Assembly: GCA_947505245.1 (NCBI GenBank)
Contig: CANNIZ010000001.1
Location: forward strand, 1-64,000
Source: Pseudomonadota bacterium
GTDB lineage: Bacteria; Myxococcota_A; UBA796; GCA-2862545
Length of the DNA: 64,000 bases
Direction of reading: 5' to 3'
The position numbers and the translations under genes are program-made. Below the pieces are notes generated by a model. The model was given only the letters and a program-made list of their open reading frames with translations. It did no database searches and was not told where the DNA came from. This document shows, piece after piece, positions 1 to 64,000 of the stretch. Within the stretch, counting starts at the first letter, position 1; the number at the start of each line of letters is the position of its first letter.

Positions 1-668
1 AGCGGCAGCAACGCGTCGAGGATCTGCGGACCGGCAGGCTCGTAGCGGTAGTCGGGCCCGGTCTCCACGGCGCCGGCGCTCGCGTCGATCGACAGCGGGA
101 GCACCTTCGAGAACGTGGGGATCTGGACGAGCGTGTTCTTGAACTGGTTGAAGCCGATCCAGACCTCGTCGACCTCACCCGCGACGAACAGCGCGGTGAG
201 CTCGTTCGCGAGGGCCGTGGCCTCACCCGCGTACTTCACGTTCGTGACCTCGATGCGCACGTCGGACACGGCGACGCCTCGGGCCTTCATGAAGTCGCGC
301 GGCTTTTTGCCGTAGGTGCGGACCGCGACCGTACGATGCTGCTCCTTCTGGACGTCCAGCCAGTCGAGCACGCGCCGGTTGAGCGTGTTGTTGAAGCCCG
401 CGCAAAGGCCGCGGTCGCTCCCGAGCACGATCAGGATGACCTTCTTGACCTCAGGCCGCGCCTTCAACAGCGGGTTCTCGCTGTCTCCGGAGCCCTGGGC
501 CACGCGCTGAAGCGTGGCCGTGAGCCGCTGCTGGTAAGGGCGCGCGCTCGTGGCCGCTTCCGTCGCGCGGCGCAGCTTGGCGGCCGAGACCATCTTCATG
601 GCGCTCGTGATCTGCCGGGTGCTCTTGGTCGCCGCGATGCGCGTGCGAATGTCGCGAAGAGACGCCAT
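1..668 (-). CDS. atpG: ATP synthase gamma subunit, partial (3' end outside window)
   Basis: This is the central rotor stalk of the F1 ATPase. The first 222 residues are visible. They begin MASLRDIRTRIAATKSTRQI, the classic gamma N-terminal helix, followed by ITSAMKMVSAAKLRRA and later LCAGFNNTLNR, matching the conserved gamma 'SDRGLCGGFN' region. The reading frame is open to the window edge, so the C-terminal helix is missing from view. The ATG at 666-668 lies 3 bp after the atpA stop, which fits an operon. The family is normally about 290 residues. Confidence 0.95.
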   Translation of the reverse strand, partial: MASLRDIRTRIAATKSTRQITSAMKMVSAAKLRRATEAATSARPYQQRLTATLQRVAQGSGDSENPLLKARPEVKKVILIVLGSDRGLCAGFNNTLNRRVLDWLDVQKEQHRTVAVRTYGKKPRDFMKARGVAVSDVRIEVTNVKYAGEATALANELTALFVAGEVDEVWIGFNQFKNTLVQIPTFSKVLPLSIDASAGAVETGPDYRYEPAGPQILDALLP

Positions 669-671
669 GGG

Positions 672-2198
<1,527 letters not shown>

Positions 2199-2201
2199 GA
2201 C

Positions 2202-2774
2202 TTAGGCCTCTGCAATCGGAGTACGAAGAAGGTTTTGACGAAGATTTTCGAGGCGCGCACGCACAGAGGCGTCGTACACCTTGCCACCCACGCGCGCGAC
2301 CATGCCGCCGATGAGCGCGGGATTGACGGAGACCTCGAGGATCACCGTCTTGCCGGTGACCTTGTGGAGCGTGGCCCGGACCTCGTCCTCGAGCTCGGAG
2401 GAAAGCGCCTCCGCCGTCTCCACGTGCACGCGAGCGCGTCCAGCCTTGGCGTCCGCCATCTCGCGGAACGCTTCGACAAGCTCGGGAAGCGAGGAGAGGC
2501 GGCCCTTGTCGAGCATGAGGTGCGCGAGGTTGCGCGTGAGGCTCACCGCCTTCGCGCGCTTGAGGACCTCGATCAGGACGTTGCGACGCTCGTCCACCAG
2601 GAACACCGGGTTGGACAGCGCGTGCAACAGCATGCCGTCGTGTGCGAGCGCGAGCTCGGAGAGCCGCTCGAGGTCGCCGAGCAGCTGATCGACTGCGTCG
2701 CGTTCGGCTGCGACTTCAAGGAAGGCGGAGGCGTAGCGCCGCGCGATGGTGCGATCACCCACGGGCGTCTCCAA
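2202..2774 (-). CDS. atpH: ATP synthase delta subunit (OSCP-like)
   Basis: This 190-residue peripheral-stalk subunit joins the b/b' stalk to the alpha subunits. The N-terminal IARRYASAFLEVA matches the delta/OSCP start. The C-terminal VNPALIGGMVARVGGKVYDA matches the conserved 'dpsliGGvvvrvGdkviDgSvr' signature. Its start overlaps the end of atpF by 20 bp, suggesting translational coupling. Confidence 0.95.
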   Translation of the reverse strand: METPVGDRTIARRYASAFLEVAAERDAVDQLLGDLERLSELALAHDGMLLHALSNPVFLVDERRNVLIEVLKRAKAVSLTRNLAHLMLDKGRLSSLPELVEAFREMADAKAGRARVHVETAEALSSELEDEVRATLHKVTGKTVILEVSVNPALIGGMVARVGGKVYDASVRARLENLRQNLLRTPIAEA

Positions 2775-3495
2775 GGGATTCGAGGAACGACTTTGCGAGA
2801 CGGCGCTGATCAGACGGGTGCACCTGCTTGCGCAGCGTCTCTTCGGCGGCCGCGACCGCGAGGTCGACCGCTTCCTTGCGCAGCGCTGTGCGCGCGCGGT
2901 CCAGTTCCTCGCGGATGTTCCGCTGGGCGGTCTCCGCGATGCGGGCGGCCTCTTCCTGGGCGCGCTGAACGAGCTTCTGCTCTTCTTCGACGATCTGGGC
3001 GCGCGCGTCCGACTTCATCTTCGCGATCTCCGCGTCGAGCGCGTCGAGCCGGCGCGACACCTGCTCGGACTTGGCCTGAGCGGCCGCGTGAGCGTCCGAC
3101 GCGTCGGCGATGGCCTTGCGGATGGCGATCTCGCGGTTCCCGAGGGCGTCCTTCAGGGGGCGCCGCGCGAGGAGGCCGACCACGATCACGAACAGGAGGA
3201 GGTTCCCAGCTTGTACGGCGAGGTTTCGGAGCACGTACGCTTCGTTCTCGCTCTTGCCCTCGCCCTCGCTGTCGCGCCAGTTCGGCGTGCCGTTCTTGTT
3301 GTCGTCGGCCGTGAACGAAACCTCGTGCTCCCCGGCTTCGGCTTTGCCCTCTTCGTGGCCGCCTTCGCCGTGGACGGCCTCGACAGCCACACCGGAAACG
3401 GGCTCGTTTGCAACTGCTGGCGGCGCGAGCGCGAGCGCGAGCGCGGCTACGGCACCCGCCACGAACGTAGAAAACTTCCGATTGAACGTCATCAC
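2755..3495 (-). CDS. atpF: ATP synthase F0 subunit b with N-terminal export signal and acidic extension
   Basis: This is the peripheral stalk b subunit. At 246 residues it is much longer than the usual 155-165. Residues 1-29 look like a signal peptide ending PPAVA/NEP. An acidic, His-containing region follows (about residues 30-85). The membrane segment NLLLFVIVVGLLARRPLKDAL is next, then a long coiled-coil helix. The C-terminal half is ordinary subunit b. Extended b subunits with a leader are known in deltaproteobacteria, while the role of the extracytoplasmic segment is unknown to me. The gene overlaps atpH and, by 4 bp, the b' gene. Confidence 0.92.
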   Translation of the reverse strand: MMTFNRKFSTFVAGAVAALALALAPPAVANEPVSGVAVEAVHGEGGHEEGKAEAGEHEVSFTADDNKNGTPNWRDSEGEGKSENEAYVLRNLAVQAGNLLLFVIVVGLLARRPLKDALGNREIAIRKAIADASDAHAAAQAKSEQVSRRLDALDAEIAKMKSDARAQIVEEEQKLVQRAQEEAARIAETAQRNIREELDRARTALRKEAVDLAVAAAEETLRKQVHPSDQRRLAKSFLESLGDARG

Positions 3496-3926
3496 ACCAC
3501 CTGCCGGCCGAGCACGCCCGCCGCGATCTCGCGGGCGAGGTCGTGGGCCATTGGACGAACGTCGAGCGCGGCCTGCGCGCGGGCACGCTCGATCTGAACG
3601 ACCGCGTCGGCGAGCAGCCGATCGGCCTCTGCGCGCGCGTCTCCGACGATGACCGCGTGCTTCTCGGCGACGCGCTTGCGGGCGGCCGAGCGCTCCGCCG
3701 CGATGTCTTCCCGCGCTGAGAGGAGCTTCTTCTCGAGCTCCGTCGTGCGCGCGGCGGCCTCATGCGTCAGGCGCAGGGCTTCGTGTTTTGTGCCGTCGAT
3801 CGCGTGCTCTCGAGCCTCGAGGTACGCGAGCAGCGGCTGCCATAGGATGAACCGCAACGCGAAGAACGTGACCGCGAACGGCACGAACAGCATTACGGCG
3901 AGGGCGGGGATCAGCTCAAGTTGCAT
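3492..3926 (-). CDS. atpF': ATP synthase F0 subunit b'
   Basis: This 144-residue second b-type stalk subunit has one N-terminal membrane helix (MQLELIPALAVMLFVPFAV). It then has the conserved FILWQPLLAYLEAREHAIDG and a long charged coiled coil. I chose the ATG at 3924-3926 because the helix begins immediately after it. An upstream in-frame ATG at 3966-3968 would add 14 residues and has a weak AGGA ahead of it, so it cannot be excluded. Separate b and b' genes suggest a heterodimeric stalk. It is the first gene of the visible atp operon and is divergent from the DsbA-family gene. Confidence 0.9.
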   Translation of the reverse strand: MQLELIPALAVMLFVPFAVTFFALRFILWQPLLAYLEAREHAIDGTKHEALRLTHEAAARTTELEKKLLSAREDIAAERSAARKRVAEKHAVIVGDARAEADRLLADAVVQIERARAQAALDVRPMAHDLAREIAAGVLGRQVV

Positions 3927-4048
3927 CGACGGAAGCACCGGGAAAGGGCACGCCGTTAACCCGGCCATGGGTCCTGTAAACGAAGGTGCAGCCGATCGCG
4001 GCGGTCACCGCGCAGGCAAGTTACGGAAGCTTGCGCTCCGGAGGCAAA

Positions 4049-4693
4049 ATGCAGGTCGACGTGTGGTCCGATGTGGTCTGTCCATGGTGCTACATCGGCA
4101 AGAGACGGCTGGAAGCAGCCCTCGCCGACTTTCCGAACCGCGACCAGGTGGCGGTCGTGTTCCACGCGTTCGAGCTCGACCCGCAGGCCCCCAAGGTGTC
4201 GACGATGACCCTCGAACAGCTTCTCGCCAAGAAGTATGGCATGTCCGCCGAGAAGGTCGAGCAGGTCCAGGCGCAGGTCACCCGCACAGCCGCGGCGGAT
4301 GGCCTCGACTTCCACCTCGACCGGGCCCGCCCGGCGAACACGTTCGACGCTCACCGCCTGATCGCCCTCGCGAAGTCGCTCGGCAAGCAGGCCGCGGTGA
4401 AAGAGGCGTTCATGAATGGGTATTTCGTCAATGGCCAGCGCGTCGGCGACGGTCCGACCCTGCGCGCGCTCGCGATCGAGGCGGGCCTCCCCGCCGACGC
4501 CACCGATCGCGTGCTCGCCGACCCGACGCTCCATGCCGACGAGGTTCGCCGCGACGAGGCCGAGGCCCGGAAGAACAACATCCGGGGCGTGCCGTTCTTC
4601 GTGATCGACGGCAAGTACGGCATCTCGGGGGCCCAGCCCGCAGACGTCCTCAAGGGCGCGCTCGCGAAGGCCTGGGCCGAGCGGTCCGCCTAG
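4049..4693 (+). CDS. DsbA family (FrnE-like) dithiol oxidoreductase
   Basis: This 214-residue thioredoxin-fold protein has an active-site CPWC at residues 11-14 inside VWSDVVCPWCYIGKRR. The helical insertion typical of FrnE/2-hydroxychromene-2-carboxylate isomerase relatives follows, and the C-terminal NNIRGVPFFVIDGKYGISGA contains the cis-Pro loop (GVPFF). There is no signal peptide, so it is probably cytoplasmic. The start is set by a GGAGG at 4040-4044, 4 bp ahead of the ATG. An upstream in-frame ATG at 3986 lacks this. The physiological substrate is unknown; polyketide-isomerase and stress-protection roles are both known in the family. Confidence 0.9.
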   Translation: MQVDVWSDVVCPWCYIGKRRLEAALADFPNRDQVAVVFHAFELDPQAPKVSTMTLEQLLAKKYGMSAEKVEQVQAQVTRTAAADGLDFHLDRARPANTFDAHRLIALAKSLGKQAAVKEAFMNGYFVNGQRVGDGPTLRALAIEAGLPADATDRVLADPTLHADEVRRDEAEARKNNIRGVPFFVIDGKYGISGAQPADVLKGALAKAWAERSA

Positions 4694-4697
4694 CCGA

Positions 4698-5648
4698 CTA
4701 CAGCGCCTCGTAGGTCGTGTATTTGAGCTTCAGCTCGCCGATGGCCACGTTCGGGTCCTTGGCGCCCGGGTAGCTGTCCACGAGCTTGACGTGGATGGTG
4801 CCCCAGGCCGACCCGGAGTACCCGACGACCGACGGCAGCTCGACCCAGTACGGCACCGGCTTCTCGCCGGCCTTCGGCTCGGGGAGCGTGTAGGAGACGG
4901 TGAGGTCGCTCACCGTGACCTCGACCGTCTTCGGGCGCGCGCTGCCAGCGGGCCCTGGCACGATGCCGAGCGAGGAGACACCGTACCCTTCGGGGCGGAT
5001 GTCGAATTCGAGGCCGTCTCCGGTGCCCGACCAGAAGGTGGCCGGGTTGTTGTCCACCATAAGGGCTGGCGCGTGGCCAGCCACCGACGGCGGCTCCGTC
5101 TTGAACGGGATCGCCGTGTTGGGGACGTCCAGCTCCTTGAGGCCGACGATGAGCTCGGAGACCGCCAGATTCGGGTAGTCCTCCCCCGGGTAGACCTCGG
5201 TGACTGTGACACGGACCTTGGCGCCCGTGATCTCACCGCCCAGCTTCGTGTTGGGCAGTTCGACCCACTGCGGGGCCATGGTGTCCTCGAACGATATCGT
5301 GGCTTCGGCGACCTTGACGTCCTCCGCTTTCGCGTCGCCGAACATCTCCACCTTTACCGTCTTGATGCGGGCGTAGTCCTTGAAGGTCGCCTCGTCTTTC
5401 GCCCAGCCGATCACGAGGCCGAGCCTGTCGACTTCGGAGCGGGGCACGTCCACTTCGAACCACTCGCCGACGTTTTCGGATTCGGGGTCCACCATCCAGC
5501 AGGTCTCGAGATTGCCGTCGAGCGCCGACGCGATGTTCCAGAAGTTCGCGCCGAGGCGCGTCTCCTTCTTGAACGACGACGCGCGAAAGCCCGAGGCCGA
5601 CGCGACGACCGGGAGGAGGACGAGCGAGACGATGGCCAGGCGACGCAT
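4698..5648 (-). CDS. exported protein with two tandem discoidin-like domains
   Basis: This 316-residue protein has a signal peptide (MRRLAIVSLVLLPVVASASG). Two copies of one domain follow. Each has a ligand-loop-like motif (SALDGNLETCWM, then LMVDNNPATFWSG) and ends in a similar block (VYPGEDYPNLAVSELIVGLK, then SYPGAKDPNVAIGELKLKY). These motifs resemble galactose-binding/discoidin folds, such as the domain described next to bacterial NADase-type modules. It probably binds glycan or another envelope ligand. The ATG at 5646-5648 is preceded by GGAGAG. It converges on the DsbA-family gene with a 4-bp gap. Confidence 0.75.
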   Translation of the reverse strand: MRRLAIVSLVLLPVVASASGFRASSFKKETRLGANFWNIASALDGNLETCWMVDPESENVGEWFEVDVPRSEVDRLGLVIGWAKDEATFKDYARIKTVKVEMFGDAKAEDVKVAEATISFEDTMAPQWVELPNTKLGGEITGAKVRVTVTEVYPGEDYPNLAVSELIVGLKELDVPNTAIPFKTEPPSVAGHAPALMVDNNPATFWSGTGDGLEFDIRPEGYGVSSLGIVPGPAGSARPKTVEVTVSDLTVSYTLPEPKAGEKPVPYWVELPSVVGYSGSAWGTIHVKLVDSYPGAKDPNVAIGELKLKYTTYEAL

Positions 5649-5729
5649 GGGGCTCTCCAAGAAGGCCGGTCCGACGTAGCACGGTCGGCCCGATGGCACA
5701 CAACCCCTGACCGGAACCTGACCGTCCCG

Positions 5730-6599
5730 CTACTCGACGATGCAGACCTCTTTCTTCTCGACGATGCCCTTCAGGATGGCGATGTTCGCCGTGGCGACCG
5801 CGGGCATCCACGACGCCTGGAAGTCGTCGCGCTTGACGTACCAGGTCTCCTTGCCGAACTGGTCCGCCCACTGCGCCTTCTGGAACGGGTAGCCGTAGAA
5901 CGCGAACATCTTGTTCCGCAGCTGATCGAAGTGCGAGCAAAACGGCACGTCGTTCACGGGCCAGTCGAGGTTGCACCGCGGATCGTCCGACCCGAGCGTG
6001 TTCGCCGTGCAGCACACCTCGGAGAACCCGCCGGTCGAAAGCTTCGCGTAGGGGTGCTGCAGCAGCAGCAGCGCGTCGTCCTCACAGATCTCCTTCTGCG
6101 ATTTGTTGCCGAGCGGGTCGGGCGTGGTGCCCACCGACCCGATCAGCGTGGAGCCGGGCATCATCTGTTGGGCGATCGACGCCCAGTCCGCGGTGACGGG
6201 CCCCGTACAGGCCACCGTGCGCAGCAGCGTGCCACCCTTGGTGACGTTCACGCCGGCGGCGTTGGCGACCTCCCCCGAGCCGACGCTCTGGAACACCTCG
6301 AAGGTGGCCCCGTCGACGGTGAACGAGAAGGTCGTGGACTCGCCGCTCACGATCGGCGTGGTGGCGAGGCGGAACGGCGTGAAGCCGACCGCGGTGTCCG
6401 TCGGGTAGGTGAACTCGGGCTTGCCGAGCGGGCCAAACCGGTACTTGACCCAGATCGAGCTGGGAGCGGCGGGGCCGGCGCACACCGACACCCACTTTCC
6501 ACCTGCGGTCTCGCAGCTGAACACCACGGGCTCGTCCGGGTAGCAGCCTTCGGCCGCGGTGGCCGACGGGACGAGTGACAACAACGCGAGCAACGACAT
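5730..6599 (-). CDS. exported YARHG-domain protein
   Basis: This 289-residue protein has a short signal peptide (MSLLALLSLVPSATAAEG) and a Cys-containing N-terminal beta-rich region. The C-terminal segment of about 70 residues contains KMFAFYGYPFQKAQWADQFG and ETWYV, resembling the YARHG extracellular domain (aromatic-Ala-Arg-His-Gly type; here YGYPF). At least six cysteines suggest disulfides. GGAGGA precedes the ATG. It lies in the same direction as the discoidin-like gene downstream (81-bp gap). The function is unknown, and the YARHG assignment is by motif only. Confidence 0.65.
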   Translation of the reverse strand: MSLLALLSLVPSATAAEGCYPDEPVVFSCETAGGKWVSVCAGPAAPSSIWVKYRFGPLGKPEFTYPTDTAVGFTPFRLATTPIVSGESTTFSFTVDGATFEVFQSVGSGEVANAAGVNVTKGGTLLRTVACTGPVTADWASIAQQMMPGSTLIGSVGTTPDPLGNKSQKEICEDDALLLLQHPYAKLSTGGFSEVCCTANTLGSDDPRCNLDWPVNDVPFCSHFDQLRNKMFAFYGYPFQKAQWADQFGKETWYVKRDDFQASWMPAVATANIAILKGIVEKKEVCIVE

Positions 6600-6682
6600 G
6601 TATCCTCCAGACGGCCGGTACTATTCGATGCAGCGCGTCGGTCCACCTCGCGGCAGCGCCCTTGAACGCGTTACCCAACCTC

Positions 6683-7405
6683 ATGACCCTCCCAGATTTT
6701 GCGGACCTTGGCGGACAGCAGAAGCAGCGCGTGGTGGACGCGGTCTTCGACAAGGTCTCGCGGCGGTACGACGTCGGGAACGAGCTGATCTCGTTCGGAT
6801 TGCACCGGGTGTGGCGGAGCCACCTGATCGAGTCCGTCGGGTTTCGGCCCGAACACGACGTGCTCGACATCGCGTGCGGCACGGGCGACGTCACGTTCGC
6901 GGCGGCCCCGCGCGTGAGGTCCGTGATCGGGACGGACAACAACCCGCACATGCTGCGACTCGCTGAGCAGAAGCGGCCCGCAGGCATGCGAAACGTCTCG
7001 TTCGTCGAGGCCGACGCGGCGTCGCTGCCGTTCCCCGAGGCAAAATTCGACCGCGTCACGATCTGCTACGCGACGCGCGGACTCCCGGCCCTCGATCGCG
7101 TCATGGCGGAGTGCTTTCGCGTGCTGAAGCCCGGCGGTGAGCTGTGGATCCTCGACTTCGCGCGGCCCCCCTGGCCGGCCGTGGACGTCGCCTGGCGCGG
7201 CACGCTCTACACGTGGGGGGCCGTCGTCGGCACGATCCTGCACGGCGACCCGCGCACGTACATGTACATCCCCGCGTCGCTGGCCCACTACCAGGGCCAA
7301 CGCGTGCTCGACGTCACGCTGCGCGCGGTCGGCTTCGCTCCGACCGAGGTGTTCGAGACGACGCTCGCGCTCATGGCCTACAACCGGGCCGTAAAGCCCG
7401 GTTGA
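6683..7405 (+). CDS. UbiE/MenG-type quinone C-methyltransferase
   Basis: This 240-residue class I SAM-dependent methyltransferase has motif I VLDIACGTGDVTF at about residues 60-72. It also has VFDKVSRRYDVGNELISFGLHRVWRS, the UbiE N-terminal signature, and FDRVTICYATRGLPALDRVM, corresponding to the family 'ltiafGlRNv' block. It probably methylates demethylmenaquinone, the usual quinone of myxobacteria, which is an inference. The ATG at 6683 is the best fit to the family start. Upstream in-frame codons would add unrelated sequence. It is divergent from the YARHG gene. Confidence 0.88.
   Translation: MTLPDFADLGGQQKQRVVDAVFDKVSRRYDVGNELISFGLHRVWRSHLIESVGFRPEHDVLDIACGTGDVTFAAAPRVRSVIGTDNNPHMLRLAEQKRPAGMRNVSFVEADAASLPFPEAKFDRVTICYATRGLPALDRVMAECFRVLKPGGELWILDFARPPWPAVDVAWRGTLYTWGAVVGTILHGDPRTYMYIPASLAHYQGQRVLDVTLRAVGFAPTEVFETTLALMAYNRAVKPG
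7381..7404 (+). terminator. strong stem-loop overlapping the methyltransferase stop codon
   Basis: CAACCGGGC (7381-7389) and GCCCGGTTG (7396-7404) form a perfect 9-bp stem with a 6-nt loop, and the stop TGA lies at its 3' edge. No U-tract follows, so this could be a processing or stability hairpin rather than a true intrinsic terminator. Confidence 0.4.
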
Positions 7406-7687
7406 AACGAGGGGTGCCCGGTACCCATCGGAGCCAGCCCGTCTGAAGTTCGCGATTTGCGAAGCCAGCCCAGTCGAGTTTCGTTTGTCGCCGCTTCGGC
7501 TGACGCGTCACGGCCACGATTGGCGTTCGCTCGTTGCCGCACCCGAGCTTGGAGGCCCGCGACGGGCCCCTTGCGAAGATCGATGGGGCTGGCTCGAGCG
7601 AACGCGAAATTCGAAGGTACTGGCTCGCCAAAAAAATGGTGGCGATGCCGAGCGCCGCACGACTACGGTCGCGGCGGGGGTGTTCTC
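7406..7687. other. non-coding interval with short repeated and inverted motif
   Basis: I see no convincing gene in this 282-bp stretch. The block GCCAGCCC occurs at 7433-7440 and again near 7464-7471, each followed by a similar TCG-rich tail. The inverse complement GGGCTGGCTC lies at 7586-7595. A run of seven A residues lies near 7620. It could be the leader of the SLBB gene or a small structured RNA; neither is established. Confidence 0.3.
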
Positions 7688-8140
7688 ATGGTCATCGCTA
7701 CCCTGTTCTCGCTCGCGGCCCACGCCGCCGCGCCTGCCGAGGTCAACGTCGGCGACCTCGTGATCGTCGATGGTGGCGGTGGCAGCATCGTCCTGCGCGT
7801 GGTCGACCTCCAGGAATCGACGCCTGCCCAGGCCGGCGCCCTGGTCGCAGGCCTGGGGGACGACGTCACCGTTCGCGCCCCGTCCGACGGGTCACCCGCC
7901 GTCTACGTTGCCGGCGAAGTCGAACGTCCAGGCGCCGTCACGCTCGGCGATGGACTCACGCTGACCCAGGCCATCACGAACGCCGGCGGTTGGACGGCCT
8001 CAGCGCAGCTGCATTCGGTGGTGGTGCTGCGGGGCGACGAGGCCCTGCGCGTCGACCTGCGCGCGATCCTGCGTGGCAAGGAAGCCGATGTCGCGCTGCA
8101 GCCCGGAGACCGGCTGGTCGTGAACGAAGCGATCTGGTAG
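7688..8140 (+). CDS. exported SLBB-domain protein
   Basis: This 150-residue protein has a signal peptide (MVIATLFSLAAHAAA). Its C-terminal half is a single SLBB-type beta-grasp domain: VYVAGEVERPGAVTLGDGLT, LTQAITNAGGW, and a final LQPGDRLVVNE. SLBB domains occur in polysaccharide-export (Wza-like) and competence proteins. Here there is no poly-export domain and no neighbouring exopolysaccharide gene, so it may be a stand-alone periplasmic ligand-binding module. The ATG at 7688 is chosen because the signal peptide starts there. It converges on the TonB receptor gene 6 bp away. Confidence 0.75.
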   Translation: MVIATLFSLAAHAAAPAEVNVGDLVIVDGGGGSIVLRVVDLQESTPAQAGALVAGLGDDVTVRAPSDGSPAVYVAGEVERPGAVTLGDGLTLTQAITNAGGWTASAQLHSVVVLRGDEALRVDLRAILRGKEADVALQPGDRLVVNEAIW

Positions 8141-8146
8141 AGCGCC

Positions 8147-10213
8147 TCAGAACTTCGTCGTGACGTTGACGAGCGCGCTGCGCGGCGCGTGCGGGTAGTA
8201 GTACGACGTCCCGCCGAGCGCATCGGCCGAGCCGCCCTCGGGGATGAAGCGCCACGAGTAGCCCGACGGGTACGCGGTCGCGTTCGTGAGGTTCTCGACG
8301 TGCAGCGACACGGTCGTGAGGCCGGCCGCGTGCCGAACCTCCCACGCGAGGTCCGCGTCGACGAGCGCGAACGCCGGGCAGATGAACGCGTCATCACCGG
8401 TGTTGTCGAGGTACTGGCGCGACACCCCGCGCAGGCCGACGCTGGCCGTGAGCGGCTCGACGGGCTCGAAGGTGGCGCGCACCTGGCCCATCCCCCACGG
8501 GGCGAGCATCACGGGGACGTTGTCGTAGGACTTCGAGCCCATCCCCTGCCAGTAATCGTAGCTGTCGATCACGTCGTATTCTTGCGTCCACGACGCGAGT
8601 CCGTTCATCGCGAGGCTGCCCGTCGCCTGGAGCGAGAGCCCGTCGATCGGCCGCACGGTGACGTCCGCCTCCACGCCGCGACGCCAGCTCCGGTCGACGT
8701 TGCGTCGGCGGTAAACGCCCGTGGGAAGCAACTCGCCGGTGAGTGCGACCTCGTCGAACAGCTCCATATCGTAGACATCCACGGCCCACGTGAGCTTCTC
8801 CGAACGCCCGTCCACGCCGAGCTCCGCGTCGACGACATGCTCGGGAGACACGTCGGTGAGCAGAGCCGCGTCATAGTCATCGCCACCGAACAGGTCGCTG
8901 CGCGTCGGCTCGCGCCCGCTCATGCCGAGGCTCGCGTACGCGCCGACCGCGTCCGACGGCGCGTAGCGAACGCCGAGCTTGGGGTTCACGAACCCCCACA
9001 CGCGCGGTGCGAACTCCTGGGAGCCCTTGTACGACAGCGAGGCGCGGCGCGCCTGCACGTCCGCGTAGGGGTGCCAACGGCCGTAGTCGCCGGCGGCTTT
9101 GACGAACGCGGACAGCTCCGTCTTGGTGCCTGTGTTCTTGTAGTCGCGCGCGCCGTCGGTGAACCGCCGATGCACGCGCTGGAACGCGTTCACGTGCACG
9201 CCGGGCGTGAGCGTCCAGCGCGGCGTGCGGGCGACGTAGCTGCCGAACGCGCCGACCAGGCCGCCGTTCAGGTCGTACTCCTGCATCGGCGACGCGGGAT
9301 CCCAGTACGACTCGTTGACCGTGTACCAGCCGCGGCCGCCGTTCCAGTACACCGAGCCGCTGAATTCGTCGTCCTCGCCGACGTCGTGCGAGTACTGCAC
9401 CTGCGCGACGTCCTGACCGAATTCGTCGCGCGCGTCGGGACCGAGCGGGTTCGCGGTCGGGGCGTTGGCGAGCACGTAGTCTTCGGTGGCGTAGAACGAG
9501 AGGTGCTGGTGTTCGCGTCCGGCGAGCCCGGTGAACCGCAGCGTCGAGTCATCTCCGAAGCGTGCGACGGACAGGAACGTCGACGCCTGCTCCACGTCAG
9601 AGTGGTCGCGAAAGCCGTCCGTCCGCGCGCCCGACGCGCGGAACGCCGCCCGCCAGCGGCCCATCGCGCCCGTCTGCGCGGCGACCGAAGCGCGAGCGGT
9701 GCCGAACGACCCGAAGCCGAAATTCAGCTCGCCGCCCGGCTGCTCGTCGAGCCCGATCGACTCGAAGTGAATCGCACCCGCGAACGAAGGTGTCCCCCCG
9801 GCCGCGGTCCCGACGCCGCGCTGGACCTGCACGCTCTCGACCGAAGAGCTGAAGTCCACGAGGTTGGAGAGGAAGACGCCCATGTCCTCCATGTCCGCGA
9901 GCGGCACGCCGTTGAGCGTGATGTCGAGGCGCGTCTGCTGGATGCCGCGCAGCGACAGGTAGCTGTACCCGGCGCCGAGCCCGGTATCGCCCCACGCCAT
10001 CACGCCGGGCGTGTTCTGCAGCACGTAGGCGACCTCCTGCCCGTGGTACAGCGCGTCGAGGTCGTCGCGCGACAGCTCGGTTTTGGTGACCGGCGCCGTC
10101 GTATCGGCGCGAACGCCGGTCACAACGATCAGTTCGGGGGAGCGATCGTCGTCCGCGGGCTCCGCGTCGTCCGCGCGCGCAACGAGGGAAAAAATGACAG
10201 CCGTCGTCCACAT
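8147..10213 (-). CDS. TonB-dependent outer-membrane receptor, predicted thiamine/thiamine-precursor transporter
   Basis: This is a 688-residue TonB-dependent receptor. It has a short signal peptide (MWTTAVIFSLVARA/DD) and a TonB-box-like ELIVVTGVRA. The plug domain contains YVLQNTPGVMAWGDTG, YSYLSLRGIQQTRLDITLNG and VESVQVQRGVGT. A beta-barrel follows and ends in a terminal phenylalanine (LVNVTTKF). The true ATG (10211-10213) lies directly after a TPP riboswitch; an upstream in-frame start at 10279 would read through the aptamer. Riboswitch control makes thiamine or a breakdown product the likely ligand, which is inference from regulation. No other thiamine gene is in the window. Confidence 0.92.
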   Translation of the reverse strand: MWTTAVIFSLVARADDAEPADDDRSPELIVVTGVRADTTAPVTKTELSRDDLDALYHGQEVAYVLQNTPGVMAWGDTGLGAGYSYLSLRGIQQTRLDITLNGVPLADMEDMGVFLSNLVDFSSSVESVQVQRGVGTAAGGTPSFAGAIHFESIGLDEQPGGELNFGFGSFGTARASVAAQTGAMGRWRAAFRASGARTDGFRDHSDVEQASTFLSVARFGDDSTLRFTGLAGREHQHLSFYATEDYVLANAPTANPLGPDARDEFGQDVAQVQYSHDVGEDDEFSGSVYWNGGRGWYTVNESYWDPASPMQEYDLNGGLVGAFGSYVARTPRWTLTPGVHVNAFQRVHRRFTDGARDYKNTGTKTELSAFVKAAGDYGRWHPYADVQARRASLSYKGSQEFAPRVWGFVNPKLGVRYAPSDAVGAYASLGMSGREPTRSDLFGGDDYDAALLTDVSPEHVVDAELGVDGRSEKLTWAVDVYDMELFDEVALTGELLPTGVYRRRNVDRSWRRGVEADVTVRPIDGLSLQATGSLAMNGLASWTQEYDVIDSYDYWQGMGSKSYDNVPVMLAPWGMGQVRATFEPVEPLTASVGLRGVSRQYLDNTGDDAFICPAFALVDADLAWEVRHAAGLTTVSLHVENLTNATAYPSGYSWRFIPEGGSADALGGTSYYYPHAPRSALVNVTTKF

Positions 10214-10289
10214 CTCGCTTTCCTCCGCCGGGATCAACCGGATCAGGTTCTGCGGTGTGTTCTCAGGCCACCTGGCCACCCGCAGCGAG
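10214..10289 (-). promoter_or_regulatory. TPP (thiamine pyrophosphate) riboswitch, THI-box
   Basis: Read on the minus strand, the leader carries the hallmark blocks: GGCC-AGGT-GGCCTGAGA (P3 hairpin plus CTGAGA-type loop), ACACACCGC closing P2, AGAACCTGATCCGG, then CCCGGCGGAGGAA. P1 is a perfect 6-bp helix between CTCGCT (minus strand, plus coordinates 10284-10289) and AGCGAG (10214-10219). The GGAGGA Shine-Dalgarno lies inside the conserved 3' core and the ATG follows P1 directly. TPP binding should therefore hide the ribosome-binding site and shut off translation of the receptor. Confidence 0.9.
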
Positions 10290-10359
10290 TGTCCCGCAGG
10301 TAACGCGTCCCCCCTTCCAGGACAGGTCGCGTTTGCTACACTGCGCCGCTGGAGAGTCC

Positions 10360-11589
10360 ATGGAGCTCGTCACCACAACCGTGTTCCACCCCGGGGCAAA
10401 CCCCGACGCGGTGTACCTCGATCAGATCGTGGTGGAGCCGAAGCTCGGACTCATCGCCGTGGCGGACGCGCCGGCGGGTGGAGACGACGGAAAAGCGGGC
10501 GTGCGAATCGCGCTCGAGGCGGTGAAGCGCCACGTCGAGCGCAACGTCGACATCCTCGACCGGTTCCGAGCCCACCCGGCAGCCGAGCTCCGCACCGCCA
10601 TCCTGACGGTGATCGACGAGGCGTTCGGCCGCGCGGCCCAGGAGGTGTTCGCGTTCGCGCGCAGACGCAAGGGGCTCGTCGTCACGCTCGACCTCGTGCT
10701 CCTGCTCGATCACGAGGCGTTTATCGGCCACGTCGGCGACGGGCGCGTGTACCTGATACGCCGCGGCCTGGTGCACCAGCTCACTGTCGATCACTCGCAA
10801 GCGGACGAGGGTGAGGTGTTCGACGTCCTCGGCGGGGACGACAAGACCGAGGAGACCGCGGAGGCTCCAGCCCAGCAGGCCGGCGGACGCAGCTTCACCC
10901 GAGCACTCGGGCCCCTGCCGAGCGTGCGCGTGGAGTCGATGTGCATGGAGCTCGCACAGGAGGACCGCTTCATCGTGTGCGCGGCGCACCTCCACCGGAA
11001 CGTCCCGGAGTCCGCGCTGCAGACCCTGTTCGTCGGCGAGGCGTTGGACGCGCTCGGCGCGGCGATCGGCCGCTACGCGGACAAGAAGCCGGCCATCGCA
11101 GCGGCCGCCCAGCTCGGCTCGGGCGACCCGTTCAAGGCCGACTCCGCGCGCACTCGCCTCGCGCTCCTGGCGCCGATGCCGCTGTTCGCGCACTGCTCAG
11201 AGCGTGAGCTGCGGTCCGTCGCGCAAGCCGCCCGGCCGCGCACCTTCGAGGCCGGCACCGTCCTGTTCACCGAGGGGGAGACCGGTGAGGAGCTGTTCCT
11301 GCTCGTCTCCGGCAAGGTGGCCGTGCAGCACCAGGGGAAGACGCTCGCCACGCTCGGCCCTGGAAGCAATTTCGGCGAGATGGCCATGCTGGATGACAAG
11401 ACGCGGTCGGCTACAATCGTCGCGATCGAGCAGAGCGAGGCGATGACCGTCCACCGCGACGCGTTCTTCGCGATGTTGCGGGGCAACCCCGTGCTGGCGA
11501 TGAAGATCCTGTGGAACATGCTTTTGAGGTTGTCTGCGAATTTGCGCGCAGCGAACGCAAAGCTCGCAATACTCCAAAAAAGCAACTGA
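10360..11589 (+). CDS. degenerate PP2C-type phosphatase domain fused to cyclic-nucleotide-binding domain
   Basis: This is a 409-residue protein. Residues 1 to about 250 follow the PP2C fold (VVEPKLGLIAVADA, then FIGHVGDGRVYLIRRGLVHQ, which is the GDSRaYL block, then TVDHS). The first metal motif reads ADAPAGGDDG instead of DGMGGH, and the final 'SDG' block reads CAAHLHRNV, so catalysis is doubtful. From about residue 275, a CNB/cAMP-type domain has FGEMAMLDDKTRSATIV, matching the phosphate-binding cassette. The ATG at 10360 follows GGAGAG. It is probably a second-messenger-responsive regulator of kinase signalling. It is divergent from the riboswitch. Confidence 0.8.
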   Translation: MELVTTTVFHPGANPDAVYLDQIVVEPKLGLIAVADAPAGGDDGKAGVRIALEAVKRHVERNVDILDRFRAHPAAELRTAILTVIDEAFGRAAQEVFAFARRRKGLVVTLDLVLLLDHEAFIGHVGDGRVYLIRRGLVHQLTVDHSQADEGEVFDVLGGDDKTEETAEAPAQQAGGRSFTRALGPLPSVRVESMCMELAQEDRFIVCAAHLHRNVPESALQTLFVGEALDALGAAIGRYADKKPAIAAAAQLGSGDPFKADSARTRLALLAPMPLFAHCSERELRSVAQAARPRTFEAGTVLFTEGETGEELFLLVSGKVAVQHQGKTLATLGPGSNFGEMAMLDDKTRSATIVAIEQSEAMTVHRDAFFAMLRGNPVLAMKILWNMLLRLSANLRAANAKLAILQKSN

Positions 11590-11624
11590 TAGCTCTTGGA
11601 GTTGGCGGTCTTCCAATGCTTTTG

Positions 11625-11646
11625 GCAGAAAAAAAATCTTTTCTGC
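11625..11646 (+). terminator. A/T-rich hairpin downstream of the PP2C-CNB gene
   Basis: GCAGAAAA and TTTTCTGC form a perfect 8-bp stem around a 6-nt loop (AAAATC). It is unusually A/T-rich for this genome and sits 36 bp past the stop. It could terminate transcription or stabilise the upstream mRNA. The 3' side lacks a clean U-tract. Confidence 0.35.
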
Positions 11647-11729
11647 TAGCCTCGGCGATCTGCTCGAAGCATATGGCGTTTCCGGCCGCTCGCGTCCGGA
11701 AATAATCTACAATCGCTAAGGAGATACCC

Positions 11730-11894
11730 ATGTTGAACCGCTTCATTCGTGACGAGAACGGCGCCACCGCGATCGAGTACGGCCTCATCGCCGCCCTGAT
11801 CGCCGTCGTCATCATCGCCGCGCTCACCCTGCTCGGCACCGCGATCTCCGAGAAGTTCTCGACCATCGCCGCATCCGTCAGCGCCGCCAGTTAG
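11730..11894 (+). CDS. Flp family type IVb pilin (Tad pilus major pilin)
   Basis: This is a 54-residue pilin precursor. The leader MLNRFIRDENG is followed by ATAIEYGLIAALIAVVIIAA, the Flp signature with conserved Glu-Tyr after a Gly cleavage site, and a short C-terminal tail. AAGGAG lies 6 bp before the ATG. A nearly identical paralogue follows 118 bp downstream. The prepilin would be cut by an A24 peptidase such as the one at 45536 and assembled by a Tad machine not present in this window. Confidence 0.93.
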   Translation: MLNRFIRDENGATAIEYGLIAALIAVVIIAALTLLGTAISEKFSTIAASVSAAS

Positions 11895-12012
11895 CGCCTG
11901 TCCGGTCGAGCGAAAGTTTTTCGACGCCCTTCTGCCGCCCATGGTACGCTCACGTACTGGGTTCACGCTCAGTTCAATGCTGCTTGAGCCAACCTCCGGC
12001 CGGAGTACCACC

Positions 12013-12177
12013 ATGTTGAACACCTTCCTTGACGACGACAGAGGCGCGACCGCCATCGAGTACGGCCTGATCGCCGCGCTGATCGCCGTCGTCATCATCG
12101 CTGCCCTGACCCTGCTGGGAACCGCGATCTCCGGGAAGTTCAAGACGATCGCACAGTCCGTCAGCGCCGCGAGCTGA
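12013..12177 (+). CDS. second Flp family type IVb pilin
   Basis: This 54-residue paralogue of the pilin just upstream has the leader MLNTFLDDDRG, then ATAIEYGLIAALIAVVIIAA, differing mainly in the leader and tail (GKFKTIAQSVSAAS). Such duplicates are common in tad loci and often differ in expression. Its ribosome-binding site (CGGAG, 9 bp away) is weaker than that of the first copy. A clear terminator follows it. Confidence 0.92.
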   Translation: MLNTFLDDDRGATAIEYGLIAALIAVVIIAALTLLGTAISGKFKTIAQSVSAAS

Positions 12178-12199
12178 GCCGACCTCCCGCGGGGGACAG

Positions 12200-12230
12200 A
12201 CGCCACCGGGTTCGCCCTGGCGGCGTTTTT
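12200..12230 (+). terminator. rho-independent terminator after the Flp pilins
   Basis: ACGCCACCGGG pairs with CCCTGGCGGCGT across a TTCG-containing loop, with one mismatch and one G-U pair. The hairpin is followed immediately by TTTTT (12226-12230). It lies 23 bp after the second flp stop and isolates the pilins from the sensor operon. Confidence 0.8.
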
Positions 12231-12251
12231 CGTTTGGGGCATCCCAGGCAG

Positions 12252-12291
12252 CTTCGCACTTCTTCACATGAGGCTGCATCGGGGCTTCACA
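12252..12291 (+). promoter_or_regulatory. three phased CTTC(A/G)CA repeats, candidate response-regulator site
   Basis: CTTCGCA at 12252, CTTCACA at 12262 and CTTCACA at 12285 are spaced 10 and 23 bp, about one and two helical turns. They lie in the only sizeable gap upstream of the CpxP-like/two-component operon. OmpR/PhoB-type regulators bind such phased direct repeats, so autoregulation by the regulator at 13057 is plausible but unproven. Confidence 0.35.
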
Positions 12292-12325
12292 CAGCGACGC
12301 GAGATTCATCGTGCAAGGAGGAACC

Positions 12326-12877
12326 ATGTTCGGTTTCCTGTTCGGGACGATGTGTCTGTTCGGTTTCGCTGGCTTGATGAAGGCTTCTTTCCGGCACCAC
12401 GCCCACGGCGCCTACGCCTACGGGCCCGGTGGCGGATGCCACGGCGGTCGCCACGGCCGCTGGGGAGGCCCGGGTGGGGGACGGGGTCGGCGCGGAGGCG
12501 GCTTCGCGTTCGACGAAGACGGGCCGCGCGGGGACGGGTTCGCGAAGGCGTTCGGGGAGATCCTGAAGCGCCGGCTGCGGATCGACGAGGACCAGGAGGG
12601 CCTCGTGGACCACGCGCTGATCGACCTGCGCGCGGCCGTGAAGGAGCTCGCGACCGTGATGAAGGACAGCCGCAAGAACCTCGCCGAGGCGTTCCGCGGC
12701 GAGAAGGTGGACGACGCGAGCCTCGCGGCGTCGTTCGGGCAGCACGACGAAGCGATCACCCGCGCGCGGCGCGACGTGGTGTCGGCGCTCAAGCAGGTCC
12801 ACGCGGTGCTCACGCCCGAGCAGCGGGCCCAGGCGGCGGACTGGCTCGCGCAGGGCGACGCCCAGGGGTGGGTGTAG
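12326..12877 (+). CDS. CpxP/Spy-like periplasmic sensor, His-rich
   Basis: This 183-residue protein has an N-terminal hydrophobic segment (FGFLFGTMCLFGFAGLM). A His/Gly/Cys-rich stretch follows (HHAHGAYAYG, GCHGGRHGRW), then a helical domain ending near LTPEQRAQAADWL, the LTxxQ motif of the CpxP/Spy/CnrX group. The His-rich region could bind metal. AAGGAGG precedes the ATG at 12326. It leads a four-gene unit with a 55-residue His/Cys protein, a response regulator and a histidine kinase, so it probably modulates that kinase. Confidence 0.72.
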   Translation: MFGFLFGTMCLFGFAGLMKASFRHHAHGAYAYGPGGGCHGGRHGRWGGPGGGRGRRGGGFAFDEDGPRGDGFAKAFGEILKRRLRIDEDQEGLVDHALIDLRAAVKELATVMKDSRKNLAEAFRGEKVDDASLAASFGQHDEAITRARRDVVSALKQVHAVLTPEQRAQAADWLAQGDAQGWV

Positions 12878-12879
12878 CC

Positions 12880-13047
12880 ATGCGCGCGGTACGAATCCTG
12901 CTCGGTCTGTTCCTGCTCGGCGGCGCGTTCGTCGGCTTCGGTAGCGGCTTCGCGTCACTGCACCGCGGCGGATCGCACTGCGATCACAGCAAGGGCTGGG
13001 GTCACGGCACGAACGTCGAGTCCCCGGCTACCCCACAACCACCGTAG
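12880..13047 (+). CDS. small membrane-anchored His/Cys protein
   Basis: This 55-residue protein begins 2 bp after the CpxP-like gene. An N-terminal hydrophobic helix (ILLGLFLLGGAFVGFGSGF) is followed by a short tail with four His and one Cys (SLHRGGSHCDHSKGWGHG). It belongs to no family I recognise. Its position inside a sensor operon and its possible metal ligands suggest an accessory metal-sensing or membrane-anchoring role. Confidence 0.6.
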   Translation: MRAVRILLGLFLLGGAFVGFGSGFASLHRGGSHCDHSKGWGHGTNVESPATPQPP

Positions 13048-13056
13048 ACTCCCCCC

Positions 13057-13740
13057 ATGCCGATCCGCGCGCTCCTCATCGACGACGACACCCGCCTCGC
13101 GGAGCTGCTCAAGGGCTACCTCGCGCCGCACGAAGTGGTGTTGTCGCACGCTCCCGACGGAGCGCGCGGGCTCGCTGCAGCCGACTCGGGCGTGGACATC
13201 GTGGTGCTCGACGTGATGATGCCCGGACTCGACGGGCTCGACGTGTTGCGGCGCCTGCGCGCGAAGAGCGCGGTGCCCGTGATCATGCTCACCGCCCGCG
13301 GCGACGAGGCCGATCGCGTCGTCGGTCTGGAGCTCGGGGCCGACGACTACCTCGCGAAGCCCGTGTACCCGCGTGAGCTGCTCGCCCGGATCCGCGCGGT
13401 GCTGCGGCGAACCGCCCCGCGCGCGGTCGATCGGCGGCTGGTCGTCGGCGACCTCGAGGTCGACCCCGAGGGCCGGACGGCGAAGGTAGGCGGCGCAAAC
13501 GTGCAGCTCACAGCGCTCGAATTCGACCTGCTGCTCGCGCTCGCCGAGCGGGCCGGTCGGGTCGTCCCCCGCGACGCGCTGTGGGAAGCCGCAGGTCGCG
13601 CCGACACCGTGGTGAACGAGCGCACCGTCGACGTCCACGTGTCGCACCTCCGCACAAAATTGGGCGACGACGCGAAGGACCCGAAGCGGCTGAAGACGAT
13701 CCGCGGCTCCGGCTACGTGCTCGTCAAGGAGCCTGGATGA
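13057..13740 (+). CDS. OmpR/CpxR-family response regulator
   Basis: This is a 227-residue two-domain regulator. The receiver has acidic residues DDD at 9-11, phosphoacceptor Asp52 (VVLDVMMPG), Thr79 and Lys101 (YLAKPVYP). The C-terminal winged helix ends VDVHVSHLRTKLGDD, IRGSGYVL. It overlaps the following histidine kinase by 4 bp (ATGA). It probably regulates its own operon and envelope or metal-stress genes. Confidence 0.95.
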   Translation: MPIRALLIDDDTRLAELLKGYLAPHEVVLSHAPDGARGLAAADSGVDIVVLDVMMPGLDGLDVLRRLRAKSAVPVIMLTARGDEADRVVGLELGADDYLAKPVYPRELLARIRAVLRRTAPRAVDRRLVVGDLEVDPEGRTAKVGGANVQLTALEFDLLLALAERAGRVVPRDALWEAAGRADTVVNERTVDVHVSHLRTKLGDDAKDPKRLKTIRGSGYVLVKEPG

Positions 13741-14771
13741 GGCCGCCGTGGGCACACCACAAGCACCGCCACCGCGGGCGACCGCCCCGGTTGTGGATGC
13801 TCGCCTTCGGCATCCGGCGACGGCTGGTGGGCTTCCTCCTGCTGGCCGTCGGAATTGGCACGGCTGGGACGCTCGGGTTTCACGCGGCGCTCGCACACGG
13901 CTACGGCGCCGGCGCGCTGATCGGGCTCGGGGTCGGGGTCCTTGTCGCGGTCTGGTTCGTGTCGTGGATGGCCACCTTTGTCATCGCGCGCCCGCTGCGG
14001 CACCTCGCGGAGGTGGCCGGCCAGATCCACGACGGGCGACTCCAAAGCCGCGACCAGCTCCCCACCGGACGCGACGAGGTCGGCGAGGTCGGCGACGCGC
14101 TGCGCGCCGTAACCGAGCGCGTCGCCAAGCAACTCGCCGATCAGCGCGCGCTGATGGCGGCGGTCAGCCACGAGCTCCGCAGCCCGCTGGGGCGCGCCCG
14201 CGTGTTGATCGAGATGCTCCGCGAGGGCAGCGCTCCGGCCTCGGCCCACGACGATCTGCAGGCCGAGATCGACGCGATGGACGGGCTCGTCGGCGACCTG
14301 CTCGCCGCAGCCCGCATCGACTTCGAGGCCGTGTCGCCCCAGCCACTCGACGCGCTGGACGTCGCGCGGCGGGCGGTCGAGTTGGCACACCTGCCGCCCG
14401 AGACCCTGCGCACGACGACCTCGCCGGGGTCGGTGCGCGCGGATCCCACGCTGATCGCCCGCGCCCTGTCGGGGCTGCTCGACAACGCGCGACGTTACGG
14501 CGCAAAAACGATCGCGCTGTCGGTCGCAGTGCACGGAGACCAGCTGCGGTTCGTGGTGGACGATGATGGTCCTGGCTTCGCGCCAGGCGACGAGGAGCAC
14601 GCGTTTCAGCCGTTCTGGCGCGGGCCGACGGCGGACGGCTCGCCGGTCCCGCGCGGCGAGGGTCTGGGCCTCGCGCTCGTGCGCCAGATCGCGCAGGCGC
14701 ACAGCGGAACCGCTGGCGCGGAGCGGCGTCCCGAGGGCGGCGCGCGGGTCTGGGTCGCGCTGCCTCGCTAA
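13737..14771 (+). CDS. sensor histidine kinase, partner of the upstream regulator
   Basis: This is a 344-residue membrane kinase. Two closely spaced transmembrane segments (LVGFLLLAVGIGTAGTLGF and ALIGLGVGVLVAVWFVSWMA) leave almost no periplasmic loop. A HAMP-like linker follows, then the H-box AAVSHELRSPLGRARV (His145), and an N/G1/G2 ATPase (LLDNARRYG, DDDGPGF, GEGLGLALVRQIA). With so small a sensor loop, signal input may depend on the CpxP-like and His/Cys partners in the operon. Confidence 0.93.
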   Translation: MRPPWAHHKHRHRGRPPRLWMLAFGIRRRLVGFLLLAVGIGTAGTLGFHAALAHGYGAGALIGLGVGVLVAVWFVSWMATFVIARPLRHLAEVAGQIHDGRLQSRDQLPTGRDEVGEVGDALRAVTERVAKQLADQRALMAAVSHELRSPLGRARVLIEMLREGSAPASAHDDLQAEIDAMDGLVGDLLAAARIDFEAVSPQPLDALDVARRAVELAHLPPETLRTTTSPGSVRADPTLIARALSGLLDNARRYGAKTIALSVAVHGDQLRFVVDDDGPGFAPGDEEHAFQPFWRGPTADGSPVPRGEGLGLALVRQIAQAHSGTAGAERRPEGGARVWVALPR

Positions 14772-14778
14772 TCGCGCG

Positions 14779-15420
14779 TCAGTAGGCGTCGGGCTGGTGT
14801 TCGGGAGCGGCCGCGAGGAACGCCGGGTGCCTGGCGCACGTCGCGACGATTCGCGCGATGGTGGGCCAGCGTTCGAGTGTGCCGCCCGTACGAAGGACCG
14901 CGCCGGCCTGAGGCACCAGCATGCACTCGACCGCGGTCGGTTCGTCGCCGTGGCCATACTCGCCCGCGTGCCCGTCGTTCAGCATCGCCTCGACCACGTC
15001 AAAGCCAATGTCCTGGAAGTGCCTCTTGAACGCGGTGCAACCCGCGGGATCGAGCTTCAGTACGTCAGCGAGGTAGCGCTCCACGCGAAGGTTTTGCAGC
15101 GGTTGGATCTCGCAGGCCACGTACAGGCACAGCGACCACACGCGCGCGCGCCCGGCGACGTCAGCCGGGAACAGCGGTGGATCGGCCCGCTTGCGATCGA
15201 GCAGGTCGAAGATCGCGAGCGACTGCGAGACGTGAACGTCACCGTCGACGAGCGTAGGGACCAGCTGCTGGGCGTTCACGGCGCGGTACGCGTCCGTCTG
15301 TTGGGCGCCGCCGTGGAGTGCGAGCGGCACGGCTTCGTAGGTGTAGGGCAGGCCCTTGAGCGCGAGCGCGATGCGGACACGGTGGGACGCGGAGCTGCGG
15401 AAGAAGCTGTAGAGACGCAC
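14779..15420 (-). CDS. glutathione S-transferase, zeta class / maleylacetoacetate isomerase-like
   Basis: This is a 213-residue GST. The N-terminal thioredoxin fold begins VRLYSFFRSSASHRVRIAL, whose SSxSxRVRIAL motif is the zeta-class/MaiA catalytic signature. A QLVPTLVDGD segment and SQSLAIFDLLD carry glutathione contacts. The C-terminal helical domain ends near HPAFLAAAPEHQPDA. I place the start at GTG 15418-15420 because GGAGG lies 4 bp ahead. An ATG-type start at 15474 would add unrelated residues. No tyrosine-catabolism genes are adjacent, so the in vivo isomerase role is unproven. Confidence 0.85.
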   Translation of the reverse strand: MRLYSFFRSSASHRVRIALALKGLPYTYEAVPLALHGGAQQTDAYRAVNAQQLVPTLVDGDVHVSQSLAIFDLLDRKRADPPLFPADVAGRARVWSLCLYVACEIQPLQNLRVERYLADVLKLDPAGCTAFKRHFQDIGFDVVEAMLNDGHAGEYGHGDEPTAVECMLVPQAGAVLRTGGTLERWPTIARIVATCARHPAFLAAAPEHQPDAY

Positions 15421-15479
15421 GAGACCTCCGACGGACTCGTAACGTGCCCGCGACGGCCCGCAGCGGCTATGCAAGGACG

Positions 15480-16337
15480 ATGAACACCCTCATCGTCGCC
15501 TCCCTCGTCGCCTGCACCGGCGCCCCCTCGGAAACCGAAACCGACGGCCCCGTCTACGACCCGAACCCGCCCACCACGCTCGGCGGTGATCGCCCCGCGG
15601 TCGTCGTGTTGCCCGCCGGTTACGACGTCGCCCAGACCTACCCGCTCGTCGTGCTGCTGCACGGGTATGGCGTGAACTCGACGATCCAGGACGCGATCTT
15701 CGCGCTCGGCCAGCGCACGGACGCGCTCGGCTTCATCCTGGTCAAGCCCGAGGGCACGGTCGACTCGCTCGGGAACCAGTTCTGGAACGCGACCCCCGAG
15801 TGCTGCGACTTCGGCAACACCGGCGTCGACGACGTCGCCTACCTCGGCGGGTTGCTCGACGAGGCGCGCACGCTGTACCCCGTCGAGCACGTCGCGCTTG
15901 TCGGCCACAGCAACGGCGGGTTCATGTCGTACCGCCTCGCGTGTGAGGTGCCCGATAAGCTCGATCGCATCGCGGTACTGGCCGGCGCCGTGTACAAAGA
16001 CGAAGCCGACTGCGCAGGCACCACGCCCGTCTCGGTGCTGCACGTCCACGGCACGCTCGACGCGAGCGTCGCATACGCCTCCGACGCGACCCACGCGGGA
16101 GCGGAGGAGTCGGTCGGACGCTGGGTGACGAAGGCCGGCTGCGCGGGCTCTCCGACGGTCGCGGCGCGGAACTACCTCAACAGCCTGCCCGGGGACGAGA
16201 CCACGGTGACCCAGTACGGCGGCTGCGCCGAAGACGTCGACGTGCAGCTGTGGAGCGCCGAGGGCGCCGACCACACCTTCCTCGGCAACAACGACGCGTT
16301 CAAGGACGACGTCGCGAACTGGCTCGTCACGCCGTAG
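15480..16337 (+). CDS. lipoprotein esterase of the PHB-depolymerase/LpqC (alpha/beta hydrolase) family
   Basis: This 285-residue lipoprotein has lipobox LVAC at the end of MNTLIVASLVAC. An alpha/beta-hydrolase core follows: LVVLLHGYG (oxyanion region), nucleophile elbow GHSNGG (Ser144), then VHGTLDASV and DHTF supplying Asp and His. The layout resembles polyhydroxybutyrate depolymerases and feruloyl esterases (LpqC type). AAGGA precedes the ATG. It probably sits on the outer membrane or cell surface and hydrolyses ester polymers. Confidence 0.85.
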   Translation: MNTLIVASLVACTGAPSETETDGPVYDPNPPTTLGGDRPAVVVLPAGYDVAQTYPLVVLLHGYGVNSTIQDAIFALGQRTDALGFILVKPEGTVDSLGNQFWNATPECCDFGNTGVDDVAYLGGLLDEARTLYPVEHVALVGHSNGGFMSYRLACEVPDKLDRIAVLAGAVYKDEADCAGTTPVSVLHVHGTLDASVAYASDATHAGAEESVGRWVTKAGCAGSPTVAARNYLNSLPGDETTVTQYGGCAEDVDVQLWSAEGADHTFLGNNDAFKDDVANWLVTP

Positions 16338-16389
16338 TCGGCGACGACGCAGGCTTTTCAAATCCACCGACCCCTGGTACGCTCCGCCC

Positions 16390-16713
16390 ATGAAACCTCT
16401 CCTGTTCGTACTCGCCCTCGCGGGCTGCTCCAACCCACCTCCCGAATGCGCTCCGCGCGGCGAGGCCTACGTCATCTGCTCGGACGATCAGGTCTGGGAG
16501 TGCCCGGCGGGCCCGGCGGACGTGGTCGCGTTCAACGTCGGCGTCGACGAAGACTGCAACGGCCAGGCCGACCCGATGACGTGCCTGCTCGAAGCGGAAT
16601 ACCAATTCATCGAGATGACACTCCAGATCGACTGCGCCGGGGCCGATCAGGTATGCGTCGAGGACAGCGGCGGAACCGGTCCCTCCACCGCGACGTGTGA
16701 AGACCCTCCGTGA
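16390..16713 (+). CDS. small Cys-rich lipoprotein
   Basis: This 107-residue protein has a lipobox LALAGC. The rest of the chain contains eight further cysteines and a DEDCNGQADP segment that resembles half of a MopE-type metal-binding motif. There is no assignable function. Its stop overlaps the start of the next lipoprotein by 4 bp (GTGA), so the two are probably co-translated. Confidence 0.7.
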   Translation: MKPLLFVLALAGCSNPPPECAPRGEAYVICSDDQVWECPAGPADVVAFNVGVDEDCNGQADPMTCLLEAEYQFIEMTLQIDCAGADQVCVEDSGGTGPSTATCEDPP

Positions 16714-17375
16714 TTCGGCGGCCGCCGCAGCTCCTCGGCCTGCTCCTGATCGGGTGCACGGGGGGCGAAAGCCCTGCCGAGACCGATGACACGCCGGTGA
16801 CCGACTTCGGCGGCGTCGTGGTGCCGCTGGCAGACGACTGCGCGGGGATCGCGGGCCTGTCCGGGCAGGCGCTGCTGGACCACCGCTCGGACGGCTACAC
16901 CACGACCCTCAGCTACGTCACGGCCGACGCCCAGTACGTCGACCCCACCGCGCTCACCGTCGCCGTCACCTGGCCCGCGTCACCCGAGGCGACCTGCTAC
17001 CCCGCCTGGGACGAGGCCCCGCTTTACACCGCCACCGAGCGCGTCGGCATCCACGGGCTCACCCTGAATGTCACCACCGCCGACGGCCACTTCACCGAGT
17101 CGCTCGACGCGACCGCCTGGTTCATCTCGTACAACGGCACGCCGGGGTCCGCCTATGTCGCCGGCGTGACCCGGTTCGAAGGGCTCCACGGCGACTGGGT
17201 CCCGTTCCCCGAGTACGGCGACGGCACCGGCACCACGATGGACTTCGTGGTGGTGCTGCCCGCGCCACCCGCCGAGACCATCCAGGGGTCGGTCGACATG
17301 GGCGGCATTCCGTTGGACCGCATGGAGGCCGGCGTGTTCGGCAGCCGCTTCGCCGTGGCGACCTGGCCGCACTAG
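16710..17375 (+). CDS. lipoprotein of unknown function
   Basis: This 221-residue protein starts at GTG within the stop of the preceding lipoprotein gene. Lipobox LLIGC is followed by an acidic/Thr linker (ETDDTPVTD) and a beta-rich domain with a few cysteines. No family was recognised. It converges on the RstB-like kinase with a 3-bp gap. Confidence 0.7.
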   Translation: MIRRPPQLLGLLLIGCTGGESPAETDDTPVTDFGGVVVPLADDCAGIAGLSGQALLDHRSDGYTTTLSYVTADAQYVDPTALTVAVTWPASPEATCYPAWDEAPLYTATERVGIHGLTLNVTTADGHFTESLDATAWFISYNGTPGSAYVAGVTRFEGLHGDWVPFPEYGDGTGTTMDFVVVLPAPPAETIQGSVDMGGIPLDRMEAGVFGSRFAVATWPH

Positions 17376-17378
17376 CCG

Positions 17379-18614
17379 CTACGCCACGCCGGGCCAACGC
17401 AGCGTGAACCGGGCGCCACCGAGCGGCGACGTGCCGACCGTGGCGGCGCCGCCGTGGTGGGCGAGGATTCGCTGGACGATGGCGAGGCCGAGCCCGACGC
17501 CGCCGAAGCGGCGGTTGCGGCTCGTGTCCGAGGTCACGAACGGCTCGAAGATCCGCTCGCGCTGGGACTCCGGCACCCCTGGACCGTCGTCGTCGACGTG
17601 GACGAGGACAGCGCTCCCGTCGCGCTCGACGCGCACCTCGACGCGGGACTTCGCGTGGCGCTGGGCGTTGGTGACGAGGTTCTCGACCGCGCGCTGGAAC
17701 CCCCGCCGTTGGCCGATCACCGAGCCATCCGCGAGCACGGCCGACAGCGCGACATCAGGCCGCATCGGCGCGAGACGGTCGACGAGGTCTTCGATCACCG
17801 GCCCCACAACGAAGGCTTCGGTCGTGGGCGTAGGTGTCTCGACGTCGTAGCGCAGGTACGCGAGGAGCTCGTCGACGAGGCCGTCCAGTTCGGTCAGATC
17901 GTCATCCACCGAGCCAACGAGCTTCTCGCGGACCGCCGGTTCGTCCGCGTCGCGCAGGGCCTCGAGCTGGAACCGGATTCGCGCGTGCGGCGTGCGCAGC
18001 TCGTGGCTGACGGCCTGGAACAGCTGCCGTTGGTCGCGCAGCAGGCGCTCCACCTTCTCGGCCATCCCGTTCATTCCCGCGGCGAGGGGCGCCACCGCGC
18101 TTCCCTCGGGCACCTCGGCGCGGGCGGCCAACTCCCCGCGTCCAAGGCGCGCGACCGTGTCCTCCAAGGCGCGCAGATCGCGTACGAGCGGCCGGGCGAG
18201 CGCGTACCCGACGCCCGCCACGACCCCCACCACCGCGAGCAGCTGCGCGACGAACGCGATCCACCCGAACGGGCCCAACGGCGGCCCGGGCGGCGCGTCC
18301 ACGAGCAGCAGGCGGCCATCGTCGAGCGGGTAGGCGTGCGGCATCGGCGGGTGGACGGGGCCCGGCGGCGGCTCCACGATGCGCAGCGGCACGCCGTGGC
18401 TCTCCTCCATCGCGAACAGCGCGTCCCGGCGCGCCTCGGGCGGCAGCGCGTTCAGCTGCGTCACGAGCTCGTCTGCGTGCCGCTCGACCCGCTCGACGGC
18501 GCCGCGCCGACCGCCGGACACCACCTGCAGCGCGAACCCCGCGCTCGCCACCGCGTGGGACGCCGCGACGGCGATCAACACGCCCGCGAACAGCCTCAGA
18601 AACAGCGGCCTCAC
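17379..18614 (-). CDS. sensor histidine kinase, RstB-like
   Basis: This is a 411-residue membrane kinase. It has an N-terminal transmembrane helix, a periplasmic domain of about 90 residues rich in Pro (PPPGPVHPPMPHAYPLDDG) and a second helix (WIAFVAQLLAVVGVVAGVGY). HAMP follows, then H-box FQAVSHELRTPHARIRFQLE (His204), which resembles the RstB group, and a complete ATPase domain (NLVTNAQRHA, DDDGPGVPE, GGVGLGLAIVQRI). Its start overlaps the regulator's stop by 4 bp. Confidence 0.93.
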   Translation of the reverse strand: MRPLFLRLFAGVLIAVAASHAVASAGFALQVVSGGRRGAVERVERHADELVTQLNALPPEARRDALFAMEESHGVPLRIVEPPPGPVHPPMPHAYPLDDGRLLLVDAPPGPPLGPFGWIAFVAQLLAVVGVVAGVGYALARPLVRDLRALEDTVARLGRGELAARAEVPEGSAVAPLAAGMNGMAEKVERLLRDQRQLFQAVSHELRTPHARIRFQLEALRDADEPAVREKLVGSVDDDLTELDGLVDELLAYLRYDVETPTPTTEAFVVGPVIEDLVDRLAPMRPDVALSAVLADGSVIGQRRGFQRAVENLVTNAQRHAKSRVEVRVERDGSAVLVHVDDDGPGVPESQRERIFEPFVTSDTSRNRRFGGVGLGLAIVQRILAHHGGAATVGTSPLGGARFTLRWPGVA

Positions 18615-19303
18615 GGGTCCCTCACGAGCAGGTATCCGGTGCCGCGCACCGACTTGAGGATCTGCGGCGGCTTCTCGGTGTCACCGAGCTTCTTTCGGAG
18701 CCGCGACACGCGCAGATCGATGGAGCGGTCGACGCCGTCCCACGGCACACCGCGCACGTCGACGTACAGCTGATCGCGCTCGATCACGTCGCCCGCGTGG
18801 TTCCCGAGGTACCACAGCAGCTCGAATTCCGCCGTGGTGAGGTCGAGCGGGTGGCCGCGGTAGACCGCGGTTCGGTTGCTCGCGTCGAGCACGAGCGCGC
18901 CCAGCACGACGCGACGCTCACCTTCGGCAGGGGCGCTGGTCCGCCGCAGCAGCGACTTCAGGCGCGCGAGCAGCACCCGCGGCCGCACCGGCTTGGCCAT
19001 GTAGTCGTCCGCGCCCACCTCGAGGCCGACGATCTCGTCGAGATCATCGCCGCGCGCGGTGAGCATCAACACCGCGCCGCGGTAGTCCTGGCGCACCTCG
19101 CGGCACACCGCGAGGCCGTCTTTTCCAGGCAACATCAGGTCGAGGATGACGGCGTCCGGCGCCTCCTGACGGATGCGTTCGACCGCGCGATCACCGCGCT
19201 CCTCGACCGTGACCTGAAAGCCGTTGGCCGTAAGGAACTCGGCGACGAGCCGCGCGAGCTTGACGTCGTCCTCAACCACCAGCACCCGACCGAGCGCGTC
19301 CAT
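18611..19303 (-). CDS. OmpR-family response regulator, RstA-like
   Basis: This is a 230-residue regulator with phosphoacceptor Asp55 (VILDLMLPGKDG), Thr82 and Lys104 (YMAKPVRP). The winged helix carries VPWDGVDRSIDLRVSRLRKK, typical of the RstA/CpxR branch. It is transcribed with the kinase downstream and divergently from the EF-hand lipoprotein. The shared 182-bp upstream region could carry its operator. Confidence 0.94.
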   Translation of the reverse strand: MDALGRVLVVEDDVKLARLVAEFLTANGFQVTVEERGDRAVERIRQEAPDAVILDLMLPGKDGLAVCREVRQDYRGAVLMLTARGDDLDEIVGLEVGADDYMAKPVRPRVLLARLKSLLRRTSAPAEGERRVVLGALVLDASNRTAVYRGHPLDLTTAEFELLWYLGNHAGDVIERDQLYVDVRGVPWDGVDRSIDLRVSRLRKKLGDTEKPPQILKSVRGTGYLLVRDP

Positions 19304-19361
19304 GTGGCCTCCATCAACAGTCTAAGACGACGTCGGGGGGCCGTTCGTCGCGAATTTGAAT

Positions 19362-19374
19362 CGGATCGTATCCG
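19362..19374. promoter_or_regulatory. CGGAT-CGT-ATCCG dyad between RstA-like gene and EF-hand lipoprotein
   Basis: A perfect 5-bp inverted repeat with a 3-bp centre lies in the divergent intergenic region, 59 bp from the regulator start and 112 bp from the lipoprotein start. It could be an operator for either gene. There is no direct proof, and OmpR-family proteins more often use direct repeats. Confidence 0.25.
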
Positions 19375-19485
19375 TCCGTCACTCCCGGACACACACCGAT
19401 TCGCAATCGCAGCGGAAACACCGCCGCCACCGCTCTAGGTTCTTCGTGTCGATGCCATCCGGCGCCGACGCCACCCGGAGCAACC

Positions 19486-20229
19486 ATGCGATTGTACGTC
19501 ACGGTCCCCCTCGCCTTGCTGCTGGCGACGGCCTGCGCGTCGACAGACAGTGTTTCCGCCGAAGACGCGCTGCTGCAGAGCGCCATCGCCGGCGAAGAAG
19601 AGTCCCTGTCCCGCGACAACTTCGCGATGAACGAAGACGCGCCGCAGCCCCTGTTTCGCGAGTGCGACGCGCAGCGCGACTACGACAAGCTGTTCGAAGA
19701 GATGGACGCCAACGCGAGCGGCAGCCTCGAAGAGGGCGAGCGCGACGACGTGCAGGCGCACCACCCGCCCCCGTTCGCGCCCGGCCCCTGGCAGATGATC
19801 GCGTTCGTGTACGACACCGACCAGTCCGGCGACCTCGACGAGGCCGAGCGCGCCGTGATCCTGGAGGACTTCTCGGCGCGGTGCGAGTCGCTGCACGACA
19901 AGCTGCTCGCCGAGTTCGACGCGGACGGCTCCGGCGACCTCGACGACACCGAGCTCGCTGCCGCGAAGCAGGCGCTGGACGAACGCCGCCCGGACGGCCC
20001 GCCCCCCGAAGGCCCGCCGCCTGACAGCGGCGACACCAGCCGCCCCGAAGGCCCTCCGATGGGCCCGCCGCCCGAAGGCGAGATCCCGCCTCCGTTCCTT
20101 TCGTTCGACACCAACGGCGACGGGACGCTGTCGGAGACCGAGTTCGCCGTGCTCCAAGCCGACGTCCGCGCGCACATCCGCAACGGCGATCCGCCGCCTC
20201 CGCCCCCGGGCGCGCCCGAACACCCGTAG
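19486..20229 (+). CDS. EF-hand lipoprotein with four calcium-binding loops
   Basis: This 247-residue protein has lipobox LATAC (Cys17). Canonical 12-residue EF-hand loops lie at 74-85 (DANASGSLEEGE), 110-121 (DTDQSGDLDEAE), 145-156 (DADGSGDLDDTE) and 208-219 (DTNGDGTLSETE). Pro-rich linkers (GPPPEGPPPD and the C-terminal PPPPPPG) separate the pairs. It probably binds Ca2+ at the outer membrane. It is divergent from the RstAB-like pair, which suggests a calcium-responsive circuit. Confidence 0.85.
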   Translation: MRLYVTVPLALLLATACASTDSVSAEDALLQSAIAGEEESLSRDNFAMNEDAPQPLFRECDAQRDYDKLFEEMDANASGSLEEGERDDVQAHHPPPFAPGPWQMIAFVYDTDQSGDLDEAERAVILEDFSARCESLHDKLLAEFDADGSGDLDDTELAAAKQALDERRPDGPPPEGPPPDSGDTSRPEGPPMGPPPEGEIPPPFLSFDTNGDGTLSETEFAVLQADVRAHIRNGDPPPPPPGAPEHP

Positions 20230-20286
20230 GTCTGACTGGCGACCGGCCCGCGTCGGCATAGACTCCCGAGCGACTCGGAGTCTCCC

Positions 20287-20691
20287 ATGCGCGCGCTGTC
20301 CCTTTGCCTCTCCCTGCTCGTCGGCTGCCCGGCATCCGACGCCGACACGTCCGTCGATACGAACCCCGCTGACACCGATCCAGTCGTGCTCTCCGACGAG
20401 ACCAACCGCGACGGCGAGTGCGTGTTCAACCGCGAGTGCCCGGCCGACCAGCGCTGCGACTGCGTCGACTACGTGTGCGCCTGCGACGACGGTGCCCGCG
20501 GCACGGGCCAGAACGGCGTCGACACCTGCACCGTCGGCGGCGACTGCGCCTCGTCGCTGTGTGTCGAGGGTTCGGGTGCGGACTTCTACTGCACCGACGA
20601 ATGTGTAAACAACGACGACTGCGAGGCGGCTCTTCCCGAGTGCCTCGACGTCGCGTTCATCGGCCGCATCTGCGTCCGCTCAGGGGGCTGA
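20287..20691 (+). CDS. Cys-rich lipoprotein with Asp/Thr linker
   Basis: This 134-residue protein has lipobox LLVGC, an Asp/Thr/Ala linker (DADTSVDTNPADTDP) and then about 14 cysteines in patterns such as ECPADQRCDCVDYVCAC. It is a likely disulfide-rich small extracellular domain. Such Cys-rich lipoproteins are abundant in myxobacteria, but no specific function is known to me. The Nit1-type gene begins 1 bp after its stop. Confidence 0.72.
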   Translation: MRALSLCLSLLVGCPASDADTSVDTNPADTDPVVLSDETNRDGECVFNRECPADQRCDCVDYVCACDDGARGTGQNGVDTCTVGGDCASSLCVEGSGADFYCTDECVNNDDCEAALPECLDVAFIGRICVRSGG

Positions 20692-20692
20692 C

Positions 20693-21505
20693 TTGTACCT
20701 CGCCGCCGCCATCCAGCTCACGTCCACGTCCCGGGAAGACGAGAACCTCGCGTCCGCCGCCGCCCTGATCGGGCGCGCCGCCAACGCGGGCGCGTCGCTC
20801 GTCGCTACGCCCGAGAACACCAACTTCCTCGGCCCCCACGTCGACAAAGTCGCCCGCGCCGAGCCGATCGGCGGGCGCGTCACCACCTTCTTCGCAGACC
20901 TCGCACGCAAGCACAAGCTGCACGTGCTGCTCGGCGGCCACAACGAGAAGGCTCCGGACACGACCCGTTGTTACAACACGGCCGTGCTGTTCGGGCCCGA
21001 CGGCGACGTGCTCGGCAGCTACCGCAAGATCCACCTGTTCGACGTGGACGTGTCCGCCGACGTGCGCTTCAAAGAGTCCGACACCTGCGCGCCCGGCGGA
21101 GACCCGGTCGTGGTGAAGACCGCGCTCGGCGTGATCGGCCTGTCGATCTGCTACGACCTGCGCTTCGGCGAGCTGTACCGCAAGCTCGTAGCGATGGGCG
21201 CCGAGGTGATCGCCATCCCGTCCGCGTTCACCGCCACGACCGGAAAGGACCACTGGGAGCCGCTGATCCGCGCGCGCGCGATCGAGTGCCAGAGCTATGT
21301 GATCGCGCCCGGGCAGAGCGGGCTCCACGACGACAACGGTCTCCGCAACAGCCACGGCCACAGCATGATCGTCGACCCGTGGGGCCTCGTGGTCGCGCGA
21401 GCGAGCGACGGCCCCAACCTCGCCCTCGCGGAGATCGACCTCGAGCGCGTCCGCAAGGTGCGCCAGGGCATCCCCATGGCGCAACACCGCCGCCTGCCGG
21501 GCTGA
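20693..21505 (+). CDS. carbon-nitrogen hydrolase, Nit1-type (deaminated glutathione amidase-like)
   Basis: This 270-residue nitrilase-superfamily enzyme has the Glu-Lys-Cys triad in VATPENTNF, YRKIHLFDVDV and GLSICYDLRF. The HWEPLIRARAIECQSYVIAP and GHSMIVDPWGLVVAR blocks match the Nit1 branch, which repairs deaminated glutathione. The start is TTG at 20693-20695, just after GGGGG. No signal peptide is seen, so it is cytoplasmic. The metabolite-repair role is inferred from the family. Confidence 0.85.
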   Translation: MYLAAAIQLTSTSREDENLASAAALIGRAANAGASLVATPENTNFLGPHVDKVARAEPIGGRVTTFFADLARKHKLHVLLGGHNEKAPDTTRCYNTAVLFGPDGDVLGSYRKIHLFDVDVSADVRFKESDTCAPGGDPVVVKTALGVIGLSICYDLRFGELYRKLVAMGAEVIAIPSAFTATTGKDHWEPLIRARAIECQSYVIAPGQSGLHDDNGLRNSHGHSMIVDPWGLVVARASDGPNLALAEIDLERVRKVRQGIPMAQHRRLPG

Positions 21506-21521
21506 CGCAGGCCGCGCGGAC

Positions 21522-23801
21522 TCACTCGCCGAGCAGCACCTTTCCGTCGCCCATGACGAGGTACGTGAACCCCATCGCGTCAAGCGTCGACCACGCGACG
21601 AGCTTGTCGCCGGCCGGCTTGTAGTGCTCGATGCGACCGATCGGCTCGCCGGTGCGCGCGCGCTCGAGAAGATCGACGTACGGGAACGGCTTCGGCTCCT
21701 CCTGGTACACCTTCAGGTGGCTCGAAGCGACGATCTGCCCGTTCTTGTCGACCAGGTAGGCGTCCACCGGCGCCCGCAGGTTCGGAGGATCGATCAGCGT
21801 GGAGAGGATGTGCGCGATGCCGACGTCGAGCGCGGCGAGGCCGATCGGCTTGCCATCGGGCCCATACAGTCGCCGGGTGCAGGTTACGAGCAGCCCCATG
21901 CCGCTCTCGTCGAGGGCGGCCGAGAACCAGTACGGGCCGTCCTGCTGCATTCCCTCCGCGTACCAGTCCGTCTTGATCGGGTCGTAGCCCGCGGGGTAGC
22001 GCCACACCGCCGGCAGCGAGACGATCACGCCTTCCTGGGTGACCACGTACGTCCACAACGCCGGCGCGCCGTCCTTCCGCACGACGTTCTGGGCAGCGCC
22101 GTCCGACAGCGACGCGTGATCCGGCAGGCTGCGCTTGATCGTCTGCCAGAGGATTGGCTGAAGGCCGACCACCTGCGCCATGCGCCCCGAGATCGTGGCC
22201 GGGTCCAGGCCTGGGGACAGCAACACGTCCGGCGTCGAGAACGCGACCCGTTCGGACTGGTAATACGAGGAGGGCGCGAGATCGGCGGGGCCCCGGCCGG
22301 CGGCGATGTCGTCCGGCAGCCAATACGGCTGCGGCTGCTGGGGTTGCGACAGCGCCACCTGCGAAGCCTGGGCGAGGCCCTCCAACAGAGCTTCGTACCG
22401 AGTGAATTCGGTGTCGATCCGATGCGCGTGCCGGCCGACCGCTCCGATGAACGCCTGCAGCGCCTGCTCGTGCTCTTCGGCTGCGATCCGCTGAGCTTCG
22501 GCGACCTGCTGCACCGCCGCCAGCGCGCCAAACGCGCCCACGACCATGAGCAACACGAGCCCGAAGCCGATGGACAACACCACCTCGCGGTGATGGCTGA
22601 CCCACCGCGTGAGGAGTTGCAGGCCGCGATCGGGTGCCGCCTTGACGGCCTCGTCGCGCAGGAACCGCCGAACGTCGTCCGCCAGCGCCTCGACGTCCTT
22701 GTACCGATCCTTCGGTTCGTACGCGGTCGCCTTCTTCACGATGCCGACGAGCTCGCGCGGGATCCGCTCATTTGGCGAAAGATGCGTGAGCAGCTCCATC
22801 TTTCCGTGCGCCGCCTTGACGAGCACGGCCGGGCCCGTGGGACCGACGTACGCGCGCCGCAGGGAGACCATCTCGAACAGCAGCAGCCCGAGCGCGAATT
22901 GGTCGCTCGCCGACGTGAGGTCCGGGTTCCGGCCCTGCGCCTGCTCGGGCGACATGTACGACGGCGTCCCCACGGCCGCCCCGATGGTGGTGAGCGACGC
23001 GCGCGCCGGTTCGGGCGCCTCGGCCGGTGACATCGACGACTCGTCGACCGGAAGCTCGCCGCCGCCCACGAGCTTGGCGATGCCCCAGTCCATCACGATC
23101 ACTTCGTGGAACGGCCCGATCATGACGTTGTCGGGCTTCAAGTCGCGATGGATCACGCCGCGGCTGTGGGCGTAGTGCATGGCGTTGCAGATCTGCAGGA
23201 ACACGTCCAGGCGCGCGGGAAGGTCGTGTTCAGCGTCCGGGCGCTTCTGCTGATCGTAGAACACGCGCGCTTCGGTGAGGAATTCCGCCAGGGTGCGGCC
23301 GCGCACGAGCTTCATCGAATACGCCGGCAGGCCGTCTTCCGACGTCTCGAACGAGTACACCGGCACGATCGACGGGTGGTCGAGCTGGGCCGTGATCTGC
23401 ACCTCGGTCTGGAACCGCGCGTTTCCTACCTTGTGACGCGCATACCGCGAGATCATCTTCTTGATCGCGACGTTGCGGTTGAGCGTCTCGTCGCGCGCGA
23501 TGTGGACCTCGCCCATCGCGCCTTTGCCGAGCAGACCGAGGTAACGATGCCGCGGGGCCGACGTGGTGGGGAGTGCTATCTGCCGGTCGTCGGGCCCGGG
23601 CTCGGACAGCGTCACCGACACGTCCACCGAGGATAGGGCGTCGCGCAGGCCCACAGCGGACAATCGACCGGACACGTGGAGCCACGAGATGAACTCGGTA
23701 GGCTCCTGCGGCAGCCCCGTGGCGGCGTACTCGACCACGAGGCCATCGAGTTGGGGGTGGACTTCGGGGGGCAGCAGTGCGCGCAGGCGGTCTTTGTTCA
23801 T
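21522..23801 (-). CDS. Ser/Thr kinase with C-terminal extracytoplasmic Cache-type sensor
   Basis: This is a 759-residue protein. After about 85 residues of unknown fold, a Hanks-type kinase domain spans roughly 85-390 (GKGAMGEV, AIKKM, VIHRDLKPDNVM, DWG in place of DFG, GTPSYMSPEQ). One transmembrane segment lies near 404-430. The region 440-690 resembles a double-Cache sensor (WYAEGMQQDGPYWFSAALDE, LAALDVGIAHI, DKNGQIVASS). It should sense a small periplasmic ligand and signal inward by phosphorylation. The DWG variation is tolerated in related active kinases. Confidence 0.88.
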   Translation of the reverse strand: MNKDRLRALLPPEVHPQLDGLVVEYAATGLPQEPTEFISWLHVSGRLSAVGLRDALSSVDVSVTLSEPGPDDRQIALPTTSAPRHRYLGLLGKGAMGEVHIARDETLNRNVAIKKMISRYARHKVGNARFQTEVQITAQLDHPSIVPVYSFETSEDGLPAYSMKLVRGRTLAEFLTEARVFYDQQKRPDAEHDLPARLDVFLQICNAMHYAHSRGVIHRDLKPDNVMIGPFHEVIVMDWGIAKLVGGGELPVDESSMSPAEAPEPARASLTTIGAAVGTPSYMSPEQAQGRNPDLTSASDQFALGLLLFEMVSLRRAYVGPTGPAVLVKAAHGKMELLTHLSPNERIPRELVGIVKKATAYEPKDRYKDVEALADDVRRFLRDEAVKAAPDRGLQLLTRWVSHHREVVLSIGFGLVLLMVVGAFGALAAVQQVAEAQRIAAEEHEQALQAFIGAVGRHAHRIDTEFTRYEALLEGLAQASQVALSQPQQPQPYWLPDDIAAGRGPADLAPSSYYQSERVAFSTPDVLLSPGLDPATISGRMAQVVGLQPILWQTIKRSLPDHASLSDGAAQNVVRKDGAPALWTYVVTQEGVIVSLPAVWRYPAGYDPIKTDWYAEGMQQDGPYWFSAALDESGMGLLVTCTRRLYGPDGKPIGLAALDVGIAHILSTLIDPPNLRAPVDAYLVDKNGQIVASSHLKVYQEEPKPFPYVDLLERARTGEPIGRIEHYKPAGDKLVAWSTLDAMGFTYLVMGDGKVLLGE

Positions 23802-23813
23802 CGGGCCGGGAGT

Positions 23814-24215
23814 CTACGCCCTACGCGGACCGCGCACCACCGACCCGCGACGACGACGCACCATCAACGCGAGCGCGAGCCCAAACAGTCCCGTCCCGGA
23901 CGTCCCACCCGGGGCACAACCGCAGGCCTCGCCGAGGGGCGGCTCGATCGCCGTGTCCACGAGGCTGTCGTACGGCCGGTCGGACTCGACCTCGGTGTCG
24001 ACCACGGACGTGTCGGTGTCTGCTCCAGTGTCGGTGTCCCCGGTGTCCACCACGTCGAGGGTCGACGGGTCGCAGTCGTCGTCGATCCCGTTGTCCACCA
24101 CCTCACCGGCCGCCGGGTTCGTCTCGGGGTCGGTGTCGTCGCAGTCGGTCGACTCGTGCACCCACGTCGTGGACGTGTCCGCTCCGCCGCAGATCCACAG
24201 GCCAAGCGCGACCAT
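23814..24215 (-). CDS. miniature MopE-motif protein with MYXO-CTERM-like anchor
   Basis: This is a 133-residue protein. It has a signal-like start (MVALGLWICGGADTS), a single MopE-type metal-binding motif (DCDDTDPETNP with NGIDDDCDPST), a long Asp/Thr/Val linker, the motif SDRPYDS and GEACGC. A hydrophobic helix (GLFGLALALMV) and RRRRGSVVRGPRR complete it. It looks like the last module of the giant neighbour plus a signal peptide. The ATG at 24213-24215 is preceded by GGAG. The start codon lies 38 bp after the giant gene's stop, so co-transcription is likely. Confidence 0.75.
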   Translation of the reverse strand: MVALGLWICGGADTSTTWVHESTDCDDTDPETNPAAGEVVDNGIDDDCDPSTLDVVDTGDTDTGADTDTSVVDTEVESDRPYDSLVDTAIEPPLGEACGCAPGGTSGTGLFGLALALMVRRRRGSVVRGPRRA

Positions 24216-24253
24216 GGCGACTCCGGTGGGCGTGAGGGCCGCCCACCGGCAGC

Positions 24254-27200
24254 TTACCGCATCGTTCGACGGTTCGCGCGACGTCGCGCGGCGACCAGCA
24301 GCGCGCCCACCACCCAGACGCCAGAGACCGCTGGCGCGGCGCGACAACCACACGCCTCACCGATCAGCGGGGCGACGTCCGTGTCGACGAGGTCCGAGTC
24401 GAACGGGCGGTCCGACGCGACGCCGGAGTCGGTGTCGGTCACGGCCGTGTCGGTGTCCGGCGTGTCCGAGGTGGTCGGGTCGCAGTCGTCGTCCACGCCA
24501 TTGCCGAGGATCTCCTCGATGCGGGGGTTCACGTCGGGGTCGGAGTCGTCACAGTCGTCGCCGTTGGTGACGTACTCGGCGCCCGGCGATGCACAACCTG
24601 TGCGGGGCACGGCCGCCGCGTCGCCGTAGCCGTCGCCGTCAACGTCGGGCCACCAGTCGCGCTCGACCGCCTCATCCACGGTGCCGTCGCAATTGTCGTC
24701 GACGCCGTTCGCGCAGAGCTCGAGCGCGTTCGGGTTGACGTTGGAGTCCTTGTCGTCGCAGTCCGTCGCCGACCCGAGATCGGTGTACCCATCGGGCTGT
24801 ATGCAGGCGTCGAACGCGCTCTTGGCGTCACCGTACCCGTCGCTGTCGCGATCCGCATACCAGTTGGTCGTATCCGGCGGGGGCCCGTTTGGATCGGCAT
24901 CATCGGCGCCGCCGTCACAGTCGTCGTCGCCCGGGCGACACGTCTCGTCTGCGCTCGGGTTCACGGTCTTGTCGCCGTCGTTACAGTCACCGCCCTGGTT
25001 GATGAACCCCGTCGGGGCGGCACACGCCACCACGGACACCGTGTCGTCGCCGACCCCGTCCTTGTCGACGTCCGCGTACCAGGTGAGCACCCCCGTCGCG
25101 TAGGTGTCGTCGACGGTGCCGCTGCAATCGTCATCGATCCCGTTGCAGACCTCCTTGGTGAGGTGCGAGACACCCGCGTTCAAGGGCGCACAGTCGGTGA
25201 CGTCCGCCTCGGTGTCATTGTCATCGTCGGGGTCGACACAATCGGGGGTCTTGTCGAGGTCGTTGTCCGAAAACGAATCCACCAGGCTCGAATTGCAGTT
25301 GCTGTCGATCAGGTCACACGCCTCGACCGCGCTCGTAAAGATCGCTTTGTTCGTGTCGTTACAGTCGGTCACGTCCGGGTCGCCGTCGTTGTCGTCGTCA
25401 AGGTCGACGCAGTCCGCCTTTGTGTCGAGGTCGAAATCCGGGAACCCGTCCACGAAGTCGCCGTTGCAGTTGCTGTCGACGGTGTCACACACCTCGACCG
25501 CGCCAGGAAAGATCGTGTTGTCCAACGACTTGCAGTCGACGGTGTCGAGCGAGCCGTCGCCGTCGTCATCCACGTCCACGCAGTCGGGCTGCGTGTCGCC
25601 ATCGGTGTTCGCGAAGCCCTCGATCAGGTTCTTGTCGCAGTCCTGATCGATCAGGTCGCAGATCTCGAGCGCGTTGGGGTACACGGCCTTGTCGAGGGGC
25701 GCGCAGTCCGCGGTGTCGAGCGAGCCGTCGCCGTCGTCGTCCAGATCGACGCAGTCCGCGAGTCCGTCCATATCGCTGTCCACGTCCAGGCCGTCGGACT
25801 TCGAGCCGTCACAGTTGCTGTCGATATCGTCGCACGCAGACTCCACGGCGCCCGGGTGGATGGCCGCGACCAGCGGACCACAGTCTCCGACGTCGGGATA
25901 CCCGTCGTTGTCGTCGTCCGCATCCGCGCAATCAGGCTGCAGATCGCCGTCCGTGTTCAGGAACGATTCGACGAGGTTGCCGTCACAGTCCTGGTCGATC
26001 AGGTCGCAGACCTCGAGCGCGAGCGGCGAAATCGCCTTGTCGAGGGGTGCGCAGTCGACCGTGTCCGGGGAGCCATCTCCGTCATCGTCGAGGTCGACGC
26101 AGTTCGGGAACGCGTCCGCGTCGGTGTTCGTGAACCCGTCGACGAGGTCACCGTCGCAGTCGTTATCCACGCTGTCACACTGCTCGACAGCGAACCTCGA
26201 GAACGCGATGTCGAAGTCGTTGCAGTCCGAGGTGTCGAGATCACCGTCGTTGTCATCGTCCGGGTCGATGCAGTCGGGCGTATTGTCGACGTCGAAGTCG
26301 GCGAACGCCTCGAGCAGGTTTCCATCGCAGTCCTGGTCGATGGCGTCACAGAGCTCGGTCGCGCCGGGGTGCACCGCCGCGTTCCCATCGTTGCAGTCCT
26401 GTGGCGGCGCGTACCCGTCTCCGTCCAGGTCCTCACAGGCGTCGCCGATTCGGTTCCCGTCGAGGTCGGTCTGCGCGACATTCGAAACCGCAACGCAGTT
26501 GTCGCGGGCGTCGGGGACGGTGTCCAGGTCGGTGTCCTTGTCGTCGATGGTGACGGTGACCCAATCGAAATTGCACTCAAAGCGCGCGTTGTACGAATAC
26601 AGCCCGACGCGTCCACCCGTCGTGATGCGGTCCGCAGCGCTGTCCGTAAACGTGCCGGTGTAGTCGTTGCTGCCGTCGTCATTCGCGTCGACCGCATACG
26701 CGATGGTAACTGGCGTGCTTCCGCTCACCACGACCCGCATCGTGGCCCACTGGAGGTCCGGGATGGTGTTCGCGATGGCGCCGATCTCGACGGCGTTGCC
26801 GCTGCGCACGCGGTACAGGCGAATGCCGGAGGCGTCGCGGTGGGAGCCCGACCCGGTATTCGGAGCATCGTCGTTCGACGTGAAGAACACGTAATAGTCG
26901 CGGGGCGACTGCCAGCGCACGATCATCCCGCAGGTGTCGGCGTAGTTGAAGCCATCGTCCTCATCGATGTAGATGCGCGACTTGACCGTGACGTCGCGCC
27001 ACTCGCGCCCCGTGTACGTGAGGAAGTCGTCCACGTAGCCTGCCGTGCCGTAACCCCACGAACTGCCGCTGAAATCCGCCGCTGGCTCGAGCGTATCGGT
27101 CGTGGGGGAGCTGCCGTCGCACTGCCAGCCGTCCGTCGTCCCGGCCGCCCAGGGGCCCGAGTGGCCCGTGTACGTACGCGAAAGGCCAGCGAACGGGTCG

Positions 27201-27289
27201 TTGTTGACGCTGAAATTGTCGTTCACTTCGACAAGGGGCGCGGCGTTCGCGAGCGACGCGAGATGGATCAACAGCGGGGTCGTAAACAT
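24254..27289 (-). CDS. giant MopE-repeat surface protein with MYXO-CTERM-like anchor
   Basis: This protein is about 1,011 residues long. It has a signal peptide (MFTTPLLIHLASLANA) and an N-terminal concanavalin/laminin-G-like domain of about 230 residues. One TSP3-like motif follows (DNCVAVSNVAQTDLDGNRIG), then 11 repeats of the MopE type (DC..LD..I.P.A.EVCD.IDQDCDGN; PF11617-like). The tail is Asp/Thr-rich, then SDRPFDS, GEACGC, a hydrophobic helix and Arg cluster. The repeats should bind Ca2+ or another metal and be displayed on the cell surface. In-frame upstream starts exist (e.g. 27343), so the N-terminus is uncertain. Confidence 0.85.
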   Translation of the reverse strand: MFTTPLLIHLASLANAAPLVEVNDNFSVNNDPFAGLSRTYTGHSGPWAAGTTDGWQCDGSSPTTDTLEPAADFSGSSWGYGTAGYVDDFLTYTGREWRDVTVKSRIYIDEDDGFNYADTCGMIVRWQSPRDYYVFFTSNDDAPNTGSGSHRDASGIRLYRVRSGNAVEIGAIANTIPDLQWATMRVVVSGSTPVTIAYAVDANDDGSNDYTGTFTDSAADRITTGGRVGLYSYNARFECNFDWVTVTIDDKDTDLDTVPDARDNCVAVSNVAQTDLDGNRIGDACEDLDGDGYAPPQDCNDGNAAVHPGATELCDAIDQDCDGNLLEAFADFDVDNTPDCIDPDDDNDGDLDTSDCNDFDIAFSRFAVEQCDSVDNDCDGDLVDGFTNTDADAFPNCVDLDDDGDGSPDTVDCAPLDKAISPLALEVCDLIDQDCDGNLVESFLNTDGDLQPDCADADDDNDGYPDVGDCGPLVAAIHPGAVESACDDIDSNCDGSKSDGLDVDSDMDGLADCVDLDDDGDGSLDTADCAPLDKAVYPNALEICDLIDQDCDKNLIEGFANTDGDTQPDCVDVDDDGDGSLDTVDCKSLDNTIFPGAVEVCDTVDSNCNGDFVDGFPDFDLDTKADCVDLDDDNDGDPDVTDCNDTNKAIFTSAVEACDLIDSNCNSSLVDSFSDNDLDKTPDCVDPDDDNDTEADVTDCAPLNAGVSHLTKEVCNGIDDDCSGTVDDTYATGVLTWYADVDKDGVGDDTVSVVACAAPTGFINQGGDCNDGDKTVNPSADETCRPGDDDCDGGADDADPNGPPPDTTNWYADRDSDGYGDAKSAFDACIQPDGYTDLGSATDCDDKDSNVNPNALELCANGVDDNCDGTVDEAVERDWWPDVDGDGYGDAAAVPRTGCASPGAEYVTNGDDCDDSDPDVNPRIEEILGNGVDDDCDPTTSDTPDTDTAVTDTDSGVASDRPFDSDLVDTDVAPLIGEACGCRAAPAVSGVWVVGALLVAARRRANRRTMR

Positions 27290-27402
27290 GTCCCACGCTA
27301 ACCCGGCACGACGCGCCCCGAGAACACGCGCGTAGCGGGACATGTTGCGGTAAACTGCGTTCGGGGGCGAGCGTGCGGCGCGACGCCACTCCCGGGGGCC
27401 CG
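27290..27402. promoter_or_regulatory. divergent promoter region between the two giant MopE genes
   Basis: The 113 bp between the two start codons must hold both promoters if the chosen starts are right. The arrangement implies shared or mutually exclusive expression of the two paralogues. I see no clear consensus promoter elements or a convincing dyad in it. Confidence 0.4.
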
Positions 27403-30400
27403 ATGTTGACGGTGGCATTACTTGGGTTCAACGCGGCATTCGGCGCTACCGTCACTGACATGGATCAGGGCTTCGGCACCACCCCCATCGCGGCGTACTC
27501 GGGGACGGTCACCAACCAGAACGGCCACTCAGGGGCCTGGACGACCGGGTACCCGGCGGACACCTGGACGCTGCCGAGCAACGGCTGGGTCCACGCGCTG
27601 ACGGACGACGGCGGAGGGACGTGGGGCGGCACCGGCCACGCCGTTGACAACCACCTGACGTACGCGGGGCGAGAGTGGCGCAACCTTACGCTGACCACGT
27701 TCATTTGGATGGACGACGAGGGGAACAACGGCGCGAGCGAGGACACCATCGGCCTTGTGTTTCGCTGGACCGACTCGTCGAATTTCTACCTGGCCTACAT
27801 GACGACGGACGATGGACCGGGTGTGGGCGACGGCAGCGTTGAACGCAACGGCATCTCGGGCACCCACCTGTACAAGGTCGTCGGTGGCATTGCGACCGAG
27901 ATTGGCTCCTCCGCCGTCACGTACCAGCTCGGCAATTCACGCGGATTCCGCGTCTCAGCCGTGGGCAGCGCGATCGACGTCTACGTCAGCAACAACGACG
28001 CCACCTTCACGGGCGGCGAGAAGGTCATCTCAGTCACGGATACGTCCCTATCGACCAACGGGCGCATCGGCCTGTACTGCTACGAATCGGGAAGCAGCCG
28101 CTGCAATTTCGACTCGGTGAAGGTCGAGATCGACAACAAAGACACCGACTCGGACGGGGTGTTCGACGCCCGCGACAACTGCGTTTCGGTGTCCAACGCC
28201 ACCCAGACCGACACGGACAACGACCGCATCGGTGACGCCTGCGAAGACAGCGACGGCGACGGCGATCCAGACCCGACCGACTGCGACGACGCGAACAACA
28301 CGATCTTCACCGGCGCGGTCGAGGTCTGCGACGGCGTCGATCAAGACTGCGACGGCAACCTCGTCGAGACGTTCGCGAACTTCGACGGGGACACGCAACC
28401 GGACTGCTTCGACACCGACGACGACAACGACCTGTCCCCCGACGCCGCGGATTGCAACGACGCGAACAACAAGATCTACCCGGGGGCGCCCGAGTCCTGT
28501 GACGCCATCGACTCCGACTGTGACGGGGACTTCGTCGACGGAGCGCCGAACTTTGACGGCGACACCCAGCCCGACTGCACGGACCTCGACGACGACAACG
28601 ACGGTGATCTCGACACCACCGACTGCAACGACGCCGACGCCACCATCAACAAGGCCGCCGCCGAGGTCTGCGACGGTATCGATCAGGACTGCGACGGCAA
28701 CCTCGTCGAAACCTTCTCGAATTTCGACGGCGACGCCCAGCCCGACTGCTTCGATCTCGACGACGACAACGACACCGACCCCGACACCACCGACTGCAAT
28801 GACGCCAACGCCGCGATCTCGACGAAGGCCACCGAGATCTGCGACGCCATCGACCAGGACTGCGACGGCAACATCGTCGAGGCGTTCACGAATTTCGACG
28901 GGGACACGCAGCCCGACTGCATCGATACCGACGACGACAACGACCTCGATCCCGACGCGACCGACTGCGACGACGCCAACAAGACCATCTACACGGGCGC
29001 GACCGAGAGCGCGTGCGACACCATCGACAGCAACTGCAACGGATCGATCCTGGACGGCAACGGCACGTTGGACACCGATCTGGACGGCACGTTCGACTGC
29101 AACGACCTCGACGACGACGATGACCTGACCCCAGACCTGTCGGACTGCGCCCCGCTGGACAAGAACGTGCATCCCGGCGCCACCGACGTCTGCGACCTGA
29201 TCGATCAGGACTGCGACGGCAACCTCGTCGAGGCGTTCACGAACACCGACGGCGACACCCTACCGGACTGCGTCGACGTCGATGACGACGGCGATGGCTC
29301 GCTCGACGGCGCGGACTGCCAGCCGCTGAACAAGGCGGTCTTCCCCGGCGCCATCGAGGCGTGCGACCTGATCGATAGCAATTGCGACACGAGCTACGTC
29401 GATGGCTTCCCGAATTTCGACGCGGACGCCGAGCCCGACTGCACCGACGCCGACGACGACAATGACGGCAGCCTCGACACGCCCGACTGCAATGACGCCG
29501 ACAAGACGATCTTCCCCGGTGCCACCGAGCTCTGCGACGGCATCGACAGCAATTGCAACAGCAGCCTCGTGGACGCGTTCTTGGACAGCGACGCCGATCT
29601 CGCTCCGGACTGCACCGATCTTGACGACGACAACGACACCGAACCCGACGTGAACGACTGCGCTCCGCTGAACGCCAGCGTGAATCACGCGGCGACGGAG
29701 ACCTGCAACAGCGTGGATGACGACTGCAGCGGAGTGATCGACGACTCCTACGCGCAGGGAGCCAAGACCTGGTACCTCGACGACGACAAGGACGGCTACG
29801 GCCTGACGGGCAGCTCCGTCATCGCGTGCGCGTCCCCTGTCGGGTACGCCGGCAAGGGAGCCGACTGCGACGATACCCGGGCGGCCACGAACCCGGTCGG
29901 CGTCGAGACCTGCGACCAAGGCGACGAGGACTGCGACGGCGGCGACGGCGACAATGACCCCGACGGCCCTCCCGTCGACGCGCAGAGCTGGTACTTCGAC
30001 GGCGACAGCGACACCTACGGCGACCTTGCAAACGCGACGATCGCGTGTGTACAGCCGGACCTGTACACGGACGAGTTCAGCGCGATCGACTGTGACGACA
30101 CGAATTCCGAGGCCAACCCGGCGATGCAGGAGGTCTGCAACAACGGTGTGGACGACAACTGCGATGGGACGGTGGACGATGACGCAGGCGACCTGCCGTG
30201 GTGGCCTGACGTCGACGGCGATGGCTTCGGCGACGCGAACACCGCGTCGGTCGTCGACTGCGCGCCGCCCGGCACCGGCTTCGTGACGAACGGCGACGAC
30301 TGCGACGACACGTCCGAGGACGTGAACCCCGACCAGCTCGAGCAGGCCGGCAACGGACGCGACGACGACTGCGACCCGACCACCCCCGACGAGGTCGACA

Positions 30401-30606
30401 CCGACACGGGGCTCGTGGACACGGACGACACCGACCTTCCAAACGATACCGACGGGCGGCCCTTTGAGACCGATGTCATCGACACCGGCCTGCCTGCGAT
30501 CATCGGCGAGGGCTGTGACTGTCGGCACGCCACCACCGCGCCGTGGGGCGCCCTCGCGCTGCTCGCGGGGCTCCTGGCGCGGCGCAAGGCGCTACGGTCG
30601 AACTGA
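27403..30606 (+). CDS. giant MopE-repeat surface protein, head-to-head paralogue
   Basis: This 1,067-residue paralogue of the divergent neighbour has a signal peptide (MLTVALLGFNAAFGA), a concanavalin-like domain and one TSP3-like motif (DNCVSVSNATQTDTDNDRIG). It carries 12 MopE repeats (for example DCNDANNKIYPGAPESCDAI followed by DSDCDG), GRPFETD, GEGCDC, a hydrophobic helix and ARRKALR. The ATG at 27403 follows GGGGG. The coding sequence overlaps the end of the convergent TSP3/MopE gene by 15 bp. The repeats are similar but not identical to the neighbour's, indicating an old duplication. Confidence 0.86.
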   Translation: MLTVALLGFNAAFGATVTDMDQGFGTTPIAAYSGTVTNQNGHSGAWTTGYPADTWTLPSNGWVHALTDDGGGTWGGTGHAVDNHLTYAGREWRNLTLTTFIWMDDEGNNGASEDTIGLVFRWTDSSNFYLAYMTTDDGPGVGDGSVERNGISGTHLYKVVGGIATEIGSSAVTYQLGNSRGFRVSAVGSAIDVYVSNNDATFTGGEKVISVTDTSLSTNGRIGLYCYESGSSRCNFDSVKVEIDNKDTDSDGVFDARDNCVSVSNATQTDTDNDRIGDACEDSDGDGDPDPTDCDDANNTIFTGAVEVCDGVDQDCDGNLVETFANFDGDTQPDCFDTDDDNDLSPDAADCNDANNKIYPGAPESCDAIDSDCDGDFVDGAPNFDGDTQPDCTDLDDDNDGDLDTTDCNDADATINKAAAEVCDGIDQDCDGNLVETFSNFDGDAQPDCFDLDDDNDTDPDTTDCNDANAAISTKATEICDAIDQDCDGNIVEAFTNFDGDTQPDCIDTDDDNDLDPDATDCDDANKTIYTGATESACDTIDSNCNGSILDGNGTLDTDLDGTFDCNDLDDDDDLTPDLSDCAPLDKNVHPGATDVCDLIDQDCDGNLVEAFTNTDGDTLPDCVDVDDDGDGSLDGADCQPLNKAVFPGAIEACDLIDSNCDTSYVDGFPNFDADAEPDCTDADDDNDGSLDTPDCNDADKTIFPGATELCDGIDSNCNSSLVDAFLDSDADLAPDCTDLDDDNDTEPDVNDCAPLNASVNHAATETCNSVDDDCSGVIDDSYAQGAKTWYLDDDKDGYGLTGSSVIACASPVGYAGKGADCDDTRAATNPVGVETCDQGDEDCDGGDGDNDPDGPPVDAQSWYFDGDSDTYGDLANATIACVQPDLYTDEFSAIDCDDTNSEANPAMQEVCNNGVDDNCDGTVDDDAGDLPWWPDVDGDGFGDANTASVVDCAPPGTGFVTNGDDCDDTSEDVNPDQLEQAGNGRDDDCDPTTPDEVDTDTGLVDTDDTDLPNDTDGRPFETDVIDTGLPAIIGEGCDCRHATTAPWGALALLAGLLARRKALRSN

Positions 30607-33291
30607 AGCCCTTCGGCGACGGCGCGCAAACATCAACGCGAGTACCGCGCCGAGCGCGCCCGGACCGCGCGCGCTCACGCACCCGAAGCCGAGGTCTTCC
30701 AGGGGCTCGGGCGTGGGGTGGTCGCCGTGTCCGACGTCGAGCGCGTCGATCAGCCCATCGCCATCGGCGTCGCCCTGCTCAGCGCCATCGACCACACCGT
30801 CGCCATCGCTGTCCGTGTCCAATCGGTCAGGAATCCCGTCACCGTCCGTATCGTCCGAGCTCTCTTCGGAGGACAAAACCCCGTCGTTGTCGTCGTCGGC
30901 GTCGTCCGCGTCGATCCACCCGTCCCCGTCGCTGTCGGTAGGGTTCGTCATCAAACCGAGCTCGGCCGCGTCGTCAACGCCATCCCCGTCGCTGTCCGCG
31001 AGGGTGGGGTCCAACCCCAGCGCATCCTCGAGACCGTCGGAGAGGCCGTCCCCGTCGCTATCGCTGTCGGGGTCACCGGGGTCTATGCCGTCACAGTCCT
31101 GGTCGATGCCATCGCCCGGGATCTCCAGCGCGTCGGGGTTGACGCTCGCGAGATCGTCGTCGCAATCACCAAACTGGCCGGCGTAGCCCGCAGGCCGCGA
31201 GCACGCCTGGGTCGCGTCGTTTGCCCAACCCCAAGAGTCACCGTCGCTGTCGACGTAGTAGGTGGACGTCAAGGCGTCTTCGTCGTCCGTACCGTCGCAG
31301 TCTTCGTCGACGCCATCGCAAAGATCGATGTGACCGGGCACGATAGCGGGGTTGTTGTCGTTGCAGTCGCCTGAAACCTGGGTGTACGTCGCTCCGCCAT
31401 TCGGCGAGCACACCGACGCGAAGCTCACGCCATAGCCGTCATGGTCGAGGTCGTTGTACCAGGGGCCGTCCACCGCGTCGGTGTCGATGACCGCGTCGCA
31501 GTCGTTGTCCCGTCCGTCGCACGTCTCGTCGGCCCCCGGGTAGATCACGGCGTCATTGTCGACGCAGTCGTCGTTGCGCCAGACGGTGCCTGCGGGCGCC
31601 TTGCAGTTCGTGGTGACGGCGACGCCGTTCTCGCCGTGACCGTCGCCGTCCAGGTCCCGGTACCACGGGACGGAGACGACGCCGTTGTCGTCGAAGCTGT
31701 CGCAGTCGTCGTCGCGGCCGTTGCACTGCTCAGGCGCACCTGGACGGACGTTCGGGTCCGTGTCGTCGCAGTCGATCGCGTTCGGCGCCCCGTCGCGGTC
31801 GAAGTCGTTACAGCCGAGCAGGCCGTTGTCGACGTCGTTGTCACAGTTCTGGTCGCGCCCGTCGCACACCTCGATGGCGCCTGGGTTCACGTCCGCCCGC
31901 GTCTCGTCACAGTCAACGCCGCTGCCGTAGCCGTCTCCGTCCGGGTCCGCGTCGCACGCATCGCCGACGCCGTCGGCGTCGGTGTCCCTCTGGCTGACGT
32001 TGGACGCGAACGGGCAGTTGTCCAAGGCGTCAAAGACGGAGTCGCCGTCGATGTCGTCACACGCGTCGCCCTTTCCGTTGCTGTTGCTGTCGAACTGCGT
32101 CGGGTTGGCGTTCATCGGGCAGTTGTCTGCACCATCGACAAACCCGTCGCCGTCGTCATCGTCATCGCACGCGTCACCGAGAGAGTCAAAGTCGATGTCC
32201 GACTGCGATTTGTTCGCGACAAACGGGCAATTGTCCGACGTGTCCGAGACGGTGTCGCCGTCGTCATCGGGGTCGCAGACGTCGCCCTTGCCGTCCGAAT
32301 CGAGGTCTGCCTGGTTGAGGTTGCTCACGAGGCCGCAATTGTCCACGCCGTCCTTCAGCGTGTCCCCGTCGGTGTCCGCGATCAGGCGGTTGGTGCCGTC
32401 GATCAGCTCCTTTTCGTCGAACGCACCGTCAGCGTCAGGGTCGTCGCACGCGTCGCCCTTGCCGTTGTTGTCGAAGTCGGCCTGGGTCGGGTTTCGCGTG
32501 GCGACACAGTTGTCGCTGATGTCGGCAACGAGGTCGCCGTCGGCGTCGTTCTGGGACACGACGAGGTCGTCGAACGTGGCCTGTTCGTTGCCGCCCCCGT
32601 ACGAGAACAGGCCGACCTCACCCGCCGGAAGCGGGCTCGCGTCCAACACGTTGATCAGCGTCTCCGTGCCCTCGAACACTCCGTTTCGGCTCACGTCGAG
32701 CTGCACCGTGATGCGCCCGCCGATCATTTCCACGCGCAGCGCCTGCTGCGTGCCGGCCGTGAGCGAGGTGGCGGACTGCGCGAGCACGTTGGTGGTCGTC
32801 GAGGTGACCCTGAACAGCTTGACGCCGGTGAACAGCGCCTCGGACACCGGCCCGGCGCCGCCGTTGAACGACCTGCCCTGCGCGCCATTCGTGCGCGAGA
32901 GCGCGACCAGGTAGTACGTGCTGGCCGCGGGGGCGTACCGCCACACCACGCCCATCGCGTTGCCGTAGCCGAGGAGGTCGTTCGCGTAGTCGACCTTCAC
33001 GTCGAGGCGCACGTCCCCGGTGGTGACGAGGCCGCGGTGCAGGATGTTGTCGACCGGGTCGCCGGTGCCGCCCCACGTTCCGAGCGGTGGTGACGTGGTC
33101 GTCGACGTTGTACGCACGCCGCTGATGCCGAGCGTCGTCCAGCCGTCTCCGCCGACGGCTGGCGGGAACTCCGTCACCCAGCCGTTGGTCCCGTGAAACG
33201 AGTTCGTCTCGTAGGTGTCGAAGTTTTCCGAGTACGTCGGCGCGAAGCCGGCGTGGGCGGGTGCGGTCGCGAGTGCCAATACGGTAAGCAT
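30592..33291 (-). CDS. thrombospondin type 3 / MopE repeat protein with MYXO-CTERM-like anchor
   Basis: This is an 899-residue protein. It has a signal peptide (MLTVLALATAPAHA) and an N-terminal lectin-like beta domain (about residues 15-245). Five TSP3 repeats of the form DNCP...NxxQxDxDxDGxGDACD follow, then five MopE motifs (DCDDTDPNVRPGAPEQCNGR) and a run of DSDGDG-type calcium loops. The C-terminal anchor is GFGCVSARGPGAL, a hydrophobic helix and RRRRRA. It is probably a calcium-stiffened surface fibre. It lacks the RPF motif found in the other three anchored proteins. No clear ribosome-binding site is visible. Confidence 0.85.
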   Translation of the reverse strand: MLTVLALATAPAHAGFAPTYSENFDTYETNSFHGTNGWVTEFPPAVGGDGWTTLGISGVRTTSTTTSPPLGTWGGTGDPVDNILHRGLVTTGDVRLDVKVDYANDLLGYGNAMGVVWRYAPAASTYYLVALSRTNGAQGRSFNGGAGPVSEALFTGVKLFRVTSTTTNVLAQSATSLTAGTQQALRVEMIGGRITVQLDVSRNGVFEGTETLINVLDASPLPAGEVGLFSYGGGNEQATFDDLVVSQNDADGDLVADISDNCVATRNPTQADFDNNGKGDACDDPDADGAFDEKELIDGTNRLIADTDGDTLKDGVDNCGLVSNLNQADLDSDGKGDVCDPDDDGDTVSDTSDNCPFVANKSQSDIDFDSLGDACDDDDDGDGFVDGADNCPMNANPTQFDSNSNGKGDACDDIDGDSVFDALDNCPFASNVSQRDTDADGVGDACDADPDGDGYGSGVDCDETRADVNPGAIEVCDGRDQNCDNDVDNGLLGCNDFDRDGAPNAIDCDDTDPNVRPGAPEQCNGRDDDCDSFDDNGVVSVPWYRDLDGDGHGENGVAVTTNCKAPAGTVWRNDDCVDNDAVIYPGADETCDGRDNDCDAVIDTDAVDGPWYNDLDHDGYGVSFASVCSPNGGATYTQVSGDCNDNNPAIVPGHIDLCDGVDEDCDGTDDEDALTSTYYVDSDGDSWGWANDATQACSRPAGYAGQFGDCDDDLASVNPDALEIPGDGIDQDCDGIDPGDPDSDSDGDGLSDGLEDALGLDPTLADSDGDGVDDAAELGLMTNPTDSDGDGWIDADDADDDNDGVLSSEESSDDTDGDGIPDRLDTDSDGDGVVDGAEQGDADGDGLIDALDVGHGDHPTPEPLEDLGFGCVSARGPGALGAVLALMFARRRRRASVRP

Positions 33292-33309
33292 GCGCGGACG
33301 ATACCCGAT

Positions 33310-33645
33310 CTAGGGTCGGGTCCCCAACTCGAACCCACACCCGTCTGCGCACGTCCCGATAATTGCGGTGGGATCCACGTCTCCGACGCAGCCCTCGAAG
33401 GCACCTCCTTGGAGCACCACCGACGCGCCGGTGATCACGCCCCCCGTGGGCTCATTTCCCGTCGCGGTGGCCCAGTCGTCGAACGCGACGGTGCACAGGT
33501 CGGTGTCGAACGACGTCGTCATGGTCTGCGCAACACCCACACACGTGCCGGACGCCGTCCACGTCCCCGCCGGCGGCACCTCGCACGGCGGCGCGCCGCA
33601 GCCCGCGAGCGCGGCGGCGGCCAGCAGGGTCCAGCCGGGCTTCAT
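33310..33645 (-). CDS. small lipoprotein coupled to glycogen phosphorylase
   Basis: This 111-residue protein has lipobox LAGC, seven further cysteines and a beta-rich body with TWTASGTCVG and a GCGFEL end. It is not a recognised family. Its ATG overlaps the phosphorylase stop by 4 bp (ATGA), so it is translationally coupled although the products work in different compartments. Confidence 0.68.
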   Translation of the reverse strand: MKPGWTLLAAAALAGCGAPPCEVPPAGTWTASGTCVGVAQTMTTSFDTDLCTVAFDDWATATGNEPTGGVITGASVVLQGGAFEGCVGDVDPTAIIGTCADGCGFELGTRP

Positions 33646-36095
33646 TTCACGGCGACCGGAGCGACGTGCCAGATGGTCCGGCAGTACTCGCGGATCGACC
33701 GGTCGGACGAGAACATGCCGCACCGCGCCGTGTTCAGGATCGACGCGCGCGACCACGCCTCGCGGTCGCGCCACGCCGCGTCCACGCGGTCCTGGGCTTC
33801 GACGTAGGCCCGGAAGTCGGCGAGCACCATGAACGGGTCGTGCTCGGTGAGGCCCTGGACGAGCGGCTGGAACACGTCGCGCTCGTGGGGGGCGAGGCCC
33901 TCGATCCGGTCCAACAGCGAGACCAGGTGGGCGTCGTGCCTGAGCACGTCCTGCGGGCTCCAGCCGTCCGCCTTCTTCGCGGCCACCTGCTCCGCCGTGA
34001 GGCCAAACAGGAAGAAGTTTTCGGGCCCGACGGCGTCGCGGATCTCGACGTTCGCCCCGTCCAGCGTTCCGATCGTGAGCGCGCCGTTGAGCGCGAACTT
34101 CATGTTGCCCGTGCCGGACGCCTCTTTCCCGGCGGTGCTGATCTGCTCCGACAGGTCGGCAGCCGGGTAGAGAATTTGCCCCAACGAAACCGAAAAGTCC
34201 GGCACAAAGACGACAGTGAGCACGCGCCGGGCGACCGGGTCCGCGGCGATGGCTGCGGCCACCGCGTGGGCGAACCGGATGATCAGCTTGGCCATCCGAT
34301 ACCCGGGCGCCGCCTTGCCCCCGAACACGAGCGTTCGGGGAACGAGGTCTTCCCCGGCCCGGATGCGCTCCCACAGGTGCAGAGCGTGCAGCAGCGCGAG
34401 GTGCTGGCGCTTGTACTCGTGGATCCGCTTCACCTGAACGTCGAACAGGGTGTCCGGATCGATGTGCAGGTGGTGGCGGTCGTTCAGGAAGGCCGCGAAT
34501 CGGCGCTTGTTCGCGACCTTGACCGCCCTCCACCGGGCGCGAAAGTCGGCGTCGTCCGCGAACGGCTCGAGCGAGGAGAGGAGGTCGAGATCGCGGATCC
34601 ACCGGTCGCCGATCGCGTCGCTGATCAGCGCGGTGAGGCCCGGATTGGCGAGCGCCATGAACCGCCGCGGGGTGACGCCGTTGGTGACGTTTTGAAATCG
34701 CTCGGGCCACAGGTCCGCGAAGTCGCGCAGCAGCGTCTCCTGGAGCAGGCGGGTGTGCAGCGCGGCGACGCCGTTGACGTGCAGGCTGCCCACGACCGCG
34801 AGGTGGGCCATGCGGACGCGACGTTCGCCGCGGTCGTCGATCAACGACATGCGATGGACCCGATCGTCGTCGCCAGGGAAACGCTCCCGCACCACCTCGA
34901 GGAAGCGTCGGTTGATCTCGAACACGATCTCGGTGTGGCGCGGCAACACGCGCTGGAACAGCTCGAGCGACCACGTCTCGAGCGCCTCGGGCAGCAGCGT
35001 ATGGTTCGTGTAGCCACACGTCTGCTGGGTGATCGTCCACGCGTCGTCCCAGCCGAGGCCGTGCACATCGACGAGCAACCTCATCAATTCGGCCACTGCG
35101 AGCGCGGGGTGGGTGTCGTTGAGCTGGACCGCGTACTTCTCGTGCAGACCGTGCAGATCGAGCGCGCGCTGGAGGTACAGGCGGACCATGTCCTGCAGCG
35201 AGCAGCTGATGAAGAAATACTGCTGCTCCAAGCGCAGCTGCCGGCCCGCAGCCGACGCGTCGTTCGGGTACAGGACCTTGGTGATGTTCTCCGAAGCCAT
35301 CTTCTGGTCGACAGCACCCAGGTAATCGCCACGATCAAACGCCTGGAAGTCGAAGTCGTCACACGCGACCGCCTGCCACAGCCGCAGGAAATTTGCGTTC
35401 TGGGTGCCGTAGCCGAGGATGACCGTGTCGTACGGCACGCCCTTCACGGCGCGACCGGGGATCCACCGCACCTTCAGGTGCCCATCCACCTGATCGTAGA
35501 CCGTGCGGCCGCCGAAGCCGACGATGTAGCCGACCTCGAGTCGCGGGATCTCCCACGGGTTGCCGTAGCGCAACCACCGATCGGCGCGTTCGACCTGCCA
35601 GCCGTCGTGGATGCCCTGCTCGAAGATGCCGTACTCGTAGCGGATGCCGTACCCGATCGTTGGCACGTCGAGCGTGGCGAGCGAGTCCATGTAGCAGGCG
35701 GCGAGCCGCCCGAGGCCTCCGTTGCCGAGCCCAGGCTCCTCCTCGGCGTCGAACAGGTCGGCGAGATCGAGCCCCAGCTCGTTCATCGCCTGCTTCACCT
35801 CGTGGGTGATGCCGAGCGCGAGCAGGTTGTTCGCGAGCTGCGGCCCGAGCAGGTACTCGGCGGACAGGTAGCAGACGGTGCGGCTGGCGCGCTCGAAGTA
35901 CGTCTGCGCAGACGCCACCCAGCGCGCCAGGACGCGGTCGCGCACGACCTGGGCGAGGGCCATGTAGCAATCGTTGCGCGTCGCCACCGCGGGAAACTTC
36001 GCCTGCGAGAAGTACAGCTTCCCGACGAAGTCCTTGCGGAGCGAGTCCGCGTCGTGCCCGAGGGTGATGTGGTCGCTCACATGAAGATGCGTCAT
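33642..36095 (-). CDS. glgP: glycogen/starch/maltodextrin phosphorylase
   Basis: This 817-residue, full-length enzyme releases glucose-1-phosphate from alpha-1,4-glucans in the cytoplasm. The PLP-binding signature EASGTGNMKFALNGALTIGT is intact, as are the N-terminal active-site blocks LGNGGLGRLAACYMDSLA and YGIRYEYGIFEQ. Also present are NDTHPALAVAELMR and TNGVTPRRF. Length and motifs agree with GlgP/MalP. No other glycogen gene is adjacent. Confidence 0.97.
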   Translation of the reverse strand: MTHLHVSDHITLGHDADSLRKDFVGKLYFSQAKFPAVATRNDCYMALAQVVRDRVLARWVASAQTYFERASRTVCYLSAEYLLGPQLANNLLALGITHEVKQAMNELGLDLADLFDAEEEPGLGNGGLGRLAACYMDSLATLDVPTIGYGIRYEYGIFEQGIHDGWQVERADRWLRYGNPWEIPRLEVGYIVGFGGRTVYDQVDGHLKVRWIPGRAVKGVPYDTVILGYGTQNANFLRLWQAVACDDFDFQAFDRGDYLGAVDQKMASENITKVLYPNDASAAGRQLRLEQQYFFISCSLQDMVRLYLQRALDLHGLHEKYAVQLNDTHPALAVAELMRLLVDVHGLGWDDAWTITQQTCGYTNHTLLPEALETWSLELFQRVLPRHTEIVFEINRRFLEVVRERFPGDDDRVHRMSLIDDRGERRVRMAHLAVVGSLHVNGVAALHTRLLQETLLRDFADLWPERFQNVTNGVTPRRFMALANPGLTALISDAIGDRWIRDLDLLSSLEPFADDADFRARWRAVKVANKRRFAAFLNDRHHLHIDPDTLFDVQVKRIHEYKRQHLALLHALHLWERIRAGEDLVPRTLVFGGKAAPGYRMAKLIIRFAHAVAAAIAADPVARRVLTVVFVPDFSVSLGQILYPAADLSEQISTAGKEASGTGNMKFALNGALTIGTLDGANVEIRDAVGPENFFLFGLTAEQVAAKKADGWSPQDVLRHDAHLVSLLDRIEGLAPHERDVFQPLVQGLTEHDPFMVLADFRAYVEAQDRVDAAWRDREAWSRASILNTARCGMFSSDRSIREYCRTIWHVAPVAVK

Positions 36096-36195
36096 TGGCC
36101 GCCTCGCCCCGTTTCTAGCACGCGCCCGACGTCGGGGGACGCGCGCCGGGCATACACGGCCTCGCAGCGGTCACGGGGGAGGCGGAGGATGACCC

Positions 36196-36696
36196 ATGAA
36201 CCCGACGAAATACCTCGTATTCACTTGCCTGTTCGCCGCCGCCTGCGGCAATGGCTGGGACGGCACCTGGCTGTTCCGCTTCGACGAGAACTCGCAGACC
36301 CAGACGGGCGACTGCGCGCCCGACGCGCCGACGGACTATCAGTCGTTCGGCACCACCGACGTGTGGGTGGACGTCGTCTTCACGGCCGAGGGGACGTGCG
36401 TAGCCAACCTGGACGGCCTGGTGCTCACCGGGCAGGAAGACGGCGGCCAGATCGTGGTCACCAACGTCGATGGCTACAGCATGGACGGCCAATCCGACAA
36501 GACCACCACCACCGTCACGATGGTGCGCGACGGCGGGACCATGACCGGCACGTTCACCTCGGTCGAAGAGCAGGTCGACGTGAACTACGACGGGACGACC
36601 GAAACCTACAACTGCACCACGACCGGGAACTACACCGGCGAGCGCATCGTGTCGGACAGCCAGGAGTTCGTCGCGCCGTCTTCGTCGGGCTTCTAG
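36196..36696 (+). CDS. lipoprotein of unknown function
   Basis: This 166-residue protein has lipobox FAAAC and a beta-rich domain starting GWDGTWLFRFDENSQTQTGD and ending TTTGNYTGERIVSDSQEF, compatible with a small lipocalin-like or calycin barrel (inference only). Its TAG stop and the stop of the convergent lipoprotein share the same CTAG. Confidence 0.68.
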   Translation: MNPTKYLVFTCLFAAACGNGWDGTWLFRFDENSQTQTGDCAPDAPTDYQSFGTTDVWVDVVFTAEGTCVANLDGLVLTGQEDGGQIVVTNVDGYSMDGQSDKTTTTVTMVRDGGTMTGTFTSVEEQVDVNYDGTTETYNCTTTGNYTGERIVSDSQEFVAPSSSGF

Positions 36697-37442
36697 AACC
36701 CGCACGCCTCGCCGGACGCCGTGCCCGTGTAGGGCACGCAGCCGTCGCAGGTCGAGGCCCCGTCCACGTCAAAGTCGAAGCTCGAGGCGCCCGTGGCCTC
36801 GAGGTCGCCTGCGTCCGGCTCGCGGTTGCACGCGCCGGCGTGGCTCACGTTGCCCGACAGCGCGAACACGCCGAGCCCACCCACCGTGAGCTGCCCGGAC
36901 AGATCGTAGTCGCCGGCGCCTCCGGCGCCCACCGCGGTCGCGGCGGCGTCAGGCGTGTAGACCGTGTGGGAGTGCGCGAACACGAGCTCGCCGTTCGCAT
37001 CGCGCGCGACGTGGCTCGCGTCGACCGTGCCGCCCATGATCAGGATCTCGCCTGTGAGCGCCACCGGGCCGGCGCCTTCGTCGTAGGTCAGCGTCCCGAA
37101 TTGGATGCGCTCCCCGTCCGCCATGCGCCGGAACGTGCCGGACCCCGTCCATTCCACGCCGCCGGCGGAGCACCCGCCCGATAGCGTCCAGTCCGTGGCG
37201 CTCGCGACCGATGCCGTCGGGCACCCGCCATGATCCACCGCATCGCGCAGCGCCGCGACCAGCGCGGGGGGGCCCACCAGGGCCTGGTAGATCAGCAGCG
37301 CGTCCGGCGCGCCGAGCGGCCCCGTGTCGGTGTCCGTCACGGCCGTGTCGGTGTCACCGCCGTCGGTGTCGCTGTCGCCCTGCACCCCGAGCAGACCGCC
37401 GCGGCACGCCACCAATCCAACGCACACGACGAGCCTGCGCAT
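36693..37442 (-). CDS. lipoprotein with Asp/Thr linker
   Basis: This 249-residue protein has lipobox LVAC (MRRLVVCVGLVAC), an Asp/Thr-rich linker (SDTDGGDTDTAVTDTDTG) and a beta-rich C-terminal domain with six cysteines, ending in ASGEACGF. That ending resembles the GEACGC of the anchored proteins but lacks a hydrophobic helix. The ATG at 37440-37442 is chosen for the GGGAGGGAGG immediately upstream. The open frame continues further upstream, but not convincingly. Confidence 0.7.
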   Translation of the reverse strand: MRRLVVCVGLVACRGGLLGVQGDSDTDGGDTDTAVTDTDTGPLGAPDALLIYQALVGPPALVAALRDAVDHGGCPTASVASATDWTLSGGCSAGGVEWTGSGTFRRMADGERIQFGTLTYDEGAGPVALTGEILIMGGTVDASHVARDANGELVFAHSHTVYTPDAAATAVGAGGAGDYDLSGQLTVGGLGVFALSGNVSHAGACNREPDAGDLEATGASSFDFDVDGASTCDGCVPYTGTASGEACGF

Positions 37443-37496
37443 GCCGTCCTCCCTCCCGAGCATACCGCACGTTATGCGTTGGGCCGGAGGAGAATC

Positions 37497-38819
37497 GTGG
37501 CGCGAATCGCAATGCAGCCGCTGTCCAGGGCCCTCGTCGTCGAGGCCCCCCATGCGTCGCTCGAACACCACCTCGCCGCGCACGGAATCACCGCCGTCCG
37601 GGTCGACAAGGTGCCCGACGAGAACGCGCTGATCGACGCGCTCCGCCGCACGGGCGCGCAGCTGTTGTTCAAGCGCAGCCGGGTGCCCGTCACCCGCGCC
37701 GTCGTGGAGGCCTGCCCGGACCTCCACGCCGTGCAGCTCTGCTGCATCGGAGACGACTCGGTCGACAAGCCCGCCTGCGCCGACCACGGCGTGCTCGTGC
37801 TGAACGACCCCGTCAGCAACGGCCGCAGCGTCGTCGAGCTGGCGCTCGCGCACATGATCGCGCTGTCGCGAAAGCTGTATGAGACGGACGTCGCCATGCA
37901 CAAGAGCGAGTGGGACAAGTCCGCGTCCGGCCGCTACGAAGTGCTCGGCAAGCGCCTCGGCGTGGTCGGGCTCGGCAACATCGGCCGCCAGGTGGCGCGC
38001 CACGCCGAACAGCTCGGCATGGAGATCTGGTTCCACGACAACCGCGAGGTCGCCCAGGAGGTCGGCGTCGAGCTCGGTTGGCGCAAGGCGGCCACGTTGT
38101 CGGACCTGTTCCGCAGCGTCGATCTCGTCACCGTGCACGCGTCCGCGTTCGACGTGTTCGGAAAGGACAACGCCAACATCCTCGACCCCGTGCTCGCCGA
38201 GCTCGGCGCCGACCGCGACGCCACGTCGCCGCGCGTGTTCCTGAACCTCGCGCGCGGCAACCTGCACAGCACGGAAGCCCTGTTGGATGCCGTGCGCTCC
38301 GGTCGCATCGCCCACGCAGCCGTAGACGTATTCCCCGAAGAGCCGAGCCCGGGCGCAGCGAAGTGGGTCAACCCGTACGCGGACGAGCCGCGCATCGCGT
38401 GTACACCGCACATCGGCGCCGCGACGGAGGAAGCGCAGCCCCGCATCGCGCGGCGCGTGGCCCACACAGTGGGCAACTTCGTGCACTGGGGCTCGCTGCG
38501 CGACTGTGTGTACGGTCCGCGCGTGAGCCTGTCCGTCGCCGACGAGGCGCGCGGCAAGACCGTGCTCGCGGTCGTTCACGGCACCCAGCGCGGCACCAAG
38601 AAGGCCGTCGATGACGCGATCTTCGAGGCCGAAGCGAGCAACCTCGGGTCGACGCACCGCGACTTCGACATCGGCGTGGCCTACGACCTCGCGGTCATGG
38701 ACCGCCCGATGACGCTCGCTGAGCTTGATCGGCTGGTGTCGCGGGCCGCGGAGATCGCTCACTCGCCGAACGCGATCCGGGCGATCCGGCAGATCGTGGT
38801 GCCCGCGACGGGCTGGTAG
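37497..38819 (+). CDS. D-isomer 2-hydroxyacid dehydrogenase, SerA-like
   Basis: This 440-residue NAD-dependent dehydrogenase has a Rossmann motif LGVVGLGNIGRQVARHAEQL and catalytic Arg/Glu/His in FLNLARGNL, DVFPEEPSP and CTPHIGAATEEAQ. The C-terminal region of about 90 residues (TVLAVVHGTQRGTKKAVDDA) looks like an ACT domain. That favours 3-phosphoglycerate dehydrogenase (serine biosynthesis) over other 2-hydroxyacid enzymes. GTG at 37497 has GGAGG 6 bp upstream and adds five residues to the ATG at 37512. Confidence 0.87.
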   Translation: MARIAMQPLSRALVVEAPHASLEHHLAAHGITAVRVDKVPDENALIDALRRTGAQLLFKRSRVPVTRAVVEACPDLHAVQLCCIGDDSVDKPACADHGVLVLNDPVSNGRSVVELALAHMIALSRKLYETDVAMHKSEWDKSASGRYEVLGKRLGVVGLGNIGRQVARHAEQLGMEIWFHDNREVAQEVGVELGWRKAATLSDLFRSVDLVTVHASAFDVFGKDNANILDPVLAELGADRDATSPRVFLNLARGNLHSTEALLDAVRSGRIAHAAVDVFPEEPSPGAAKWVNPYADEPRIACTPHIGAATEEAQPRIARRVAHTVGNFVHWGSLRDCVYGPRVSLSVADEARGKTVLAVVHGTQRGTKKAVDDAIFEAEASNLGSTHRDFDIGVAYDLAVMDRPMTLAELDRLVSRAAEIAHSPNAIRAIRQIVVPATGW

Positions 38820-40091
38820 TCAGTTCGGTACGAGCTGGCCGTTGCGAAGGGTGAGATCGTGCACGGTGGCCGCCGGCCCGTCCTCGGTCCCGCGCAGCTG
38901 GACGTCGTGGGTCAGGTAGTACAGGACAGTCGCCAACCCCTGGTCCGAAAACGCGAGCATCGCGTCAACTTCGAGTGAAGCTGCCGCCCTTGCGTCCGAG
39001 TCGAACGACGCGGGATCTTCCGTGATCGTCGCGGCCGTCGGGATCGTCGGGATCTCGGCGGTCGGGTTGAGCGGCACGTCCACGCCGTCGGGCGCGGCGC
39101 TCGCGTCCGCCACGGTGACCATCACCGTGGTCTCGGTGAAGTCGGGGTTGTAGATGAAGATCCCGACGGACCACGCCCCGAGCCCCTCGGCGACGGGAGC
39201 GACGTGCAAGGTACCATCCGCGATCGTCGCGGCGTAGTCGAAGCCGGGCTGCGGATCGGCGGCCACGGTCACATCACCCACGGTGGTCGTCGAGATGTAC
39301 TGGTACGAATCCGGGTGCACCAACAACACGTCGAGGCCACCGACGGTCACGCCGGTGGACGCGGGGGGCAGGCTGAACGTGTCGTGGCCGGCGAGAAACG
39401 GTGTTCCGTTGCCCGTGAACGCGTTCACCTCCACATACGAAGGGGCGGCCCCGGTGACGGTCAAGGTGTGCGGCTCCGCCGCGACGGCCTCGGTCGCGAA
39501 GTTCAACGCTGGGAGGGCGCCGTCTGAGGTCACGGCCACCGCTGGGCGCGCCAGGATCACGTCCGGTGAGCGGCTCAACGGGAACGCGATGACGTCGAAC
39601 GTGCCGGGCAGCGTGTCGATCGCGTAGTCGTCGTAGCCCGCCATCACGGTGTCCGTACCCGTGCCGAGGTCCACCTCGACGAGGTCCATGAGTCCGGTGA
39701 TCGAGCCCGTCACCGTGACCATGGAGGCGGCGTCCGCCGCAGGACACGCGACGTAGGGCGCAGGGACGTCCTCGAGGGTGGCGAACAGCCAATCGACCTG
39801 GGTGCCGCCGAATCGACCGTCGCACACCACGACGAGGCGGTACGACGACGCCTCCGCCGGGGCTGCAGAGCTGGCGTCGGCCCCAGAGACATCGAGGACC
39901 TGAAACCCCGCCCCGAAATCGATCGCGGCGAACAGCGGAGCCGACGACCCGCTGGCGGAGAAGTGCACGACGACGGTGTCACCGGTGACGTTCGTGTCGT
40001 TCGTGTCGTTCGTGTCGTTCGTGTCGTTCGTGTCCCCGGGCTTGCACCCGAGGAGTCCCAACACAAGCAAGAACTTCATGCTGCGCGTCAT
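38820..40091 (-). CDS. lipoprotein with NDT tandem-repeat linker
   Basis: This 423-residue protein has lipobox GLLGC (MKFLLVLGLLGC), KPGD and a five-unit (Asn-Asp-Thr) repeat. Several beta-rich domains resembling repeated adhesin or carbohydrate-binding modules follow. The reader-frame-neutral 9-bp DNA repeat lies directly after the membrane anchor. GAGGTGA precedes the ATG at 40089-40091. It is a likely cell-surface protein of unknown function, convergent with the SerA-like gene with no gap. Confidence 0.72.
   Translation of the reverse strand: MTRSMKFLLVLGLLGCKPGDTNDTNDTNDTNDTNVTGDTVVVHFSASGSSAPLFAAIDFGAGFQVLDVSGADASSAAPAEASSYRLVVVCDGRFGGTQVDWLFATLEDVPAPYVACPAADAASMVTVTGSITGLMDLVEVDLGTGTDTVMAGYDDYAIDTLPGTFDVIAFPLSRSPDVILARPAVAVTSDGALPALNFATEAVAAEPHTLTVTGAAPSYVEVNAFTGNGTPFLAGHDTFSLPPASTGVTVGGLDVLLVHPDSYQYISTTTVGDVTVAADPQPGFDYAATIADGTLHVAPVAEGLGAWSVGIFIYNPDFTETTVMVTVADASAAPDGVDVPLNPTAEIPTIPTAATITEDPASFDSDARAAASLEVDAMLAFSDQGLATVLYYLTHDVQLRGTEDGPAATVHDLTLRNGQLVPN
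39991..40035. repeat. 9-bp tandem repeat (TTCGTGTCG, five units)
   Basis: There are four perfect and one near-perfect unit of TTCGTGTCG, in phase with the lipoprotein reading frame on the minus strand, where each unit encodes three residues. Copy-number change would lengthen or shorten the post-lipobox linker without a frameshift. Confidence 0.9.
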
Positions 40092-40172
40092 GGGTCACCT
40101 CGCGCGCGAGTATACCCAAGCACAACGGACGTTCAACGCCGCGACCATCCAAATGGCCGCGGATCCGCTCCC

Positions 40173-41945
40173 CTACTCGTCGGACAACATCGCGTCGATG
40201 TCGACCGGCGTCTCGCCTTCGGCCTCGGCCTTGGCGCCACGGGGACGGCGCGTGCGACGACGGCGCGGCTCGCGCTTGGCCTCGTCTTCGACGGGGGCCG
40301 ACTCTGCAGGAGCCGAGTCGACCGCGACGGGCGCCGCGACAGGCTCCGCAGGCTGGACGGACGGCTCTTCGAACAGCACGTCATCGATGATCTCGATCGG
40401 CGCCGGCTTGGCGCGCGACCTCGAAGGCTTCGGGGCGGGCGCGGGCGCCGGCGTCTCCTCGGTGAGCAGCAGGTCGTCGAGGTTGATCTCGGCGTCGTCG
40501 ATCGGGTTCTCGGCGGGGCCTTCGTCTTCTTCGATGGGACGCGACGACCAGGCGACGGCCTCTTCGATCTCGCGCTTGCGCTCGGGGCTGCCGAGGAACA
40601 GGGACGCGAGCATCGCGGAGTTGCCCGGGTCGTTCCCACCTTCCCGCAGGATGGAGAGGTACATCGGCGTGAGCGCGGCGTTGAGCTTCTCAGCGTCCTT
40701 GTCAAAGCCGAACGCGGCCGACGGGCTGCGAATCGCCTGGCCGTCCTTGTGGACGAGCAGGCCGGCCTTGAGGAGCGCGTCGAACACGGCGCGAATCGCG
40801 CGCGTGGGCAGTTCGGGGTGCGACTTGCCGAGGCGCTTCTTCACATCATCCTGCACGAACGGCACCGTGATGCGACGACGGCGCTTCTTCCGCTCGCCAA
40901 CGGCCTCTTCGGCCGCCTGCAGCACGGCCATGCGCGTGGGGTACGCGAGCGGGTTGAGGCCCGCCTTCGAGAGCTTCTCGACGGCAGCCGCGGAGCCCTC
41001 CGGCAGGTAGCCATCCACCCAGGACTCGCGTCCGGATTCGGACTGCGGCGCGGGGCCGTTGTTCGACGCGCCGTCCGGCGACTCGGACGAGTCGACGCGG
41101 TAGCCGCCGCCCTTCTGATCGCGCGACAGCTTCACGTGGCCGGCCTCGGCGGCCGCCTCGAGGAAGCGGGCGAACGATGCGTAGCCGAGGTCGCCTTCGT
41201 TGAAGTCCGGGCTCTTGCGGAGCACGGCCGTCTTGACGATCGACGCGTGGCACGGCTCGGGGTTCTCGCGCTGGATGCCTTCGAGCGCGTCGACGAGCAT
41301 GTCGAACGCGGCTTCGTCGTGGCGCACGATGCCCGGGCGCGCGGGCGCCGGAGCGGGGCGGGCTTCCTTGACGATCGTGTCGTAGAACAGGAACTCGTCA
41401 CACGCCTGGATCAGCAGGCGCGACGTGGAGCTGCGCGTGCCGCAGCCGATGACGCGCTTGTTCAGCTCGCGCATCTTGAGCACGAGCGGGGTGAAGTCGC
41501 TGTCGCCCGAGACCACGACGAACGTGTCGATGTAGTCCTTGGTGAACGCGAGCTCGAGGCAGTCCACGACCATGGCGATGTCCGCCCGGTTCTTGTCCTG
41601 CATGCCGTGCGACGTGAGCTCCATCATCGTCACGTTGGCCATGAGCAGGCCCTGCTTGAACCGCGCGAACCGGCCCCAGTCCCCGTAGCTGCGGGCGACA
41701 AGGATGCGTCCCTTGTCCTTGAGCCGCTTCATCAGGGCGTCGACGTCAAAGCGTCCGAGGCCCTCCTTCTCTGTTCCAGCGGCGATGTTTTCGAAATCGA
41801 TGAGTACTGCGAGATTTGCTTCCAAAACGAATGTGTCCAGTTTTTCTTGAGTCCCCCGGCGGGTGCCGATTCGCAGGTGCGATGCGGAGCGTTGCGTCCG
41901 AAGCGCGATCCCAGGCCCGAGGGGCGGTGGGATGATTGCGAACAA
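40173..41945 (-). CDS. NYN (PIN-like) nuclease domain plus OST-HTH/LOTUS domain protein
   Basis: This protein has up to 590 residues. The NYN/LabA-type PIN-like domain starts VLIDFENIA (Asp50) and contains NRADIAMVVDCL and VVVSGDSDF, the acidic residues expected for a metal-dependent RNase. Residues about 208-280 form an OST-HTH/LOTUS-like RNA-binding module (IVKTAVLRKSPDFNEGDLGY). The C-terminal tail is acidic then Arg-rich (PRRRRTRRPRGAKA). The first part of the frame (TTG at 41943-41945) is atypical, and translation may begin nearer 41840-41825. Such proteins are proposed RNA-processing factors. The domain start and the true start codon are uncertain. Confidence 0.8.
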   Translation of the reverse strand: MFAIIPPPLGPGIALRTQRSASHLRIGTRRGTQEKLDTFVLEANLAVLIDFENIAAGTEKEGLGRFDVDALMKRLKDKGRILVARSYGDWGRFARFKQGLLMANVTMMELTSHGMQDKNRADIAMVVDCLELAFTKDYIDTFVVVSGDSDFTPLVLKMRELNKRVIGCGTRSSTSRLLIQACDEFLFYDTIVKEARPAPAPARPGIVRHDEAAFDMLVDALEGIQRENPEPCHASIVKTAVLRKSPDFNEGDLGYASFARFLEAAAEAGHVKLSRDQKGGGYRVDSSESPDGASNNGPAPQSESGRESWVDGYLPEGSAAAVEKLSKAGLNPLAYPTRMAVLQAAEEAVGERKKRRRRITVPFVQDDVKKRLGKSHPELPTRAIRAVFDALLKAGLLVHKDGQAIRSPSAAFGFDKDAEKLNAALTPMYLSILREGGNDPGNSAMLASLFLGSPERKREIEEAVAWSSRPIEEDEGPAENPIDDAEINLDDLLLTEETPAPAPAPKPSRSRAKPAPIEIIDDVLFEEPSVQPAEPVAAPVAVDSAPAESAPVEDEAKREPRRRRTRRPRGAKAEAEGETPVDIDAMLSDE

Positions 41946-42017
41946 GCGGAGCGCGCACCGTGCGAGCGTCCGTCCGTGGTAAAGGCCACGTAACCGGCCG
42001 CGATCAGCAGGTCAACT

Positions 42018-42911
42018 TCATCCCGCTACGACGCGGTGTTCCGCGGCAATTACGGCCCCCGCCGTGATCACGAACAACAACACGGTGACGAGGATCGGCT
42101 TGTCCTTGAGGAAGGTCTCGTCGGGTGCGCCGCCTTCCCCCTTCTGATCGACCAGGTAGATGTAGCGGAACACGCCATACAACACGTGCGGCATCGTCAG
42201 CATCATCCAGCCGGACTGCCCGAGCGCGCAGTACAACGCATACGACAACACCGTCCCCGACGTGACGATCGCCTGAAACTGATCGAGCATGGCCGGGCTG
42301 TATTCGGCGAGGTTCTTGCGCGTACCTCCACCTTCCCCCAGCTGCACGAGCTCGGCGCGTCGCTTGTGGAAGCCGAGGAACAGTGCGAAGAACGCGGTGC
42401 ACAACAGCATCCACGGCGAGATCACCACGTTGATCGCCACGGCGCCTGCGATGCCGCGCCAGACGTAGCAGCCCGACAAGAACATGACGTCGAGGATGAC
42501 GAGGTGCTTGAAGTACAGGCTGTAGGACAGCGTCGTGGCGAGGTAGCCCATGGCGCACAGGAAGAACAACGGCGACAGGCTCCACGACAGCGCTGCGCCG
42601 CCGACGAGCAGCCCCGCCATGACGACGAACGCAGCCGTGGATGACACCGCGCCCGACGCGATCGGACGGTGACGCTTCTTCGGGTGCTTCCGGTCGGCCT
42701 CCACGTCCAGCCAGTCGTTGAGCACGTAGCCGGCAGACGACAACATGCAGAACGCTGCGATCCCGAGCCCCTCGCGGGCGACGTCGTGCGGGAGCATGAA
42801 GTGGCCCGAGAAGATCAGCGCGGCGCCGAGCAGGCCGTTCTTCGTCCACTGCTTCGGACGAAGGAGCGACAACACCGCGGCCACCTGGTTCGTCGACCCC
42901 TGCTCGCTCAC
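42018..42911 (-). CDS. UbiA-family prenyltransferase, decaprenyl-phosphate phosphoribosyltransferase-like
   Basis: This is a 297-residue polytopic membrane enzyme. The UbiA Asp-rich motif is NDWLDVEADRKHPKKRHRPI (about residues 62-81), the form typical of polyprenyl-phosphate 5-phosphoribosyltransferases rather than quinone enzymes. It begins LLRPKQWTKN, as in that group, and has about nine membrane segments. Such enzymes make lipid-linked ribose for envelope glycans. The start is GTG at 42909-42911, overlapping the kinase stop by 4 bp. Confidence 0.87.
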   Translation of the reverse strand: MSEQGSTNQVAAVLSLLRPKQWTKNGLLGAALIFSGHFMLPHDVAREGLGIAAFCMLSSAGYVLNDWLDVEADRKHPKKRHRPIASGAVSSTAAFVVMAGLLVGGAALSWSLSPLFFLCAMGYLATTLSYSLYFKHLVILDVMFLSGCYVWRGIAGAVAINVVISPWMLLCTAFFALFLGFHKRRAELVQLGEGGGTRKNLAEYSPAMLDQFQAIVTSGTVLSYALYCALGQSGWMMLTMPHVLYGVFRYIYLVDQKGEGGAPDETFLKDKPILVTVLLFVITAGAVIAAEHRVVAG

Positions 42912-44716
42912 GGCGTCTCCGGCTGAAGCGAGATCACGCGCGTCTCGCCACCCGACACGGTGACCTGTCGTTCCCACGGGGCGTGCGGCGCTCCCCCGCT
43001 GGCAAACTCGATGCGCACGGCCTGCGGCACGTTCGCGGGCACCGCCGCCGGCCCGGTATAGGGCGCGCCGCTGATGGTGACCTTCGCCGCGGCAGGCGCG
43101 AGCACCTCGATCGTGCCGGACGGCAACACCACCTCGCCCCGACCGAGCAGGGCCGGGCCGATGAGCTGCAACGCGACGACGGCGCCCACCGTGCCGAACA
43201 ACAACCCGAGCGCGAACGACGCCGCACAAAGGACGAAGGTGAGGAGGCCGATCGCCGACCGCGGCGCCGCTTCCACCACCCGAGGCTTCGGCGGAACCGC
43301 CTTGATCGGGACCGTGGCGGCCTCGTACCCCCGTGACGCGGGCGGCGGCGGCGGCGTGACGCCGGCCTCCGCGAAGGGGCTCTTGCGGATCTGCGTCTCT
43401 TGATCGTCTCCGCCAAAGCCGCGATCTTCGACCGAGACCTTGGTAGGCCCGTCACCGCTCGACGGAAACGCCTCGCGCGACGCCATCGGCAGCACAGGGA
43501 ACGGTACGGGGGGCCGGCTGCTGTTGGACGAGGAGCGGATCTGCGTGTCGTCGGAGCGCGGCGCCAGGCCCATGTCCGGGTCGTGGCCCACGGTCGGGCG
43601 CTCCTCGTCGATCATCTTCGCGTCGATCACCCGCGTCGGGCCATCGGGCTCGTCATCCAGCACGAGGTCGTCGGGCTCGGACGCCCGCGGACGCTCCTTG
43701 AGCACCGGGTCTTTCTTGGCGGGCGGCGCGGGAGACGTCGACGGGCCCGTCTGCGACGCAGCTCCGCCCTTGCCGACCTCGGGGAACAGCCCGCGGACGT
43801 ACGCCGCGAGGGTGCCCTGGTTGAAGATGAAGCCCGAGTCCTGGAAGAACTTGTCGAGCGCCTCCTTGAACGCGGTGGCCGATGGGAACCGCTCGTTGCG
43901 GTCGACGCGCAGCGCGCGGTCCACGATGGTCTCGAGCGTGAAAGGCACGTCGGGATTCTTCGCGGAGACGGGCGTGTACCTACCGGTTCGGATGCGCTCG
44001 AGCGTGCCGAGCTCGGTGGGGTCGCGGAACGGGTGCTCGGACGTGAGCATCTCGTACAACACGACGCCGACGCTGAACAGGTCGCTGCGCTGGTCGAGGT
44101 CTTTCGAGCCAGCCGCCTGCTCGGGGCTCATGTAGTCGAACCGCCCCTTGATGATGCCGGACTGCGTTTCCAACGCCTTGTGCGACGCCCGCGCGATGCC
44201 GAAGTCGGTGAGCTTCACCTCGCCCTGGAACGCGAGCAGCACGTTGGGCGGCGAGATGTCGCGGTGGATGATGTTGAGCGGCACCGCGCGCCCGCCGCGC
44301 ATCACCTGCCGCTGGTGCGCGTACTCGAGGCCCTTCAGCAGCTCGATCGCGGTGAACACCGCGTGCGGGACGGGCAACACGAGGCCGCGTTCGCGCGCCC
44401 GCTTGAGGATGCCGCCGAGGTCACGCCCCTCGACGTACTCCATCGCGATGTACCAGATGTTGTCGACCTGCCCGAGGTCGAGGATCTGCACGATGTTCGC
44501 ATGCGAAAGGAGCCCGGCGACCTTCGCCTCGTCCACGAGCATCGCGATGTATTCGGCGTTCGCCGACAGATGTGGGAGGATGCGCTTGATCGCAAACGTG
44601 CGCTGGAAGCCGCCGATCCCCTCGAGGCGGGCCTTGTAGATCTCGGCCATACCCCCAGTGGCGATCCGCTCCAGGATCTGGTACTTCCCGAACGTCTGCG
44701 CGGCGGCCTTCGCCAA
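42908..44716 (-). CDS. Hanks-type Ser/Thr kinase with transmembrane segment and PEGA-like C-terminus
   Basis: This is a 602-residue kinase. The domain spans about 10-280 (ATGGMAEIYKA, AIKRILPHL, IIHRDISPPNVLL, DFGIARASHK, FDYMSPEQAAG). A disordered Pro/Asp-rich linker follows, then one membrane helix (LLTFVLCAASFALGLLFG, about 492-515) and a small C-terminal beta domain resembling PEGA (IEVLAPAAAKVTISGAPYTG). HRDISPPN is the usual myxobacterial form of HRDLKPxN. Its stop is fused to the start of the UbiA gene, so kinase and lipid-ribose synthesis are coexpressed. Confidence 0.9.
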   Translation of the reverse strand: MAKAAAQTFGKYQILERIATGGMAEIYKARLEGIGGFQRTFAIKRILPHLSANAEYIAMLVDEAKVAGLLSHANIVQILDLGQVDNIWYIAMEYVEGRDLGGILKRARERGLVLPVPHAVFTAIELLKGLEYAHQRQVMRGGRAVPLNIIHRDISPPNVLLAFQGEVKLTDFGIARASHKALETQSGIIKGRFDYMSPEQAAGSKDLDQRSDLFSVGVVLYEMLTSEHPFRDPTELGTLERIRTGRYTPVSAKNPDVPFTLETIVDRALRVDRNERFPSATAFKEALDKFFQDSGFIFNQGTLAAYVRGLFPEVGKGGAASQTGPSTSPAPPAKKDPVLKERPRASEPDDLVLDDEPDGPTRVIDAKMIDEERPTVGHDPDMGLAPRSDDTQIRSSSNSSRPPVPFPVLPMASREAFPSSGDGPTKVSVEDRGFGGDDQETQIRKSPFAEAGVTPPPPPASRGYEAATVPIKAVPPKPRVVEAAPRSAIGLLTFVLCAASFALGLLFGTVGAVVALQLIGPALLGRGEVVLPSGTIEVLAPAAAKVTISGAPYTGPAAVPANVPQAVRIEFASGGAPHAPWERQVTVSGGETRVISLQPETP

Positions 44717-44759
44717 GAACCCTCGCTCCCTGGTTGCGGCGCAGCCGCAGTGCCCGAAG

Positions 44760-44966
44760 ATGGCCGATCCTACAACAACGCAGCCGCCCCAGCCCCATGG
44801 CCCCCCTCACTTCGTCGCAAAGGCGGCCACGATCGTGCTGATCGCGTTGTGGGCGTTGGGCACGTTCGGCGCCCCCTGGGTGGCGCCAGCGATTCGCGAC
44901 GGCTTTGAGCGGTTCGAAGTCCTGACCGGGCTCGACCGCCAGAAGGCCCTGTCCGACCACAAGTGA
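44760..44966 (+). CDS. small single-pass membrane protein
   Basis: This 68-residue protein has a Pro-rich N-terminus (MADPTTTQPPQPHGPPHF), one transmembrane helix (IVLIALWALGTFG) and a charged C-terminal tail. No family was recognised. It is divergent from the kinase and followed 12 bp later by the Uma2 gene. Confidence 0.55.
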   Translation: MADPTTTQPPQPHGPPHFVAKAATIVLIALWALGTFGAPWVAPAIRDGFERFEVLTGLDRQKALSDHK

Positions 44967-44978
44967 TAGACTGCCTGT

Positions 44979-45536
44979 ATGCAGGTCCTCGATGTCCCCG
45001 ACGAGCTGGTCCGCCGCCTGTCGCGCGCCGAATACGAGGCGTTGGGGCGGATGGGCGCGTTCGACGATCAGAAGGTCGAGCTGCTGTTCGGAGTGATCGT
45101 CCGCATGAGCCCTATCGGTCCTCCCCACGTGTGGGCGTCGAACCGCCTCGCGCAGGCCCTGATCGTCGCGCTCGGCGACCGCGCGTTCGTCGCGAACCAG
45201 TCGTCGTTCGCCGCCTCGGATGACAGCGAGCCCGAGCCCGACATCGCCGTGTACCCGCCGAAGGACTACCGCCGCGAGCTGCCGAGCGAGGCGTGGCTGA
45301 TCATCGAGGTGGCCGACTCCTCGCTCAAGCGCGATCGCAACGTCAAGGCCGCGTTGTACGCGTCCATCGGCGTTCCCGAGTACTGGATCGTCGACCTCGT
45401 CCATGGCCTCGTGCTGGTGCACCGCGATCCGGTCGACGGCGCCTACCTGTCGCTCACCAGCGTTCCGCACGGCGGCACCCTGACTCCCGCGGCGTTCCCT
45501 GACGTTGCGATACCGACGAACGACTTTCTCCCCTGA
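44979..45536 (+). CDS. Uma2 family (DUF820) restriction-endonuclease-fold protein
   Basis: This 185-residue protein has a PD-(D/E)XK-like core: EPEPDIAVYPPKDY, AWLIIEVADSS, then KAALYASIGVPEYWIVDLV. Uma2 proteins are widespread in cyanobacteria and myxobacteria and their biological role is unsettled. Its TGA shares one base with the ATG of the prepilin peptidase gene, so the two are read together. A second Uma2 protein occurs at 55365. Confidence 0.85.
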   Translation: MQVLDVPDELVRRLSRAEYEALGRMGAFDDQKVELLFGVIVRMSPIGPPHVWASNRLAQALIVALGDRAFVANQSSFAASDDSEPEPDIAVYPPKDYRRELPSEAWLIIEVADSSLKRDRNVKAALYASIGVPEYWIVDLVHGLVLVHRDPVDGAYLSLTSVPHGGTLTPAAFPDVAIPTNDFLP

Positions 45537-46054
45537 TGCCCACGCTCCCCGTCGGCATGGCTGCGTTTGGGCTCGCGATCGCGTGTGTGACGGATCTCCG
45601 CGAGGGAAAGATCCCGAACGAGCTCACGTTCTCGCTCATGCTCATCGGCCTCGTGGTCAACACCTTCCTCGGAGATCCCCTCCTCGGCGTGCTCGGCTTC
45701 GCCCTCGCGACCGCGATTCACTTCCCGCTGTTCGCGCTCGGCGTGGAAAAGGGCGGCGACGCGAAGCTGCTCATGGGCCTCGGCGCGCTCGGCGGCTGGC
45801 GCCTGCTGCTCGAGACGACGGGCTGGTACGCGATCGTCTACATTCCCGTCGGATTCGCGGTCCTCGCGGTGTCAGGCCAGCTCCCGAACCTGAAGAACAA
45901 GGCGCTGTGGCTGTACCAGCGCGCGCTCGCGAAACAGAACGGCTCCGAGTTCAAGGGCGAGGAGCCGCCGAACACGATGCTGAAGACCGCGCCGGTGATC
46001 GCGGCCGCGTGGGCGCTGGCGTACGCCACGACGTGGCTCGAACGCCTGTTTTAG
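45536..46054 (+). CDS. A24 prepilin peptidase, TadV/CpaA-like
   Basis: This 172-residue membrane protease has the two catalytic aspartates in VTDLREGKIPN (Asp20) and KGGDAKLLMG (Asp75), the small CpaA/TadV arrangement. It would process the Flp pilins and the TadE-like pseudopilins encoded in this window (about 34 kb upstream and 13 kb downstream). It is converged on by the VWA lipoprotein gene, 5 bp away. Confidence 0.88.
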   Translation: MPTLPVGMAAFGLAIACVTDLREGKIPNELTFSLMLIGLVVNTFLGDPLLGVLGFALATAIHFPLFALGVEKGGDAKLLMGLGALGGWRLLLETTGWYAIVYIPVGFAVLAVSGQLPNLKNKALWLYQRALAKQNGSEFKGEEPPNTMLKTAPVIAAAWALAYATTWLERLF

Positions 46055-46059
46055 GCTGG

Positions 46060-47664
46060 CTACCCGCCGCAGTCCGGCATCACTTCGTAGTCGATGCGCA
46101 CCAGAGCGCCGCCGGGCGGGATCTCGTCCGGGTCGAACACCACGCTGTTCCCAGCGCCCTCGTACGCCCAGCCGCCGACCACTCGCACGCCGTCTACATG
46201 GATGTCGATCGTCTCCGGCACCGGGTGCTCGGCGAGCGCGAACCGTTGCCGCTCCGTGATGGAGCCGAGCGCTACCGACTCGAGGTTGACGGCCCAGTCG
46301 GTCGCGCAGATCGACACGAACTGCCCGCCGGTGAGGTTGACCGCGTCCACGTACCGCCGCGCCGGCTCGGCCTGGATACACGGCGACTGCGGCACGTCAC
46401 CTACGATCGCGTGCACGCGAACCAACTCGGACGCCCCGCCCTTGAGCGCGAACCAGCCGTTCACGTAGTCGGCTACGGGCGTGATGCCCTGCTCGTTCTC
46501 GTCGGAGAGGATCACGACCGACAGCGTCGCCTCGTCGCGCCAGAAGTCCCCGCCCGCGCCGCCGTCTCCGCCAGGCTGCGTCGAAAGCCACGCCGTCTCG
46601 AGGCCGACCTCCGTGGCCGACCCATCAACGTCGGCGCCCAGCGCCTGACTGGAGAACTCGGACGCCGGATCGGCCGTGTTGCGCGTAATCACCGGGCCAA
46701 GAAATTCGCCTTGGGACGGATGGCGGCCGAGGCCCGTGTTGTCCGTGGTGATCACCGCGAGCCGCCAGTCGCTGTCTGCGGCGGTGAGCGTGTCCACGAA
46801 CACCTGGAAGTTGTCCGCGAGGTTCGTCTGCTCCTCGTACATCGAGCAGCTGTTGTCCACGACGAACAACACGTCCGCGCCGGTGCGGATCGGCTGGTCC
46901 CAGCTCTCCTGCCGGTGGCGGTACGGGCGCGGCTCCACGGTGGCCGTCGCGGTCACGTCCGGCGAGCGCGGGTCGTTCGATGACACCGTGAAATAGGCGG
47001 TCTGCTGGAGATCGTGCAGCGCGTGCACGTCGACGTCCACGGTCGTCTGGGCACCCGGGACCAGCGTGAACGGCAGCGCCAACACCGACGTCATCGAGAA
47101 GTCCGGTGTTGGCCGGGTGAGCTCGAGGTCGGTCACGCGCAGGTCATCGGTGCCGACGTTGCGGATCGTCCACGGCTGGTTCAGGTCGCAGCCGAGGAAC
47201 GGCTCACCGAAGTCGTGGTTCATCGGCGTGAGCTCGATCACCGGCGCGATGCCGGTGCCCGACACGTCCACCGTCGCCTGGGGCTGGTCGGCGTCGTTGC
47301 TGTCGATCAACACGCGCGACGCGGACTCGCCCGCGGTCACCGGCGCGAACGTCACGGTGAAGTCCGTCGTCGAGCCGGGTGCGATCACGATCGAGCCGAG
47401 GGAGCCTACGTCGAACGGCTCGCCCGCGTCTGCGAGCGCCAACCCGTGCACCTCGAGGTCCGCCTCGCAGGTGCTGCGGATCGTGACGAACTCGGTGCGC
47501 GGCGGGTCGTTCGCGGGGTTGAGCGCGCCGAACTCGATGGACGGCGGATCGACGGCGATGCACGCCTTCGGCTGCGGCAGGTCGACCGGGTCTTCTTCCG
47601 TCACGAGCGAGCTGTCGTTCTTGCAGGCGGCGAGCAGCCCACACGCGATCACGAGCCGACGCAT
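46060..47664 (-). CDS. lipoprotein with choice-of-anchor-D (HYDIN-like) domains and VWA domain
   Basis: This 534-residue protein has lipobox LLAAC. Two beta-sandwich domains of the ASPM-SPD-2-Hydin/choice-of-anchor-D type follow (SIEFGALNPANDPPRTEFVT, then NHDFGEPFLGCDLNQPWTIR). A von Willebrand A domain comes next, with MIDAS DNSCS near residue 268 (VLFVVDNSCSMYEEQ), and a C-terminal beta domain. It probably mediates metal-dependent adhesion at the surface. It lies 39 bp downstream of the HEAT membrane protein gene. Confidence 0.83.
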   Translation of the reverse strand: MRRLVIACGLLAACKNDSSLVTEEDPVDLPQPKACIAVDPPSIEFGALNPANDPPRTEFVTIRSTCEADLEVHGLALADAGEPFDVGSLGSIVIAPGSTTDFTVTFAPVTAGESASRVLIDSNDADQPQATVDVSGTGIAPVIELTPMNHDFGEPFLGCDLNQPWTIRNVGTDDLRVTDLELTRPTPDFSMTSVLALPFTLVPGAQTTVDVDVHALHDLQQTAYFTVSSNDPRSPDVTATATVEPRPYRHRQESWDQPIRTGADVLFVVDNSCSMYEEQTNLADNFQVFVDTLTAADSDWRLAVITTDNTGLGRHPSQGEFLGPVITRNTADPASEFSSQALGADVDGSATEVGLETAWLSTQPGGDGGAGGDFWRDEATLSVVILSDENEQGITPVADYVNGWFALKGGASELVRVHAIVGDVPQSPCIQAEPARRYVDAVNLTGGQFVSICATDWAVNLESVALGSITERQRFALAEHPVPETIDIHVDGVRVVGGWAYEGAGNSVVFDPDEIPPGGALVRIDYEVMPDCGG

Positions 47665-47703
47665 CGACCCTCCAACCCTGAAAATACCTCACCCGACGCC
47701 CGA

Positions 47704-49809
47704 TCACCAGTGATCGATCACCACGATCGCACCCGGCACCGAACCGTCTGGAGTAGCGAACACCGTCGGGACGACCGCGAACCGCGCCGTCGTCGACGGT
47801 GGGACGAGGAACGCGACGTCGCGCGTCTTTCCGGCGAGTGAGGTCCCGAGCAGGGCGCCGCCCGCGAACCCGACGGTAGCCCCCGCCAGCGAGGTGCCGA
47901 GGATGACGTCGCCGTTGCTGCTCGCGAAGCTCGCGCCGAGCGCCGCGGCCGACCCGCCGAGCACGCCGCCGGCGTCCGCGAGCCCGACCACCAGCACCGG
48001 GACGTTCACGCGCGGGCTCATGACGACGGCGCCGACGCCGAGGCCGACGCCGGACCCGACCAGCGCGGACGGCAACCACCGGCGATCGCCGCGATCGCCC
48101 GGGACAGCGAGCTCGTTGGTGACGCCCGCGACGTAGCCTCCCACCAGCCCCAACGACACCGCAGCGAACGAACTCGTCGCGGGGATGTCGAGGTGGGACG
48201 TGCTCACCGCCGCCACCGCGCCGACCACCGACGGCACGAGCAGCAATGGCGCGTTCGACACAGGCCGGCCCGCGTCCCTGCGCACCTGCACCCAGCCCGC
48301 CGTCTGCGCCCCTGCGAAGCCGGTCGCGACCACGATCGCCACGCCGTCGCTCCACTCGGGCGGGTTCTTGTTTCGCGACGCGAGCACGCCGCCCACCAGC
48401 ACGCCGCCCGTCGCACCGACGAGCGTCCCGATCTCGGGGAGCTCGGTGGAGTCGTCCGGATCGAGCAGCAGCCCGCCGCCCCACCCGAGCCCGGCCCCCA
48501 ACGCGACCCCGAGGGCGGCGCCCCCGACGACGTCCGGCTCGAGCTCTACCGGCGCAGCGAGCGCGTAGGCGGCGAGCGCCCCGGCGCCGGCACCCGCGAA
48601 CGGGAGGGGCCACCGATCGGCCCCGCCGCGCGGCGCGAGCAGCCCCGCAGTGAAGCCGTAGCTCGCCGCGAGCGTGATCATCACGCCGTCGGCCGTGGAG
48701 AGCTTCACGTGGGGAGCCGCGAGCTGCCCGATCACGTCGCCGGCTACGAATCCGATCCCCGCGGCGAGATCGACGGCCCCTTCACCGCCAGTGATGCCGC
48801 GGCGCTCGACGACCAGGCTCGACAACGTGAGCGCGAGCGTGCCGGAGAGCGCGGCGGCTTCGAAGCCGTCATGCGTCGTCCCGCGGTGGGCGCGGCGAAG
48901 CAGGAACCCCGTACCGAAGCCCGCGGTCTCCCCGGCGAGGCCACCGATCAACGACCACCGCTCGGGGTCGAGCGGGGCGAGGCCGCGCCCCAAAAAGTGC
49001 CCGCCGAGGCCGAACGCGATGCCGTTCGTGCTGACGAACGCTGCATCGCCGGCCTCCATCGGCCACGCGCGGCCGACGAGGTACGCCGTCGTCGCGCCAG
49101 CCAGCGCGCCCGAACCCGCGCCGAGCGGCCCGAGATCGGTCTGACCGAAGCGGCCCGTCGCGTACAACGTGTAGCCGAGGCCCCAGCCACCGCCCGCCGC
49201 GAGCCAGAACGAGCCGTCCTCTCCGACCTGCCCACCGAGCTCGGAGAGCCGCGTCGGGTAGTTCGCGCGCACCACCTCGAGCATCGTGTCGCGCAGCTCG
49301 AGGGGCACGTTCCGGCGCCGCAGCGTGGCGAGCAACACGTCTTCCGCGTCCACGCCGCCCATGGTCCCGAGGGCGCGCGCGCTCGCCTGCCGCACCTCCA
49401 TCGGCAGGTGCACCTCGAGGAGGAAGCGCGACAGCGGCTCGAGGCCTTCCGAATAGCGACCGAGCGCCTCGACTGACGCCACCGCGATCGCCGGCGACCG
49501 GCTCTCGGCCGCCGCGACCAGCGGAGGAATCGCGCGCGGATCGCGCAGAGTCCCCAGCAATCCGGCCCCTTCGACCGCTCGCTCGTCGGTCATCAGCCAC
49601 AACAGCGCCTGCAAAAGCTCGCGATCGCCCGCGCTGCGGCGGTCCATGTGCGTGCGCATCGCGGCCGCGATCCCGTCGATCGCTTCGGGGTGATCGGCGG
49701 CGAGCCGCAGGCAAACCTCGGCCTCGCGCCCCGCGGCCGCGTCGGCGCACTGCCGCGCGGGGCTCGGCGGTTCCGGCGCCTCCTGCGCGTACGCCGAAGC
49801 GAGGTACAT
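47704..49809 (-). CDS. HEAT-repeat protein with long Gly/Ala-rich multi-pass region
   Basis: This 701-residue protein has a possible signal peptide and HEAT-like repeats at about 75-190 (RDPRAIPPLVAAAESRSPAI, VRQASARALGTMGG). About 450 residues of Gly/Ala-rich segments of glycine-zipper character follow (GAGSGALAGATTAYLVGRAW; GGAALGVALGAGLGWGGGL), suggesting a multi-pass or membrane-inserted architecture. The gene overlaps the kinase gene stop by 1 bp. No function can be assigned. It may be the membrane target or scaffold of that kinase. Confidence 0.7.
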   Translation of the reverse strand: MYLASAYAQEAPEPPSPARQCADAAAGREAEVCLRLAADHPEAIDGIAAAMRTHMDRRSAGDRELLQALLWLMTDERAVEGAGLLGTLRDPRAIPPLVAAAESRSPAIAVASVEALGRYSEGLEPLSRFLLEVHLPMEVRQASARALGTMGGVDAEDVLLATLRRRNVPLELRDTMLEVVRANYPTRLSELGGQVGEDGSFWLAAGGGWGLGYTLYATGRFGQTDLGPLGAGSGALAGATTAYLVGRAWPMEAGDAAFVSTNGIAFGLGGHFLGRGLAPLDPERWSLIGGLAGETAGFGTGFLLRRAHRGTTHDGFEAAALSGTLALTLSSLVVERRGITGGEGAVDLAAGIGFVAGDVIGQLAAPHVKLSTADGVMITLAASYGFTAGLLAPRGGADRWPLPFAGAGAGALAAYALAAPVELEPDVVGGAALGVALGAGLGWGGGLLLDPDDSTELPEIGTLVGATGGVLVGGVLASRNKNPPEWSDGVAIVVATGFAGAQTAGWVQVRRDAGRPVSNAPLLLVPSVVGAVAAVSTSHLDIPATSSFAAVSLGLVGGYVAGVTNELAVPGDRGDRRWLPSALVGSGVGLGVGAVVMSPRVNVPVLVVGLADAGGVLGGSAAALGASFASSNGDVILGTSLAGATVGFAGGALLGTSLAGKTRDVAFLVPPSTTARFAVVPTVFATPDGSVPGAIVVIDHW

Positions 49810-51413
49810 CAGCGGCAGGTGTGCTCCCTGCCGTCGATGATCACCGTCGAGCCGTCCCCGGTCGGGATCGTGCAGGGAAAGTCGACGTCGTCGCCGTGCA
49901 CGCGCACGTTGATCAGCGCGTTCCGCCGAAACGACATGCCTCGCCTGCTCGTGACCGCGCCGCCTGGATCGGCCGTGACCTCAAGGTTCGGGTCGAACTG
50001 GAACGTGACGATCACGTTGTCGACTGCGTCTGCGACGGGATCATCCACGACAACCACGGGGTCCGGGACGACCTCGACCGGGGCCGGCTCGGGCTTCTTC
50101 TTCTCGACCACGGGCTTGATGACGACGGGATCGGGCGCTGCGGGCGCGACGACGGCGACCACGGGAGGTGGCTCGACCACCGGGACCACGACGGGCGGAG
50201 GCTCTGGAGCAGGCGCCACCGGAGTCGCCGGGACCTCCACCGCGGCGCGCGTGGACGCCGCGACGGTGCCGCGCCACGCCTGCCACGTCGTGACCGCGAG
50301 GACCGTTGCAGCTGCGATCGCGAGCGCGAGCATGGCCTGACGCCACCGCGGCGCGTCGGAATCCGCGGCCTTGGGAACCGGGACGATCTGCACGGGCAGC
50401 GGGATCGTCGGCGTCGGCGCGCGGCCGGGGATCGGCGCGGACGTCGTCGGGGCGAGGCCCACCGAGTACGGCTCCGTCATGCCCGACACAAACGTCTCGT
50501 TCGTGTCCTCGTGGACGATGGACCCGTCCGCCGACCCTCGCCGCGCGGGGCGGTTGGCGACGAAGCTCGGTGACCACTCCTTCAGCCCGGGCGCAGGCAG
50601 GAGGTCGGTGATCGCCGCGCAGCGATCGGCCACCCCGCGGGCGGTGGGCCGATCCTCCGGCCGAAACGCACACATCGCCTTCGCGATCTCGTGGATCTCC
50701 GGCCACGGCGCGAGCGGCAGGAGCGCGTGGTCGAGGTCTTCGCGAAAGCCCTCTTCGGCCAGGCGCGGACGCTCGACGGGGACGCCCCCCACGAGCTCGA
50801 TCAGCGTGATGCCGAGCGAGAACACGTCGCTCGGCGCGTCCGACACGCCGTGCAGCCACCGCTCCGGCGCCATGTACCGCGCGGTGCCGAATTGTTGGCT
50901 TCGGGTGCGGGCCTCGCGCGCGTCGAACGTGGCCCGCGCCACGCCGAAGTCCATCACCTTCACGCCGCCGCGGTTCGTCACCATCACGTTCGACGGCTTG
51001 ATGTCGCGGTGAACCACGTTCAGCGGCTCCGTCCCACCCGGCGGGATGGTGCACCACGCGGCGTCGAGCGCGTCGGCCACCGCGTCGACGATCTGCACGG
51101 CCGCGCGCGGCGGGATCGGCCCCTCCTGGCGGGAGAGATCGACCCCGTCCACCGCCTCCATCAAGATCGCGAGCCGCCCGTCGATGCGCGTGAGCCCGTG
51201 GACCCGCACGACGTGGTCGTGGTTCAGCAGCGCGAGCAGCCTCGCCTCGTCTCGCAGGCGCCCGACGAGCTCGTTGTCGTGGCTCCACTGCGGCAACAGC
51301 CACTTCACAGCGAGCCGCTGGACGAACCCTTCGCCGCCGGCGACCTCAGCGAGGTGGACGGCGCCGAACGACCCCTCCCCGAGCGTCTCGATGAGGCGGA
51401 AAGCACGCGGCAT
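49809..51413 (-). CDS. Hanks-type Ser/Thr kinase with transmembrane helix
   Basis: This is a 534-residue kinase. The domain spans about 5-275 (GEGSFGAVHLAE, LAVKWLLP, VVHRDIKPSNVMV, DFGVARATFD, GTARYMAPERW). A linker leads to one membrane helix near 361-380. A Pro/Val-rich extracytoplasmic stretch (PVAPAPEPPPVVVPVVEPPP) precedes a small C-terminal beta domain with two cysteines. All catalytic residues are intact. It sits between the SNF2 gene (9 bp) and the HEAT gene (1-bp overlap), so it is very likely co-transcribed with both. Confidence 0.9.
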   Translation of the reverse strand: MPRAFRLIETLGEGSFGAVHLAEVAGGEGFVQRLAVKWLLPQWSHDNELVGRLRDEARLLALLNHDHVVRVHGLTRIDGRLAILMEAVDGVDLSRQEGPIPPRAAVQIVDAVADALDAAWCTIPPGGTEPLNVVHRDIKPSNVMVTNRGGVKVMDFGVARATFDAREARTRSQQFGTARYMAPERWLHGVSDAPSDVFSLGITLIELVGGVPVERPRLAEEGFREDLDHALLPLAPWPEIHEIAKAMCAFRPEDRPTARGVADRCAAITDLLPAPGLKEWSPSFVANRPARRGSADGSIVHEDTNETFVSGMTEPYSVGLAPTTSAPIPGRAPTPTIPLPVQIVPVPKAADSDAPRWRQAMLALAIAAATVLAVTTWQAWRGTVAASTRAAVEVPATPVAPAPEPPPVVVPVVEPPPVVAVVAPAAPDPVVIKPVVEKKKPEPAPVEVVPDPVVVVDDPVADAVDNVIVTFQFDPNLEVTADPGGAVTSRRGMSFRRNALINVRVHGDDVDFPCTIPTGDGSTVIIDGREHTCR

Positions 51414-51422
51414 TCGTCAAGT

Positions 51423-54400
51423 CTAACCCGTAGCCGGGTCCCCGTACGACAACAGGGCCACCAGCTCGTCCAGTGGGAGGGAAGCCGCTTTTCCGGCGTC
51501 GCCGAGAACGCCGTCCACCAACGCGCGTTTTTCCCCTTGCAACGCCACGATCGCCTCCTCCACCGTGCCGCGGGCGACCAGCTTGTACACCGTGACCGGC
51601 CGATCCTGCCCGATTCGATGCGCGCGATCGGAAGCTTGATCCTCGACCGCCGGGTTCCACCACGGGTCCAGGTGAATGACGTACGTAGCGGCTGTCAGAT
51701 TTAGCCCGGTACCACCCGCCTTGAGCGAGATCAGGAACACGTCGCCGTCGCCCTGTTGGAACCGGTCCACCTCCTCCTGGCGCACCGCCGCCGAAGTGGA
51801 GCCGTCCAGGTATCGGAGCTTGACCCCATCCGCGGCCAACATCTCGCGCACGATGCCGAGCAGCGAAACGAATTGGCTGAACACCAGCGCCTGGTGGCCC
51901 TCCTCGCGCAGCTCCGCAACGATCTCCCGCAAGCGCTCGAGCTTGGCGGACGTGCGCGGCAGGGTCTTGTCGACGAGGTGCGCGGAACACGCTGTCTGCC
52001 GCAGCGCGGTGAGCGCCGCGAGCACGAGCACCCGCTGGTTCTGCGCGGGAAGGTCGCGCCGACCCAGGTCGCGCAGCGCCGCCGTGCGCCACAAATCGTA
52101 GACCGCCCGCCCCGCCGGGTCGAGGTCGATCGGCACGATCACCTCGCTGCGGGCCGGTAGTTCGCTCGCGACGGCGGCCTTTGTACGCCGGAGCAGGAAC
52201 GGCGCGAGCAGCCTTCCGAGCGCCTCGCGAGCGCTTTCATCGGCGTTTCGCTCGATCGGCGTCGCGAACCGGTCGCGGAACGACCGGCTGTCGCCGAGCA
52301 GCCCGGGAACCGCGAGATCGACCAGGCTCCACAGGTCGGACAGGCGGTTCTCGAGCGGCGTGCCGGTGAGCACCACCCGAAACGCAGCGGACAACGCGCG
52401 GGCCGACTTCGCGCGCCGCGTGGTGGCGTTCTTCGTCGCCTGCGCCTCGTCGAAAACGATGGTCGCGAACCGCACGCTCCGCAGCGCCTCCTCGTCCCGT
52501 ACGAGCAGGTCCCACGACGTGACGAGCACCGTCCCCGGCAGAGGCGCGCCGACGTCGCGGCTCGCCCCGTGGTGGACGTGGACCGTGAGCCCCGGCGCGA
52601 ACCGCGCGGCCTCGCGCACCCAATTCGTCATCACCGACGTGGGCGCGATCACGAGCTGCGGGCCTTCGTGAGCGCGCGACACCAGGAGCGCCAGCGCCTG
52701 CACCGTCTTGCCGAGGCCCATGTCGTCACACAGCAGGCCCCCCGTGGTCCACACCGCGAGCCGCGCGAGGAACCGGAACCCGGCGAGCTGGTAGTCGCGC
52801 AGGTCCGCGACGAACCCGACCGGGAGCACAGGCTCGCTGGCGAGAGCCCCGCGCCACCGGTCGAACGCGAGCCGGAACGGCACGTCGCCGTCGATCACAG
52901 CGTCCGAAGCAAGCTCCCCGAGCACCCCGGCGGCCGCCTCGGGCACGAGCCAGCGGCCGTCCGCGCCCGTCGTCGCCACCGCGTCGAGCGCGCGCAGATG
53001 CTCCACGAGCGGACCCGCGAGGCGTACGAGGTCGTCGCCGATCACCACGGTCCCGCGCCGCTCGCGCATCGCCGCGACCAGCTCTGCGAGCGGCACCGCG
53101 CGCCCGTCCAGCTGCACCTCACCGCCCACCGCGAGCCAGCGGTCGGCTGTCCCGACGTTCAGCCGCAGATCTTCCGGACGCGGCGCTGGGAGCGCGCGCC
53201 GCCGCGGCCCGGTCCACACCACCGTGTACCCGTCGCGAAGCTGGTCGAGCAGCGTCCACGCCGCGTCCGGGTCGACGATCACCACGCTCGCCGCGAGCAA
53301 CGCGAGCCGCTCGCACACGCCCTCCGCGACGACGCGCTCCGCCTCGAGGTCGCGCCGCCCCTCGACGAGCTTGCCGTCCACCACCTGCCACGCGACACCT
53401 TCGCCCTCACCCGGCGCGTACGACGTGCCGCCGACCCGCATCCGCACGTCCACCGCGAGCCCCTGCCCGCGCGACGCCAACACGACGATCACCTCGCCGA
53501 CGACGTCGATCGCCCCGCCGACGAGCTCCGGGTCCACCTCCGCGGGGGCGACCATCGCGATCTGCGGCCACCGCTCCATCAGCGCCGGCAAGGCGTCCGT
53601 GCGGAACGTGTCGCCCGACTCGCGAAGATCGCCGACCAGCGCGCGCAGCGACGCCCCCGCGGCGTAGACGACCACCTTCGCGCCGCGCCGAAGCGCGAGG
53701 CCGTGTTGCCCGACGCGGATCGCCCCGTCGAGCGCGTTCGCCCCCGCGAGCGCGCCGTCGATCAGCACCACCAGCCGCGCGCCAAACATCGTCGGCACGA
53801 GCCGAAGCCCGATCGCGCCGACAACGACCTCGGCCGGCGCCCCGTCCACGAACACGCGCGGATGCCCAGCCAACCGCCGCAGCGCGGTGAACGTGGCGTC
53901 CCCGTCGTCGCGCGCGGTGAGCACGAGCAGCTCGCGATCGCGCTCGTCGTGGGCCTCGACCGCGCCGCGCACCGCGGGGACGAGCCCGTGCGACGTCACC
54001 GTCACCGGCCGCACCGCGACCTCGCGCGCGAGATCGATGCGCCACCCGAGCGTCGCCGTCGACGTTCGCGGCGCGAGCACCGCGTCGAGCTTGCGCAGGC
54101 GGTCCACCCACATCGGCTCGGCGAGCCAGTCCGCCACCTTCGGCCCGAGCGCGCCGTGCAGCCCGCGCAGCGCCTGGTCCACCACCGCGAGCCCGAGACC
54201 GCACCGCCCGTCCCGCCGCCCACACCCGCACGACAACGCCGGCGCGCCGCGCAGCCCGAGCGCCACCGACCCCGCGAGCGCGCCCGTGCGCGGGCAGGTC
54301 CGCCAGGTCGTCACCACGAGCCCGGCTTTGGTCGGGTCAAGTCGCGCCTCGGCGTCCACCCCGCCAGAAGGCTCCACCTCGGCGCGCAGGCCCGCGCGCA

Positions 54401-54983
54401 CGGCCACCAGCGCCATCCACAGCGACGCAAGCCGCGGGTCCGTCGGCGCGTCGACCGGCAGCGACCGCTCCTCGACGCGGCCCTTCTGCACGGCGTCCGC
54501 CGCGAGCTTGAGCCGGTCGCAAAGCGCCACCTGCACGCGCTCGAGCACCGTCTCCCGCGCGCCCGCCGTCGGGGGCTCCATCAGCGCCGAAAGCACCGAC
54601 CGATCGCCGTACGTCCACGCGCCGCGCGGGTCCACGAGCAGGCGCACCGGCAGGTCGAGCAGGTCGCGAACGCCCGCGTCCGCCGCCCACCGCACCAGCT
54701 CCTCCTTCGGAAGACCCGGCCGAACCTCACCCGTCGCGGTCGCGGCCTCCCGAACCCAGCGCTCCAGCGCCTTGAGCATCGCCATCTGATCGCGCACGAT
54801 CAAGGCGTCGAACGGCCCCGACCCGCGCAACGAACCGATCGGCGCGTCCTCCGAGAGCACGCCCGTGACCCGGTCGCGCTGGGCGCGCGGCAAACGAGAG
54901 AGCACGTCGCGGATGGGCGCCGCGAGCAGCCCCTTCCGCGGCGAGCGCTCGAGGTCCGAGAGGACGCGGTCGAACTCGCGCAT
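51423..54983 (-). CDS. SNF2-family DEAD/DEAH-box ATPase (HepA-like)
   Basis: This is a 1,186-residue protein. The C-terminal two-thirds carry a full SNF2 motor: DDMGLGKT near 752, DEAQ near 843, LTGTPLENRLSDLWSLVDLA near 872, and AGGTGLNLTAATYVIHLDPW with AHRIGQDRPVTVYKL near 1121. The N-terminal 600 residues hold a Cys cluster CGCGRRDGRCGLG at about 250, which looks like a SWIM-type zinc finger that has lost its final His. SNF2 proteins remodel nucleoprotein or RNA polymerase complexes. The target here is unknown. Confidence 0.92.
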   Translation of the reverse strand: MREFDRVLSDLERSPRKGLLAAPIRDVLSRLPRAQRDRVTGVLSEDAPIGSLRGSGPFDALIVRDQMAMLKALERWVREAATATGEVRPGLPKEELVRWAADAGVRDLLDLPVRLLVDPRGAWTYGDRSVLSALMEPPTAGARETVLERVQVALCDRLKLAADAVQKGRVEERSLPVDAPTDPRLASLWMALVAVRAGLRAEVEPSGGVDAEARLDPTKAGLVVTTWRTCPRTGALAGSVALGLRGAPALSCGCGRRDGRCGLGLAVVDQALRGLHGALGPKVADWLAEPMWVDRLRKLDAVLAPRTSTATLGWRIDLAREVAVRPVTVTSHGLVPAVRGAVEAHDERDRELLVLTARDDGDATFTALRRLAGHPRVFVDGAPAEVVVGAIGLRLVPTMFGARLVVLIDGALAGANALDGAIRVGQHGLALRRGAKVVVYAAGASLRALVGDLRESGDTFRTDALPALMERWPQIAMVAPAEVDPELVGGAIDVVGEVIVVLASRGQGLAVDVRMRVGGTSYAPGEGEGVAWQVVDGKLVEGRRDLEAERVVAEGVCERLALLAASVVIVDPDAAWTLLDQLRDGYTVVWTGPRRRALPAPRPEDLRLNVGTADRWLAVGGEVQLDGRAVPLAELVAAMRERRGTVVIGDDLVRLAGPLVEHLRALDAVATTGADGRWLVPEAAAGVLGELASDAVIDGDVPFRLAFDRWRGALASEPVLPVGFVADLRDYQLAGFRFLARLAVWTTGGLLCDDMGLGKTVQALALLVSRAHEGPQLVIAPTSVMTNWVREAARFAPGLTVHVHHGASRDVGAPLPGTVLVTSWDLLVRDEEALRSVRFATIVFDEAQATKNATTRRAKSARALSAAFRVVLTGTPLENRLSDLWSLVDLAVPGLLGDSRSFRDRFATPIERNADESAREALGRLLAPFLLRRTKAAVASELPARSEVIVPIDLDPAGRAVYDLWRTAALRDLGRRDLPAQNQRVLVLAALTALRQTACSAHLVDKTLPRTSAKLERLREIVAELREEGHQALVFSQFVSLLGIVREMLAADGVKLRYLDGSTSAAVRQEEVDRFQQGDGDVFLISLKAGGTGLNLTAATYVIHLDPWWNPAVEDQASDRAHRIGQDRPVTVYKLVARGTVEEAIVALQGEKRALVDGVLGDAGKAASLPLDELVALLSYGDPATG

Positions 54984-55087
54984 ACGGGACCCTAACGCGA
55001 CCGCGATCGTGACCGACCGCCGACCATGCGTTTTGCATCGGGTATGGGGATCGGATAGGTTTCACTGGGCCAATCCGAGGTGTAGCC

Positions 55088-55255
55088 TTGCGCACAATCA
55101 CACTTGGCATCCAGGAGCTCGCCGTGCGTGAGCGCCGGGAGGACGAGGCACGGTGGGACCAGTACCTCCGCACCGGAGAGGCCGTTCCGAACGAGCGCGT
55201 CAAGGCCTGGTTGACGGTGCTTGCATGCGGCACGGCTGGCTCCCGGTCACGCTGA
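55088..55255 (+). pseudogene. antitoxin-like remnant of a ParE-type toxin-antitoxin module
   Basis: A 55-codon frame starts at TTG after GAGG. It contains DEARWDQYLRTGEAVPNERV and KAWLTVL, the characteristic C-terminal segment of antitoxins paired with ParE toxins (WxxYxxTGxxVxxxxVxAWL). The DNA-binding N-terminus is short and the ending is frameshifted relative to normal family members. It is followed, in another frame, by the toxin tail at 55225. It looks like a decayed pair after an internal deletion. Confidence 0.5.
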
Positions 55256-55332
55256 GCCCCGACGAGGCCGGCAATCCCGTCGTGCTGCGAGTCTGGCATG
55301 GGCGCCAGGACAGCGAACGCAGCACGCATTGA
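55225..55332 (+). pseudogene. ParE toxin C-terminal fragment
   Basis: A 35-codon frame overlaps the antitoxin remnant and ends NPVVLRVWHGRQDSERSTH. The VLRVxHGRQ block is the conserved end of ParE/RelE-superfamily toxins. The N-terminal two-thirds of a normal toxin (about 95 residues) is absent, so no active toxin is expected. Confidence 0.45.
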
Positions 55333-55364
55333 CGATGGCGTCGAAAGGCTAACGGGCGGCGGCC

Positions 55365-56144
55365 CTACTCTCGGTCGCGCAGGAGCTCGCCGACCGAGGC
55401 CACCGACACCACGCGCGCCAACCATCGCTCCAACAGGGCGCTTGACGCGGCACGCACGGCCGCGACGTCAGACTCCGACGGCTCGAGTCCGCGCGCCCTC
55501 AGGACAGCCAGGAGCGCGGCCGCAGCACCCTCGGATCGGCCTTCGGATCTCGCCGACGCCTGCAGGGCGAGCAATGCCGGGGAGCGCCGGGCCACCAGCG
55601 CCCCGATGATGGCCGCGTCGGTCGACGCTGCGTCCACGAGGGCCCGCACCGGGAGCGGAGCCACGAGGCACCGATCCTCGATGCTCGCGCTGGCTGGCAG
55701 CGGGCTCCACCCGTCGGTCTCGTGCGACCACTCGAGCACTCGGCCGTGCTTGACCACGATGCAGAACACGCGGCGAACGCCCCGGCGGACCAGCTCCCGC
55801 GCCTTCTCGCCAGCCGCATCCAGGGGCTGGCTATCCGCGACTTCGAACGCCAGCTCCTCGAGCTTGCGCCCACCGGTCGAAGGGTCGCGCTCCGACGGAT
55901 AGATGCTGGCGTCCGGGGCGAAGTCCGAGTCGAGCCCCGATCGCGTCAGCAAGTCGACGGCGCCGCTGTACCCTGGCGCCACGTGCGCACCGAGGAGGTA
56001 CGCCAGCGAGAAGTGAAGGGCGGCGTGAGGTTCTTCGGCAGGTGGCGCCATGACCAGGATCCCTCGGACGACCTCCACGCGCGACCCCTCCTTGACGAAG
56101 TGGTCGTCAACTGCGGGCTGGGTACGGGTTACGGGTTCGCCCAT
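55365..56144 (-). CDS. Uma2 family protein with C-terminal extension
   Basis: This is a 259-residue Uma2/DUF820 protein. The PD-(D/E)XK-like region includes LDSDFAPDASIYPSERD, ELAFEVADSQ and ARELVRRGVRRVFCIVVK. A helical extension of about 70 residues follows (GRSEGAAAALLAVLRARG), of the type often fused to Uma2. The ATG at 56142-56144 fits the family start. No Shine-Dalgarno is visible, but TACAAT lies just upstream. It shares a fold but little sequence with the other Uma2 protein at 44979. Confidence 0.8.
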   Translation of the reverse strand: MGEPVTRTQPAVDDHFVKEGSRVEVVRGILVMAPPAEEPHAALHFSLAYLLGAHVAPGYSGAVDLLTRSGLDSDFAPDASIYPSERDPSTGGRKLEELAFEVADSQPLDAAGEKARELVRRGVRRVFCIVVKHGRVLEWSHETDGWSPLPASASIEDRCLVAPLPVRALVDAASTDAAIIGALVARRSPALLALQASARSEGRSEGAAAALLAVLRARGLEPSESDVAAVRAASSALLERWLARVVSVASVGELLRDRE

Positions 56145-56188
56145 AGGCCCATTGTAACACGGCGGATCGCGGGCTCGATCATTGACCC

Positions 56189-57523
56189 TCACCGCAGCCC
56201 GAGCCCGATCTGCGGCACCAGCACCACCGGCGGCAGGTCCGTCAACCGGAGCGCCGTGCCCGCCGACACCTGCGCCAGCGCCTCGACCTTGAGCCCGACC
56301 ACCGCCGTCGGCGTCACCTGGAGCTCGAAGCCCGGCCCGATCCGCACGCCGTAGGCGTCGCCCTCCTCGACGCCGCCGAACGCGTCGTAGCTGTGCCGCA
56401 CGTCGGCGCCGAACAGCCCGGCGCTCGCGAACCAGGTGATCTCCTTCGGCCGCGCGCTCACCATCACCGCCCCACCCGCCGACAACGCGGCCAGCTCCGG
56501 TACGTACCGGCGCTCCGGCGGCAGCGCGACGTTCAGCCCGACCCAGCCCTCGACCGACAGCTTCGTGTCGCCGACCTCGATCACCTGCACCCGGGCGCCG
56601 CCCGACGCGCCGTTGTACAGCCCGAGGACGGTCAGATCGACGTGCGCCTGCACCCGGTCGTACACGCCGATGTCGTACCCGAACGTGTCGAGCGGCAGGC
56701 CGAGCTGCCCCACCACGTCGCCGCGATCCGTGTCGTGCCCGGTCCACAGCGAGAACCGCGCGTGGCCGTACTTCGCGAGCGCGCGCTCGTCTTCGTAGGC
56801 GCCGCGAAGCTCGAAGGTGTCCGACGACCGCCAGTCCGGGTCGAGCGACGTGAACGCGTTCGCCGTCGGCGCGTCACCGCCGCTCGCGAGCCCCTCGCGG
56901 CCGCCCACCACGACAAGCCCGATGCCGTGAAGGAGCTCCTGCTCCACCTCGACGAACGCGTCGGTCATCTGCTCCTGCGCCACGTCCCGACGAAACAGCG
57001 ACCACACGCCCCACGTGCGCGCCACCGGCACCTCACGCACCGCGTACGCGTCCACGTCGCGCACGATCACCCCGGCAGGGCCGCGCACCTCGACCCGCAC
57101 CGCGCCGCGTACCTCGAAGAACGCCGGGTAGATGAACTTCCCGAACGTACCGGCCACACCGCCCGTCAGCGTCGACACCCACTGCGCGTCGGACACGTCG
57201 CGCGACCCCGCGAGGTGAAGCACGTACACGCGGACCTCCACGTCCGCCGCGGGATCTTCGGGCACGCCTGCCCACGCGAGCCCCGTCCGCGTCGCGCGAT
57301 CCACGAACCCGAGCGGCGACGGCCGCAGGTTCACGTCGCCGTGGGTGACGAACGGCACCGGCAGCGTGCTGTCGTAGAACCCGCCGCCCGCCCGCTCCGG
57401 CGCGGGTCGCGCGTCCACCGGCCACGCCACCGCCACGGGCGCGCCTTGGGGCGGTCGTCCGAGCACGTCCGGCGCAGGCAAGTCCACAAGAGCCGGCGCG
57501 CAGCCGAGCAAGCCGACGATCAC
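56189..57523 (-). CDS. outer-membrane lipoprotein with predicted beta-barrel
   Basis: This is a 444-residue protein. A very short lipoprotein signal (MIVGLLGC) begins at GTG 57521-57523. An N-terminal soluble domain follows, then a C-terminal region of alternating amphipathic strands ending VVLVPQIGLGLR, consistent with a small outer-membrane barrel. No specific family was recognised. It lies on the same strand as the upstream DUF4143 ATPase gene (33-bp gap). Confidence 0.6.
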   Translation of the reverse strand: MIVGLLGCAPALVDLPAPDVLGRPPQGAPVAVAWPVDARPAPERAGGGFYDSTLPVPFVTHGDVNLRPSPLGFVDRATRTGLAWAGVPEDPAADVEVRVYVLHLAGSRDVSDAQWVSTLTGGVAGTFGKFIYPAFFEVRGAVRVEVRGPAGVIVRDVDAYAVREVPVARTWGVWSLFRRDVAQEQMTDAFVEVEQELLHGIGLVVVGGREGLASGGDAPTANAFTSLDPDWRSSDTFELRGAYEDERALAKYGHARFSLWTGHDTDRGDVVGQLGLPLDTFGYDIGVYDRVQAHVDLTVLGLYNGASGGARVQVIEVGDTKLSVEGWVGLNVALPPERRYVPELAALSAGGAVMVSARPKEITWFASAGLFGADVRHSYDAFGGVEEGDAYGVRIGPGFELQVTPTAVVGLKVEALAQVSAGTALRLTDLPPVVLVPQIGLGLR

Positions 57524-57556
57524 GCTGCATTTCCGAGCGACTTCGTCATTTGGGTT

Positions 57557-58765
57557 TCACGCGATGGAGGCGACGTTCATCGCTTCGACATAGCCGTCGA
57601 TCGGCCACCGCGAGTCCGCAAGGCACGCCACGCACCCCGGCCCCACGGCGACCCCCGTGGCCCGCAGGCGGCCGATCCCCGTCAGGGCCCGGCGATCGGG
57701 GCGAGACGCGAGCTTGACCTCGACGGGGTACAGCAGACCGTCGTCTTCGACGATCAGGTCCACCTCGGCCCCGTCCTTCGTGCGCCAGAACCAGAGGGGC
57801 GCCTCGCGCCCGCGGTGCCACCAGCTCTTCGCGACCTCCGCGACGACGTGGTTTTCAAGCAGCGCGCCGGCCATCGCCCCCGCAGCGGCGGTCTCCGCGC
57901 TCGACCAACGCCCGAGCCACGCGGCCAGTCCCGTGTCGAGGAAGTAGAGCTTCGGGGTCTTTGTCTCCCGACTCGTCCGGTTCGTGTGGTACGGCCTCAG
58001 CAGCAGGATCTGGAACGTGGCCTCCATCACGGCCAGCCATTGTTGAACGGTGCTCGGCGCTACGCCGATGTCGCGCGCCATGTCGGCGAGGTTGATGAGC
58101 TGCCCGACCCGCGCCGCCGCGACCCTAAGGAACGTCTCGAACGCCTGCAAACGGGCCACGTCGAGCATCGCGCGAACGTCGCGCTCCACGTACGTCTGCA
58201 CGTAGGACCCGTACCACAGGTCGCGTGCGGGGGCGTCCGGCTGCGCGAGCCGCGGGTACGCTCCGCGAACGATTCGGGTGAACACGTCGGAGACGGTGAT
58301 CGACGGAGCGTCCACGATCCGATCCGGACGGAACGGGAGCACGCCGGCGCCGCGCCCGGCCTCCTCGGCCACCGAGAACCCGAGCATGCGCAGCACGCAC
58401 ACGCGCCCGGCCAGCGACTCGGACACGCCCCGCATCAGGGCGAAGTGCTGCGAGCCCGTCAGCCAGAACGCCCCGCGCGCCCCCGGATCCCGGTCGACGA
58501 GCACCTTCACCTGATCGAGGAGCCCCGGCGCCTGCTGCACCTCGTCGACCAGCACGGGAGGTGGGTATCGCTGGAAGAACAGCCCCGGATCGGACCGGGC
58601 AAGCTCGCGGGGGCCAAGGTCGTCGAGCGTCACGTACGTACGATCGCTCGCCAGATGCCTGAGCATCGTCGTCTTGCCCACCTGGCGCGGACCGGTGACC
58701 AGGACGACGGGGAACGTGCGCGACGCCTCCAAGACCGACCGTTCGAGCGTGCGTTTCGTGTACAT
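57557..58765 (-). CDS. AAA-type ATPase with DUF4143 domain
   Basis: This 402-residue protein has Walker A GPRQVGKTT and Walker B VLVDEVQQAP, followed by TGSQHFALMRGVSESLAGR, the AAA_14 arrangement. The C-terminal DUF4143 half contains a nuclease-like D-E-K signature (GAEVDLIVEDDGLLYPVEVK). These proteins are common orphan or accessory ATPases whose role is unclear. The ATG is at 58763-58765. Confidence 0.88.
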   Translation of the reverse strand: MYTKRTLERSVLEASRTFPVVLVTGPRQVGKTTMLRHLASDRTYVTLDDLGPRELARSDPGLFFQRYPPPVLVDEVQQAPGLLDQVKVLVDRDPGARGAFWLTGSQHFALMRGVSESLAGRVCVLRMLGFSVAEEAGRGAGVLPFRPDRIVDAPSITVSDVFTRIVRGAYPRLAQPDAPARDLWYGSYVQTYVERDVRAMLDVARLQAFETFLRVAAARVGQLINLADMARDIGVAPSTVQQWLAVMEATFQILLLRPYHTNRTSRETKTPKLYFLDTGLAAWLGRWSSAETAAAGAMAGALLENHVVAEVAKSWWHRGREAPLWFWRTKDGAEVDLIVEDDGLLYPVEVKLASRPDRRALTGIGRLRATGVAVGPGCVACLADSRWPIDGYVEAMNVASIA

Positions 58766-58958
58766 GCGTCCAATCTACGATCGCATCGCGGATTGGTCAA
58801 CCTCGCCGTAGCTTCGAACCGCACGGGCAGCGGGTCGGACCGCTCCGGATTTCCAGCGTACAACCTTGTGTAACGCCATGTAAGATCGACGTAACCCGCC
58901 ATCGCTAGGACCTACGCGGGTCCCGGGCCTACGCTGATTGCACTGAGCGAGGCCTTGC

Positions 58959-59390
58959 ATGTCCTTCTTCCCCCATCGCCGTCGCGGAGCCAACGCCGTC
59001 GAGTTCGCGCTGCTCCTGCCGTTCTTGACGCTGATCATGGGTGGGCTCGTAGACTTCGGTTGGTTCTTCTACCGCGAAGGGCTCGTCACCAACGCGCTGC
59101 GCGACGCCGTGCGCGCGGGCGCGGGCGTCCACCAGACGGTGAGCGAGGTCAATACGGGCGGGTGCGCCGCCTGCATCGCCACGACGCAGGCCGTCGCCGT
59201 CGCTTCGCTGGCCGACGTCGGCATCACGGTGGCCAGCCTCTCGCCCGCGCCGCAGATGATCGCGCTCTCCGGCACCTGCGGCATTCAGTTGGCGCCCACC
59301 AATATCACGCACACGCCGCTCATGGGCCTCGTCCCCATGCCCACGTCGTACCGCATCCAGCTCACGTACATGGCGTTGTACTGCCAATGA
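58959..59390 (+). CDS. TadE-like pseudopilin
   Basis: This 143-residue minor pseudopilin begins FPHRRRGANAVEFALLLPFL, a TadE-type prepilin leader and hydrophobic core with Glu in the A-x-E-F motif. The remainder is a small Cys-containing domain (GGCAACIATT). It starts the plus-strand Tad cluster and is followed 37 bp later by the VWA-containing protein. Confidence 0.85.
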   Translation: MSFFPHRRRGANAVEFALLLPFLTLIMGGLVDFGWFFYREGLVTNALRDAVRAGAGVHQTVSEVNTGGCAACIATTQAVAVASLADVGITVASLSPAPQMIALSGTCGIQLAPTNITHTPLMGLVPMPTSYRIQLTYMALYCQ

Positions 59391-59427
59391 TTTCCAACCA
59401 TTCGCCGCAACCGTTGAGGGGTTCCAA

Positions 59428-61182
59428 ATGATCAATCGCAACCGTCGGGGCTCGTACTACGCCACTGTCGCGCTCGCCCTGCCGGTGCTGATCGGGTTCA
59501 CCGCCATGGGCGTGGACTGGGGCAGCATCGCGGTCGCGCGCAACCAGGTGCAGACGGCCGCCGATTCGGCCGCGCTCGCCGCCGTCTCGAGCATGGACAA
59601 CCGCGGCGTCGGCCGCACCCGCGCCGCAGCCTACGCGGCCGCCGTCCAGGTCAACGGCAAAGCCGCCGTGGTCCACGCGAGCGACGTGGAATACGGCTTC
59701 TGGAGTGGAACGACGTTCTACGTCGACGCCGACGGGGACAATAAGGTCAACGTCGGAGGGACTGACAAAACGGTGAACTGCGCGAAGGCCACCGCCAGCG
59801 TCGACATCGAATTGCCGTTTACCAGCACGTTCCGCAAGCTGCTTGGAGACAACCAGGCCGGCACGCTCACCGTGCGCCAGGTCGCGGGTGCGTCGCCGAA
59901 CGCAACCCCCGGGCGCGCGCCAGACACCGTATTGGTGTTGGACGTCACCCAGTCCATGCAGGGCCCCGGCGAATATGACGCCGAGTCCATGGCGGCCCAA
60001 GAGCTCGTCACCTGCGTAAAGACGAAATCGACGGGATCCTCGCGCGCCGCGGTCACGAAGTTCACCAACGTCGACCGGCTCGGTATCGTGCTCTCCGACT
60101 ACGCCACGTACTATGACGACCTCATGCAGGCCACGAGCCGTTCGGCCGTTGCAGTGCACGGCATCTACGGGATCGCGGGATGTGACAACGGGAACGACCC
60201 GGACTGCTCCGGGTACACGAACCAGTCTGCAGGCCTGGCGGGCGCCCGCTACATCCTGGAGGAAGCGGTCACGCCAGCCGACGTGGAGCAGGCCGTGGTG
60301 CTGTTCAGCGACGGCCAGCCCTATACGGGGAGCGGGACAAAAGCCTGCGATCCTGCTAATTTCACGGCCGCTGGCATCATGTGGAACCAGGTGACCTCGC
60401 CCAACCTGCAGGATCGATGCTATTCCATGACCGAGCGCGAGTGCTCGGTCCGCTCGGGAACGGGCCATACGACGGGGCACAACACCCAGGCGGGGTGTGA
60501 AGGACACGGCAGTTGCTCGAACAGCAAGTACACGACGGAGGCGACGTGTGCGCCCACGGGAACTTGCTCGGACAGCAGCATCACGTTTGCCGCGGCCTGC
60601 ACGAGCAACGGAAGGTGCCGCAGCAGCACTGGGAGCTACCTAACCGGTACGAAGGTGGACACCCAGGGGGAGTGCGAGGCGCTGGGTCGGTGCAGTGGCG
60701 GCACCTCGAGCGGTGCGCACAGCGGGCATCGGAATAAGGACCAAATCACCTCCGCCGTCTGCAGCACGGGAACTCACAGCCCCGCCCACACCTGGACGCG
60801 GCACACCTGGCAGACCAACGTCTGGACCGCCAGCACGTCCGGAAATGTCTGGACGCCGCACACGTGGAGACCGCCCATCTCCGTCCCCGACGATAGCAGC
60901 GGCGCGTTCGGCTTCCCGCACTACCTGACGGATTGGGCTTACGACGAGAAGGCCCTCCTGTTGGCCAACGGCGCCGCCCGCGTCGCGGCCGGTAAGGGCA
61001 AGCTCACGATCTACACCGTCTACTACAGCGAGACGCCCTCCGCGAATGAGATCGCCTTCATGGAGTCCCTCGCGACGGACCCCTCGAAGGCCTATGACGT
61101 GTCCGACCTGACCCGAATCCCGGGTGTGTTCCACGAGATCTGTGAGGCCACGCAGACCGGCGACCCCGGCCTGCTGTTCTAG
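59428..61182 (+). CDS. TadG-like minor pilin with VWA domain interrupted by a Cys-rich repeat insert
   Basis: This is a 584-residue protein. It has a TadG-type N-terminus (RRGSYYATVALALPVLIGFT; VDWGSIAVARNQVQTAADSA) and a VWA domain with MIDAS DVTQSM at 172-177, running to EQAVVLFSDGQPYTGSG. It is then interrupted at about 329-486 by a Cys/His/Trp-rich segment. This segment is built from irregular 20-28-residue units, for example TQAGCEGHGSC, TTEATCAPTGTC and TQGECEALGRC, and ends in repeated HTW words. The VWA core resumes at GKLTIYTVYYSETPS. The insert is unlike the rest of the gene in amino-acid use. Confidence 0.87.
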   Translation: MINRNRRGSYYATVALALPVLIGFTAMGVDWGSIAVARNQVQTAADSAALAAVSSMDNRGVGRTRAAAYAAAVQVNGKAAVVHASDVEYGFWSGTTFYVDADGDNKVNVGGTDKTVNCAKATASVDIELPFTSTFRKLLGDNQAGTLTVRQVAGASPNATPGRAPDTVLVLDVTQSMQGPGEYDAESMAAQELVTCVKTKSTGSSRAAVTKFTNVDRLGIVLSDYATYYDDLMQATSRSAVAVHGIYGIAGCDNGNDPDCSGYTNQSAGLAGARYILEEAVTPADVEQAVVLFSDGQPYTGSGTKACDPANFTAAGIMWNQVTSPNLQDRCYSMTERECSVRSGTGHTTGHNTQAGCEGHGSCSNSKYTTEATCAPTGTCSDSSITFAAACTSNGRCRSSTGSYLTGTKVDTQGECEALGRCSGGTSSGAHSGHRNKDQITSAVCSTGTHSPAHTWTRHTWQTNVWTASTSGNVWTPHTWRPPISVPDDSSGAFGFPHYLTDWAYDEKALLLANGAARVAAGKGKLTIYTVYYSETPSANEIAFMESLATDPSKAYDVSDLTRIPGVFHEICEATQTGDPGLLF

Positions 61183-61212
61183 ACGCCCCGCCCGCCGTTC
61201 AAGGAGTACACG

Positions 61213-61677
61213 ATGGCCGAAAAGAAACAACGATGGTCGAGGCGCGGCGCGAACGCGATCGAGTTCGCGCTCACCTTTCCAGTGTTCTTCGTCATCCTGA
61301 CGATTCCAATGGACTACGGCTGGTACTTCCTCCAGCAGTCCCTCGTTCAGGGCGCCCTCCGCGACGCGGTCCGGGTAGCCTCCATCCAGAAGCCGGTCCT
61401 CGGAACAGACCCCGTCGGAACGTGCCCGGCGTGCATCACCACGCTCAACGCGGTGGTGGTGACGAAGGTCAAAGCCCTCGGCCCCCAGTTCTCCGCCGTC
61501 ACCGCCGCGGACTTTACCGTTACGACCGAGACCAACGACGCCGGCTGCATGATCCGGATCGTCCCGGGCACGGGCATCAACATCAAACACAAGCCGCTGA
61601 TCGGGCTCGCCCCCATCCCGATGGGATACGGCCGCGGCGTCATCGGCATGCTCGAGTACACGCACGGCTGCACCTGA
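61213..61677 (+). CDS. second TadE-like pseudopilin
   Basis: This 154-residue paralogue of the pseudopilin at 58959 begins SRRGANAIEFALTFPVFFVI and has the same small Cys-containing domain (GTCPACITTLNAV), sharing an RDAVR and a C-terminal cysteine pattern. AAGGAG precedes its ATG. It completes the TadE-TadG-TadE arrangement. Confidence 0.85.
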   Translation: MAEKKQRWSRRGANAIEFALTFPVFFVILTIPMDYGWYFLQQSLVQGALRDAVRVASIQKPVLGTDPVGTCPACITTLNAVVVTKVKALGPQFSAVTAADFTVTTETNDAGCMIRIVPGTGINIKHKPLIGLAPIPMGYGRGVIGMLEYTHGCT

Positions 61678-61688
61678 TCGTCCGCCCG

Positions 61689-61706
61689 GCCGCCGACGCA
61701 GGCGGC
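61689..61706 (+). terminator. GC-rich hairpin after the Tad cluster
   Basis: GCCGCC (61689-61694) and GGCGGC (61701-61706) form a perfect 6-bp stem with a 6-nt loop, 11 bp after the second TadE stop. There is no T-run, so intrinsic termination is doubtful. The remaining 240 bp to the next gene show no convincing feature. Confidence 0.35.
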
Positions 61707-61946
61707 GTGTCAACGAGGCGACGAACGAAGCGCTCCCATGACAATCGCGTCGACCTCGGCGGGAATGCGAGGGAGTTCACTCTCGCGCATCCTCACGGGA
61801 AGGAGCGTGTCGCCACCCTTGCAGCAACAACGGATCGAATCCGTTCATCCATGACGGCCGTACCTGTCAGCTCGCATTTCATATAAGCCAACCTACCTGT
61901 CGCCTCATGTTTCAGGTATTCAACGCGCGCGTACAGGACGGCCTGA

Positions 61947-63209
61947 TCAGCTCTCCGAGCCGGACGCCTCGCCCATCGCCCGACGCGCCGCCTGAAGCAC
62001 CTGCTCGGGTGAGAACGGCTTCTTCAGCACGGGACGATCCCCGAGGTCGATGCCGCGCTGCACGAGCCGCTCGGCGCTGTGCCCGGTCATGAACAGCAAC
62101 GGCACCCCTGGGCGCGCGCGACCGAGCGCGGTGGCCACGTACGTCCCGGGCTCGCCGGGCAGGACGAGGTCGATGATCAGCAGGTCGATGAAGCCCGCGT
62201 ACGCGTCCGCGAGCTTCAGCGCGGACGGGCCGTCTTCCGCGAGCAGCACCTGGTAGCCGGCGTCTCCGAGCACGAGGGCGACGATCTTCCGCATCGTCGG
62301 GTCGTCTTCGGTCACCAGCACCGTCCGCGGCCGCGCGATCGCGCCCATTCCAGTGGGCTCCGCGGCGTGCACGCGCCGACGCCCCCCGAGCGGCGCCGTC
62401 CCCGCCGGTACGGGGGAAAGCGACGGTCGCACCGCGACGAGGCGCTCCGCGAGGGCCGCCACGGAGGGCACGCGGTCCGCGACAGCGAACGCGAGCGCGT
62501 GTTGCAGCGCGGGGACGAGCGGCTCGGGCACGCCGGCGAGCAGCCTGGGATCGCGATCCCACGTGAACAGGTCGGTCTCGGTGCGGTCGGTGAGCAGCGC
62601 GTGCAGAGTGGCGCCGAGCGCGTACACGTCGGACCGCACGTCCACGTGAGCGGGGTCGCGCCGCTGCTCGGGCGACATGTACGCGAACGTGCCGAGCACC
62701 GTGCCGGTTCGCGTGAGCGACGCCTCGTCGGGGGCCAGGAACTTCGCGATGCCGAAGTCGGCCACCTTGCAGCGCCCGTTCGCGTCGATCAGCACGTTCT
62801 CGGGCTTCAAATCGCGGTGGACGATGCCCTGTTCATGAGCCGCCTGCACGCCCGCGCAGATCTCGAGCAGCACGTCCACCGCGAGCCGCGGCGGCATCGG
62901 GCCGTTGCGCGCAACCCAGTCGGCCAGGCTTCCACCTTCGGCCAGCTCCATCACCATGTACGCGGCGCCCTCCTGACCCACGGCCACCACGCGGATCACG
63001 TTCGGGTGCTGCAACGCGAGCAGCGCCCGAGACTCCGCCTCGAACCGCGCCCGCACCGCCCGACGCCGCGCAAACGCGCTGTCCAGCACCTTCACGGCGT
63101 AGGTCTTCCCCGCCTCGTCGCGCGCCCGGTACACCTCGGCCATGCCACCCTTCGCGAGGAGGGCCTCGAGCGTGTAGGCGCCGAGCGTGACCGGGAGCTG
63201 CAGCGTCAC
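61947..63209 (-). CDS. Ser/Thr kinase fused to a response-regulator receiver domain
   Basis: This is a 420-residue hybrid. The kinase domain lies at about 8-265 ([64 protein letters not shown]), followed by a linker. A receiver domain lies at about 293-410 with acidic pocket [10 protein letters not shown], phosphoacceptor Asp near 344 ([13 protein letters not shown]), FMTGHS and VLKKPFS. The start is GTG (63207-63209) after GAGGTGG, overlapping the Hpt stop. It links eukaryotic-type phosphorylation to a His-Asp relay. Confidence 0.88.
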
Positions 63210-63478
63210 GAAACCACCTCGCGAAGAGCGGCGATCGCCACCTGAACGTCCGACGCGTCGCCGCCGTCGAGCAGCAGATCTTCGACGCGCCCCGCCGCCG
63301 CGCTCACCGCGCCGAGCCCACACGAGCCCGCGGTGCCGTGGATTCGATGCGCCACCCCCGCGGCGACGTCGGGTTTTCCGCCCTGAAAGGCGAGCGACAG
63401 CTCGTCGAGCAACGCAGGCAGCCCCGCGAGGTAGTGCCGACGCACCGCAGCCATCTCAGCGTCGAAATCCGTGCCCAT
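63206..63478 (-). CDS. stand-alone Hpt (histidine phosphotransfer) protein
   Basis: This 90-residue helical protein has the Hpt motif VAHRIHGTAGSCG, with predicted phosphorylated His44, and ends in a GRVEDLLLDGG helix. It overlaps the kinase-receiver gene by 4 bp, so the two are co-translated. It probably carries phosphate between an unseen histidine kinase and the receiver domains next to it. No strong ribosome-binding site is visible. Confidence 0.82.
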   Translation of the reverse strand: MGTDFDAEMAAVRRHYLAGLPALLDELSLAFQGGKPDVAAGVAHRIHGTAGSCGLGAVSAAAGRVEDLLLDGGDASDVQVAIAALREVVS

Positions 63479-63518
63479 GGGAAGAAGCGTTGTATCGTCG
63501 GGCCCCAGGGAGGGCCAC

Positions 63519-63896
63519 GTGGGCATCCGCAAGGTGCTCGTCGTCGACGACGAACCCGACATCCGGCGCGTGATCGCCCTCTCACTCGCGCACTTCGCGG
63601 GCTGGCAGGTCGTGCAGGCCGCGTCCGGCGAAGAAGCGCTCGCCCTCGCCGGCGCTGAGCAGCCCGACGTCGTGCTGCTCGACGTCACCATGCCGGGAAT
63701 GGACGGCCGCCAGACCCTCGCTGCGTTGCGCGCAGATCCCCGCACCGCCAACATCCCCGTCGTATTCGCCACCGCCAGGGTGCGCCCGAACGACGTCGAC
63801 GAGTGGAGGACCCTCGGCGCGCGCGGCCACATCGCGAAGCCGTTCGACCCCACCACGATCGCGCGGCAGATCAGCGCCCTCGTCGGTGTGAAGTGA
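63519..63896 (+). CDS. single-domain response regulator (CheY-like)
   Basis: This 125-residue receiver has no output domain. Acidic pocket VVDDEPDI, phosphoacceptor in VVLLDVTMPGMDG and HIAKPFDP are intact. The start is GTG at 63519-63521 after GGGAGG. It is divergent from the Hpt gene and overlaps the next gene by 4 bp (GTGA). It is a likely phosphate acceptor from the Hpt or from the membrane protein that follows. Confidence 0.9.
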   Translation: MGIRKVLVVDDEPDIRRVIALSLAHFAGWQVVQAASGEEALALAGAEQPDVVLLDVTMPGMDGRQTLAALRADPRTANIPVVFATARVRPNDVDEWRTLGARGHIAKPFDPTTIARQISALVGVK

Positions 63897-64000
63897 AGTT
63901 TCGGCGCCTCCCGTTCGCGATCGCGATGGGGTTCTCGCTCGTCATCGGCGCCGAGCTGATGGTTGCAACGACGTGGTGGGTGGAGACGGAGCGGATCGCG
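63893..64000 (+). CDS. membrane protein, N-terminal fragment (probable sensor kinase)
   Basis: The first 36 codons run off the window. A basic start (KFRRLPFAIA) is followed by a hydrophobic helix (MGFSLVIGAELMVATTWW). Translational coupling to a CheY-like regulator suggests a sensor histidine kinase, but no catalytic domain is visible. Confidence 0.5.
   Translation, partial: MKFRRLPFAIAMGFSLVIGAELMVATTWWVETERIA

Follow-up and report, generated by a model that had tools for sequence, protein, structure and literature searches.

Why does a riboswitch that normally stands ahead of a thiamine biosynthesis gene precede a gene for a TonB-dependent receptor here, and what does that receptor import? 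The locus lies in a stretch of 64,000 nucleotides from a member of Myxococcota, and this whole stretch is called the window below. We consider it highly probable that a translational OFF TPP riboswitch controls a TonB-dependent importer of thiamine (or thiamine phosphate) in an auxotrophic organism.

The aptamer and the receptor gene

A cmscan search gives a full-length match to the TPP riboswitch (THI element) model RF00059, model positions 1-105, on the minus strand of the window at 10293-10203. The score is 57.0 bits (E 1.6e-8), over a gathering cut-off of 54.3 bits. An earlier note on this DNA had proposed a complete THI-box with a perfect P1 at essentially these coordinates, and had suggested an Infernal search with RF00059 on the minus strand as a check; the search agrees with it. 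The word complete needs a small correction: the full model is covered, but the P3 arm has no P3a, its optional second hairpin, just as in the thiC aptamer of a genome of the same genus (G001).

According to the sequence and the cmscan structure line, P1 is a perfect 6-bp helix, in which the 5' arm CUCGCU (10289-10284) pairs with its exact complement AGCGAG (10219-10214). The Shine-Dalgarno sequence GGAGGA (10226-10221) falls within the P4 3' strand and the stretch joining it to P1. The ATG of the receptor (10213-10211) comes right after P1, with 8 nt between GGAGG and ATG. The Shine-Dalgarno is thus buried in the aptamer core just before the ATG, as the earlier note had claimed, and the layout is that of direct occlusion: the ribosome binding site within the aptamer and the start codon adjoining P1. 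With P4 and P1 surrounding both GGAGGA and the start codon, binding of TPP should directly block initiation. No terminator-like site was found for the leader.

Folding without ligand is a weak test of a riboswitch. The minimum-energy fold of the ligand-free leader is no stabler than those of shuffled sequences (z 0.79), and in it P4 is kept and P1 is not formed. Such a fold would agree with a ligand-dependent switch, yet it is no proof of one.

The open reading frame directly behind the aptamer (10213-8147, minus strand) encodes 688 residues. Its Plug (PF07715, 48.9 bits) and TonB_dep_Rec beta-barrel (PF00593, 74.7 bits) domains both score above cut-off, which confirms that the aptamer stands directly ahead of a TonB-dependent receptor. 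The N-terminus is hydrophobic, and near residue 27 the sequence ELIVVTG resembles a TonB box. No matches were returned by a sequence search of the PDB. Foldseek gave a probability of 1.00 to PqqU, FhuA, OprC and BtuB, with OprC and PqqU among the top matches, using an AlphaFold model that at pLDDT 60 is too poor for reading ligand-binding residues. From the domains, the fold matches and the TPP aptamers of its homologues we predict a receptor for thiamine (or thiamine phosphate).

On its downstream side an SLBB-domain gene converges on the receptor gene, ending at 8140. Upstream, a divergent gene (10360-11589, plus strand) encodes a protein that combines a PP2C-type phosphatase domain with a cyclic-nucleotide-binding domain. 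No sigma-70 consensus or sigma-70-like site was found for the receptor leader; its promoter must sit in the gap that the ORF positions leave between aptamer and divergent gene (10294-10359, minus strand), or within the divergent gene.

Thiamine genes and riboswitch targets in the family

The genome that contains the window (G000) is 5.5 Mb in 139 contigs and 94.6% complete. Family searches, which divergent genes can escape and which here cover assemblies of limited completeness, found no ThiC, ThiD, ThiE or ThiG in it; ThiL was found at 246 bits. TPK was found neither here nor in any other of the 17 genomes searched, and because these include prototrophs its absence by itself says little. The organism seems to be a thiamine auxotroph that has lost its biosynthesis genes. 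Four relatives show the same losses and the same pattern, namely G002 (97% complete), G004 (96%), G006 (89%) and G016 (85%), with the exception of weak, sub-cut-off matches to the ThiD model in G004 and G016. With ThiC, ThiD, ThiE and ThiG missing, precursors would be unusable, so that we expect the cargo to be intact thiamine or thiamine phosphate. The earlier note had predicted uptake of thiamine or a precursor; the first half of this is supported, while a precursor would be of no use to an organism in which the searches found none of these four genes.

The aptamer of the window is the sole one in its genome: a search of all 5.5 Mb with RF00059 returned no second match. Over the 94 genomes compared, 53 have a match. 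We fetched these loci and read the first downstream gene, with gene calls made by a simple script based on ORFs and codon composition. Within the order the target is almost always thiC. These thiC riboswitches (G001, G011, G013, G015, G020, G024, G033 and others) have a closely similar aptamer core and often the same overlap of GGAGGA, P1 and ATG, and differ from the window aptamer in controlling thiC instead of preceding a receptor. In G001, at a contig end, the beginning of thiC is preceded by an aptamer 79% identical to that of the window.

In four genomes of the family an aptamer is present but no thiC was found: G000, G002, G004 and G006. A TonB receptor stands behind the aptamer in the first three, at a distance of 70 nt in G002. 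In G002, G004 and G006, all without ThiC, ThiD, ThiE and ThiG, the sole TPP aptamer precedes an outer-membrane or outer-membrane-like protein. None of the 12 family genomes that have both thiC and aptamers has an outer-membrane protein in this position. The association between missing thiC and an outer-membrane target has a Fisher p of 5.5e-4 with G006 and 0.007 without it, values that are too optimistic because the genomes share kinship. Identity between the receptors of G002 and G004 is 34%, the window receptor matches that of G004 weakly, and full-length matches to the G004 type occur, among 61 genomes, in G002 and G004 only.

The riboswitch locus of G006 (L036:5288-9104, minus strand) holds the TPP aptamer, a 416-aa porin-like protein, a beta-propeller-type protein and a TLC-type transporter of the ATP/ADP carrier family. 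The 416-aa protein has a signal-like N-terminus, a C-terminal F and no Pfam match. The locus is a possible route for thiamine phosphate. A general role of the TLC transporter (PF03219) as partner in the inner membrane was rejected: a test over 61 genomes did not find it in G000, G002, G004 or G016. Directly behind the switched receptor of G002 is a 90-aa YkoF-family protein (L032:5324-5593, minus strand); some of the Bacteroidota loci also have similar proteins close to the receptor homologue. Our inspection of the first ORFs further suggested unusual targets, luciferase-like monooxygenase, SDR and methyltransferase-like proteins, behind TPP aptamers in L075 and L076 (G077), L059 (G042) and L081 (G082), three genomes in which no ThiC was found.

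Receptor homologues and the PnuC-kinase pair

A scan of the genome contigs with the single receptor sequence found no relatives, while an alignment of four receptors found them. With this alignment 80 homologue loci were fetched from public genomes, their gene starts being picked automatically. A TPP aptamer lies just upstream of the receptor in 73 of the 80, in Acidobacteriota, Gemmatimonadota, Bacteroidota and others, as counted with a covariance model (R1) built from aptamers of the window's phylum. R1 has no P1 and was used for detection alone; its 16 training sequences include the window aptamer, whose own R1 score is therefore no evidence. In a cross-check with Rfam, 15 of 19 sampled loci held one or more matches above the gathering score. 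The other four were L174 (G001), L182 (G033), L184 (truncated) and L203 (a weak R1 match). The seven loci without an aptamer are L174, L179, L180, L182, L184, L239 and L241; in L184, L239 and L241 the receptor starts at or near a contig end.

Given the 73 loci with an upstream aptamer, the receptor family appears to be riboswitch-linked in several phyla. The earlier note had proposed to compare homologues for conserved upstream THI-boxes, and the comparison speaks for its reading and not for a family of orthologues lacking the element. The nearest homologues within the phylum, in G001 (same genus) and in G024 and G033 (same order), are without an aptamer, and all three genomes keep thiC; judged by these sequences, the receptor can also occur outside TPP control. 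In the loci L146 and L147 (G033 and G024) the homologues have no aptamer, and in G024 what we read from the sequence as a copper-type P-type ATPase is encoded upstream. The homologues of these two genomes may have a different ligand.

Genes for a PnuC-like protein (PF04973) and a NadR-kinase-like protein (AAA_28) are adjacent to each other in 39 of the 80 loci. In one Methylococcaceae locus and 11 from Acidobacteriota the pair is encoded behind the receptor gene, on its strand; in two Marivirga loci (L227 and L235) a separate TPP aptamer sits just ahead of the pair. In the Gemmatimonadaceae loci L179 and L180 the pair is upstream of the receptor on the same strand, with no TPP aptamer in the fetched stretch. 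Further, NMT1/THI5-like proteins follow the receptor in some Bacteroidota homologues. A DUF6687 protein (PF20392; L227:6071-7123) is placed directly behind the switched receptor of L227, with a similar protein in L235; three TPP aptamers are present in each of these two loci.

The window's own receptor gene is apparently solitary, and the pair is found on another contig of the same genome. There a PnuC/PnuT-like gene (G000:C28:48052-48588) overlaps a NadR-kinase-like gene (L254:8601-9146). The two are 42% and 37% identical to the pair of the Acidobacteriota locus L166, which sits behind a TPP-switched receptor (its NadR-kinase-like gene is L166:6477-7040). No TPP aptamer was found in the fetched stretches near the PnuC genes of G000, G002, G004, G016, G018 and G033. 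PF04973 is present in G000, G002, G004 and G016; of the 16 genomes in the family that possess thiamine biosynthesis genes, only two have it (G001 and G018; Fisher p 0.011). The PnuC homologue of G000 scores with the model for nicotinamide riboside transport, and the analysis does not separate it from PnuT. NCBIfam names the proteins of the pair for nicotinamide riboside, so it is genomic linkage that makes them candidates for a role in thiamine uptake. The NadR-kinase-like protein, recurrently paired with PnuC near TPP-switched receptors, is a candidate thiamine kinase.

A comparable system is known from Bacteroides thetaiotaomicron, where the TonB-dependent receptor OMthi (BT2390) lies behind a TPP riboswitch and belongs to a system with PnuT and Tnr3; deleting it together with biosynthesis raises the thiamine requirement about tenfold (PMC5613172). 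The window receptor is likewise TonB-dependent and behind a TPP riboswitch, a likeness drawn from the description of OMthi. In contrast to OMthi, it stands alone and its aptamer overlaps the Shine-Dalgarno. B. thetaiotaomicron also keeps its biosynthesis under a separate TPP riboswitch, whereas biosynthesis appears lost in the window genome. The gene omr1 has been used as a B1 uptake marker in Baltic Sea metatranscriptomes, for Sphingomonadales, Cellvibrionales, Bacteroidetes, Verrucomicrobia and Nostocales; its specificity is drawn as unclear, and Myxococcota go unmentioned (PMC12442306). The association with TPP riboswitches expected of an Omr1/OMthi-like family is what the 73 loci display. 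We take the window case to be an Omr1/OMthi-like receptor, a new member of a kind already described elsewhere, and what distinguishes it is an apparently re-used thiC aptamer.

Origin of the switch and the proposed mechanism

The aptamer and the receptor have different relatives. On model-aligned columns the window aptamer has a mean identity of 0.854 to 21 thiC aptamers of its order, against 0.665 for the 48 compared receptor aptamers from other phyla. In the aptamer tree, whose 75 columns are too short for much resolution, it falls in a set of 22 rows together with 20 thiC aptamers (UFBoot 100, SH-aLRT 99). The receptor groups with Acidobacteriota receptors and the other homologues of its phylum (SH-aLRT 100), on a long branch that leaves its exact placement unsure. 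This suggests that the leader of thiC was reused for the receptor after thiC was lost. Synteny between the window locus and the thiC locus of G001 was looked for and none was found, so we cannot trace the steps by which the aptamer came to stand before the receptor.

A thiC-type aptamer in an assembly of 139 contigs might also be a non-functional relic of a thiC leader, or its junction with the receptor an assembly chimera. We hold either to be most improbable: the locus sits 10 kb into a contig of 238 kb, an in-frame ATG follows directly, P1 and the Shine-Dalgarno are intact, and no thiC was found elsewhere in the genome. Further, G004 has a similar layout before another receptor, and in G002 the distance between the two is short, as given above. 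A different cargo, such as copper, nicotinamide riboside or a siderophore, with riboswitch control acquired by accident when thiC was deleted, has somewhat more in its favour. It would fit the aptamer-free homologues of G001, G024 and G033, the PnuC and full NadR-like protein on the receptor's contig in G001, the copper-type ATPase near the G024 homologue, and OprC and PqqU among the top Foldseek matches of the poor model. Nevertheless we regard it as improbable, given the aptamers at 73 of 80 homologues, in other phyla, and the other outer-membrane(-like) proteins behind the sole aptamers of G002, G004 and G006, which are without thiC.

The nature of the thiamine compound is a narrower matter. 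Import of a phosphate, TMP or TPP, would feed ThiL directly without a thiamine kinase; ThiL is retained with neither TPK nor ThiE found, and a TLC-type transporter is part of the G006 locus. Yet a dedicated carrier across the inner membrane would be required for a phosphate, the search for TLC gave nothing in G000, and the PnuC/PnuT-like protein with its adjacent NadR-kinase-like protein fits free thiamine followed by phosphorylation. A phosphate cargo is therefore rather unlikely, though a more serious contender than the two readings above.

In the preferred reading, a riboswitch-controlled thiamine importer, the window aptamer would descend from the leader of the missing thiC. When TPP is scarce, the leader would leave GGAGGA and the ATG accessible and the receptor would be made; when TPP is plentiful, P4 and P1 would be locked around the Shine-Dalgarno and initiation blocked. 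Thiamine brought in by the receptor would next pass the inner membrane by way of the PnuC/PnuT-like protein encoded on contig C28. It could then be converted to TMP, for which the adjacent NadR-kinase-like protein is the candidate enzyme, and TMP to TPP by ThiL.

A wider version of this proposal is put forward tentatively, as somewhat less likely than not. Thiamine biosynthesis would have been lost more than once in the family, and on each occasion the TPP riboswitch would have been retained and come to stand before an outer-membrane importer. Three unrelated proteins would have been used: the window receptor, the receptor type of G002 and G004, and the porin-like protein with the TLC-type transporter of G006. 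In G000 a PnuC-linked, NadR-kinase-like thiamine kinase would feed ThiL, with no TPK.

The locus would extend thiamine-controlled outer-membrane receptors to Myxococcota, with many further examples in Acidobacteriota and Gemmatimonadota. The linkage of the NadR-kinase-like gene, together with a ThiL kept without TPK or ThiE, makes the missing salvage step from thiamine to TMP directly testable. For the family, the locus would be a compact case of regulatory takeover, in which a riboswitch has apparently outlasted its biosynthetic gene and been reassigned to import.
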